Source: a virus. From it: a stretch of DNA of 34,050 bases. The stretch spans positions 1 to 34,050 of the IMG/VR virus record IMGVR_UViG_3300013104_000017, one strand, 5' to 3'. The position numbers were made by a program, and so were the translations under genes. Numbering within the stretch: the first letter of the stretch is position 1; the number at the start of each line of letters is the position of its first letter. The notes below the pieces were generated by a model that did no database searches, was not told the DNA's origin, and was given only the letters and a program-made list of their open reading frames with translations. Shown piece by piece: positions 1 to 34,050 of the stretch.

Positions 1-123
1 TCGCCCTCCGAGAGCAAGGCGCCGACGAGGCGATCATCTCGGCCTTCCGCATCCGCGAGACGCGCGAGGATCCGATGCTCTTCGCCCTCGTCTACCTCTC
101 GCGCCACCTCGAGGACGAAGCGA
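1..123. repeat. Terminal overlap, left copy
   Basis: These 123 bases are identical to 33928-34050. The large-terminase reading frame continues through the joint without a break, so the two ends are the same genomic place. This fits a circularly permuted or circular genome that was opened arbitrarily inside the terminase gene. A short true terminal repeat is the alternative, but a genuine end inside terL would be unusual. Confidence 0.95.
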
Positions 124-1511
124 GCGGGCTCGTCACGCTCTCCGAGGTGCACGACGCTTGGGCCGAGTCAGCGAAGACGTGGATGACGCGCAGCGAACCG
201 GCCGCCGATCGCCGCGCCGAGATCGCCCCGCGTGAGATGGGGAAGTCGACGTGGCACTTCACGATCCTTCCGATGTGGGCCGCCGCGCACGGCCACGTCC
301 GCTTCGCCGCGGCGTTCGCCGACACCGGCACGCAAGCCGAGACGCACCTCGCTACGTTCAAGAGCGAGCTCGACAACAACGCCTTGATCCGCGCCGACTA
401 CCCCGACTTGTGTATGCCGAAGACTCGTGGCCGCGGCACGACCGAGGCTGACCGCGTCTCGCTGTACCACTCGAAGAGCGACTTCGTCTTCGCCGCCGCC
501 GGCATGGACGGGTCGAACCTCGGGCTCAAGGTGGGGGACGCCCGCCCCGATCTCATCATCCTCGACGACATCGAGCCGCACGAAGGCCGCTACTCGTCGG
601 GCCTCGCGAAGAAGCGCCTCGACACGCTGACCTCGACGATCTTCCCGCTCAACATTCGCGCGCACGTCGTCATCGTCGGCACGGTCACGATGCTCGACTC
701 GATCATTCATCAGGTCGTGAAGTGGAACCGCGGCGAGCGCCCCGAGCCGGGCGCCGGTGTCGATTCGACGTGGGTCGGAGACGAGCGCATCGTCGCCCGT
801 CATTGGCTGCCGATCCTCATCGACCCCGACGGCGAGAGGCGCAGCGCGTGGCCGTCGAAGTGGCCGCTCGACTACCTGCTCTCGATCGAGCACACCCGGC
901 AATACGCGAAGAACTACGCGAATGATCCGCTCGGCGCCGACGGCGACTATTGGACGTTCGACGACTTCCGGCCGCTGACCGACGAGCTCGCCGAGGCGAT
1001 CACGCACGAGGTCATCGAGATCGACCCGGCCGTCACGACGAAGGACTCGAGCGACTTCACGGGCATCGCGGCCGTCGGATGGTCAAGGCGTCTCGGTCGG
1101 GTCGGCGTACTCGAGGTGCGCAAGGTGAAGCTCTCGGGGAAAGAGATCCGCCGGGTCGTGCTCGGCTTCGTCGAGCGTGCGCTCGCCCGCGGTCACGTCG
1201 TCATCGTCCGCATCGAGACGAATCAAGGCGGTGACTTGTGGCTCGAGATCCTTCACGACATGCCGGTGCGCGTCATCGCGCATCCCGCCGGCACGGCGTC
1301 GAAGAACGTGCGCGCCGCGGCGGCGCTGCACTTCTATCAGACGAAGAAGGTTGAGCACGCGAGCGGCATGACCGACGTCGAAGGCGAGATGGTCGCCTTC
1401 CCCCGCGCCCCGCATGACGACCTTGTCGACGCGGTCGGCGCCGCCGTGCGCTACTTCTTGACGCCTCGGAAGCGCACGAAGGCCGGCGGCGAGAGCGTGG
1501 CCTACTCGTGA
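3..1511 (+). CDS. terL: Large terminase subunit, residues 18-519 (5' end is at 33879)
   Basis: ATP-driven motor that packages DNA into the prohead and cuts it. This is the main part of a 519-aa protein whose first codons lie at the right end of the window. The ATPase half has a Walker A-like PREMGKST at about residues 93-100 of the full protein and a Walker B LIILDDIE at about 201-208. The C-terminal half looks like the RNase H-fold nuclease: an acidic EIDPAV stretch, ETNQGG, and HDDLVDA near the end. The length suits siphophage terminases. An internal ATG at 75 is residue 42, not the start. It follows the putative small subunit and precedes the portal, the usual order. Confidence 0.93.
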   Translation, partial: ALREQGADEAIISAFRIRETREDPMLFALVYLSRHLEDEASGLVTLSEVHDAWAESAKTWMTRSEPAADRRAEIAPREMGKSTWHFTILPMWAAAHGHVRFAAAFADTGTQAETHLATFKSELDNNALIRADYPDLCMPKTRGRGTTEADRVSLYHSKSDFVFAAAGMDGSNLGLKVGDARPDLIILDDIEPHEGRYSSGLAKKRLDTLTSTIFPLNIRAHVVIVGTVTMLDSIIHQVVKWNRGERPEPGAGVDSTWVGDERIVARHWLPILIDPDGERRSAWPSKWPLDYLLSIEHTRQYAKNYANDPLGADGDYWTFDDFRPLTDELAEAITHEVIEIDPAVTTKDSSDFTGIAAVGWSRRLGRVGVLEVRKVKLSGKEIRRVVLGFVERALARGHVVIVRIETNQGGDLWLEILHDMPVRVIAHPAGTASKNVRAAAALHFYQTKKVEHASGMTDVEGEMVAFPRAPHDDLVDAVGAAVRYFLTPRKRTKAGGESVAYS

Positions 1512-1515
1512 TCTT

Positions 1516-1554
1516 CGGCTAATAGTTGACTAACAGCCGAACTCGTGTCATGCT
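1516..1554 (+). promoter_or_regulatory. Promoter with dyad operator upstream of secreted-protein gene
   Basis: A TTGACT -35 (1526-1531), 17-bp spacer and weak CATGCT -10 (1549-1554) end six bases before the ATG at 1561, and no Shine-Dalgarno is visible. The transcript is probably leaderless. The motif CTAACAGCCG occupies 1530-1539. With CGGCT at 1516-1520 it forms an imperfect 24-bp dyad, 9 of 12 positions symmetric, covering the -35 and spacer. The same motif recurs at three other promoters here, so a repressor site is inferred. Confidence 0.6.
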
Positions 1555-1560
1555 TATCCC

Positions 1561-1998
1561 ATGAACACGAAGCGCAACTACATCGCCGGTGGCATCGCCG
1601 CCGTTGCTGCCGCCGCGGTCGTCGCGGCCCTCGCCCTCTCGGCATCCGCCGCGTCGTCGACCCCCGCTCCCGAGTCCACCTTCACGCCCTCGACCGAGAT
1701 CCTCTACGGGGAGATCGGCGAGGTCTTCGAGAAGACCGTCGTCGAGACGCCCGCCCCGGCACCCGTCGCGCCCGTGGTCGAGGCGCCCGCACCGGTCGAA
1801 GAGGCACCGGCGCCCGCCCCCGAACCTGCCCCGGCACCCGCTCCCGCACCGGCGCCCGCCCCTGCCCCGGCACCCTTCGAGTGTCCCGCGGGCGCGGTCG
1901 ACGCCGGTGATGGCGCCTCGTGCTGGTGGGAATACTGTTTCACGATCTCGGTGCCGGATCCCGCGCATCCCGAGTGTGACGGGCCTTTCCGGCCGTAA
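1561..1998 (+). CDS. Secreted Pro/Ala-rich protein with Cys-rich C-terminus
   Basis: 145 aa of unknown function. A basic start (MNTKRN) followed by a long Ala/Val/Leu core and an ASA-A cleavage-like site near residue 30 make a clear Sec signal peptide. The middle, about residues 60-105, is an extended Pro-Ala repeat (PAPAPAPAP with occasional E and V) of the kind that spans cell walls. The last 38 residues hold four Cys and a WW pair, suggesting a small disulphide-bonded module. It lacks an LPXTG motif or second membrane segment, so it is probably released or wall-associated. It has its own operator-bearing promoter and is followed by a hairpin, an independent moron-like unit inside the late genes. 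Superinfection exclusion or host-surface change is possible but not shown. Confidence 0.8.
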   Translation: MNTKRNYIAGGIAAVAAAAVVAALALSASAASSTPAPESTFTPSTEILYGEIGEVFEKTVVETPAPAPVAPVVEAPAPVEEAPAPAPEPAPAPAPAPAPAPAPAPFECPAGAVDAGDGASCWWEYCFTISVPDPAHPECDGPFRP

Positions 1999-2052
1999 GA
2001 CTCTCGACGTCTGCACTCACTGGGGGAGATGCGGGCGCGAGACTGGGGAAAC

Positions 2053-2094
2053 ACGAAGGCCCGGCGCCGTGGGGACGGTACGCCGGGCCTTCGT
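2053..2094 (+). terminator. Hairpin terminator after secreted-protein gene
   Basis: A perfect 14-bp GC-rich inverted repeat, 2053-2066 against 2081-2094 (ACGAAGGCCCGGCG and its complement), with a 14-base loop. No clear U-tract follows, as is common in high-GC actinobacteria. It lies between the secreted-protein gene and the portal gene and would isolate the former. Short ACTGGGG direct repeats flank it at 2019, 2042 and 2106. Confidence 0.6.
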
Positions 2095-2159
2095 CACGCC
2101 CGCACACTGGGGATGCGGGAGATCGTGTCACCGGGGGAGGTGATGCGCACGATGCTACC

Positions 2160-3779
2160 ATGCGAGCTATGGCCGATGCACCCGAAACACTCTCCGCGAT
2201 CCGAAGCGACATCTCTCGCGCGTTGCACGTCATGGATGCGAAGGCGCCCGAGTACAAGCGCGCGAAGCTCTACGGCGAGGGCATGGCGCCCGAACTCGCG
2301 GGGTCGACCGTCGCAAAGCGCATCGTCGAGCAGAGTGTCGCCGCCCCTGTCAGCTTCGCGCATATCCCGATCGACGTGATCTCGGACAAGGTCGAACTCG
2401 CATCGATCACCGCGCCCGAGGCCCGCGCGAAGAAGGCGCTCGAAGAGTGGATGGATGCGAACGACATCGACGACGAGTCGGCCGATTGGATCCGCAAGGC
2501 GTGCATGTTCGGTGACTACTACGTCATCATCGACCCGAGCGAAGAGGACGAAGACGGCGTCGCGATCATCGAGACGGCCGCCACGCTCGGATCCTCCCCG
2601 CTCTCGACGATCGTGATCTACGACAAGAAGACACAGCGCACGCCCGAGTTCGGGTTGCACGTGTGGGATGCCGGGACGAAAGAGGCGCCCCGCGTGCGCG
2701 GCGTGCTGTACTACGACGACGCCTCGGTCAAGGTAATCTCGCGGCTCGGGCAGAAGGGCGACGACGCTCTCGACTTCGAGCTCGACATCGACGAGGACGA
2801 AGACGACGTCGATGCGTGGGTCTTCCACAATGGCGGTCGCATGCTCATCAAGCACCTCGCCGTCGGCGGCAAGCCCTACGGCGTCCCCGTGCACCGGCGC
2901 GCATGGGGCTTCCAAGACGCGATCACGAAGATCTCGGCGAACAACCTCGTCAACGTGGACGCGCAGGGCTTGCCCTCTCGATGGGCGCTGCTCGACCCGG
3001 CGAGTGAGGTCGACGACGACATCGACGAGGACTTCGGCACCGACGGCCCCGACACGCCCGCCGGCAAGCGCGACGGGATGACGACCGCCACGACCGCGAA
3101 GCGCGTGCGCTCGCTGCCCGGCGCGATCGCGATGCTCCGAGGCGTCAAGCAGGTCGGCACCTTCGAGTCGGCGTCGGCCGACCCGTTCCTCGCGAACCTC
3201 GATTGGTACGTGCGCGGGATGGCCGTCGCCACCGGCATCGCCCTCTTCGAGTTCGACATGAGCGGCAATCAGCCGTCGGGCGAGAGTCGCCGCCGTGCCG
3301 AGGGGCGCGCGAATCGCACGGCCGCGAAGGTGAAGCGTCAGGCCGAGGCCTTCTTCCGCGACATCGCTGACACCATGCTCGCGCTCGGCGGCCTCGAGGG
3401 GCGCGTCTCGGTGACGTTCAACCCGAGCGAGACGTCGACCGATAAGGACGGCCTCGAGCTCGTGTCGGCGAAGGTCAAGGCCGGCGTGCCGGTGCGCCAG
3501 GCGCTTCGCGAGGCCGGGTACGCCGATGAGCTCGTCAATGAGTGGTATCCCGAAGGCGAGCCCGCGCTCTCCCCCGAGATCCTCACGATCGTCGCCGACG
3601 CCCTCGGGAAGCTCGGCACCGCGAAGACGCTCGGCGTCATCACCGACGAAGAGATCCGGGACATGCTGCCCGAGCTTCTCACCGCGGCGCGCAGCGAAGG
3701 CCCGCTCGTACCGGTCGCCCCTCTCCCCGGCGTCGTCACGAACCCCGCGACGATCATGCGTGAGAACGCCGCGGCATGA
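2160..3779 (+). CDS. Portal protein
   Basis: 539 aa. Forms the dodecameric ring at the capsid vertex through which DNA passes. The sequence resembles the SPP1 gp6 type of siphophage portal: a helical N-terminus, a mixed central region with KPYGVPVHRRAWGFQDAI, and a helical C-terminal part (GMAVATGIALFEFDMSGNQP then GESRRRAEGRANRTAAKVKR), followed by an acidic/Ala-rich tail. Two long acidic stretches (around residues 200-220 and 283-290) are notable. The start is uncertain: ATG 2160 or ATG 2169. The GGGGGAGG at 2133-2140 is 19 bases or more away from either. It lies directly between terminase and MuF genes, and its stop overlaps the next start as ATGA. Confidence 0.88.
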   Translation: MRAMADAPETLSAIRSDISRALHVMDAKAPEYKRAKLYGEGMAPELAGSTVAKRIVEQSVAAPVSFAHIPIDVISDKVELASITAPEARAKKALEEWMDANDIDDESADWIRKACMFGDYYVIIDPSEEDEDGVAIIETAATLGSSPLSTIVIYDKKTQRTPEFGLHVWDAGTKEAPRVRGVLYYDDASVKVISRLGQKGDDALDFELDIDEDEDDVDAWVFHNGGRMLIKHLAVGGKPYGVPVHRRAWGFQDAITKISANNLVNVDAQGLPSRWALLDPASEVDDDIDEDFGTDGPDTPAGKRDGMTTATTAKRVRSLPGAIAMLRGVKQVGTFESASADPFLANLDWYVRGMAVATGIALFEFDMSGNQPSGESRRRAEGRANRTAAKVKRQAEAFFRDIADTMLALGGLEGRVSVTFNPSETSTDKDGLELVSAKVKAGVPVRQALREAGYADELVNEWYPEGEPALSPEILTIVADALGKLGTAKTLGVITDEEIRDMLPELLTAARSEGPLVPVAPLPGVVTNPATIMRENAAA

Positions 3780-4639
3780 GCGCCGAGGTCGAGCTCGCCC
3801 GCCTCGAGCGGCAAGTGCTCGGCGTGGCTCGCGTCTCCCGCTTTCTCGACGCGGTCGATGAGCTTCGCCGCATGCTCGCCGCCGAAGACCCGAGGCTACG
3901 CGCCCGCGTGCTCGCGCTCGTGGCGCCGTCGATCGGGAAGGATCTCGCGGCGGCCGTCGGCGCGGCGTTCGACATCGGCGTGAGCGACGCCGTCAAGATG
4001 CTCGGCGAGGGCGAGCCGAAGGGCGTCCCGCGCAAGCCACCCCGCGAGCTCGTGGCCGCGGCGAAGGCGACCGAGAAGACGATCGCCGGGGAACTCGTCA
4101 AGGCGCGCGCGCTCGCCCGTGCCGGCGTCGGCGACCTCGCCGCGATCGTCTCACCCGTGCTCGCGGCGGCGAACGCCGTGAAGCGCGATGTCGTGACGCT
4201 CGTCAATCACGCCGGCAACGCGGGCACGACCGCCGTTGCCGATGCCGCCGACCGGCCGACCGTGTGGGTAGCCGAGACGAACGCATGCGTGCAATGCCTC
4301 GCCTACTCGGGCCGCGTCGCCCGTCCCGGCAAGCCGTTCCCCGGCGGGATCTCGTACGGGAAGCGCACCGGCTCCGAGCCGATCCTCACGCCGCCGCGGC
4401 ATCCGCATTGTCGCTGCACGGTCGAAGTGCTGCTCTCGAAGGACTACGCCGACGCCCTTCGCCGCGAGGCCGACCGCTCGGTGCTTCGCGGCTTCTCGCT
4501 CGAGAGCGAGTCGATGAAAGTACGCATCGACGCCGCCGATCGCCTCGTGAAGAAGGGCGTCGATGCGCCGAAGAGCGTGATCGCCTTCGCCCGCCGCTCG
4601 ATCGTCAAGGGCGAGTTCCCGACGCGCGGTCGGCCGTGA
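3776..4639 (+). CDS. MuF-like minor head protein (SPP1 gp7 type)
   Basis: 287 aa. Proteins of this family bind the portal inside the head and enter the prohead in a few copies. The diagnostic part is a metal-binding-like region at about residues 165-210: CVQC, a glycine-rich stretch, PPRHPHCRC. This is the conserved Cys/His pattern of the MuF/SPP1 gp7 C-terminal domain. The N-terminal half is helical and Ala-rich. It overlaps the portal stop by four bases, so translation is probably coupled. No toxin domain is fused to its C-terminus, unlike some MuF proteins; the tail after the PHCRC motif is about 80 residues and basic. Confidence 0.8.
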   Translation: MSAEVELARLERQVLGVARVSRFLDAVDELRRMLAAEDPRLRARVLALVAPSIGKDLAAAVGAAFDIGVSDAVKMLGEGEPKGVPRKPPRELVAAAKATEKTIAGELVKARALARAGVGDLAAIVSPVLAAANAVKRDVVTLVNHAGNAGTTAVADAADRPTVWVAETNACVQCLAYSGRVARPGKPFPGGISYGKRTGSEPILTPPRHPHCRCTVEVLLSKDYADALRREADRSVLRGFSLESESMKVRIDAADRLVKKGVDAPKSVIAFARRSIVKGEFPTRGRP

Positions 4640-4681
4640 GTGGTACGATCCCGAGCATGACCCCCGATCGGAAGAGCTAAC

Positions 4682-5458
4682 ATGGGCGGCATCCAGTACG
4701 TCTATTGGCCGGGCACGACGACGCGCCTGACGCCGTGGATGCTCTACTGTCTCACCCGCCTCGACGCCGATCTTCGTCGCCTCTTCGGTGTGCATCTCGT
4801 GCTCGATAGCTCGGATACGCAACGCGGCATCCGTACCGAAGCCGAGCAGACGACCCTCTTCTTGTCGCGCTACAGCGTCCAATGGTGGGGATCCGGCCTT
4901 TACGGCGATGTCCGATGGTGGAAGGGTAAGCGGTACGTCCGCCATAGCGGCCTCGGCACGGTCGCGCAGCCGAAGACCTCGAATCACGAGATCCAGCAGG
5001 GGTACTACGGCGCCGTCGACCTCGCTGACAGTGGCGGCCCCGGCATCGGCACGATGGGGTCGGCCCGCTCGAATTGGCTCAAGGCGAACGCCGCGCGGTA
5101 CGGCCTCGAGCCCGAGGGCTTTAAGTTCAAAGAGGCGTGGCACTACCGGATCCCGAACATCTTCCGCGCCGCCCCGAGTATCCCCGCACCCCCTGCCCCG
5201 CCCCTCGTGATCGAGGATGAGAGAGAAGAGAACACCATGAAGGTATTCGGCTACAAGAAGCCCGGCGACACCCGTACGACCTACGTCGAGATGGACTTCG
5301 CCGGCGGCCTCTGGCACGAGTTCGTGACCGACGACACGGCCTATGCCGTGAGCGTCGCTGACAAGTGGGGCGGCGGCGCTCCGCTGCTCTCCACCGGTCA
5401 CCGGAACGAACTCGCCGAGCGCTTCGATGCGCGTTGGCCGGGCATGCGACTCGTCTGA
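4682..5458 (+). CDS. Endolysin, peptidase M15 (L,D/D,D-peptidase) with C-terminal domain
   Basis: 258 aa. Predicted to cut peptide cross-links of host peptidoglycan at lysis. Zinc-site signature residues are visible: H102 and D113 in SNHEIQQGYYGAVDLAD and H154 in EAWHYR. The H to D spacing is 11, not the usual 7 of SxHxxGxAxD, because four residues appear inserted. A Pro-rich linker (about 165-175) leads to a roughly 70-residue C-terminal module, likely for wall binding. An in-frame ATG at 5237 (residue 186) is preceded by GAGAGAAGAG, so the C-terminal module might also be made alone. There is no signal peptide, so a holin should release it. Placement among head genes rather than beside the holin is unusual but known in actinophages. 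Confidence 0.82.
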   Translation: MGGIQYVYWPGTTTRLTPWMLYCLTRLDADLRRLFGVHLVLDSSDTQRGIRTEAEQTTLFLSRYSVQWWGSGLYGDVRWWKGKRYVRHSGLGTVAQPKTSNHEIQQGYYGAVDLADSGGPGIGTMGSARSNWLKANAARYGLEPEGFKFKEAWHYRIPNIFRAAPSIPAPPAPPLVIEDEREENTMKVFGYKKPGDTRTTYVEMDFAGGLWHEFVTDDTAYAVSVADKWGGGAPLLSTGHRNELAERFDARWPGMRLV

Positions 5459-5487
5459 CACTGACCACCCCCGAAAGGAAACACACG

Positions 5488-6192
5488 ATGGATCCGCGCA
5501 TGATGGAATGGCTCGTCACCGGCGAGCGTCAGCTTCCCTCTTTCGTCACGAGCTTCGCGAAGTCGGCATCCGGCTCGTCGTCGAGCAATGACGACGAGGA
5601 CGATGACGACGACGACGAGGATGAGGACGACGACGACGAGGACGACGACCCCGACGCCGATAAGACCGACGACGAGCTTCGCGCCGAGCTCAAGGCGACG
5701 CGCGCGAAGCTCTCGAAGGTGAACGGTCAGAGCGCGAAGCGTCGCAAGGCGTTGCGTGCTCGCGAGGCCGAGCTCGAAGAGGCGCGCAAGCCGAAGCCGA
5801 AGAGCAAGCCGAAGGACGACGACGACGACGGCCCCGACCTCGACACCATCCGCCACGAGGCGAAGGCCGAGGGCGAGAAGGCCGGGACGCTTCGCGCGAA
5901 GAAGGCCGAGGCGAAGGCCGCGCTTCTCGCCGCCGGCGTCAACCCCGCGCGCGTCTCGAAGGCCGTCGGGCTTCTCGACCTCGACGAGCTCGACCTCGAC
6001 GATGATGGCCTCGACGGCATCGACGACGCGATCGAGGATCTTCGCGGCGAGTGGGCCGAGCTCTTCGCGAAGAAGCGCCAGAAGCGCCAGTCGGTCGCCG
6101 GTGAACGCGATGCCGACGGCGAGCGCCCGAGCCGTCGCGGCAAGGCGAAGAGCGCCTCCGAGCTCGCCGCGGCGAAGCTTCTCGGCAGGTAG
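5488..6192 (+). CDS. Capsid scaffolding protein, highly acidic
   Basis: 234 aa, starting at ATG 5488 after AAAGGA (5474-5479). The N-terminus is followed by a Ser patch and an almost uninterrupted Asp/Glu run at about residues 35-57, then charged coiled-coil sequence (RAELKATRAKLSKVNGQ, AKRRKALRAREAELEEARK), a second Asp run and a basic C-terminus with ELAAAKLLGR. Acidic-to-basic helical proteins just upstream of the capsid gene are typically scaffolds: the basic C-terminus binds capsid subunits and the protein leaves or is cleaved during maturation. No protease motif is visible here or nearby. Confidence 0.75.
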   Translation: MDPRMMEWLVTGERQLPSFVTSFAKSASGSSSSNDDEDDDDDDEDEDDDDEDDDPDADKTDDELRAELKATRAKLSKVNGQSAKRRKALRAREAELEEARKPKPKSKPKDDDDDGPDLDTIRHEAKAEGEKAGTLRAKKAEAKAALLAAGVNPARVSKAVGLLDLDELDLDDDGLDGIDDAIEDLRGEWAELFAKKRQKRQSVAGERDADGERPSRRGKAKSASELAAAKLLGR

Positions 6193-6233
6193 CAGACACC
6201 CCGGCGTCGGGCCGGGCTCGCCACCCCGACACG

Positions 6234-6269
6234 CGAAGCGCCCCATGATCCTCCGCATGGGGCGCTTCG
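6234..6269 (+). terminator. Hairpin between scaffold and capsid genes
   Basis: A perfect 14-bp stem (6234-6247 CGAAGCGCCCCATG with 6256-6269) and an 8-base loop, followed by TCGTCGTGCTACC with no T-run. It lies 42 bases after the scaffold stop and about 107 before the capsid start. It may be a partial terminator or an mRNA-stabilising 5' structure for the capsid message. Confidence 0.55.
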
Positions 6270-6375
6270 TCGTGCTACCGTAAGCGCAACATAGCTTCGC
6301 GCTGTGGGGTTGCTCGTGATGAGCCCCGACGTCTACCGGCGTCGCGGATCTCTCATTGCGAAAGGATGCCTTCTC

Positions 6376-7326
6376 ATGGCACGCAACACAATGGAAGCTT
6401 GGCTCCGCGACGAGCAGGGCTCCGACGTCATCCGGCGTATCGAGTACTACTCGGTCGCCGAGTCCCGTTTCCGCTCGGTGCCGATGTCCGGTGCCACGAA
6501 GACCGAACCCCGCATGGCCGACATGTCGGTCGCCGTCGTGCCGAAGGGCTCGGCGTACGGCGAGGACACCGCGACCAACGACGAGGTGCTGCTCACCGCG
6601 ATCAAGTTCGGCTCCGCCCTCCGCATCGCGGAAGAGGACATCGACGACCAGATCGCGAACCTCATCGAAGCGAAGAAGCTCTCGTGGGCCTCGAGCTTCG
6701 GCGTGTTCTTCGACAACGCCGTACTCGGCACGTCGGCGGCGGCGAACGGTACGACCGTTCCCTTCACCTCGATCTATCGCGCGGTCACCTCGGCCGACGC
6801 CGCGGTCGGCTACACGGCGAACGCGAACTACGCCTCGGCGATCGCGGCCCTCACCTACGACGCGCTGAGCGATCTCGCGTCGAAGATCGAGGGGTCCGGC
6901 TACGGCGCACCCGGCAACGTCTTCGTGGCGCACCCGGTGTTCAAGGGCGCGATCCGCAAGATCAAGGACTCGACCGGCGCGCCGATCTTCACCCCGTCGC
7001 CGCGGCAGGGCGACCCCGACACGCTCTTCGGCTACCCGCTCCTGTGGTCGTCGGGCGCCGTCGTGGCGGCCACCGCGAGCGCAGCGCAGGGCGCAACCCT
7101 CGTCGGCGCCGGCGTCAAGGGCACCGCGGGTAACCCGCTGCTCTTCTTCGGCAACCCCGACTTCGCCCTCGTCGGAAAGCGCTCGGGCGTCGAGTCGGTC
7201 GTCATCGACGGCCGCGACGGCCTCTCGGCGCTGACCGATGAGACGATCCTCAAGGTGCGCGCCCGCCGCGCATTCACGCTCGGCAACGTCAAGGCGTGGG
7301 CCGCGTTGGAGATCGTCACCGCGTAA
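6376..7326 (+). CDS. Major capsid protein (HK97 fold)
   Basis: 316 aa. The start at ATG 6376 (MARNTMEAWLRDEQ) is chosen because GAAAGGA lies 9 bases upstream. The order of elements fits HK97-type capsids: N-arm; an E-loop/P-domain region with SVAESRFRSVPMSGATKTEP; a spine helix (ASKIEGSGYGAPGNVFVAHPVF); A-domain sequence with LFGYPLLWS; and a C-terminal VKVRARRAFTLGNVKAWAAL-like stretch typical of this family (here LKVRARRAF). The position after the scaffold supports the call. Perfect hairpins on both sides of the gene (6234-6269, 7333-7369) may give it its own expression level. Confidence 0.9.
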   Translation: MARNTMEAWLRDEQGSDVIRRIEYYSVAESRFRSVPMSGATKTEPRMADMSVAVVPKGSAYGEDTATNDEVLLTAIKFGSALRIAEEDIDDQIANLIEAKKLSWASSFGVFFDNAVLGTSAAANGTTVPFTSIYRAVTSADAAVGYTANANYASAIAALTYDALSDLASKIEGSGYGAPGNVFVAHPVFKGAIRKIKDSTGAPIFTPSPRQGDPDTLFGYPLLWSSGAVVAATASAAQGATLVGAGVKGTAGNPLLFFGNPDFALVGKRSGVESVVIDGRDGLSALTDETILKVRARRAFTLGNVKAWAALEIVTA

Positions 7327-7332
7327 GTCGTC

Positions 7333-7369
7333 GGGGCGGGCGCCGGTCGTCACACATCGCGCCCGCCCC
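7333..7369 (+). terminator. Hairpin after capsid gene
   Basis: An 11-bp perfect stem (GGGGCGGGCGC at 7333-7343 with 7359-7369) and a 15-base loop begins 6 bases after the capsid stop. Only TTC follows, so termination would be partial. It could alternatively protect the 3' end of a processed capsid mRNA. Confidence 0.6.
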
Positions 7370-7403
7370 TTCGCCAGACCATCGACGCGAAAGCGAGGAC
7401 ACC

Positions 7404-7946
7404 ATGACCGAAGAGACGAAGACCCCCACGGGTCAGGCGGGCGACGAGAGCGAAGAGCTCGTCACCCCCGAAGAGCACGCCGAGGCGAGCGAGGGCGTCG
7501 AGCCCGATCAGCACGTCAGCGACCCGAAGGTGCCGGATGACGTCGAGGTCGCCGCGCGCAGCGCCGACATGGACGCCCCGAGCACGACGCACGAGAAGAC
7601 GTTCGTCGTCGGCCCCAACCCCTATCAGACGGGGCGCAACCCGTACACCGAGGCGGGCGGCTTCGACCACGAGCCCAACAAGGCGGCCACCCGTCAGTAC
7701 GCCATCGACAACGGCCTGTGGCCGACCGGTGACGTCGCGTTCAAGAGCGCGAAGAAGCACCCCGACGGCGCGTCGTGGATCCTCACCTACACGGTCGAGG
7801 TCATCCCGGCGCACGTCGCCGAGGACGGCGCACAGTCCCCGAAGGTGGTCGCCGAGGACGGCGACGCCGAGGGTGCCGTGAACTACCTCCCGCCCGAGGA
7901 CGTCGAACAGCACGAGGACGTCACGGGATCCAAGCCGGCCGAGTAA
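7404..7946 (+). CDS. Unknown acidic protein after capsid gene, possible decoration or connector protein
   Basis: 180 aa, ATG 7404, with GCGAGGA upstream as ribosome site. The first 65 residues are acidic and probably disordered (EETKTPTGQ, ESEELVTPEEH). A folded part follows: FVVGPNPYQTGRNPYTEAGG, then IDNGLWPTGDVAFKSAKKHP and SWILTYTVEVIPA. The end is acidic again. I do not recognise the family. Genes in this slot often encode head decoration proteins or proteins displayed on the capsid; the compact central domain between flexible acidic ends would fit, but this is inference from position. Confidence 0.7.
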   Translation: MTEETKTPTGQAGDESEELVTPEEHAEASEGVEPDQHVSDPKVPDDVEVAARSADMDAPSTTHEKTFVVGPNPYQTGRNPYTEAGGFDHEPNKAATRQYAIDNGLWPTGDVAFKSAKKHPDGASWILTYTVEVIPAHVAEDGAQSPKVVAEDGDAEGAVNYLPPEDVEQHEDVTGSKPAE

Positions 7947-7958
7947 GGCCACTCAAGC

Positions 7959-7994
7959 GCGGGGCGACGATTCTTCGGGGGGTCGTCGCCCCGC
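7959..7994 (+). terminator. Hairpin terminator
   Basis: A 12-bp perfect stem (GCGGGGCGACGA, 7959-7970, with 7983-7994) and a 12-base loop, followed by ATCTTTC. It begins 13 bases after the preceding stop and is the best classical terminator shape in the head region. Confidence 0.6.
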
Positions 7995-8014
7995 ATCTTT
8001 CGATCGGAGAGATC

Positions 8015-8446
8015 ATGCCGTGGGCAACCGTAGGCGACGTGGATACCGTCGTCAGCTTGACCGTCACCGCCGAAGAGATCTCGCGTGCCACCTCGACGCT
8101 CGAGACGATCACGGGCTTGATCGAAGCGATCGATCGCCCCGACATCACCGATCGCGACCGGCACTTTCTCAAGCTCATGACGTGCTACCAAGTTGCATTC
8201 ATGCGCGACAACCCCGACATCTTCTCGCGTGCCGACGTCACCTCGGCATCCCAGGACGGCGAGAGCGCGACCTATCGCAACGTCGACTCGCACCTCTTCG
8301 GCCCGCTCGCACGCAAGGCGTACCGTCGCCTCTCGTGGCGGTCGAAGTCGCTGCTCATGCCCGACGGATCCGCCCCCGCTCGCACGACGACGCGCGACGT
8401 CAACTCGGAAGCGTTCGACGACGCTCTCCCGTGGTCGCCCGTATGA
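8015..8446 (+). CDS. Head-tail adaptor (connector) protein
   Basis: 143 aa, ATG 8015 after CGGAGAG. Its helical N-terminal part (VSLTVTAEEISRATSTLETI) and a central region with DRHFLKLMTCYQVAFMRDNPDIF resemble adaptors of the HK97 gp6/SPP1 gp15 class that dock under the portal. Size and place, first of four small genes between capsid and tail tube, fit that role. The stop overlaps the next start (ATGA at 8443). The assignment is mainly positional. Confidence 0.65.
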   Translation: MPWATVGDVDTVVSLTVTAEEISRATSTLETITGLIEAIDRPDITDRDRHFLKLMTCYQVAFMRDNPDIFSRADVTSASQDGESATYRNVDSHLFGPLARKAYRRLSWRSKSLLMPDGSAPARTTTRDVNSEAFDDALPWSPV

Positions 8447-8790
8447 TCGCCACGACGCGCGCCGCGCTTCTTCGTGGCGGCGCCACCGATGCGCTCGGAG
8501 ACGAGATCGATGACCCCACGGTCGTCACGGTCGGCGCGCGCACGTTCGACGACTTCCCCGCCTCGATCATCGAGAAGACCCGTCGCGAGTTTGATCCCGC
8601 ATCGAACACGTGGCGATCCGTTCGCTACTTCGCCGGGCGGGTGCCGAGCGACGTTCCTGCGAAGGCTGACGACATCATCCGAGACAACTACAGCGGGGCA
8701 CTCTACACGGTCGGCGAGAGCGAGCGCATGGCGCGCGGGCTTTCCGGCCGTGCATCCGTTACGCTGACCTTGACGCGCACGGCCCCGTAA
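8443..8790 (+). CDS. Head-tail stopper-like protein
   Basis: 115 aa, starting in a four-base overlap with the adaptor. The sequence reads as a small beta-rich protein: PTVVTVGARTFDDFPASIIEK, a middle DIIRDNYSGALYTVGESERM and a C-terminal SVTLTLTRTAP strand. These features and its place match head-closure proteins (SPP1 gp16/HK97 stopper type) that plug the connector. A short hairpin (CGGCCC with GGGCCG) overlaps its stop codon region near 8780-8798. Confidence 0.6.
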   Translation: MIATTRAALLRGGATDALGDEIDDPTVVTVGARTFDDFPASIIEKTRREFDPASNTWRSVRYFAGRVPSDVPAKADDIIRDNYSGALYTVGESERMARGLSGRASVTLTLTRTAP

Positions 8791-8837
8791 ACGGGCCGCG
8801 TCACCGAATACCGAGCCCGTAGAGGGAAGGGGTTGAC

Positions 8838-9239
8838 ATGCCGAACACGGCACGCATTCGCATCACGCGAGTACTCGACCCCGGCGAGCTCGGGCGCCAG
8901 ATCGAACCGTCGATGAGCAAGCTCGGCAACGCGATGGGCGCTCGGATGCAACGGGTCGTCCCGAAGCGCTCGTGGGCGCTGCACGACACGATCTCGGAGA
9001 CGACCGAGCGCTACGGTGACCGCGTTGTCACGACCGTCGGCTTCGGCGGTGGCGAGGTCGATTACGGCCTCGACGTCGAGCGCGGCACCTCGCGCATGGC
9101 CGCGCAGCCGTTCGCCCGCCCCGCCTTCGCACAGACCACGGGCAAAGACCTCAACTACTCGGGTAAGGGCATCGTGACGCACGGCGTCGTGTCCTTCTCC
9201 ACCCGCCGCACGCGCACGAGGGCGAGGTCGACGCGATGA
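8838..9239 (+). CDS. HK97 gp10-like tail-connector protein
   Basis: 133 aa, ATG 8838, preceded by GGGAAGGGG. The recognisable feature is VDYGLDVERGTSRMAAQPFARPAF at about residues 74-97, the family pattern of HK97 gp10-type proteins (Y-x-x-x-V-E-x-GT then PFxRPA). These sit at the head-tail interface. The C-terminus is basic (TRRTRTRARSTR). The stop overlaps the next start as ATGA. Confidence 0.75.
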   Translation: MPNTARIRITRVLDPGELGRQIEPSMSKLGNAMGARMQRVVPKRSWALHDTISETTERYGDRVVTTVGFGGGEVDYGLDVERGTSRMAAQPFARPAFAQTTGKDLNYSGKGIVTHGVVSFSTRRTRTRARSTR

Positions 9240-9718
9240 CTCTTCCCGCCGGCCCCTACCTCCCCACGGGCGCGCTCGTCGCCGTGGGATGGATCGGCTC
9301 CCGCGTGCCGGGCATCACCGACGCGATGGTGTCAACGAAGCTGCCTCGCGACATCGCAACGTGGGGCGAGCTCGGCTTCGTGCAGATCACCGTCATCCCC
9401 GGATCGATCGAGATCGACTCGGGCGGACGCCGCCGCACGACCGCGCAGATCGACGCATGGGGCGTCACGATGCGCGCCGACGGATCCGCCTCGAGCAAGC
9501 CCGCCGTCGGGAAGGCGACGCGCCTCGCCGAGCTCATCCTCCGCGCATGCGAAGACGACGTGCAGAGCTTCGGCCGCCCGGTCGAGATGCCCGACGACTA
9601 CCTCGCCGCACGAGTGCTCGCCGCCTACCCCCTCACCGACCCGTCGCCCGTTCCCGATGACCCCTCGGGGTACGGCCGGGTGACCTTCGATCTCGCGCTC
9701 GACTGGGTGCGCGCATAG
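9236..9718 (+). CDS. Tail terminator protein
   Basis: 160 aa, translationally coupled to the preceding gene by ATGA. The sequence has an N-terminal short helix region, a beta-rich centre (FVQITVIPGSIEIDSGGRRRTTAQIDAWG) and a C-terminal strand FDLALDWVRA, resembling the alpha/beta fold of lambda gpU/HK97 gp11-type terminators that cap the tail tube. It is the last connector gene before the tail tube protein, which supports the call. Confidence 0.65.
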   Translation: MTLPAGPYLPTGALVAVGWIGSRVPGITDAMVSTKLPRDIATWGELGFVQITVIPGSIEIDSGGRRRTTAQIDAWGVTMRADGSASSKPAVGKATRLAELILRACEDDVQSFGRPVEMPDDYLAARVLAAYPLTDPSPVPDDPSGYGRVTFDLALDWVRA

Positions 9719-9755
9719 CCCCCCGAAATACCAATCACAAGGAAAGGATGACGCC

Positions 9756-9902
9756 GTGGGAAAGACGAAGATCCGCACGACGATCAACCCCGGCGAAGTC
9801 CTGAACGTGGACGCCGCCGAGCTTCTCGACCTCGAGCGGCAGGGACTCGTGAAGTCCTACGTCGCCGACGAGAAGGACGACACGGACAAGAAGGAGAAGT
9901 GA
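9756..9902 (+). CDS. Small 48-aa protein with GTG start
   Basis: GGAAAGGA at 9741-9748 sits seven bases before GTG 9756, which opens a 48-codon frame ending TGA at 9900-9902, two bases before the next ATG. The protein starts GKTKIRTTINPGEVLNVDAA, continues with ELLDLERQGLVKSY and ends in charged residues (DEKDDTDKKEK). The TINPGEVLNVDAAELLDLERQGLV part looks like a short beta-beta-alpha module seen in small head-tail region proteins. Function unknown. Confidence 0.7.
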   Translation: MGKTKIRTTINPGEVLNVDAAELLDLERQGLVKSYVADEKDDTDKKEK

Positions 9903-9903
9903 G

Positions 9904-10443
9904 ATGCCCGTCACCTCGACGAACTTGATTCAGGGACCGGCGACGCTGTACGTCGGCACCTTCGGCGCCACGGAACCGGCGACCATCGCGACGGCGCCCG
10001 GCGTGCCGTTCACCGATGTCGGCGGCACGAAGGACGGCGTCGAACTCACGATCGCTGACGAGTACGCCGTGCTCGACGTCGATCAGATCATCTACGAGAT
10101 CGCGCGCCGCCGCATCAAGCGGGTCGTCTCGATCAAGACCTCGCTCGCCGAGGCCACCCTCGCGAACCTCGCGCTCGCGACCGCGAACACGGCGCCGACG
10201 GCGAACGTGCTCACGGCCGACGACACGGTCACCGCCTTCTCGCCGGCCTATGGCGCCGTTCTCATGGACGGCATCGCGCCCGGCGGCTTCCGTCGCCGGG
10301 TCATCGTCCGCAAGACGCTGCCGACTGACTCGGTGGGCATGGCCTACAAGAAGGACGGTCAGACGTTGCTCCCCGTCACGTGGACGGGGCACTGGGTGTC
10401 GACCTCGATCCCGCCTTTCAAGATCGAAGACGCGACGTCGTAA
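9904..10443 (+). CDS. Major tail tube protein
   Basis: 179 aa. Polymerises into the tail tube. The N-terminal segment (LIQGPATLYVGTFGATEP), the FTDVGGTKDGVELTIADEY strand-turn region and the C-terminal LPVTWTGHWVSTSIPPFKI fit the beta-sandwich tube proteins of siphophages. It is placed directly before the frameshifted tail chaperones. AAGGAGAAG at 9891-9899 overlaps the end of the preceding small gene and gives a strong ribosome site about five bases before ATG 9904. A hairpin follows the stop. Confidence 0.8.
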   Translation: MPVTSTNLIQGPATLYVGTFGATEPATIATAPGVPFTDVGGTKDGVELTIADEYAVLDVDQIIYEIARRRIKRVVSIKTSLAEATLANLALATANTAPTANVLTADDTVTAFSPAYGAVLMDGIAPGGFRRRVIVRKTLPTDSVGMAYKKDGQTLLPVTWTGHWVSTSIPPFKIEDATS

Positions 10444-10449
10444 TCGACC

Positions 10450-10500
10450 GGGGCGGCGTCCCGAGCCGAGGCGAGGCTAACGTATCGCCGGCGCCGCCCC
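10450..10500 (+). terminator. Hairpin after tail tube gene
   Basis: A 9-bp perfect stem, GGGGCGGCG (10450-10458) with CGCCGCCCC (10492-10500), and a 33-base loop. It starts 7 bases after the tail tube stop. Partial termination here would set tube protein above chaperone and tape measure, as assembly needs. Confidence 0.45.
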
Positions 10501-10540
10501 TCCACCCCCGAATCACACCCCCGAAACGAAGGATCACACC

Positions 10541-10951
10541 ATGTCGAACATTCAGGCACCGAAGCGCAGCGAGGTCATCGACTTCACCCGCGAGCCCGAA
10601 GCGCTGCCCGAAGGCGCCGAAGCGCCCGTCCGCCCCGAGTGGGCGTTGACCGAGGCGCGCCTTCCCCTCTTCTCGTACACCGACGACGAGGGCGTCGTGC
10701 AGACGGTCACGATGCCCGATAAGCCGAACCCCGGCCTCGCCCTCAACTTTCTCCGCAAAGGTCGCACGATCGGCGCCGAACTCGCGATCCCGTGGCTCAT
10801 CGAAGAGGCGATCGGCGCCGAGGCGATGGATCGCCTCATCGACGAACTCTCCCACCTCGACGACCCGTCGACCGGGCTCGGCATGATCCGAGACATCGGT
10901 CAGAAAGTGCAGAGCGTTGTCATGGGCGGCCTCGAAGGCCCAAAAGCCTAA
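10541..10951 (+). CDS. Tail assembly chaperone, zero-frame product
   Basis: 136 aa, ATG 10541, preceded by GAAGGA. Chaperone that holds the tape measure protein before tube assembly (lambda gpG role). The sequence is acidic near the N-terminus, has FSYTDDEGVVQTVTMPDKPN then NFLRKGRTIGAELAIPWLIEEA, and ends GLEGPKA. Six bases from its stop, the heptamer CCCAAAA (10939-10945) lies in the correct frame (C CCA AAA) for -1 slippage, which yields the longer fusion with the next frame. This layout before a tape measure gene is highly conserved in siphophages. Confidence 0.85.
   Translation: MSNIQAPKRSEVIDFTREPEALPEGAEAPVRPEWALTEARLPLFSYTDDEGVVQTVTMPDKPNPGLALNFLRKGRTIGAELAIPWLIEEAIGAEAMDRLIDELSHLDDPSTGLGMIRDIGQKVQSVVMGGLEGPKA
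10939..10945 (+). promoter_or_regulatory. -1 ribosomal frameshift site CCCAAAA
   Basis: A canonical X XXY YYZ slippery heptamer. Zero-frame codons CCA AAA can re-pair as CCC AAA after a one-base slip. Reading then goes AGC CTA ATC and continues to 11295 in the -1 frame, while the zero frame stops at TAA 10949-10951. Confidence 0.85.
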
Positions 10952-11295
10952 TCGGCGACTTCGTCGAGAGGATGGAACAGATCATGTGGACACTCGACTA
11001 CGAGGCCGACATCGCGTCGGATCTCTCGGCGTTCCACCGGATCGACGACCCCTCGACGATCGACGGCCCGAAGTACTTCTCTCTCGCGGCCCGTCTCGGC
11101 GCCTACACGGGCGTCATTCAGGCCCGCGTGCTCGCCGAGCGCGAGAAAGAGAAAGAGGCCGGGGGGATGCCCTCGAGCGCTTCCCGCGGCGCCTCTACGC
11201 CCGAGAAGCCGTCTCGAGTCTCCGATGATGTCGCCTTGTCCATGCTCGCCCTCGAAGGATGGGCCGAGCGCAGCACCGAAGAGGGGAAGCCATAA
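10945..11295 (+). CDS. Tail assembly chaperone, -1 frame extension (gpGT-like fusion)
   Basis: 116 codons made mainly or only as a fusion to the upstream chaperone, giving a product of about 251 aa. The segment reads SLIGDFVERMEQIMWTLDYE, then ASDLSAFHRIDDPSTIDGPK and KYFSLAARLGAYTGVIQARV, and a charged C-terminus. Functionally this is the T-like domain that recruits tail tube subunits to the tape measure. An ATG at 10972 could start it independently, but no good ribosome site precedes it. Its stop TAA overlaps the tape measure ATG (TAATG). Confidence 0.82.
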   Translation, partial: SLIGDFVERMEQIMWTLDYEADIASDLSAFHRIDDPSTIDGPKYFSLAARLGAYTGVIQARVLAEREKEKEAGGMPSSASRGASTPEKPSRVSDDVALSMLALEGWAERSTEEGKP

Positions 11296-13289
11296 TGCCG
11301 GGTGTCGTGCTCGCCGAGGGCGTCGTCGAAGTCACCGCCGACGCGAAAGGCGTCCCTCGCGAGATCGCGAAGGACATCGAAGACGGCGAGAACGTCACGC
11401 GCGGCGCCGGCGAGAACATCGGCAAGAAGGTCTTCGGCGGCATCATCGGCGCATGGGCCGCCCTCGGTGCCGCCGAGAAGATCGGCGAGTTCTTCACCGG
11501 ATCGATCACCGGCGCGAGCGACCTCAATGAGACGCTCTCGAAGTCGTCGACCATCTTCGGCGATCAAGCGGGCATGATCGAGTCGTGGGGCGACACGGCC
11601 TCGCGAACCGTCGGCCTCTCGAAAGAGGCGGCCATCGCGGCGGCGGCGGGCTTCGGTGACATGTTCACTCAGATCGGCTTCACCGGGGACGCCGCCGCAC
11701 AGATGTCGCAGAACGTCGTGCAGGCGGCGGCCGACCTCGGATCCTTCTCGAATCTCGAGACGGCCGACGTCGCCGATCGCATCTCGGCCGCGTTCCGCGG
11801 CGAGTACGACTCTCTGCAAGCCGTCATCCCGAACATCAACGCCGCGCGCGTCGAGTCGGAAGCGCTCGCCGCCACGGGCAAGAAGACGGCGGGCGAGCTC
11901 ACCGCGCAAGAGAAGGCGACGGCCGTCCTCGCGATCGTGCAGAAGGACGGCGCCCGCGCGATGGGCGACTTCGCGAAGACGAGCGACGGCGCGGCCAATC
12001 AGCAGAAGATTCTCACCGCGCAGATGGAAGACCAGCAAGCCAAGCTCGGCGGCCTTCTTCTCCCCGCATGGTCGGGCTTCCTCGGCCTTCTCAATGACGA
12101 GGTCGTGCCGGCGATCGGCGGCGTTGTCGATTGGATGGGTCAGAACGGCGAGACGATGCTCATGCTCGCCGGTGTCGTCGGCGGCGCTGCCCTTGCCTAC
12201 TGGGGCATCACCTCGGCGATGGCCGTGTACAAGGCTTTCCAGATCGCGCAGACCGCGGCGAACGGCGGCCTCACGCTCTCGCAATGGGCGCTCAACGCCG
12301 CGATGTCGGCAAACCCGATCGGCCTCGTCATCACCGCGATCGCTGCCCTCGTCGCCGGCATCATTTGGCTCGCGACACAGACGACCTTCTTCCAAGACTT
12401 GTGGACGAACGTCACGACGTTTCTCGGCGATGCGTGGACGTGGTTGTGGGAGAGCGTCTTGTCGCCCGTCTTCACCGCGATCGGCGACGTCTTCACGTGG
12501 ATCTACAACACGATCATCATGCCCGTCGTCACCGGCATCATGGTCTATATCGGAATTTGGGCCGCGATCATCACGTGGCTGTGGCAGAGCGTCATCTCGC
12601 CCGTCTTCGCGGCGATCGGGCAGATCTTCAATTGGATATGGAACACGATCATCTCGCCGATCGTCGGGTTCATCTCGGCCGGTCTTCGCGCATGGGGCGC
12701 CGTCTTCACATGGCTTTACACCTCGATCATCAAGCCGGTCTTCGACGGCGTCGCCGCCGCGTTCAATTGGGTGTGGAACTCGATCATCAAACCGGTCATC
12801 AGCTTCATCACGGGCGCGATCAACCGGGTCGGCGCGACGATCAGGGCGGTCTTCGGCGGGATCGGCGCTTTCATCGGTAGCGCGTTCCAATCGGCGCTCT
12901 CGGTGATGCGCGGCCCGATCAATGGCATCATCGGGCTCGTCAACTCGGCGATCCGCGGGCTCAACTCGCTCTCGGTCACGATCCCCGATTGGGTGCCGAT
13001 CGTCGGCGGGCAGACGTGGGGACTCTCGATCCCCACGATCCCCATGCTCGCTCGAGGATCCAAGAGCGCGCCCGACGTATTCATCGCCGGTGAAGCCGGC
13101 CCCGAGCTCATCGTCGGCCGCGGCGGGTCGAAGGTCTACCCTGCCGACGAAACGCGCCGCATCCGCGAGAATGGTCGGCAGGGCGACGCACCTCTCGTCG
13201 GGCGTGATCTCATCATCAATGAGGCCGAGGATCCGCTCGGCTCGGCCGGGCGCATCGCAACCGAGCTTCGGAAGTGGGGGAAGAAATGA
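11295..13289 (+). CDS. Tape measure protein
   Basis: 664 aa, ATG 11295, after GAGGGGAAG. It sets tail length; by the usual 0.15 nm per residue rule the tail would be near 100 nm. The N-terminal half is Ala/Gly-rich helix with SSTIFGDQAG and ETADVADRISAAFRGEYDSL, typical of phage tail-length proteins. The centre has hydrophobic stretches (about residues 290-365) and then five imperfect Trp-rich repeats of the form TWLWxSVxSPVFxAIGxxFxWI (bases 12424-12800). The C-terminus holds GEAGPELIVGRGGSKVYPA, a motif common at the end of siphophage tape measures. It overlaps its neighbours on both sides. Confidence 0.93.
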   Translation: MPGVVLAEGVVEVTADAKGVPREIAKDIEDGENVTRGAGENIGKKVFGGIIGAWAALGAAEKIGEFFTGSITGASDLNETLSKSSTIFGDQAGMIESWGDTASRTVGLSKEAAIAAAAGFGDMFTQIGFTGDAAAQMSQNVVQAAADLGSFSNLETADVADRISAAFRGEYDSLQAVIPNINAARVESEALAATGKKTAGELTAQEKATAVLAIVQKDGARAMGDFAKTSDGAANQQKILTAQMEDQQAKLGGLLLPAWSGFLGLLNDEVVPAIGGVVDWMGQNGETMLMLAGVVGGAALAYWGITSAMAVYKAFQIAQTAANGGLTLSQWALNAAMSANPIGLVITAIAALVAGIIWLATQTTFFQDLWTNVTTFLGDAWTWLWESVLSPVFTAIGDVFTWIYNTIIMPVVTGIMVYIGIWAAIITWLWQSVISPVFAAIGQIFNWIWNTIISPIVGFISAGLRAWGAVFTWLYTSIIKPVFDGVAAAFNWVWNSIIKPVISFITGAINRVGATIRAVFGGIGAFIGSAFQSALSVMRGPINGIIGLVNSAIRGLNSLSVTIPDWVPIVGGQTWGLSIPTIPMLARGSKSAPDVFIAGEAGPELIVGRGGSKVYPADETRRIRENGRQGDAPLVGRDLIINEAEDPLGSAGRIATELRKWGKK

Positions 13290-14161
13290 CCACCGTGGAA
13301 CTCATCTCGTCGACCGACGCGATCCTCTTCGCAACGTCGCCCGAGGTCACCGGCTTCGTCTACGACAACGAGACGCTCGATGCGTGGTACGAGCTTCCGA
13401 GCGCCGACCCGAAGCTCTCCAAGCGCCCGAATGCGCACGGCTCGTACGATCCCGGTCAGATCTTCACGAAAGAGGCCCGGCCGGTCGTCGCCGGTCAGTA
13501 CTACGGCTCAAGCGCAGCGGATGCCCTCTCGGCCCGCCTCCGCATCAACGCCCTCTTCTCCGACGGCAAGAGCGTCGTGATGCGCGTCACCGACGAGCTC
13601 GGGGCGACCACGCGGCGGGTGTGGCTTCTCGAGGCGTCGACCAAATTCCGGTACGACTTCTCGCACTTCCCGATCGATCTCTCGCTCGTCGCCCCCGACC
13701 CCCGCCGGTATGGGCCGACCGTCTCCGATTCCGAGGGCATGCCGTCCGCCGGCGGCGGCCTCTTCTGGGATCTTGGCACCGCCCCCTCAACCCTCTATTT
13801 TGACTGGGGTGTGGCGGGCGTGCTCGGGCAGGTCGAGTACACGAACACGGGACAGACGACGACGCTGCCCGTCATCACCGTCGGCGGCGCCGGGGCGTTC
13901 GATGCGGGCTTCCGCATCACCGAGATCGAGACGGGCGGCGAGCTCATCTTCACCCGCCCGACGAACACCGGCGATCTCATCGTCTTCGACTCGCGTACGC
14001 AGCGCGCGACGCTCGGCTCGGGAGACGTCACCGCGTTTCTCTCGTCCCGCGATTGGTTCGCGATCCCCGCCGGGGCGACCCGCCGATACCAGATCAACCC
14101 GCTCGGCGGCGTCACCGGCTCGCCGATCATCACTATCTACGCCGCCCCCGCTTACATGTAG
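13286..14161 (+). CDS. Distal tail (Dit-like) minor tail protein
   Basis: 291 aa, starting in a four-base overlap with the tape measure stop. The first gene after the tape measure normally encodes the distal tail protein that joins tube and baseplate. The N-terminal 150 residues contain the family-like DPKLSKRPNAHGSYDPGQIF and LRINALFSDGKSVVMRVTDE, and LVAPDPRRYG. The C-terminal part is a beta-rich module (TTTLPVITVGGAGAFDAGF, TGDLIVFDSRTQRA) similar to galectin-like insertions of Dit proteins. Confidence 0.78.
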   Translation: MTTVELISSTDAILFATSPEVTGFVYDNETLDAWYELPSADPKLSKRPNAHGSYDPGQIFTKEARPVVAGQYYGSSAADALSARLRINALFSDGKSVVMRVTDELGATTRRVWLLEASTKFRYDFSHFPIDLSLVAPDPRRYGPTVSDSEGMPSAGGGLFWDLGTAPSTLYFDWGVAGVLGQVEYTNTGQTTTLPVITVGGAGAFDAGFRITEIETGGELIFTRPTNTGDLIVFDSRTQRATLGSGDVTAFLSSRDWFAIPAGATRRYQINPLGGVTGSPIITIYAAPAYM

Positions 14162-14173
14162 GAGAATGACGAC

Positions 14174-15205
14174 ATGACTCTCACACGCTCTTTCATCCGA
14201 AACGCGGTGACGACCCCCCTCGACGCCCGCATCATGAACATGGGCGGGGTCGTCTGCAACGCCGACGGGTCGCCCCGCGTCGGCGTCCTCGGCGATGCGA
14301 ACATCGCCATCGTCACGGCCCTCGCGACGATGAACGTCGCCATCGCCGCGGCCGAGTTCGTCACGAGCAAGGGGCGTGCGGACGGCATCGCGCTCTTCGG
14401 CAATGACGGCACCGTGAACGTCGCGATCACCGCGGCGCCCGTGTCGAACTCTCGCATCGATGTCATCTGGGTGAAGCACAATGACGACACGACCGGCGAC
14501 GCGAATGCACTTCCCGTCTTCGGCGTGACGGCGGGCACGGCCGCCGCGATCCCTACGAAGCCCGCGATCCCCACCGGCGCGCTCGAGCTCGCCACCCTTC
14601 GGGTGTACTCGGGCACGACGGCCGCGAACGGCGGATCGAACACTCTCGTCAACACCTATCAGATGACCGCCGCGCGCGGCGGCGTCGTCCCCTTCCGCAC
14701 GAAGGCGGATCTCGACCTCTGGACGACGGCGACGCTCGGACAGACCGCCTATGCGATCGACACCGACACGATCTACGAGCGGGCCGCGGCAGGGTGGGCG
14801 CCGGTGTTCAAGCCGTGGGCGACCTACACACCGACGCTCACGAACTTCACGATGGGCGCCGCGGTCGTCACGGCGAAGTGGATGCAGATCGGCAATCTCG
14901 TCAAGGTCGTCGTGCGTATCACCCTCGGCGCAGGGTCGAACATCACCGGCAACCTTGGGATCACTTTTCCAGTCGCTTCGGTCGACTCGAGTACCCGTCA
15001 CTGTGGGAGCGGGTCATGGATCCGCGCCGCCGTACCGGGCACGCCCTACCCGCTGCACGCTCGGCTCACAGCAGGCACGACGGCGACGCCCGCCCTCTTC
15101 GGCTCGTCCTCGGCCATCGTGACGACGAACAACCTCTCGAACAACTACCCCGGCGCCCCGGCCTCGGGGGACTCGCTGTATCTCGAGTTCGACTACGAGG
15201 TCTAA
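14174..15205 (+). CDS. Minor tail protein, candidate receptor-binding protein
   Basis: 343 aa, ATG 14174, preceded by GTAGGAGAATGACGAC. The N-terminal part (MTLTRSFIRNAVTTPLDARI, then several Ala-rich strands and SNSRIDVIWVKHND) looks like a baseplate attachment domain. A short transition (FRTKADLDLWTTATLGQTAY) leads to a C-terminal beta-rich domain with WATYTPTLTNFTMGAAV and GSGSWIRAAVPGTPYPLH, reminiscent of the knob domains of phage fibres. The C-terminal half is the likely host-specific part. It lies between the Dit-like and hub genes, which is somewhat unusual. Confidence 0.65.
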   Translation: MTLTRSFIRNAVTTPLDARIMNMGGVVCNADGSPRVGVLGDANIAIVTALATMNVAIAAAEFVTSKGRADGIALFGNDGTVNVAITAAPVSNSRIDVIWVKHNDDTTGDANALPVFGVTAGTAAAIPTKPAIPTGALELATLRVYSGTTAANGGSNTLVNTYQMTAARGGVVPFRTKADLDLWTTATLGQTAYAIDTDTIYERAAAGWAPVFKPWATYTPTLTNFTMGAAVVTAKWMQIGNLVKVVVRITLGAGSNITGNLGITFPVASVDSSTRHCGSGSWIRAAVPGTPYPLHARLTAGTTATPALFGSSSAIVTTNNLSNNYPGAPASGDSLYLEFDYEV

Positions 15206-15208
15206 CCC

Positions 15209-16369
15209 GTGGCCGGCGTCTCGTATGCGCTCGCCGACTTCGTCACCGGCGGGCCGATCCTCGACCTCCCCGTGATGGAAGGCGCATCGTGGTCGTCGCA
15301 ACTCAACCGCCCCGACGAGGTGTCATGCTCGGTCGACATGCGCGATCCCGACGTGCTCGCCCTCGATCTTCGCGCCTCGAGCGAGCCGAATAAGACGATC
15401 CTTCTCGCGCGCAATGATGACGATGTCATCCTCGCGTGGGGACTCATCAGCGACGATGATCGCACGTGGAACGAAGACACAAAGACCCTCGACCTCTCGT
15501 GCCAGGGCGTGTGGTCGAGCTACTTCGGGTCAACGCCGATCATGCCACCCTCGGCCCGTACGGCCGCCCTCACCGTCCTCGACCCCGAGGGCTTCCCGAT
15601 CGTCAACCCGGCTCTCGACACGACGCTCTCGGGATGGTCGCATGGCACGATCGGGAAGAAGCTCGTCGCGCAAGCGCTCGCGTGGCCCGGTGCGCCGAGC
15701 GCATTCATCCTGCCCGCTGACGAGGTCGGCATCCGCGAACAGTCGTACCTCTTCTCGGCGTTCAAGTCGGTCGGCGACGCCCTCGACGACCTCGTCGGGC
15801 AAGAGCACGGCCCCGACTTCGCCTTCGACGCGCAGCGTGCGTCGAATGGGCTCTCGCTGCAATACGTCATGCGGCACGGCTCCGAGGCGACGCCGCGCAT
15901 CGGGGTCGACGTCGGCGTATGGTCGCTCGGTGACAACTCGCCGATCACCGGCCTCTCGATCACCGACTCTGTGGCCGCGGGCGCCGCATACGGATGGATG
16001 AGCGCCGGTCGCCAGGACGGCGCCGCGCTCTTCTCGCGCCTCGTCGATGAGTCGATCCTCGCGGCCGGATATCCGCCGCGCGCGATCGTCGACACCTCGC
16101 ACTCGGATGTCTCGAAGCAAGTGACGCTCGACTCGTACAACGCCGCGAACCTCGCCGACGCGAAGACGCCGATCCGGGATCTATCCTTCTCGGTGCGCGG
16201 CGACGCGACGCCCGCTCTCGGCGCCTACCGCCCCGGCGACCGGATCCTCTTGACCGTGCCGAGCAAACACCCGTGGCACACGACGGATATCCCGATCCGG
16301 CTGACGTCTGTCAGCGGCGACGAGACGGGCAAGACGATCAAGATCGGATGCGTGATCCTCGATGCGTAG
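15209..16369 (+). CDS. Tail-associated hub protein (Tal-like minor tail protein)
   Basis: 386 aa with a GTG start at 15209, three bases after the upstream stop. The N-terminal part (GGPILDLPVMEGASWSSQLN, PDEVSCSVDMRD) and ILAWGLISDDDRTWNEDTKT followed by LDLSCQGVWSSYF match the fold-start of baseplate hub proteins of actinobacterial siphophages (the gp27-like domain). Later YRPGDRILLTVPS and a terminal IKIGCVILDA strand complete the hub. No lytic domain is fused to it. It overlaps the next gene by eight bases. Confidence 0.72.
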   Translation: MAGVSYALADFVTGGPILDLPVMEGASWSSQLNRPDEVSCSVDMRDPDVLALDLRASSEPNKTILLARNDDDVILAWGLISDDDRTWNEDTKTLDLSCQGVWSSYFGSTPIMPPSARTAALTVLDPEGFPIVNPALDTTLSGWSHGTIGKKLVAQALAWPGAPSAFILPADEVGIREQSYLFSAFKSVGDALDDLVGQEHGPDFAFDAQRASNGLSLQYVMRHGSEATPRIGVDVGVWSLGDNSPITGLSITDSVAAGAAYGWMSAGRQDGAALFSRLVDESILAAGYPPRAIVDTSHSDVSKQVTLDSYNAANLADAKTPIRDLSFSVRGDATPALGAYRPGDRILLTVPSKHPWHTTDIPIRLTSVSGDETGKTIKIGCVILDA

Positions 16370-17087
16370 CTCACGAACGGGTGCGATCCCCTCCGATCTC
16401 GGCAAGCTCATCGACGATCTCAATGACATCAAGAAGCGATTGAGCATTCTCGAGGCGCCGTCGGGCGAGGCGCTCTCGTCGACCGTCGCGAAGCTCCAAG
16501 CGCTCGTCACCGACATACAGGCGCAACTCGACGCATGGGTCGCTAGCCGATGGACGAACGCGCAGATCACCTCACAGATCAACGCCGAGATCTCGTCGAC
16601 CCTCGCGGGGTCGGTGACGGTCGGCGGGAACCTTCTCGTCAACGGCACCTTCCGCGCGCCCGATGCCGTCGGATTCAACATCACCGGCACGCGCCGCACG
16701 GCGTGGCTCGAAGATGCCACGGGGCGACTCGGCTACGCGACGTCAACCATCCGCGAGAAGGCGTCGATCCGTGTCGCCGACGAGGCGCGGCTCGCGACGC
16801 TGCTCGACGTCGTACCGAAGACGTTCATCTACCGCGAAGAGATCCGCCGACGCACGCGCCTTCGGATCAATGACGGCATCGACTACATGCCAGCGCGCGA
16901 GCTCGGGCTCATGGCCGAAGACCTCGACGCCGCGGGCTTCCACGAGTTCGTGATCTACGACGATCACGGCACGCCCGAGGGCGTCGAGTACTCGATGCTC
17001 GCGGTCGCTCTTCTCGCGATCGGTCGCACGCAGCGCGCCGAGATTGACGAGATCCGCGCCCATCTCGGATTAGGGTCGAAGGCATGA
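16362..17087 (+). CDS. Tail protein with C-terminal S74 self-cleaving chaperone
   Basis: 241 aa. The N-terminal 80 residues form a coiled coil (KLIDDLNDIKKRLSILEAPS, VAKLQALVTDIQAQLDAWVA), then a short beta segment (SVTVGGNLLVNGTFRAPDAV). The C-terminal 120 residues match the intramolecular chaperone of endosialidase-type fibres (peptidase S74): Ser128 and Lys133 in ATSTIREKASI have the S-x4-K spacing of the known catalytic dyad, followed by FIYREE, LGLMAEDLDAAGF and a final amphipathic helix. It probably trimerises a short fibre and cuts itself off. The mature fibre would be only about 127 residues, which is very small. Confidence 0.75.
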   Translation: MRSSRTGAIPSDLGKLIDDLNDIKKRLSILEAPSGEALSSTVAKLQALVTDIQAQLDAWVASRWTNAQITSQINAEISSTLAGSVTVGGNLLVNGTFRAPDAVGFNITGTRRTAWLEDATGRLGYATSTIREKASIRVADEARLATLLDVVPKTFIYREEIRRRTRLRINDGIDYMPARELGLMAEDLDAAGFHEFVIYDDHGTPEGVEYSMLAVALLAIGRTQRAEIDEIRAHLGLGSKA

Positions 17088-17440
17088 CCGACGAGAAGCG
17101 CGCGGAACCTTCGACATGGGAGGTGATGCGCGGCATCGAGCGCGTCGAGAAGCGGCTCGACACGATGCAACACGCCTTCGTGTCGGTCGAGGTGCATCGG
17201 CTACTCGCCGAAGACGTGCGAGAGGTCAAAGAGCAGGCGACCACCGACCGGGCGGCGAATGAGCTCGCCGTGCAGAAAGCGAAAGACGAGGCGGCGATCG
17301 CCGTCACCGCGATACAGACCGAGCTCAACAACGCGAAGAAGCAACGCGCGCAGACATGGACGGCGATCGGCCTTCTCTTCGCGGGCGGGGTCGCCGCTCT
17401 CGTGATCGACGTATTCTCTCGGGGACTGGGGTTGACATGA
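17084..17440 (+). CDS. XhlA-like membrane protein, lysis-associated
   Basis: 118 aa. A helical, charged N-terminal part (residues about 10-88, coiled-coil character) is followed by one C-terminal transmembrane segment (WTAIGLLFAGGVAALVIDVF, about 91-111) and a short tail. This is the plan of XhlA/hemolysin-type holin partners, which act with a small holin in lysis. It overlaps the preceding gene as ATGA and the following one likewise, so it is in the lysis group. A purely structural membrane role cannot be excluded. Confidence 0.65.
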   Translation: MTDEKRAEPSTWEVMRGIERVEKRLDTMQHAFVSVEVHRLLAEDVREVKEQATTDRAANELAVQKAKDEAAIAVTAIQTELNNAKKQRAQTWTAIGLLFAGGVAALVIDVFSRGLGLT

Positions 17441-18111
17441 ACGAAGATGAGATCGAGACGATCGAGGCGCCCGCGCTCGTCGTCCCGCCGAAGGCCGAGC
17501 AAGAGAAGGCCGAGCGAGGCGCTCGTCGATGGGCGTGGATCTCTCGCGCCGTCGGCGCGGCGATCATTCTCGCGTTCATCGGGCTCGGCGCCTATCTTGC
17601 CGTCGCGAATGCCGGCGGCCGGGTCGAGCGCCTCGAGCTCATCGAGCAACTCGACGACTCGCACGCCGAGACGGCCGAGCTTCGAGACAAGGTCGACGCG
17701 CTCTATGAGCAGGTGCTCGCCGCGGGAGAGACACCCGTCGTCGAGCCCGACACGAGCTCGCCGCCCCCGGCAGGGCAGGACGGCCGAGACGGCGCACCGG
17801 GTCGCCCGCCCACCATCGACGAGATCGTGTCGGCGTTCAACGCCTATTGCGCAGCGAACAACGGATGCCACGGCGCCACGGGTGGCACCGGCCCCGCCGG
17901 CCCTCCCGGCGAATCGGTCGTCGGCCCGCAAGGCCCGGCCGGGCCTCAAGGCGAACCGGGCGCATCGATCACCGGCCCCGCCGGGCCGAGTGGGGCGAAC
18001 GGCGTCTCGGTGCTCACGGTCGAATGCGTGCCGACCGAACTCGGAACCGCGTTCCGCTTCACCTTCTCCGACGGGTCGATCACCGATGTCGACGGCCCGT
18101 GCATCCCATAG
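17437..18111 (+). CDS. Membrane-anchored collagen-like protein
   Basis: 224 aa, ATG 17437 overlapping the previous stop. The order is: acidic cytoplasmic N-terminus, RR-flanked transmembrane helix (about 37-57), coiled coil (61-97), Pro-rich linker with GQDGRDGAPGRP, a CxxxxxC pair (C138, C144), uninterrupted Gly-X-Y collagen repeats (about 146-190) and a 35-residue C-terminal beta module with C197 and C222. The topology places the collagen stalk outside the membrane. Collagen-like stretches are common in phage fibres, but a transmembrane anchor beside the holin is not typical. It may be a spanin-like wall-reaching protein, a surface-exclusion factor or a lysis regulator. Confidence 0.75.
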   Translation: MNEDEIETIEAPALVVPPKAEQEKAERGARRWAWISRAVGAAIILAFIGLGAYLAVANAGGRVERLELIEQLDDSHAETAELRDKVDALYEQVLAAGETPVVEPDTSSPPPAGQDGRDGAPGRPPTIDEIVSAFNAYCAANNGCHGATGGTGPAGPPGESVVGPQGPAGPQGEPGASITGPAGPSGANGVSVLTVECVPTELGTAFRFTFSDGSITDVDGPCIP

Positions 18112-18142
18112 GCGTATACTCGCCGCGACGAAAGGAAAGACC

Positions 18143-18421
18143 ATGAGCACTTCGATCGAACATCACGGCGATGACTCGCTGCACGTCGGCGAGACTGTCT
18201 CCACCGCTTCTCCGAAGGTCAACCTCGGCATAGCGAAGACGGTCGTCTCGGCGATCGGCGGCGCGCTCGTCGGCGGCCTGACCGCCCTCTCGACGGCTCT
18301 CGCTGACGAGGTCGTGTCTTCTCAGGAATGGACGACGGTCGCTCTCGCGACGATCGTCGGCTCGGGCCTCGTGGCCGGTGCGACGTTCCTGACCCCCACG
18401 ACGGTCACTCGCAAGGCATGA
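18143..18421 (+). CDS. Holin, r1t-like
   Basis: 92 aa, ATG 18143 with GAAAGGAAAG just upstream. Two hydrophobic segments (TVVSAIGGALVGGLTALSTA about 34-53 and WTTVALATIVGSGLVAGATF about 63-82), separated by a short loop DEVVSSQE, give the class II holin plan seen in r1t-type holins of actinophages. The C-terminus TVTRKA is basic, as expected. It is the last gene of the rightward block; its stop is one base from the stop of the convergent leftward gene. Confidence 0.75.
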   Translation: MSTSIEHHGDDSLHVGETVSTASPKVNLGIAKTVVSAIGGALVGGLTALSTALADEVVSSQEWTTVALATIVGSGLVAGATFLTPTTVTRKA

Positions 18422-18422
18422 C

Positions 18423-19223
18423 CTAGAAGGGCGGGTCGGAATCCGGCTCGGCCCACACGCGCCAGACCCCACGCTTTCCCGGCACCGCCACGGCGCCGAG
18501 CGGGATGACGTGGGGTCTTGTGCATTCTTCGTCATCCCCGGCCCGCGAGGCGGCCTTCTTCGCGCTCTTGCCGCTATGCCGGGTGACGATGGCGAAGGCG
18601 TCATCGGACGCGGGAGACGGGCGCACAGCGCTTTCTACGGGCATGAGCGCCGGGGCGGCCTCAGGCGGTAGCCACGTCCCGGATGCGGGCGGGGTGTTGA
18701 GGTAGTGCCACAGGGCGACTGAGATCGCGAGACTATCCCACGCGGCGCCCATGAGATCGTGATTACACCTCGAGCAGAGAAGCCCGCGCACGGCGCCCGT
18801 CTTGTGATTGTGATCGACGGCGAGACGCTTCGACTTCGGCCGGGCTCGGCAGATCGCGCAGCGTCCGCCCTGCCGCTTGAGCAGCGCGCCGTAGTCGTCG
18901 CCGGTGATCCCGTACGTCTTCGCGACCATCGACTCGTGCGCCTTCGCTGACGAGCACGCGCGGCACTTCGTGGCGCCCTTGCCGAAGTCTTCGAGGTCGC
19001 GGAAGCTCTGGCACCCGGCGCACCACGACGTGCCGGCGGGGGCTTGCGCGAGGATCGTCTTCGATCGCTTCACCCGCATGTCTTCCGGCACCATCGCCAG
19101 GCGGCGGCGGGATGCCGCGACTTGATCGCCGATCGGCTCGTGGCGAAGAGCGCACGTCACGCAGCGGTGACGCCCCGGCGCCTTCGGGCGGCGGCGGCAC
19201 TCTTTGCACGGTTGCGCGGCCAT
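18423..19223 (-). CDS. Endonuclease VII-like HNH protein with extra zinc fingers
   Basis: 266 aa. The central domain (residues 103-165) is the recombination endonuclease VII type of beta-beta-alpha-metal nuclease: YGITGDDYGALLKRQGGRC, C122/C125, the DHNH core at 137-140 and C150/C153-N-H. It probably resolves branched replication DNA or nicks before packaging. Two further CxxC...CxxC zinc pairs precede it (C6/C9/C21/C24 and C68/C71/C87/C90), so three zinc sites in all, more than the T4 enzyme. The C-terminal 80 residues are not recognised. It is the last gene of the leftward block. Confidence 0.85.
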   Translation of the reverse strand: MAAQPCKECRRRPKAPGRHRCVTCALRHEPIGDQVAASRRRLAMVPEDMRVKRSKTILAQAPAGTSWCAGCQSFRDLEDFGKGATKCRACSSAKAHESMVAKTYGITGDDYGALLKRQGGRCAICRARPKSKRLAVDHNHKTGAVRGLLCSRCNHDLMGAAWDSLAISVALWHYLNTPPASGTWLPPEAAPALMPVESAVRPSPASDDAFAIVTRHSGKSAKKAASRAGDDEECTRPHVIPLGAVAVPGKRGVWRVWAEPDSDPPF

Positions 19224-19226
19224 GAG

Positions 19227-19445
19227 CTAGCGCCCGTCAGCCTTCGCGTATGCGGCGGCGCACGCCCGGCGGCGGCATCGCATGCGTCTAGGGACTTCGG
19301 CGGCATCGAGCCAAGTCGGGACACCGAGCGGCACGCCTGTATTGCAGAGCGCGAACTCATCGCCGTTATCGACGTGGACGACTTTGAATGAATGCGTATC
19401 GGGGCGGTCGTACCATGACGCATCACGCGGCGCTGCCTTCGTCAT
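19227..19445 (-). CDS. Unknown 72-aa protein with Cys motif
   Basis: 72 aa starting MTKAAPRDASWYDRPDTHSF, chosen because GAGGGGGAAG lies just upstream of ATG 19445. It has a single Cys in FALCNTGVPLG and C-terminal RRMRCRRRACAAAYAKADGR. Function unknown; the basic, Cys-bearing end suggests nucleic-acid binding. It sits three bases upstream of the endonuclease VII-like gene and overlaps the end of a possible 37-aa frame. Confidence 0.6.
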   Translation of the reverse strand: MTKAAPRDASWYDRPDTHSFKVVHVDNGDEFALCNTGVPLGVPTWLDAAEVPRRMRCRRRACAAAYAKADGR

Positions 19446-19555
19446 GGCTTCCCCCTCGGGATCTCGTGCACAATGCGGATCTCGGTCGGCGTCTCGTAAC
19501 GCCCGACCGTCGTGATAGTGAAGCGGCGGCGCCGCGCGAGCATTGCCCGCCGCAT
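19442..19555 (-). CDS. Possible 37-aa basic protein
   Basis: A short frame from ATG 19555 (or 19543) whose stop overlaps the next start as ATGA, the coupling used throughout this strand. It encodes MRRAMLARRRRFTITTVGRY followed by ETPTEIRIVHEIPRGKP, which reads as a beta-rich mini-protein. It fills an otherwise empty 136-base gap. The weak point is the lack of a convincing ribosome site. Confidence 0.4.
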   Translation of the reverse strand: MRRAMLARRRRFTITTVGRYETPTEIRIVHEIPRGKP

Positions 19556-19581
19556 GCGCCGCCGCCGTGTGCGAGCCGTGG

Positions 19582-19953
19582 TCACGGGCTCGCGAGCAGA
19601 CCGTCATCCGAGTCGTCGAGGTCATCCTCGTCGACCGGCTCGACCGCGATCTCGCCCGGCGCCTTGAGCGTGCCCGCCTTCGCCTCGACGGTCACGCCGC
19701 CGGGGAAGTCGGGGTGCCGCCCGATCGAGACGACCGTGTGCCCGGCGATGATGTCGGCACCCTCGGCGTCGAGATGGGTGAGCGCCTCGGCCACGTGGTA
19801 GGCGACGAGATCGACGAGGTTCGCGCCGTTGCTCACGGCCGCCGCGAGAGCGCCCGAATCGATGACAACGCGGTCGACCTTCGCCACCCCGGCGCGAGTC
19901 ATTGCCCGACGCTGTGCGCGGTTCGCCTTGCGGGCGTCGCTCGAGCGGCTCAC
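19582..19953 (-). CDS. Unknown 123-aa protein
   Basis: MSRSSDARKANRAQRRAMTR gives a basic N-terminus; the middle DRVVIDSGALAAAVSNGANL and LVAYHVAEALTHLDAEGADI is helical; GHTVVSIGRHPDFPGGVTVE is strand-like; and the C-terminus is acidic (EPVDEDDLDDSDDG). No family recognised. The start overlaps the stop of the upstream gene as ATGA, so it belongs to the same operon as the nuclease genes. Confidence 0.7.
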   Translation of the reverse strand: MSRSSDARKANRAQRRAMTRAGVAKVDRVVIDSGALAAAVSNGANLVDLVAYHVAEALTHLDAEGADIIAGHTVVSIGRHPDFPGGVTVEAKAGTLKAPGEIAVEPVDEDDLDDSDDGLLASP

Positions 19954-20255
19954 GACTTGACCCCCTGTGCCTCGAGCTCATCGCGTACGGCATACGCGAG
20001 AGCGAGGATCGCATCGACCGCGGCGAGCGTCTTCGGGATATCCGAAGAGCCGCCGAAGGTGATGCTCTTCGCGTTGACGCGGGCGCTCATCACGGGCGCC
20101 CGGCGCACACCGGCACGCGCGCCCGGCCCGATTGCCGGCGGCTTCGGCCCGAGCTCGACATCGTAAGTCGCCGTGCGCTTCGTCGGGATGATCGTGACGT
20201 CGCCCGACACCATGACCCCGTTGATCTCTTTCGCGGTCTTCGCCTTCGTGCTCAC
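19950..20255 (-). CDS. Unknown 101-aa protein
   Basis: Begins MSTKAKTAKEINGVMVSGDV and ends LALAYAVRDELEAQGVKS. A basic N-terminal strand region (VTIIPTKRTATYDVELG) is followed by a Pro/Gly loop and a C-terminal helix. Not recognised. It overlaps both neighbours by four bases, so it is translated in step with them. Confidence 0.7.
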   Translation of the reverse strand: MSTKAKTAKEINGVMVSGDVTIIPTKRTATYDVELGPKPPAIGPGARAGVRRAPVMSARVNAKSITFGGSSDIPKTLAAVDAILALAYAVRDELEAQGVKS

Positions 20256-20908
20256 TTCTTCGTCCCCTTCTTCGTGGCCGCCTTCTTCGCGGCCTTGCGT
20301 GCGGCTTCGTTCGCCTTGAGCTTCTCGAGCGCGGCCTCGGCCTCGTCGTGCCGGTCGCCCTCGAAGTCGCTATCGATGTCGTCGACCACGTCTTCCGGCG
20401 CGGCCTCGATCGACGGGACGATCGGCGGCTCTTCGGGCGTCTCGGGAACGTCGACCGACTCGGCGGCATCCTGCAAGATGTCGTCGTCGCGCTCGTCACC
20501 GCGAAGGCGCTCGAGCTTCGAGAGCGCGATGCCCTCGATCGTCGAGCCGTCAGCGAAGTCGACCGTTGCGAAGAACTCACCTTCGGTGTGACGGAAGGCG
20601 CGGATCTCACCCGGCTCGGCGAAGCCCTCGACCGCCACGAGGTCGCCCTCGACGAGCAAGTCGTCATCGCTCTCGATGTCAGGCTCGTCGTCCTCAGTGT
20701 CGTATCCGAGCGACGCCTCGCGCATGGCTGACGCCGACTCGACCGCGAGCACGCGCAGCGAACCGGCGATGTCGAGCAACGCCGCCGCGGTGATCTCGCC
20801 GAGCGCGGCTTTCTGGCGCGTCGGGTGCATGCCGTCGATGCGCTTGAGCTCGTCGAGGGCGAGGCGAAGGTCGACCGACCCGTCGCTCTCAGGCTCGTAG
20901 ATGTTCAT
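20252..20908 (-). CDS. Unknown acidic protein with KOW/SH3-like stretch and Lys-rich tail
   Basis: 218 aa, ATG 20908 with GAGAGAGG upstream. Residues about 5-70 are helical. The part DLLVEGDLVAVEGFAEPGEI then RHTEGEFFATVDFADGSTIE (about 85-125) reads like a small SH3-like barrel. The rest is acidic, followed by a basic Ala/Lys tail (ARKAAKKAATKKGTKK). The combination of acidic body and Lys tail recurs in two other left-block proteins. Function unknown; DNA binding by the tail is plausible. Confidence 0.72.
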   Translation of the reverse strand: MNIYEPESDGSVDLRLALDELKRIDGMHPTRQKAALGEITAAALLDIAGSLRVLAVESASAMREASLGYDTEDDEPDIESDDDLLVEGDLVAVEGFAEPGEIRAFRHTEGEFFATVDFADGSTIEGIALSKLERLRGDERDDDILQDAAESVDVPETPEEPPIVPSIEAAPEDVVDDIDSDFEGDRHDEAEAALEKLKANEAARKAAKKAATKKGTKK

Positions 20909-20938
20909 GAGTGACCTCTCTCTTCGGTGGGTGATGCG

Positions 20939-20990
20939 TGGACGGGGGAGGGATCGAACCTCGCGAGCCGCGCCGTGTGCGGCCCCGTCC
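20939..20990 (-). ncRNA. Compact tRNA-like element (acceptor stem plus T-arm)
   Basis: Read on the minus strand from 20990, GGACGGG pairs perfectly with CCCGTCC at 20946-20940, followed by an A in the discriminator place (20939). Directly inside the 3' strand sits a T-arm: GAGG, the canonical seven-base loop TTCGATC, CCTC. Between the 5' strand and the T-arm there are only about 20 bases, which can form one 4-bp hairpin (GCCG-CACA-CGGC). No anticodon arm exists and CCA is not encoded. It lies in the 88-base gap between two leftward genes. It could be a tRNA mimic, an RNA-processing signal, a relic, or the tRNA-end part of an attachment site. Confidence 0.55.
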
Positions 20991-20996
20991 GGTGTC

Positions 20997-21620
20997 CTAC
21001 TTCTTCTTCTTGCCCTTGCCCTTCTTCGGCTCGGGCGCCTTCTTCGCCTTCTTCTTCGGCTCGGGCTCGGCCTTCGCCTTGCCCTTCTTGTCAGCCTTCG
21101 CCGACTTCGAGGGTGTCGTGTCGACCTTGCCGCCCTTCTTCGGGAACGGGTCGAGCGACTTGAGGTAGGCGCGTGCGACCTCGACGTCGTCATCGTCGGC
21201 GTCCTCGAGCTTCCACACGTAGCCGGTGCCGCTCGTCGCGTCGGGCTCTTTGGTCAGGCGACCGAGCACCTTCTCGCCGGTGTCGATGCGGCCGCGCACG
21301 GCGCCCATGAGCCACCCGCCGAAAATCCAGATGTTCTCGTGCTCTTCGCTCTTCTCGGGCTTCTTCTCGTGAAGCTGCACGATGTCGGCGACGATGTGCT
21401 CTTTCGTCGCGCCGGGATTCTTCCGGTCGAACTTGTCCTCGTGCTGCTCGGATCGAAGCGGCGTGATGAGAAAGAGCTTCCCGTCATTCTTGCCGCTCTT
21501 CTTCTCGTCGCCATCGGTGAGCGACCACCCGTCGCCCCCTGCCGGCGCCTCGCTCGGCTTCGCGAACTCATTCGACTCGGTCGACTTCGACGCCTTCTTC
21601 TTGCTCTTGTCCTTAGCCAT
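20997..21620 (-). CDS. Unknown DNA-metabolism-region protein with Lys-rich tail
   Basis: 207 aa, ATG 21620 after GGAAAGGG. A basic start (MAKDKSKKK) leads to a conserved-looking core: GKLFLITPLRSEQHEDKF, VADIVQLHEK, ENIWIFGGWLMGAVRGRID and VLGRLTKEPDATSGTGYVWK (about residues 45-150). The last 50 residues are Lys/Ala/Pro repeats (KAKAEPEPKKKAKKAPEPKK). The core, with its short strands and aromatic residues, could be a single-stranded DNA-binding fold, as similar small proteins in actinophage replication operons are suspected to be, but I cannot confirm that from sequence. Confidence 0.72.
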   Translation of the reverse strand: MAKDKSKKKASKSTESNEFAKPSEAPAGGDGWSLTDGDEKKSGKNDGKLFLITPLRSEQHEDKFDRKNPGATKEHIVADIVQLHEKKPEKSEEHENIWIFGGWLMGAVRGRIDTGEKVLGRLTKEPDATSGTGYVWKLEDADDDDVEVARAYLKSLDPFPKKGGKVDTTPSKSAKADKKGKAKAEPEPKKKAKKAPEPKKGKGKKKK

Positions 21621-21688
21621 GATCGGCCCTTTCCTATGGGTTGTCGACACCGCGATTACGATGTCGTCTCGGTGCTGCCGAGTGTGAA

Positions 21689-21736
21689 GAGCCGCCGCCG
21701 CCCCGATGAGGTCAGCAGCACGCGCGGCGGCGGCTC
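21689..21736 (-). terminator. Hairpin between two leftward genes
   Basis: A perfect 13-bp stem (GAGCCGCCGCCGC, 21689-21701, with 21724-21736) and a 22-base loop, starting 4 bases after the upstream gene's stop on the minus strand. No U-run follows. It may attenuate or stabilise the transcript. Confidence 0.5.
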
Positions 21737-21740
21737 GGTC

Positions 21741-21962
21741 TTAGGTCGTCTCGGGGTCGTCGAGCGCGAGCGTCATGACGCACCCGCCCTTCGGATTGCC
21801 GAGGTCGCTCATCTTGAACGGGACGCACGTCCCGCGGATGATCCGATCGTCATCGTAGAGGGCGGACGCCTCGACGAGTGCTCGGAGATCCCCGAGCGTG
21901 AGTGTGCGCGTCGGCTCGGTCGCCGCCGAGATCCGCGGCATGTTGTCCATCTTCCCGGCCAT
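21741..21962 (-). CDS. Unknown 73-aa protein
   Basis: Starts MAGKMDNMPRISAATEPTRT, overlapping the stop of the Cas4-like gene (TAATG), and ends GGCVMTLALDDPETT. The middle TLTLGDLRALVEASALYDDD then RIIRGTCVPFKMSDLG resembles a small helix-strand module found beside nuclease genes, but I do not recognise it. Strict coupling to the nuclease gene suggests a helper role. Confidence 0.7.
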   Translation of the reverse strand: MAGKMDNMPRISAATEPTRTLTLGDLRALVEASALYDDDRIIRGTCVPFKMSDLGNPKGGCVMTLALDDPETT

Positions 21963-23707
21963 TACTCGGCCTCGCTCTCTGCCCGGTCGATCTCGGCGAG
22001 CACGTCGATCGAGAGGTTCGCGGCGCGCTTGCCTTCGTTCCGCCATGAGCGCACGTCACCGGCGAGCTTATTACCCTTGCGCCCGAGCGTGAGATCGACC
22101 ACGTGCACGGTCGCCTTGCCCGATCCGGCGGGGAGATGGATGACGAGGCCGACCGTCCGGTCGAGCTTGAGGTCTTCGCGCTCGTGCGTCTCGAGGTCGT
22201 ACCCGGTCGAGCCGGCGTACATCTCAAGTTGCTGTGCGAGCTTCCCGATCCCGTACTCGATCTTCCCGGTCTTCACGTCGATGACGCGGCGGCGTGCGCG
22301 CGCCTCGGCCGGGCGGATGACGTCACCCGTCTTCGGATCGTGCAGCGCGGGAAGCTTGACCATCGCCACGATGTCGAGGCGACCGGCGACTTTGAGCTCG
22401 TCATTCACGACGACGCGCTCACGCTCGACGATCTTCGCCCCGAGCTTGCGCATCGCGTCGGCGTACGCCTCGACGTCGGCCATGTCCGCCGGGGTGATCT
22501 TGCCGTCGGTGAGCAAATCGCCGACGGCGGTGATGCCATCGCGGTCGTGAAGCTCAGTGAGGGCGTGGATATCCGTGCCCTTCGTGGCCTTCTCCCGGCC
22601 GCCGCCGATCTCGAAGACCTCGTCGGCGAGCGCGTTCATCGACTTCTTGAACTCAGCCCATGCGCGATCGACGAGCGTCTTGAGATCGCCGACGCCGAGC
22701 TTGCCCTTCCGGTCAGACCGGCGCGCCTTCGCGATCGCCGTGTCGCGCACGTGTGCGAGGTCGCGGATCTTCGCGATGATCTCGGGCGCGTCATCGTGTG
22801 CGGCGCCTTCGAGAAGGATCCGAAGCTTCCACTCGGTCAGCTTCGACGTGTCCTCGAGGCATGCGATATACGTGGTTGCACGGGTGTATCCGACGAGCTT
22901 TCCGTCGCTCGGCCGCGAGATGAGATATTGGTTGTTGCCGTTCGTCTCGAAGTCGGGGCGCCCGCCGTTGTCACTCGGCTTGGCAAACGTAATCTCGTCG
23001 GCGTCGGCCTTTGCCTCGCCCGCCACGAACTCGCGCCCGACTTCCGTCTCGACGACCTCGACGGCATGCTTCACGGCGTCGACCGCCTCGGCGACCTTCG
23101 ACGTCGCGCGGGCTTCCGCCTTCTCGCGCTTCTTGCGCATCTGGTATTCCGGCTCGCTCTCGCCCTCGTGCGCGTCGGGGCTGACGGCAGGGGTGTCCCC
23201 GCCCTTCGCCTTCGCCTCGGCCTCGCGGGCCTCTCGCTTCGCGCGGATCTTCTCGCGAAGCTCGGCGTCTTTCTCGGCGATGCGCGCGGCACCCTCGGCT
23301 CGGAGCGTGGCGAGTTCGGCTTCCGCCTTCGCCTTCTTCTTCGGCTTCGCCTCGGGATCAGCGACGATCTTCGCGAGTTCGCCGATGCGGTCGAGGTGCT
23401 CGAGATGCGGGTGACGCTCGGGCGTGGTCGCCTCTTCGGCGGGCGCTTCCGGCTCGGGGGCGATCGGCGCTTCGGCCTCGACCGTCATGACGCCAAGTGC
23501 AGCGGCGTCGACCGTCTCGATGGCGTCGACGGCCTTCGCCTTGCCCTTCTTCTTCCCGGGCTTCTCGGCCTTCGCCTTGCCCTTCTTCTTGGCTTTCTTC
23601 TTGCTCGCCTTCGCCTCTTCGGCGCGGCGGGCGAGTTCGGCTTCGATCTCGCGTTCGCGCTTGAGCGCCTTCGCGATCTTCGCGGCCTTGTCCTTCTTCT
23701 TGCCCAT
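21962..23707 (-). CDS. Cas4/RecB-type PD-(D/E)XK exonuclease with long charged N-terminus
   Basis: 581 aa. The C-terminal third carries the nuclease signature: KVAGRLDIVAM (motif II Asp, about residue 446), RRRVIDVKTGK (motif III D-x-K, about 475) and QQLEMYAG (the QxxxY motif, about 494). Such enzymes resect DNA ends for recombination. The first 230 residues are extreme in composition, alternating Lys/Ala/Glu blocks (KKKAKKKGKAKAEKPGKKKG, then acidic and more coiled-coil-like parts), roughly doubling the usual length. I see no Cys cluster of the Cas4 Fe-S type. GAAAGG precedes ATG 23707. Confidence 0.8.
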   Translation of the reverse strand: MGKKKDKAAKIAKALKREREIEAELARRAEEAKASKKKAKKKGKAKAEKPGKKKGKAKAVDAIETVDAAALGVMTVEAEAPIAPEPEAPAEEATTPERHPHLEHLDRIGELAKIVADPEAKPKKKAKAEAELATLRAEGAARIAEKDAELREKIRAKREAREAEAKAKGGDTPAVSPDAHEGESEPEYQMRKKREKAEARATSKVAEAVDAVKHAVEVVETEVGREFVAGEAKADADEITFAKPSDNGGRPDFETNGNNQYLISRPSDGKLVGYTRATTYIACLEDTSKLTEWKLRILLEGAAHDDAPEIIAKIRDLAHVRDTAIAKARRSDRKGKLGVGDLKTLVDRAWAEFKKSMNALADEVFEIGGGREKATKGTDIHALTELHDRDGITAVGDLLTDGKITPADMADVEAYADAMRKLGAKIVERERVVVNDELKVAGRLDIVAMVKLPALHDPKTGDVIRPAEARARRRVIDVKTGKIEYGIGKLAQQLEMYAGSTGYDLETHEREDLKLDRTVGLVIHLPAGSGKATVHVVDLTLGRKGNKLAGDVRSWRNEGKRAANLSIDVLAEIDRAESEAE

Positions 23708-23752
23708 GATGGTCTGACCTTTCGGGGTGTGCGTGCGGATGGATGGAAGACG

Positions 23753-24046
23753 TTACTCGGGGCGACGGACGTCGCGGGCGAGCTTCGGAGAGAGGTCGAT
23801 CGGCGCGGCGCTGACTGGGTACTCCGCGCCGCGCGGAATGACTCGCACGTCGACCGGCGGCATCTCGTCGAAGAGATGCGCCTCTCGCTCTGCCGCGGCG
23901 AGTCCCGCCTCACGCCCCTCGGTGAAACCAGCGCGTCGGCCTCGCGCCTCGCCAGAGCGGGTGCCGCGGGCGTAGCCGACGCCGTGTCCGCCCATGCCCG
24001 CCGCGATCAGCGCGACGATGATAAGCATGATCTCGAGAGCGTTCAT
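23753..24046 (-). CDS. Small membrane protein
   Basis: 97 aa. An N-terminal hydrophobic helix (ALEIMLIIVALIAAGMGGHG, about 3-22) with a basic Arg/Gly stretch after it (RGTRSGEARGRRAGFTEGRE) predicts a single-pass protein with a cytoplasmic tail; the rest is soluble and Pro-containing. It is the first gene after the operator-bearing promoter at 24087-24116, so it is likely controlled by the same repressor. GAAAGG lies upstream of ATG 24046. Function unknown. Confidence 0.72.
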   Translation of the reverse strand: MNALEIMLIIVALIAAGMGGHGVGYARGTRSGEARGRRAGFTEGREAGLAAAEREAHLFDEMPPVDVRVIPRGAEYPVSAAPIDLSPKLARDVRRPE

Positions 24047-24086
24047 GATGTGACCTTTCGGGGTGATGAGTGAAGCTGACGAGATA

Positions 24087-24116
24087 AACCTAACAGCCGA
24101 CTAACAGCCGTGTCAA
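24087..24116 (-). promoter_or_regulatory. Leftward internal promoter with tandem operator
   Basis: On the minus strand a perfect TTGACA -35 (24116-24111) and TAGGTT -10 (24092-24087) are 18 bases apart. The spacer and -10 hold two direct copies of CTAACAGCCG (24090-24099 and 24101-24110 on the plus strand), 11 bases or one helical turn apart. A transcript from about 24080 would have a roughly 34-base leader carrying the GAAAGG site of the 24046 gene. Confidence 0.65.
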
Positions 24117-24746
24117 CTACATCTTCGGCCGGGCTTGCGTGTGCCAGTGATTCACCGCGAGCGGCGTCCCGCGCAGCGCCTCGGCATGCTGTGACTCATG
24201 CGCCTTGAGCATCGACCCCTCGTCTTCGCATGCCGGCGGGATGCCGCCGTGGAAGAGCGCGAGGTGAGAGGCGACCGTCGACACGTCGACCGGCGGCACG
24301 TAGTACCCCGCCTTCTCATCGGGCGTCTCTCCGACGAGCCGAGCGTTCAAGAGCTCGCCGAGCATCGTGTCGACCTTCGCCTTCGGCGGATCCGTCCACG
24401 GGTCGGCCGTCGGCTTCTTCGGCGGCTTCGTCTTCGAGGGATCGCCTCGAGGGATATCCGCGCCGCCCTTGCCGAGTACCTCTTCGGCCTCGCGCTTCGT
24501 CGCCCATCGACGACCGTCGCCATTCTCGTCGGCGAGCGGGCCTTTCTTCGAGCCGCCGTTCGCCTTCGCGATCTTCACGCGATCCTTGAGCTTGACGACG
24601 TGGTCGAAGTACTTCCCCTTGATCTCGACCGTCACCGCGGCCTTCTTGCCCTTCGGCTTGATCTTGACCACACGGTACTGACGACCCGAGAGCTCGACGA
24701 GGTCGTGCTTCTTCACATCGGCCCATGTCGACTTACTCTTCGACAT
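24117..24746 (-). CDS. Unknown protein with KOW/SH3-like N-terminal domain
   Basis: 209 aa, ATG 24746 (MSKSKSTWADVK) or the adjacent ATG 24749. Residues about 7-55 (DVKKHDLVELSGRQYRVVKI, then KKAAVTVEIKGKYFDHVVKL) read as a five-strand SH3/KOW-like barrel. A linker with lysines and prolines follows, then a C-terminal helical part with a His-rich end (LKAHESQHAEAL, NHWHTQARPKM). The family is not recognised. It overlaps the upstream stop by 14 bases and is the last gene before the internal promoter. Confidence 0.72.
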   Translation of the reverse strand: MSKSKSTWADVKKHDLVELSGRQYRVVKIKPKGKKAAVTVEIKGKYFDHVVKLKDRVKIAKANGGSKKGPLADENGDGRRWATKREAEEVLGKGGADIPRGDPSKTKPPKKPTADPWTDPPKAKVDTMLGELLNARLVGETPDEKAGYYVPPVDVSTVASHLALFHGGIPPACEDEGSMLKAHESQHAEALRGTPLAVNHWHTQARPKM

Positions 24747-25269
24747 CATCGACCCCCGGCATCTCGTCGAGCATCCCGCGCAGCGTATCGGCCGCCTCTT
24801 GCCATTCGCGAAGAAGCTCGGCGCGCCCCTCGCGGCGACCCTTCTCTCGGCCCGCGTCGTAACCGGCGCGCATCCCGCGCTCTCTCGCCACGCGCTCACG
24901 TTCGACGATGACCGGCTCGAGCCCGACGGCGTCGATCGCCCGACGGCGGATCTCGTCAATCACGTGTTGCAACGTCGGCCCGAGCTCGTGCCGCAATACT
25001 TCCCGCTGCCGGGCGTGGCGGATCTTGCGCGCCTCGTCCGTCTCGATCGCATCGAACATCGCGCGAGCATCCGTTGACATATAGATCGGTGCTCGATAAA
25101 GCGGGTAGAAGATCAGATCCCGCGAGACGTCGGCCGCGATCGGCAGGGCGCCCCGGATGCCGATCGAGTCTCGACCGTCGACCAATTGCGACGCGAAGCC
25201 GGGAAGCGCCTCGGTCAACATCTCGATTGCGACGTCGGCCGGATTGATATCGGTGGGTAGCGTGCTCAC
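24733..25269 (-). CDS. Unknown helical protein
   Basis: 178 aa with a GTG start (25269) overlapping the methyltransferase stop as GTGA. The N-terminal half has DINPADVAIEMLTEALPGFA and DLIFYPLYRAPIYMSTDARA. The second half is a long charged helix (QREVLRHELGPTLQHVIDEI; VERERVARERGMRAGYDAGR; EKGRREGRAELLREWQEAAD), probably a coiled coil. Not recognised. Its coupling to the methyltransferase suggests joint expression. Confidence 0.7.
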   Translation of the reverse strand: MSTLPTDINPADVAIEMLTEALPGFASQLVDGRDSIGIRGALPIAADVSRDLIFYPLYRAPIYMSTDARAMFDAIETDEARKIRHARQREVLRHELGPTLQHVIDEIRRRAIDAVGLEPVIVERERVARERGMRAGYDAGREKGRREGRAELLREWQEAADTLRGMLDEMPGVDDVEE

Positions 25270-26444
25270 GATGTCACCTCTCGAAGAATCGCCTCGGCCA
25301 TGAGCGGCGGGACGGCGTTGCCAATCTGTAGGAATTGCTTCGTCCTCGTGCCCGAGAACGTGAAGCCCTTGGGGTAGCTCTGCAGCGCCGCGGCCTCTTC
25401 GACCGTGACGCGCTCGGCGCCCTCGGGGCGGCCGGGGTATTCGCGGCCTCGACGGCGGTCGTCGGCGTTCACCTTGTGGCCGGGCGCCATGACGCGAGGG
25501 TCGCCCATCAGCGTTGTCGCGGGGCGCGTGCGCGTCCATGAGCGGGCTTTCTCAGTGAGGTGTTGCGCCGGAAGGTCGGTTGCGCGAAGGTCGCGGGCAC
25601 GGTAGCCGTCGGGCGTCGCCTCGCCCTTCCCGTCAGCCTTCCGTGCGAAGCCGACATGCCATGCGCCGCGGCTCTTCTCGCGCTCGATCGCGGCCTTGCC
25701 GCCGGATCCGCCCACGCCCTCGGCGCGGCCGATCGCGTTCCCCGCGGTGACCATCGGGCGTTCGGTCATGCCCCACCCGAGAGCCTCGGCCATGCTCACC
25801 CACGGCTTCACGCCGGGGTCGAGCCGCTTCGGGTCGCGCGAGTAATACCGCGAGTGCGTCGGGGTCGGCGGCTTCGCCTCTTTCCCGTCGGCACGCGCGA
25901 TCAGGATCGCACGACGCCGTGTCTGCGGGACGCCGTATTGCTCGGCGTTGACGATCCCCACCCACACCGAGTAACCCCATCGGCGCATCTCTTCGGCGCA
26001 TGCTTCCCACACGGGGAGGACGGGTGGCACCTGCTCGAAGACGACATGCGTCGGGAGGTCACGGGCGACATGCGCGAGGGGGGTGAGCACGAGAGCCGTA
26101 CGCGGGTCGTGCGCCTCGCCGAACGCGCGAAGGCGAGCGGGGTCGTGGTAGGCGCCCGTCGTGATGGCCTCGAGGACGTGATCGAGCGCCTTCCGCCCCG
26201 CGCCGCCGCCCGCCATCGAGAACGTCTGACACGGCGGCGAGGCGATGAGAAGGTCGTACGAGAGGCGCCACGTCGAGGCGTCTCCGAGAAGCCCTTCCCA
26301 CACGTCATTGTAAAAAGTGAACATGCCGTTCTCGGTGCGCGTCGCGACGGCCTCGGGCATGATCTCAACGCCCATCTCGTCGATGCCGATGCGCTGACAT
26401 GCCACACCCCACCCCGTACCCGCGAAGAGATCGAGGGCGATCAC
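25266..26444 (-). CDS. DNA (cytosine-5) methyltransferase
   Basis: 392 aa, GTG start at 26444 overlapping the stop of the LPATG gene (GTGA). Transfers methyl from S-adenosylmethionine to C5 of cytosine. Family motifs are in order: I, DLFAGTGWG (5-13); IV, SPPCQTFS with catalytic C72 (69-76); VI, FEQVPPVL (136-143), where the usual ENV is EQV; VIII, VPQTRRRAILIA (172-183); X, LQIGNAVPP near the C-terminus. The region between VIII and X is the target recognition domain. No restriction partner is present, so it most likely protects phage DNA from host enzymes. Confidence 0.9.
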   Translation of the reverse strand: MIALDLFAGTGWGVACQRIGIDEMGVEIMPEAVATRTENGMFTFYNDVWEGLLGDASTWRLSYDLLIASPPCQTFSMAGGGAGRKALDHVLEAITTGAYHDPARLRAFGEAHDPRTALVLTPLAHVARDLPTHVVFEQVPPVLPVWEACAEEMRRWGYSVWVGIVNAEQYGVPQTRRRAILIARADGKEAKPPTPTHSRYYSRDPKRLDPGVKPWVSMAEALGWGMTERPMVTAGNAIGRAEGVGGSGGKAAIEREKSRGAWHVGFARKADGKGEATPDGYRARDLRATDLPAQHLTEKARSWTRTRPATTLMGDPRVMAPGHKVNADDRRRGREYPGRPEGAERVTVEEAAALQSYPKGFTFSGTRTKQFLQIGNAVPPLMAEAILREVTS

Positions 26445-26701
26445 GAGTCCCGCCCCTTGCGACGGGCGAGCATGACGATGCCTGACCCGATGAGCACCGC
26501 GGCGAGCAGTGACGAGGCGACGATCGCGCCGGGGTCGACACCCGTGGCGGGCAACGGCTCGCGCGTCACCGTGACCGTCGCGCACGTGATCGTGCCGTTG
26601 CCGATCTCCCATCCGGCATCGCCGCACTCGGGCGGCGTCGTGGCGGGTGGCGGGCATCCGACGTAGGTGTCGGCCTTGCATGCTTCGATCGTGATGGTCA
26701 T
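26441..26701 (-). CDS. Mini-protein with LPATG sortase signal
   Basis: 86 aa. The C-terminus is a textbook cell-wall sorting signal: LPATG (residues 50-54), a hydrophobic helix (GAIVASSLLAAVLIGSGIVM, 58-77) and a positive tail (ARRKGRDS). The first 49 residues contain four Cys (8, 16, 26, 40), a Pro/Thr-rich loop (CPPPATTPPEC) and strand-like TITCATVTVTREP. No N-terminal signal peptide is visible, which is odd for a sortase substrate, although the single helix might insert with the N-terminus outside. The gene is coupled to neighbours by ATGA and GTGA in the early operon, so the product would be made early. Confidence 0.75.
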   Translation of the reverse strand: MTITIEACKADTYVGCPPPATTPPECGDAGWEIGNGTITCATVTVTREPLPATGVDPGAIVASSLLAAVLIGSGIVMLARRKGRDS

Positions 26702-27054
26702 GACGACATCGCCTCTCGGATCTCGCGGCGGGTGATAGCGAGTCGCGGGCGCATGCCGCGCTCGGCGCGCACGGTGTTGTCCGCCGCGAGCATCGCGGCA
26801 GGGATGGATGCGTACCGGCCGAAGCGCGCCGGGTGTTCGCGGTCGTGAAGGACGACTCGACGATCGGGCGAGGCGAGACGATCGATGCGGATGCGGAAGC
26901 GCGGTGGGGTGCCGATGAACTCGGCCTCGGTGTTGCCGTGCTCGGTGACGATCTCTCGGTAGCGCGAGGCGCTCACTCGGAAGCCGAGCGTCGGCTTCGC
27001 GGTCGAGCCTTCGCGCACGGTGTAGCGCGGATAGCCGGGTGCATAGTTCGGCAT
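26698..27054 (-). CDS. Unknown 118-aa basic protein
   Basis: ATG 27054 is chosen because GAAAGAAGG lies upstream. The protein (MPNYAPGYPRYTVREG; LGFRVSASRYREIVTEHGNT; FRIRIDRLASPDRRVVLHDR; RPRLAITRREIREAMSS) is Arg-rich with alternating short strands and helices. The family is not recognised. Its 5' end faces the RHH repressor gene across a 60-base divergent control region, so it may be the first gene regulated there. Confidence 0.7.
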   Translation of the reverse strand: MPNYAPGYPRYTVREGSTAKPTLGFRVSASRYREIVTEHGNTEAEFIGTPPRFRIRIDRLASPDRRVVLHDREHPARFGRYASIPAAMLAADNTVRAERGMRPRLAITRREIREAMSS

Positions 27055-27078
27055 GATGACCTTCTTTCGGGGTGGCCT

Positions 27079-27130
27079 TTCGGCTGAGTGCTGACTAACA
27101 GTAGAATACATGACATGACCGATCACACAA
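27079..27130. promoter_or_regulatory. Overlapping divergent promoters with operator at the RHH gene
   Basis: On the plus strand, TAGAAT (27102-27107) lies seven bases before ATG 27115, with a poor -35 TTCGGC 17 bases upstream; the message would be leaderless. On the minus strand TATTCT (27108-27103) and TTGTGT (27130-27125) are 16 bases apart, so the two -10 elements overlap. A 24-base operator-like site at 27081-27104 (CGGCT ... GACTAACAG) matches the site at 1516-1539 at 17 of 24 positions and abuts both promoters. This is a candidate autoregulated switch. Confidence 0.55.
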
Positions 27131-27315
27131 CCCCGAAGAAGCGCACCTACTCGCGCCCCGTGAAGTTTCCCGCCGCCCTCTCGATCATGACAACCGACGT
27201 GCAGCGGGCCGAGATCGACGCGATCGTCGCGGCCGAAGAGCGATCCGTCGGCGACGTCGTGCGCGAGCTCATCGAGATCGGCCTCGACGATCGGCTTCGA
27301 CGCAATCAGGATTGA
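27115..27315 (+). CDS. Ribbon-helix-helix (Arc/CopG-type) repressor
   Basis: 66 aa. A basic N-terminal arm (KKRTYSRPVKF) precedes a beta strand (AALSIMTT, about 20-27), helix A (DVQRAEIDAIVAAEER) and helix B (SVGDVVRELIEIGLDDRLRR). This is the minimal MetJ/Arc/CopG fold that dimerises and reads the major groove with the strand. It is the only rightward gene inside the leftward block. A CTAACAG-type site overlaps its own promoter, so autorepression is inferred, and it is the best candidate regulator of the four similar sites. An upstream in-frame ATG (27088) lies inside the promoter and is less likely. Its last ten bases overlap the end of the convergent gene. Confidence 0.82.
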   Translation: MTDHTTPKKRTYSRPVKFPAALSIMTTDVQRAEIDAIVAAEERSVGDVVRELIEIGLDDRLRRNQD

Positions 27316-27617
27316 GCCTTGACCACGCGGATCGATCGCCAGTAGACGTGAAGCCCGTCCTTCCGCCGCTCGTAGCGGTAGGGGCGGGCGTCGTCGTGCC
27401 CAGCCATGCCACGCGCGAAGGCGATGCGGATCTCATGATCGTCGCCCGTCGCGTCGGCACGTTGCAGGATGGCCGCCGACACGGTGAATGAACCCCGCTC
27501 GACGTCGAAGGTGACGCCGCGCTTCGGCCACTTCCCCCGCACGCGCTCGCGCCGCGGCGGTCGATACTCTTCGCCTCGTCGGTGCGCGTCGAGCATGGCG
27601 CCGAAGTCGACGGTCAC
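27306..27617 (-). CDS. Unknown 103-aa basic protein
   Basis: A GTG start at 27617 overlaps the upstream stop (GTGA). The sequence begins VTVDFGAMLDAHRRGEEYRP, has FDVERGSFTVSAAILQRADA in the middle and ends ERRKDGLHVYWRSIRVVKAQS. It is rich in Arg/His with likely beta strands at the C-terminus. The family is not recognised. Convergent overlap of 10 bases with the RHH gene makes transcriptional interference possible. Confidence 0.65.
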   Translation of the reverse strand: MTVDFGAMLDAHRRGEEYRPPRRERVRGKWPKRGVTFDVERGSFTVSAAILQRADATGDDHEIRIAFARGMAGHDDARPYRYERRKDGLHVYWRSIRVVKAQS

Positions 27618-27850
27618 AGCCGCCACCGCCACCGGATCACGAGCTCGTCGACCCCCCCGCGGTGCATGAGGTAGACGACGTCGAGCTTCGGGTGCGAGGC
27701 GTGGTACGCCTTGATCGCCGCGATGAGCGTCGCCACGCCGGCCGGGCCGATCGCCGCGAGTTCGTGCTCGTCGATGCGCGCCTCGCCCTTCGACTCGGCG
27801 AAGATCTCGGTCGGGTCGTCGATGTCGATCGCGATCTCGTGCTCGCTCAT
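27614..27850 (-). CDS. Unknown 78-aa protein
   Basis: Starts MSEHEIAIDIDDPTEIFAES and ends ELVIRWRWRL. A helix around AAIGPAGVATLIAAIKAYHA and strand-like VVYLMHRGG, ELVIRW are visible. It overlaps the zinc-ribbon gene (ATGA) and the following GTG gene (GTGA). Unknown function. Confidence 0.68.
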   Translation of the reverse strand: MSEHEIAIDIDDPTEIFAESKGEARIDEHELAAIGPAGVATLIAAIKAYHASHPKLDVVYLMHRGGVDELVIRWRWRL

Positions 27851-28035
27851 GCTGCCCTCTTCCACTCGTGTCGATCTTCCGCCGGCATCGTGCTCGTGCA
27901 CGACTTGCAGACGCCGGGGCGCGCGTGCCCCTGCACACCCTTCTCGAGCCCGCATCGCGGGCAATAGACGCGCCGCGGGTACAGCGAGACGCCGGCCGTC
28001 GGGTCGACGTTCCGCTCGGCCCATCCCGCGGTCAT
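27847..28035 (-). CDS. Small zinc-ribbon protein
   Basis: 62 aa. CPRCG (about residue 25) and CKSC (about 43) form a four-Cys zinc ribbon in an otherwise basic protein (YPRRVYCPRCGLEKGVQGHA, then RPGVCKSCTS). Such mini zinc ribbons are common in actinophage replication operons and may contact DNA or the primase. It is coupled to the PrimPol stop by ATGA. Confidence 0.72.
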   Translation of the reverse strand: MTAGWAERNVDPTAGVSLYPRRVYCPRCGLEKGVQGHARPGVCKSCTSTMPAEDRHEWKRAA

Positions 28036-30665
28036 GAGCGCATCCGCTCTTCGAGGCTTCGGAGCTCGGCCGCGTCACGCTCGGCTTGCGAGACGTACGT
28101 CGGCGACTCGACGGCGAAGCGGACGCCCCGCCATGACGTCGTGGTCTTCGGGATCGGCTTCGTGTTGAGAACCGACGGCGACCTCGAGGGGGCGATCTTC
28201 GCCGACCACTTCACCATCTTGCGTTCGACGCCATCCATCGAGACGTGCCCCTGGAAGCGCGAGTTGATCGTCTGCCCCGTCCATCGACGGTGACCGCGGC
28301 GCTCGAGCCAGAGGTTGAAGTCGTCTTGGAGATCGCTCGCCGTGATCGCGTAACCCTCGTCGCGCACGAGCCGGTCACGCGCGTACGCGAGGATCGGGTC
28401 GGCGTCGAGGCGCCATGCTTCGGTGTCCTTCGTCACGATCTTCGGCGGCTCGGGCATCTGCATGCCATTCGCGTACCACTCGGCCGCGCCCTCGACGAGC
28501 CACTTGAGAAGGCCCGCGTCGGCGTTCCGCTCGAAGTGCCGTTTGAGCGACGGGTCGCCGAGGCGATCGCGCTTCGAGCGGATCTTCCGCTTCTTGCTCA
28601 CGTACCGGACGCGGAAGCGCACGAGCAGCAGACGCCGCCATGTGCCGTGATCCGTCTCGGCCACGATCGGGAGGTAGTTCGTCGCGATGCACAGGCCATG
28701 CGTCGCGGCGAAGGTGATGTCGTCCTGACGCATCTTGCGCGCGGTGATCTCGGGCGTGCCGACCGTATCCTTGAGCCGCTTCACATTGAGCGCGCGCCCC
28801 TCGGGAAGCTCTTCGATGAACCCCGCACGCGCGCCCATGAGCGTCATGAGCGTCGTCGGGTGGTCGCCGGGGTCGCCGAGCAAGAGCCGCTCGGGCAGGG
28901 TGACGGCGTAGTCGCCGAGCGCCTTCCGCGCGCCGATCATCCACGACGTCTTGCCGTTCGATCCCGCGCCCTCGAGGATGACCATCGCGTCATCGTCGGG
29001 CGTGTAGCCGGTCGCCATCTGCCCGAAGCGCACCTTGAGCCACGCCCCTACCTTCTCGGGCAGGGCGGTCAATGCGCGATCCCACAACGTCGTATCGGCG
29101 TCGGGGTCGTACGGCGCGCCGGTCATCTTCGTGAGGTACATCATCGGGTCGGCGTCGAGGCGTTCGCCCGTGCGCAGATCCACGACGCCCGAGGGCGTGT
29201 TGAGAAGGTCGGGGTGAGCATCGAAGGATGGCTCATCTTCGGCGAGGATACCGACCACGAGGCGGGCGACGGCCGCGGCGCGTGAGCGGGAGAGCAGCGT
29301 TCGCGCCTTGTCGATCGCCTTATTGTCGCCACGCATCGCGGCGGCCGTGTGCTCGTCGACCTCGATCGTGACGAGGATCCGGCGCACGGCCTCGATGAGC
29401 GAGTGCTCTTCCGCCGGCTTCCACCGCCCCGCCACCGCGTCGCCGTCGCGCCCCACGACCTCGCCGAAGGCCGAGAGGGAGACATATCGCATGATGCCGT
29501 AGCCGTCGGCGTACGCCCATCGACCATGAAAGATGCGGGCGAGCTCGTCGGCGAGGGCGGCGTCTTCGAGCACCCGATCGCCCGGCATGATCGTCAAGAC
29601 CTCGTGCCGGTCGTCGGGGCGCGTCATCGCGGCGCGGTGCTTCTCAGCCTTGAAGACGCGCTTGCGCTCATCGTTCACGGCCTCGATCGCGGTCGGGTTG
29701 TTGCGCTCGGCGATCGCCGCCCTCTCGCCCTCGCTCATGAGAAAGGTCACCGGCGGAAGGCCGAAGCGCTTCACGCTGCCCGCGATGGCGTTCTCCCAGT
29801 CACGCGCGCGATCCGGCCCGCCCTCGACGTAGCGCTCGCGCGTCTCGTCGAGAAGGCGGAGCACGCCGGGCGTGCCCTTCACGCCCTCGGCGATGAGCGC
29901 CGCCACGACCGTCAACATCGGATCATGCGCAGCGCCCGCGGGGAACTCGACGCCGCGGATGAGCTTCGCGAACTTCTTCTTCGGCTTCGAGTCGTGCAGC
30001 CGCGAGCGGAAGCGCTCTTCGGTCGCCGACGGGTCGCGGTCAGTCGTGCCGCCCGCCGTGCGCGCCTCGCCCTTCGCCACGAGCAACCACTCGGGTGCGG
30101 GTGTGAGCGCGGGCGCCTCGGTGAGCTCGGGCCCGTAGTAGATCATGAGCCCGGCACCCGAGCGCACGTCCACGCCCTCGAGCTTCTCGCCGTCGGGCCC
30201 GATAATGTCGGCGCCGATCGTGAGCTCGATGCCCTCGGGCGCGGCGTACACGTGATGCCGCCCGCCCTTGCGATGCGTGGGGTAGTTGAACGTCTTCGGG
30301 ATCTCGATGCCCGCCTCGGCGAGCGAGTCGATGCCCGAGAGCTTCGCCGGGAAGACTTTGCCGGTCGCGTCGGTGCGCGCCTTCTTCGCCGGGTCGACGT
30401 CGAGCACGACGATGCCCGCCTTACCCGCGTAGACACCGATCCATCGGCCCGAGTGCTCACCGGCCCACGCCTTCGCGACGGTCTTGCGGTCGGTGGTCGC
30501 CCACTCTTTCCACTTCACCGCGGGGATCTTGTGGCGGCGCCCCTCGTCGTCCTCGTAGATCGAGACGGGGAAGACCGGCCACCCCGCCTTCGCGAGCGAG
30601 AGCGCGATGTCGATCGTCTCGGGGGGTGACGCGATGCGCTTCCCGCGATCCTTCGGCGCGCTCAC
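28032..30665 (-). CDS. Primase-polymerase / D5-type helicase fusion
   Basis: 877 aa, GTG start 30665 in a GTGA overlap with the upstream gene. The N-terminal domain (1-210) is a bifunctional PrimPol: ALSLAKAGWPVFPV, then the catalytic GIVVLDVDP (LDVD at 88-91) and GGRHHVY (134-140). The central region has the D5_N-like LLNTPSGVVDLRTGERLDAD (about 480-500). The C-terminal domain is an SF3/D5-type helicase with Walker A GAGSNGKTSW (about 560-570), Walker B-like FIEELPEG (about 613) and a downstream CIATNYLPIV sensor motif. It primes and unwinds for replication. No other polymerase gene is visible, so host Pol III probably extends. Confidence 0.9.
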   Translation of the reverse strand: MSAPKDRGKRIASPPETIDIALSLAKAGWPVFPVSIYEDDEGRRHKIPAVKWKEWATTDRKTVAKAWAGEHSGRWIGVYAGKAGIVVLDVDPAKKARTDATGKVFPAKLSGIDSLAEAGIEIPKTFNYPTHRKGGRHHVYAAPEGIELTIGADIIGPDGEKLEGVDVRSGAGLMIYYGPELTEAPALTPAPEWLLVAKGEARTAGGTTDRDPSATEERFRSRLHDSKPKKKFAKLIRGVEFPAGAAHDPMLTVVAALIAEGVKGTPGVLRLLDETRERYVEGGPDRARDWENAIAGSVKRFGLPPVTFLMSEGERAAIAERNNPTAIEAVNDERKRVFKAEKHRAAMTRPDDRHEVLTIMPGDRVLEDAALADELARIFHGRWAYADGYGIMRYVSLSAFGEVVGRDGDAVAGRWKPAEEHSLIEAVRRILVTIEVDEHTAAAMRGDNKAIDKARTLLSRSRAAAVARLVVGILAEDEPSFDAHPDLLNTPSGVVDLRTGERLDADPMMYLTKMTGAPYDPDADTTLWDRALTALPEKVGAWLKVRFGQMATGYTPDDDAMVILEGAGSNGKTSWMIGARKALGDYAVTLPERLLLGDPGDHPTTLMTLMGARAGFIEELPEGRALNVKRLKDTVGTPEITARKMRQDDITFAATHGLCIATNYLPIVAETDHGTWRRLLLVRFRVRYVSKKRKIRSKRDRLGDPSLKRHFERNADAGLLKWLVEGAAEWYANGMQMPEPPKIVTKDTEAWRLDADPILAYARDRLVRDEGYAITASDLQDDFNLWLERRGHRRWTGQTINSRFQGHVSMDGVERKMVKWSAKIAPSRSPSVLNTKPIPKTTTSWRGVRFAVESPTYVSQAERDAAELRSLEERMRS

Positions 30666-31198
30666 AGTGTCGCGCCGTGATCGTGCGAAGTCATTCCCCA
30701 GTGCCACACATTCATCCCGGATCGATAGCACGGGTCGCCGCACGTCGAGCAGCGCTCGGGTGTGATGCCCTGTGCTCGCATCGCGTCGTAAGCGGCGTCT
30801 CGTGCCGCCGGCCCCGTAGGCGCCGAGCGAGGGCGGCTCGGCGCCTCGCGCTCTTCGCGGCCGATGACCTTGCGCGGCTCGAAGGTGGGGCATCCGCCGA
30901 GCGGGCAGTTGTGATGCGTGCCGGCGTGCGGGCACGTGTTGATCGTGACGCGCTCGGCTTCGGTGAGTACCGGCGTCCCGCTCTCGGAGAGGTCGCCCTC
31001 CCAGTCGCCCACGAGACGGCGCTTGAGGTCGTCGCGCTCGTCGACGATCGCGAGCAGAAGGTCGACCTCTTCGACGGTGAGGCGCATCGACCACGTCGCC
31101 GGGACGGTCGGCCGCGGTGTGCCGTCGCCGACCTTCTTGAGTTGAGCGTGTGTGCGTCGGAGGTCGGAGAGGATCGCGGCCTCGTGCTCGACGCTCAC
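30662..31198 (-). CDS. Unknown protein with Cys/His zinc motifs
   Basis: 178 aa, GTG start 31198 overlapping the upstream stop. The N-terminal half is helical (VEEVDLLLAIVDERDDLKRR), and INTCPHAGTHHNCPLGGC (about 85-105) and CSTCGDPC (about 155) are zinc-type motifs. It sits directly upstream of PrimPol in a coupled pair, suggesting a replication-associated accessory role. Family not recognised. Confidence 0.7.
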   Translation of the reverse strand: MSVEHEAAILSDLRRTHAQLKKVGDGTPRPTVPATWSMRLTVEEVDLLLAIVDERDDLKRRLVGDWEGDLSESGTPVLTEAERVTINTCPHAGTHHNCPLGGCPTFEPRKVIGREEREAPSRPRSAPTGPAARDAAYDAMRAQGITPERCSTCGDPCYRSGMNVWHWGMTSHDHGATL

Positions 31199-31560
31199 GA
31201 GAGGCCCACCCATTCGCGCGAGACGCCGACGGCGGGCGCCGAGTGCAGCGGCGGAAGGATCCGCGTGCAGACGACGTGATCTCGCGTCGCAAGTTGAGCG
31301 AGGACGCGCGAGCCGTGCTCGGCGCACGTGAAGAGGTAGTGTCCGCACGAGACGAGGATAAAGCCGTCGGGCTCGGCCTGGCACGGGGCGCCACCGGTCG
31401 CATACTCGCACCGGTTCGGGACGTGCTCGGAGATGTATGACGAGAGGGTGTGCTTCACCGCGGCGAGCGCCTTCTCTTGCTGACGCACGCGCTTCACTCG
31501 CATCGCGAGAAGCGTCGGATCGATCTCACCGCTCGGCGGCGTGGGGTCGGGGGCGTTCAT
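31195..31560 (-). CDS. Unknown first gene of the leftward operon, Cys/His-containing
   Basis: 121 aa, ATG 31560 with GAAAGGA upstream. A Pro/acidic N-terminus is followed by a helix (MRVKRVRQQEKALAAVKHTL) and a zinc-type segment: NRCEYATGGAPCQAEPDG, FILVSCGHYLFTCAEHG. The C-x(6)-C...C-x-H...C-x-x-H spacing suggests one or two bound metal ions. Being first after the early promoter, it may be made early. Function unknown. Confidence 0.7.
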   Translation of the reverse strand: MNAPDPTPPSGEIDPTLLAMRVKRVRQQEKALAAVKHTLSSYISEHVPNRCEYATGGAPCQAEPDGFILVSCGHYLFTCAEHGSRVLAQLATRDHVVCTRILPPLHSAPAVGVSREWVGLS

Positions 31561-31605
31561 GTCGGGGGTGTCCTTTCGAGAGTGCTGACGATGCGGATCG
31601 GGATA

Positions 31606-31654
31606 CTCGCCCCCCGCTAACCGGTGTGCAGCCGGTGTCATGGCGGGGGGCGAG
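31606..31654 (-). promoter_or_regulatory. Strong 12-bp hairpin in leader of the leftward operon
   Basis: CTCGCCCCCCGC (31606-31617) pairs perfectly with 31643-31654; the 25-base loop has a CCGGTGT direct repeat. On the minus strand it lies in the roughly 135-base leader between the promoter and ATG 31560. No U-run follows. A 13-codon frame (31679-31638, MRWLTLSQARPPP) overlaps its 5' arm and stops in the loop, an attenuator-like arrangement. Confidence 0.45.
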
Positions 31655-31700
31655 CTTGAGAAAGTGTCAGCCATCTCATGCGCCCGATGTTCGCGGTTCG

Positions 31701-31730
31701 ACCGTAGCACGTGCCGGCGGGGCGTGTCGA
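31701..31730 (-). promoter_or_regulatory. Candidate promoter of the leftward early operon
   Basis: Minus strand TCGACA (31730-31725), 18-base spacer, TACGGT (31706-31701). This pair resembles actinobacterial SigA promoters. Transcription would start near 31694 and run leftward through the whole replication block. Confidence 0.45.
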
Positions 31731-31781
31731 GCGCCCTTGACGACGTGTCGGCGTGCATCACTAATCGGGTCGTCGGGGCGA

Positions 31782-31894
31782 AATAAGGGGTGTCGGTGGT
31801 TGTCAGGTTGTTACTCTTACTTATCCATCTCTATACGCGCACACGCACACGGCCTTAAATAAAATAACAACAACCACAGCAACCGGGCCTTATT
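31782..31894. other. Candidate replication origin: AT-rich core with nested inverted repeats
   Basis: Outer arms AATAAGG (31782-31788) and CCTTATT (31888-31894), middle arms GTGGTTG (31796-31802) and CAACCAC (31871-31877) and inner arms GTTGTTA (31807-31813) and TAACAAC (31865-31871) are nested around one centre. The loop holds a CGCGCACACGCACAC tract and AT-rich flanks (TTAAATAAAATAA). It lies beside the PrimPol operon. Such symmetrical AT-rich places are typical of origins; the function is inferred. Confidence 0.5.
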
Positions 31895-31975
31895 CCTACC
31901 GAGGCGGCGCGCTAAGCCTTCGGGAAGCGGTGATGTCGCCCACTAATCGAGACGCCGGCCCGGATTAGTGGATCC

Positions 31976-32003
31976 TTGACATTGAGCTAACAGCCGATAG
32001 ACT
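31976..32003 (+). promoter_or_regulatory. Rightward leaderless promoter with operator
   Basis: TTGACA (31976-31981), 16-base spacer, TAGACT (31998-32003), then seven bases to ATG 32011, so the transcript starts at or next to the start codon. CTAACAGCCG fills 31987-31996 within the spacer, the same place as at the other repressor-type sites. It would drive the operon leading into the terminase genes. Confidence 0.65.
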
Positions 32004-32010
32004 TGACTGT

Positions 32011-32187
32011 ATGTCAGCACTCAGAATCACCGCCGAGGTTGGACGCCGCTATCTCATGACGGATGGTGAGCGCCTTCGCGTCATCGCGACAACGGCGCAC
32101 ACGGTCACCTCTCGCGCCCTCTATCAGAACGAGAAGGTCGAAGGTCGCTCGATCTTCGAGTCGCACATCGAGAGCGTGCTCGAGTAA
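32011..32187 (+). CDS. Unknown 58-aa protein, leaderless
   Basis: ATG 32011, seven bases after the promoter -10 and with no ribosome site. The protein reads MSALRITAEVGRRYLMTDGE, then RLRVIATTAHTVTSRALYQN and ends FESHIESVLE. It looks like a small beta-rich module with an acidic end. Its TAA overlaps the ATG of the next gene (TAATG). It is below the size usually called, but the promoter fit and coupling support it. Confidence 0.7.
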   Translation: MSALRITAEVGRRYLMTDGERLRVIATTAHTVTSRALYQNEKVEGRSIFESHIESVLE

Positions 32188-32702
32188 TGCCCCTCTACGC
32201 CGCGGCGATGGATCTCAAACTCGCCATGCCCGCACGCCCCGACACGTTCACGCCCGGCGCCATCGCCGCGGTCGACGCGATGCGCGATCGGGGGAGGACG
32301 GCCGCCGAGGTGGAGATCGCCACGTTGCACGGCCACCCGAAGGCGCACGGTGGTCGCCCGCCCGCCGCTCTCGTGCGCGTGAAGCGTCTCGCGGAAGCGG
32401 CGGGCTTCACCGTCACCGTGTACGAGTCGCGCACCGGGCACGCGCTGCAGGGTCGGCGAGGTGACGACGGCTTCCGCGCAACGTGGCAATGGGGCAAGAC
32501 GACCGGCGCGACGTGGCACGAGCGCACCCCGCGATGGACACTCGTCGCCGACACGCGGCCGGTCGGTATCAACACGCGCGATCACGTCGGCCTCAAGGGC
32601 AAGCGCTCACCGGGCATGGGGACGACGCGCCTCGCGCTACTCGCCGCGCCGTGGGGCATCCCGATCAACATCACCGAGCTAGAGAAGAGACTCGCGTCAT
32701 GA
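32187..32702 (+). CDS. Unknown 171-aa protein
   Basis: Starts MPLYAAAMDLKLAMPARPDT. A helical region (AIAAVDAMRDRGRTAAEVEI) and GHPKAHGGRPPAALVRVKRL resemble a DNA-binding helix pair. A C-terminal half follows with VTVYESRTGHALQGRRGDDG, WQWGKTTGATWHERTPRWTL, GINTRDHVGLKGKRSPGMGT and IPINITELEKRLAS. No family recognised. The stop overlaps the next start (ATGA). Confidence 0.7.
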   Translation: MPLYAAAMDLKLAMPARPDTFTPGAIAAVDAMRDRGRTAAEVEIATLHGHPKAHGGRPPAALVRVKRLAEAAGFTVTVYESRTGHALQGRRGDDGFRATWQWGKTTGATWHERTPRWTLVADTRPVGINTRDHVGLKGKRSPGMGTTRLALLAAPWGIPINITELEKRLAS

Positions 32703-33091
32703 TCTTCGACGACATCGACTTCGACGAGTACGCGCGTCAGTACGCCGAGCGCGCCCGCGTCGCCCGCATCGTCGGCCCGCCGCCATTCCCCGATCCGCTG
32801 CCCGCCTTGCCGCGCGTGGCCTACCCGAAGAAGCTCGAGGCCGAGCCGATCGGATGGGATGCGCTCAACCCTCACCTCTTGCACGGCACCCTCGACGACC
32901 TCGTGCGCGACGTGCAAGAGAAGCTCGCGGCCGAAGCGGCGCGTATCCGTCGCCTTCTCCCGCCCGCGTTGCCCGGCTACACGTGGCGCGGCGAGATCGC
33001 GCACGACGTCGACTACCGCTTCGACGACTTCACCTCGACCGACACGATCCGCCTTCGCTATCGGATGGTCAGGATCGACGGCGAGGTATGA
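32699..33091 (+). CDS. Unknown 130-aa acidic protein
   Basis: MIFDDIDFDEYARQYAERAR opens the protein; a Pro-rich loop (GPPPFPDPLPALPRVAYPKK), helical DDLVRDVQEKLAAEAARIRR and a strand-rich end (GYTWRGEIAHDVDYRFDDFT; TIRLRYRMVRIDGEV) follow. Family not recognised. It precedes the putative small terminase by seven bases. Confidence 0.7.
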   Translation: MIFDDIDFDEYARQYAERARVARIVGPPPFPDPLPALPRVAYPKKLEAEPIGWDALNPHLLHGTLDDLVRDVQEKLAAEAARIRRLLPPALPGYTWRGEIAHDVDYRFDDFTSTDTIRLRYRMVRIDGEV

Positions 33092-33098
33092 TCGCGCC

Positions 33099-33602
33099 AT
33101 GAGCAAGAAGAGCGACGCCCGAACGGCGCTCATCGAGAAGCGGATACTCGAAGAGCAAGAGTGGGTATGGACGGCGCGCATCGCGTCGGGCCTCTCGTGG
33201 CACGCGATCCGCGGCCTCGCCTTGCGCCCGCGAGATGCCGGCGGCCTCGACCGCAACCTCCCGATCTCGACGCTCAAGGCCATGTGCGACGCTCATCGCG
33301 CAGCACAGGGCGACATCGTCGGCACCCGTGAAGAGCGCGTCGAACGCCGGCAACTCGAGTACGACACGATCGCGCAGATCGCCCGCGCCGAGCTCATGCG
33401 CGCCGCCGACCCCGACCAATCGCTCATCCCGCACCTCTCGGACAAAGCCGCGAAGGCGTTGCTCGAGGTGCGCGCCGCCGAGGCGAAGATGCACGGCGAC
33501 GACAAGCCCGCCGAACTCAAGGCCGAGATCGTCACCCGTGACGCGGTCGACGCCGAGCTCGAAGCCATGCTCGCCCGCATCCCCCGAGAGAAGACATCAT
33601 GA
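33099..33602 (+). CDS. Putative small terminase subunit
   Basis: 167 aa, ATG 33099. The N-terminal part (KKSDARTALIEKRILEEQEW; TARIASGLSWHAIRGLALRP) resembles a helix-turn-helix DNA-binding region; the middle (LPISTLKAMCDAHRAAQGD, RQLEYDTIAQIARAELMRAA) is helical and the end (KAAKALLEVRAAEAKMHGDD) is a coiled coil, the usual plan of small terminases that bind the packaging site. The position two genes before terL fits. Sequence families of small terminases are very diverse, so the call rests on plan and place. Confidence 0.6.
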   Translation: MSKKSDARTALIEKRILEEQEWVWTARIASGLSWHAIRGLALRPRDAGGLDRNLPISTLKAMCDAHRAAQGDIVGTREERVERRQLEYDTIAQIARAELMRAADPDQSLIPHLSDKAAKALLEVRAAEAKMHGDDKPAELKAEIVTRDAVDAELEAMLARIPREKTS

Positions 33603-33889
33603 GTGACATCGCATCACCCCTCTGCACAGCCGTCGCACAACTCAAGGTCGGCGGCGCCGTCGTGGCCGAGTTCACGTGCGGCCTTGACTTCGGCCACGGT
33701 GACTTCGGTGTCCCGCATCAGGCCGCGTTGACGTGGGCCGACGAGGCGATCGTGACGCTGCCCGACTTCGACCTTCTCGATCCCGACGAAGAGCTCGTCG
33801 ACCCGACGCCGACCTTCCCGACCGACGGCCCGTGCCCGGTCGAGGGGTGCGCGCTCGAGGCCGGGCACAACGGCGTCCATGAGGACTGA
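33599..33889 (+). CDS. Small zinc-motif protein before terL
   Basis: 96 aa, ATG 33599 overlapping the previous stop (ATGA). Two Cys/His motifs are visible: C9 with TCGLDFGHGDFGVPH and, at the C-terminus, CPVEGCALEAGHNGVH. This C-x(4)-C-x(5)-H-x(4)-H-like pattern is found in many small actinophage proteins. It overlaps terL by 11 bases. Function unknown; a role with the terminase is possible. Confidence 0.7.
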   Translation: MSDIASPLCTAVAQLKVGGAVVAEFTCGLDFGHGDFGVPHQAALTWADEAIVTLPDFDLLDPDEELVDPTPTFPTDGPCPVEGCALEAGHNGVHED

Positions 33890-34050
33890 CCCGCTCGAGA
33901 GGTGGCGCGAGCACGCCGAGACGATCGTCGCCCTCCGAGAGCAAGGCGCCGACGAGGCGATCATCTCGGCCTTCCGCATCCGCGAGACGCGCGAGGATCC
34001 GATGCTCTTCGCCCTCGTCTACCTCTCGCGCCACCTCGAGGACGAAGCGA
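33879..34050 (+). CDS. terL: Large terminase subunit, N-terminal 57 residues (continues at position 3)
   Basis: ATG 33879 opens MRTDPLERWREHAETIVALR and runs to the window end, in frame with the copy at 3-1511 after allowing for the 123-base overlap. The start overlaps the zinc-motif gene stop region by 11 bases. The product is 519 aa in all. This N-terminal piece is a helical segment before the ATPase domain. Confidence 0.9.
   Translation, partial: MRTDPLERWREHAETIVALREQGADEAIISAFRIRETREDPMLFALVYLSRHLEDEA
33928..34050. repeat. Terminal overlap, right copy
   Basis: Identical to 1-123. See the left copy. Removing one copy gives a genome of about 33,927 bp. Confidence 0.95.

Follow-up and report, generated by a model that had tools for sequence, protein, structure and literature searches.

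A tRNA-like element without an anticodon arm at a gene junction of a Microbacterium-type siphophage and its relatives

RNase Z and the CCA-adding enzymes use the acceptor/T-arm half of tRNA. RNase P likewise binds the stack of T-arm and acceptor stem, and its binding has been described as requiring the T-loop, with a dispensable D-loop (PMC4919913). Phage transcripts with tRNA-like or stem structures are among the RNAs reported to be cut by RNase P, namely, the C4 antisense RNA of P1/P7, M3 RNA, and the gene 32 (SSB) mRNA of T4, which was the earliest mRNA to be reported as a substrate of RNase P (PMC11143913). These RNAs are not known to share the tRNA descent and junction conservation of the element presented here. 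Mitochondrial tRNA punctuation resembles the present case in that a tRNA-shaped unit between genes is proposed as a cutting mark for RNase P/RNase Z. However, the unit described here belongs to a phage and is non-decoding, and its cutting is predicted. The pseudo-tRNA (tRNA-Other) of Bacillus cereus is also a tRNA-like RNA, reported to be non-functional in translation (PMC3399842), but it is chromosomal and island-associated and lies outside the set compared below. The tRNA-like structures of plant viruses imitate the acceptor/T-arm half in viral RNA; they are 3'-terminal with pseudoknots, whereas our element is a plain tRNA-derived fold between genes. In the open-access literature searched, no description of this element was found.

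Structure and detection of the element

The window, by which we mean the whole 34,050-nucleotide stretch analysed (IMG/VR record IMGVR_UViG_3300013104_000017), is a Microbacterium-type siphophage contig, and its closest named phages are Wyvern, Isperia, and OscarSo. Read directly, minus-strand positions 20990..20939 are GGACGGG-GCCGCACACGGCGCGGCTCG-CGAGG-TTCGATC-CCTCC-CCCGTCC-A (Table 1). The T stem abuts the acceptor 3' strand with no spacer and the register is exactly that of tRNA; four of the five T-stem pairs are formed and position 49-65 is C.C. A first-pass annotation had reported a 7-bp acceptor stem, a discriminator A, and a TTCGATC T-arm in exact tRNA geometry, which was borne out. 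Its description of the D/anticodon part as replaced by approximately 20 bases with one small hairpin also held: the middle is 20 nt long and forms a single hairpin in the centroid structure, versus two smaller hairpins in the MFE structure. The RNA fold of the element reached -26.4 kcal/mol, with pairing probabilities of 0.99 (acceptor) and 0.97 (T stem), and its energy was only mildly better than that of shuffles (z -1.7). The GGTTCRANYCC box occurs once in the window, in this T-arm.

Table 1. Positions of the element, its parts, the flanking genes, and comparable features at other junctions
Feature	Position	Strand	Description and basis
Gene A	20997..21620	-	207 aa, phrog_870, Lys-rich tail; upstream of the element
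tRNA-like element	20939..20990	-	Acceptor stem, small hairpin, T-arm, discriminator A; sequence, fold, and homology
Acceptor 5' strand	20984..20990	-	GGACGGG; 7/7 WC pairs with 20940-20946
Small hairpin	20967..20983	-	GCCGC-ACACGGC-GCGGC, in place of D and anticodon arms; centroid structure
T-arm	20947..20963	-	CGAGG-TTCGATC-CCTCC; sequence
Acceptor 3' strand	20940..20946	-	CCCGTCC, followed by A73 at 20939; sequence
G-poor leader	20909..20938	-	CGCATCACCCACCGAAGAGAGAGGTCACTC, with gene B RBS; first part common to L139 and cluster EG
Gene B	20252..20908	-	218 aa, downstream orphan; conserved in Wyvern, Isperia, OscarSo, L007, and L139
G-poor CA-rich leaders	window 20909-20938; L139 748-777; L163 1527-1555		
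GACCCGA-loop hairpins	L134, L136, and L138 junctions; PrincePhergus L168; SadLad L181		

The element shares with phage-encoded tRNAs (RF00005) the acceptor stem, the T-arm, the TTCRANY loop, and A73. It differs in that a D-arm and an anticodon arm with a 7-nt loop are absent, ARAGORN found no tRNA in the window, and Rfam gave no match there at the gathering score. Covariance-model and tmRNA searches had been recommended by the first-pass annotation: the relaxed-threshold Rfam search returned a weak tRNA-Sec match exactly on 20939-20990 (13.3 bits, E 3), and the ARAGORN tmRNA search of the window was negative and a tRNA-like domain combined with a tag reading frame was not found. The site does not resemble an intrinsic terminator, as the tail, ACGCATCACC, has no U-tract and a terminator scan did not report it.

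Under a loose chance model (G-U allowed, 4/5 T-stem pairs, a middle of 8-59 nt, Markov-1 sequence), 0.29 such shapes are expected per window; therefore, the geometry alone is weak evidence. In 80 Mb of Markov-1 sequence there was no occurrence of the strict form, defined by GGTTCGANYCC, 4 WC T-stem pairs, and a 7-WC acceptor; its T-arm by itself has an expectation of 0.03 per window in such sequence. Since a 5' strand matching the C-rich 3' strand arose in 4-6.5% of shuffles, the window 5' strand by itself is modest evidence. While the shape by itself is suggestive, the element is secured by its homology to those of contig L139 and cluster EG, described below. Judged from sequence comparisons, the tRNA-like feature at 20939-20990 is real, and is neither a product of chance nor unique.

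The junction in related phages

Both flanking genes belong to the replication region and are on the minus strand. The stop codon of gene A is followed after 6 nt by the element, which occupies most of the 88-nt gap to gene B (ATG at 20908). In 12 relatives (Wyvern, Isperia, OscarSo, FuzzBuster, SM23, and seven IMG/VR contigs), gene A is followed by a GC-rich hairpin only (-34 to -45 kcal/mol for the whole intergenic fold) and the tRNA-like part is absent from the gap, from which we conclude that the element is dispensable at the gene A/gene B junction. The same junction of L139, an IMG/VR contig, carries a hairpin and then a full cloverleaf, which ARAGORN reports as tRNA-Ala(agc); its Rfam score is 27.3 bits, slightly below the 29-bit gathering score. 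The window and this single metagenomic contig are 87% identical over 45 nt (E 5e-12 against a small sequence set); the aligned stretch takes in the T-arm and the acceptor 3' strand and extends into the leader that precedes gene B. On the assumption that the 5' strands are homologous, the acceptor of the window differs from that of L139 by a compensatory change (C5-G68 to G5-C68) and by G3.U70 to A3-U70; the outermost T-stem pair is present in L139 and lost in the window. The alignment shows that the window element either derives from the tRNA gene at the L139 junction or has a common ancestor with it. The first-pass annotation had taken the complementary 5' strand as an argument against simple capture of a tRNA end. 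This argument did not survive, because the L139 cloverleaf is homologous and the 5' match is a 4-6.5% event. An early idea that the element was the hairpin of the relatives plus an insertion was dropped once L139 was found. A search of IMG/VR with the DNA motif GTCCACGCATCACCCAYCG returned only L139, plus two matches within unrelated sequence. The tRNA-Ala of vB_MoxS-R1, which resembles the D/anticodon region of L139, sits elsewhere and was left out of the comparison.

Approximately 40 named Microbacterium phages of cluster EG carry a hairpin and a tRNA-like element after the SSB gene. The SSB gene (phrog_44) and its stop are followed there by a 13-bp hairpin, 2-4 nt, the tRNA-like element, the G-poor leader CACCATCACCACCAACGGAAGGA, and the next gene. 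Searching with the Squash junction returned 37 records with a coverage of 80% or more. The distance from hairpin end to acceptor is 2-4 nt in L139, cluster EG, and SadLad. The window shares with this cluster a similar T-arm, acceptor 3' strand, and CAYCACC-type leader, and is 91% identical to Hyperion over 33 nt with flank and leader included. It lacks the preceding GC-rich hairpin, which L139 has (only the 6 nt noted above separate stop and acceptor), and its element follows a phrog_870 gene instead of a phrog_44 SSB gene. Blastp found no similarity between gene A and the Squash SSB. The candidate assignment of gene A as an OB-fold SSB was rejected, being unsupported by blastp, Pfam, a PDB profile search, and a low-confidence AlphaFold model (pLDDT 64), the predicted fold of which had no informative PDB matches. 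Related elements lie ahead of DNA polymerase I in PrincePhergus and Ixel, and one was found in the Curtobacterium phage Nonagon. By homology, the window element is not a one-off; it is a member of a recurrent family.

Rfam scored the elements of Marcie, PrincePhergus, Fizzles, and Ixel at 51-54 bits (Marcie being the top, 54 bits) and had no match for those of Squash, Casend, Phinky, SadLad, and others. Database labels for the element at one junction include tRNA-Ser, tRNA-Tyr, tRNA-Val, and tRNA-OTHER, or the element is uncalled. Homologous elements in MW712724, OM203157, OP172871, MT553342, and MT639641 are labelled Ser, Ser, OTHER, Tyr, and Val, respectively, and the conflict among these five records is likely misannotation. 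The published account of OneinaGillian gives 0 tRNAs (PMC9224216). Downstream of nearly every tRNA-like element there is a G-poor, CA-rich leader carrying a GGAAGGA-type RBS, and the genes behind it are unrelated. Loops containing GACCCGA are common to GC-rich hairpins of unrelated phages and may represent a recurrent hairpin type.

Conservation of the stems and the middle

Acceptor and T-stem pairs were compared among 14 distinct elements. Pairing was retained in 98.2% of acceptor/T-stem cells and two-sided changes were found at 6 of the 12 pairs; these counts lean towards the structure because the acceptor 5' strands were selected for their pairing and the rows adjusted manually to the structure, and the match of a single acceptor 5' strand often has a p of only 0.02-0.2. 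The covariation score was 0.456, versus 0.142 in shuffled alignments and 0.06-0.12 when slid. Compensatory changes, for which the first-pass annotation had advised a comparison with relatives, were thus detected, the change at 5-68 relative to L139 being one example. Positions G1, G2, G53, T54, T55, C56, A58, C61, C71, and C72 were invariant in the 14 elements, including the pairs G1-C72, G2-C71, and G53-C61, and A73 was present in 13. An encoded CCA followed A73 in only three.

The length of the middle varied between 20 and 90 nt. A D-arm (TAGCTCA..GAGC) is retained in several elements and also defines the end of their acceptor; none of the folds had a clear standard anticodon arm (5 bp with a 7-nt loop), and in this respect the elements of the relatives also differ from tRNA (RF00005). 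An identical arm-less mini-form with a 29-nt middle is present in Casend, Grassboy, Namago, and CandC, which belong to two genera. Since this form and the 20-nt form of the window carry different stems, the arm-less form arose at least twice. BirdInFrench (middle of 23 nt) and Pepe25 (31 nt) have similar arm-less forms that are less regular and look partly decayed. Where stems differ at one locus, part of the difference could be due to independent captures of different tRNAs and not to compensatory change. The comparison shows that these elements have retained the acceptor/T-arm half but not the decoding half, from which we infer selection on the acceptor/T-arm stack.

Proposed role in transcript cutting and alternative readings

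Our favoured reading, on which we are evenly poised, is that the 52-nt element is a tRNA-derived mRNA boundary element that keeps the part recognised by RNase P/RNase Z, with putative cleavage at both ends. In this reading it belongs to a recurrent Microbacterium phage set in which the acceptor/T-arm is kept and the D/anticodon half is misshapen or lost. The window element has the acceptor/T-arm stack with G1-C72 and the T-loop expected of an RNase P/RNase Z substrate. In the mechanism that we consider most likely, host RNase P would recognise this stack in a polycistronic transcript and cut before G1, and RNase Z would cut after A73. These cuts would split the upstream message from a downstream message beginning with the G-poor leader. 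The stable hairpin directly 5' of the predicted RNase P site in L139 and cluster EG may shield the 3' end created by the cut. At the window junction the compact element would act alone, and in the 12 relatives the hairpin alone occupies the site. We favour a cis role in transcript cutting because of the intergenic position, the adjoining hairpin, and the shared leader. The T4 gene 32 mRNA, also from an SSB gene, offers a precedent. Several observations argue against a cutting mark: the window copy has the C.C at 49-65 and no upstream protective hairpin, the 12 relatives do without the element, no such element lies downstream of the SSB genes of Tyrumbra, Wheelbite, and Schmidt, and the copies of Pepe25 and BirdInFrench appear partly decayed.

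Some of these observations would also fit a non-functional relic, i.e., a decaying phage tRNA gene with a deleted anticodon half, in which the acceptor/T-arm remains by recency. This reading is supported by the clear homology to the L139 cloverleaf, the mismatch in the window T stem, the decay in Pepe25, and the many relatives without the element. We nevertheless regard it as rather unlikely, because several lineages show two-sided changes that preserve the stems alongside a scrambled middle, the mini-form persists unchanged in four phages of two genera, and the anticodon half was lost at least twice with the stems kept each time. The relic and the RNase P/Z signal, both among the options listed by the first-pass annotation, became the two leading readings. 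Its third option was a mimic that engages a tRNA-binding protein. Such a mimic, binding EF-Tu, a CCA-adding enzyme, or a tRNA modification enzyme to regulate the flanking genes or serve as a decoy, appears distinctly improbable: encoded CCA is scarce (3/14), and the intergenic location and common leader suggest a cis role, even though these proteins recognise the acceptor/T-arm half and A73 is nearly constant (13/14).

It is improbable that only the stem matters, with a GC-rich 3'-end or terminator hairpin as in the relatives and an incidental tRNA look. L139 and cluster EG preserve the T-loop sequence and the tRNA register and carry a separate hairpin as well, and the window site has neither a U-tract nor a terminator match; on the other side stand the strong hairpin at this junction in the 12 relatives (-34 to -45 kcal/mol) and the start of the outer stem 6 nt past the gene A stop. 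An attachment site, or a 3' end recently captured from a host tRNA, is highly improbable. The T-arm and acceptor 3' strand are the usual attB part of tRNA genes, but the 24-nt 3' end of the element matched none of 84,980 species genomes, a search of 396 Actinomycetales genomes gave no tRNA within 3 mismatches, and no integrase was found among the scanned right-half ORFs of the window or in OscarSo; the two genome searches led us to reject host capture and attP as candidates. A degenerate 22-nt pattern matched mainly tRNA-Tyr genes of other phyla, and the five actinobacterial matches examined with ARAGORN were not tRNAs.

Returning to the cutting mark, we propose, as a generalization somewhat less likely than not, that actinobacterial phages repeatedly turned a tRNA gene into a non-decoding cis cutting mark, which may be called 'phage tRNA punctuation'. 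Selection would keep only the acceptor/T-arm stack read by RNase P/RNase Z, so that the anticodon half could diverge or be lost, and the mark would part the message of a DNA-replication gene from the next message. Phage tRNAs are usually taken to assist translation. If true, this proposal would provide a natural series from tRNA to a minimal RNase P/Z signal at fixed gene boundaries, would account for the conflicting or missing tRNA annotations at the junction, and would caution that genes annotated as phage tRNAs are perhaps not always tRNAs; cluster EG on M. foliorum would be an easy laboratory test system.

Two further genes of the window were noted. A DNA methyltransferase (phrog_116; 25266-26681, minus strand) lies in the replication arm. 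A Cas4/RecB-like exonuclease (phrog_466; 21962-23707, minus strand) has an N-terminal region of approximately 180 aa that is unusually rich in Lys, Glu, and Ala, and Lys-rich C-terminal tails are also present on gene A and gene B.
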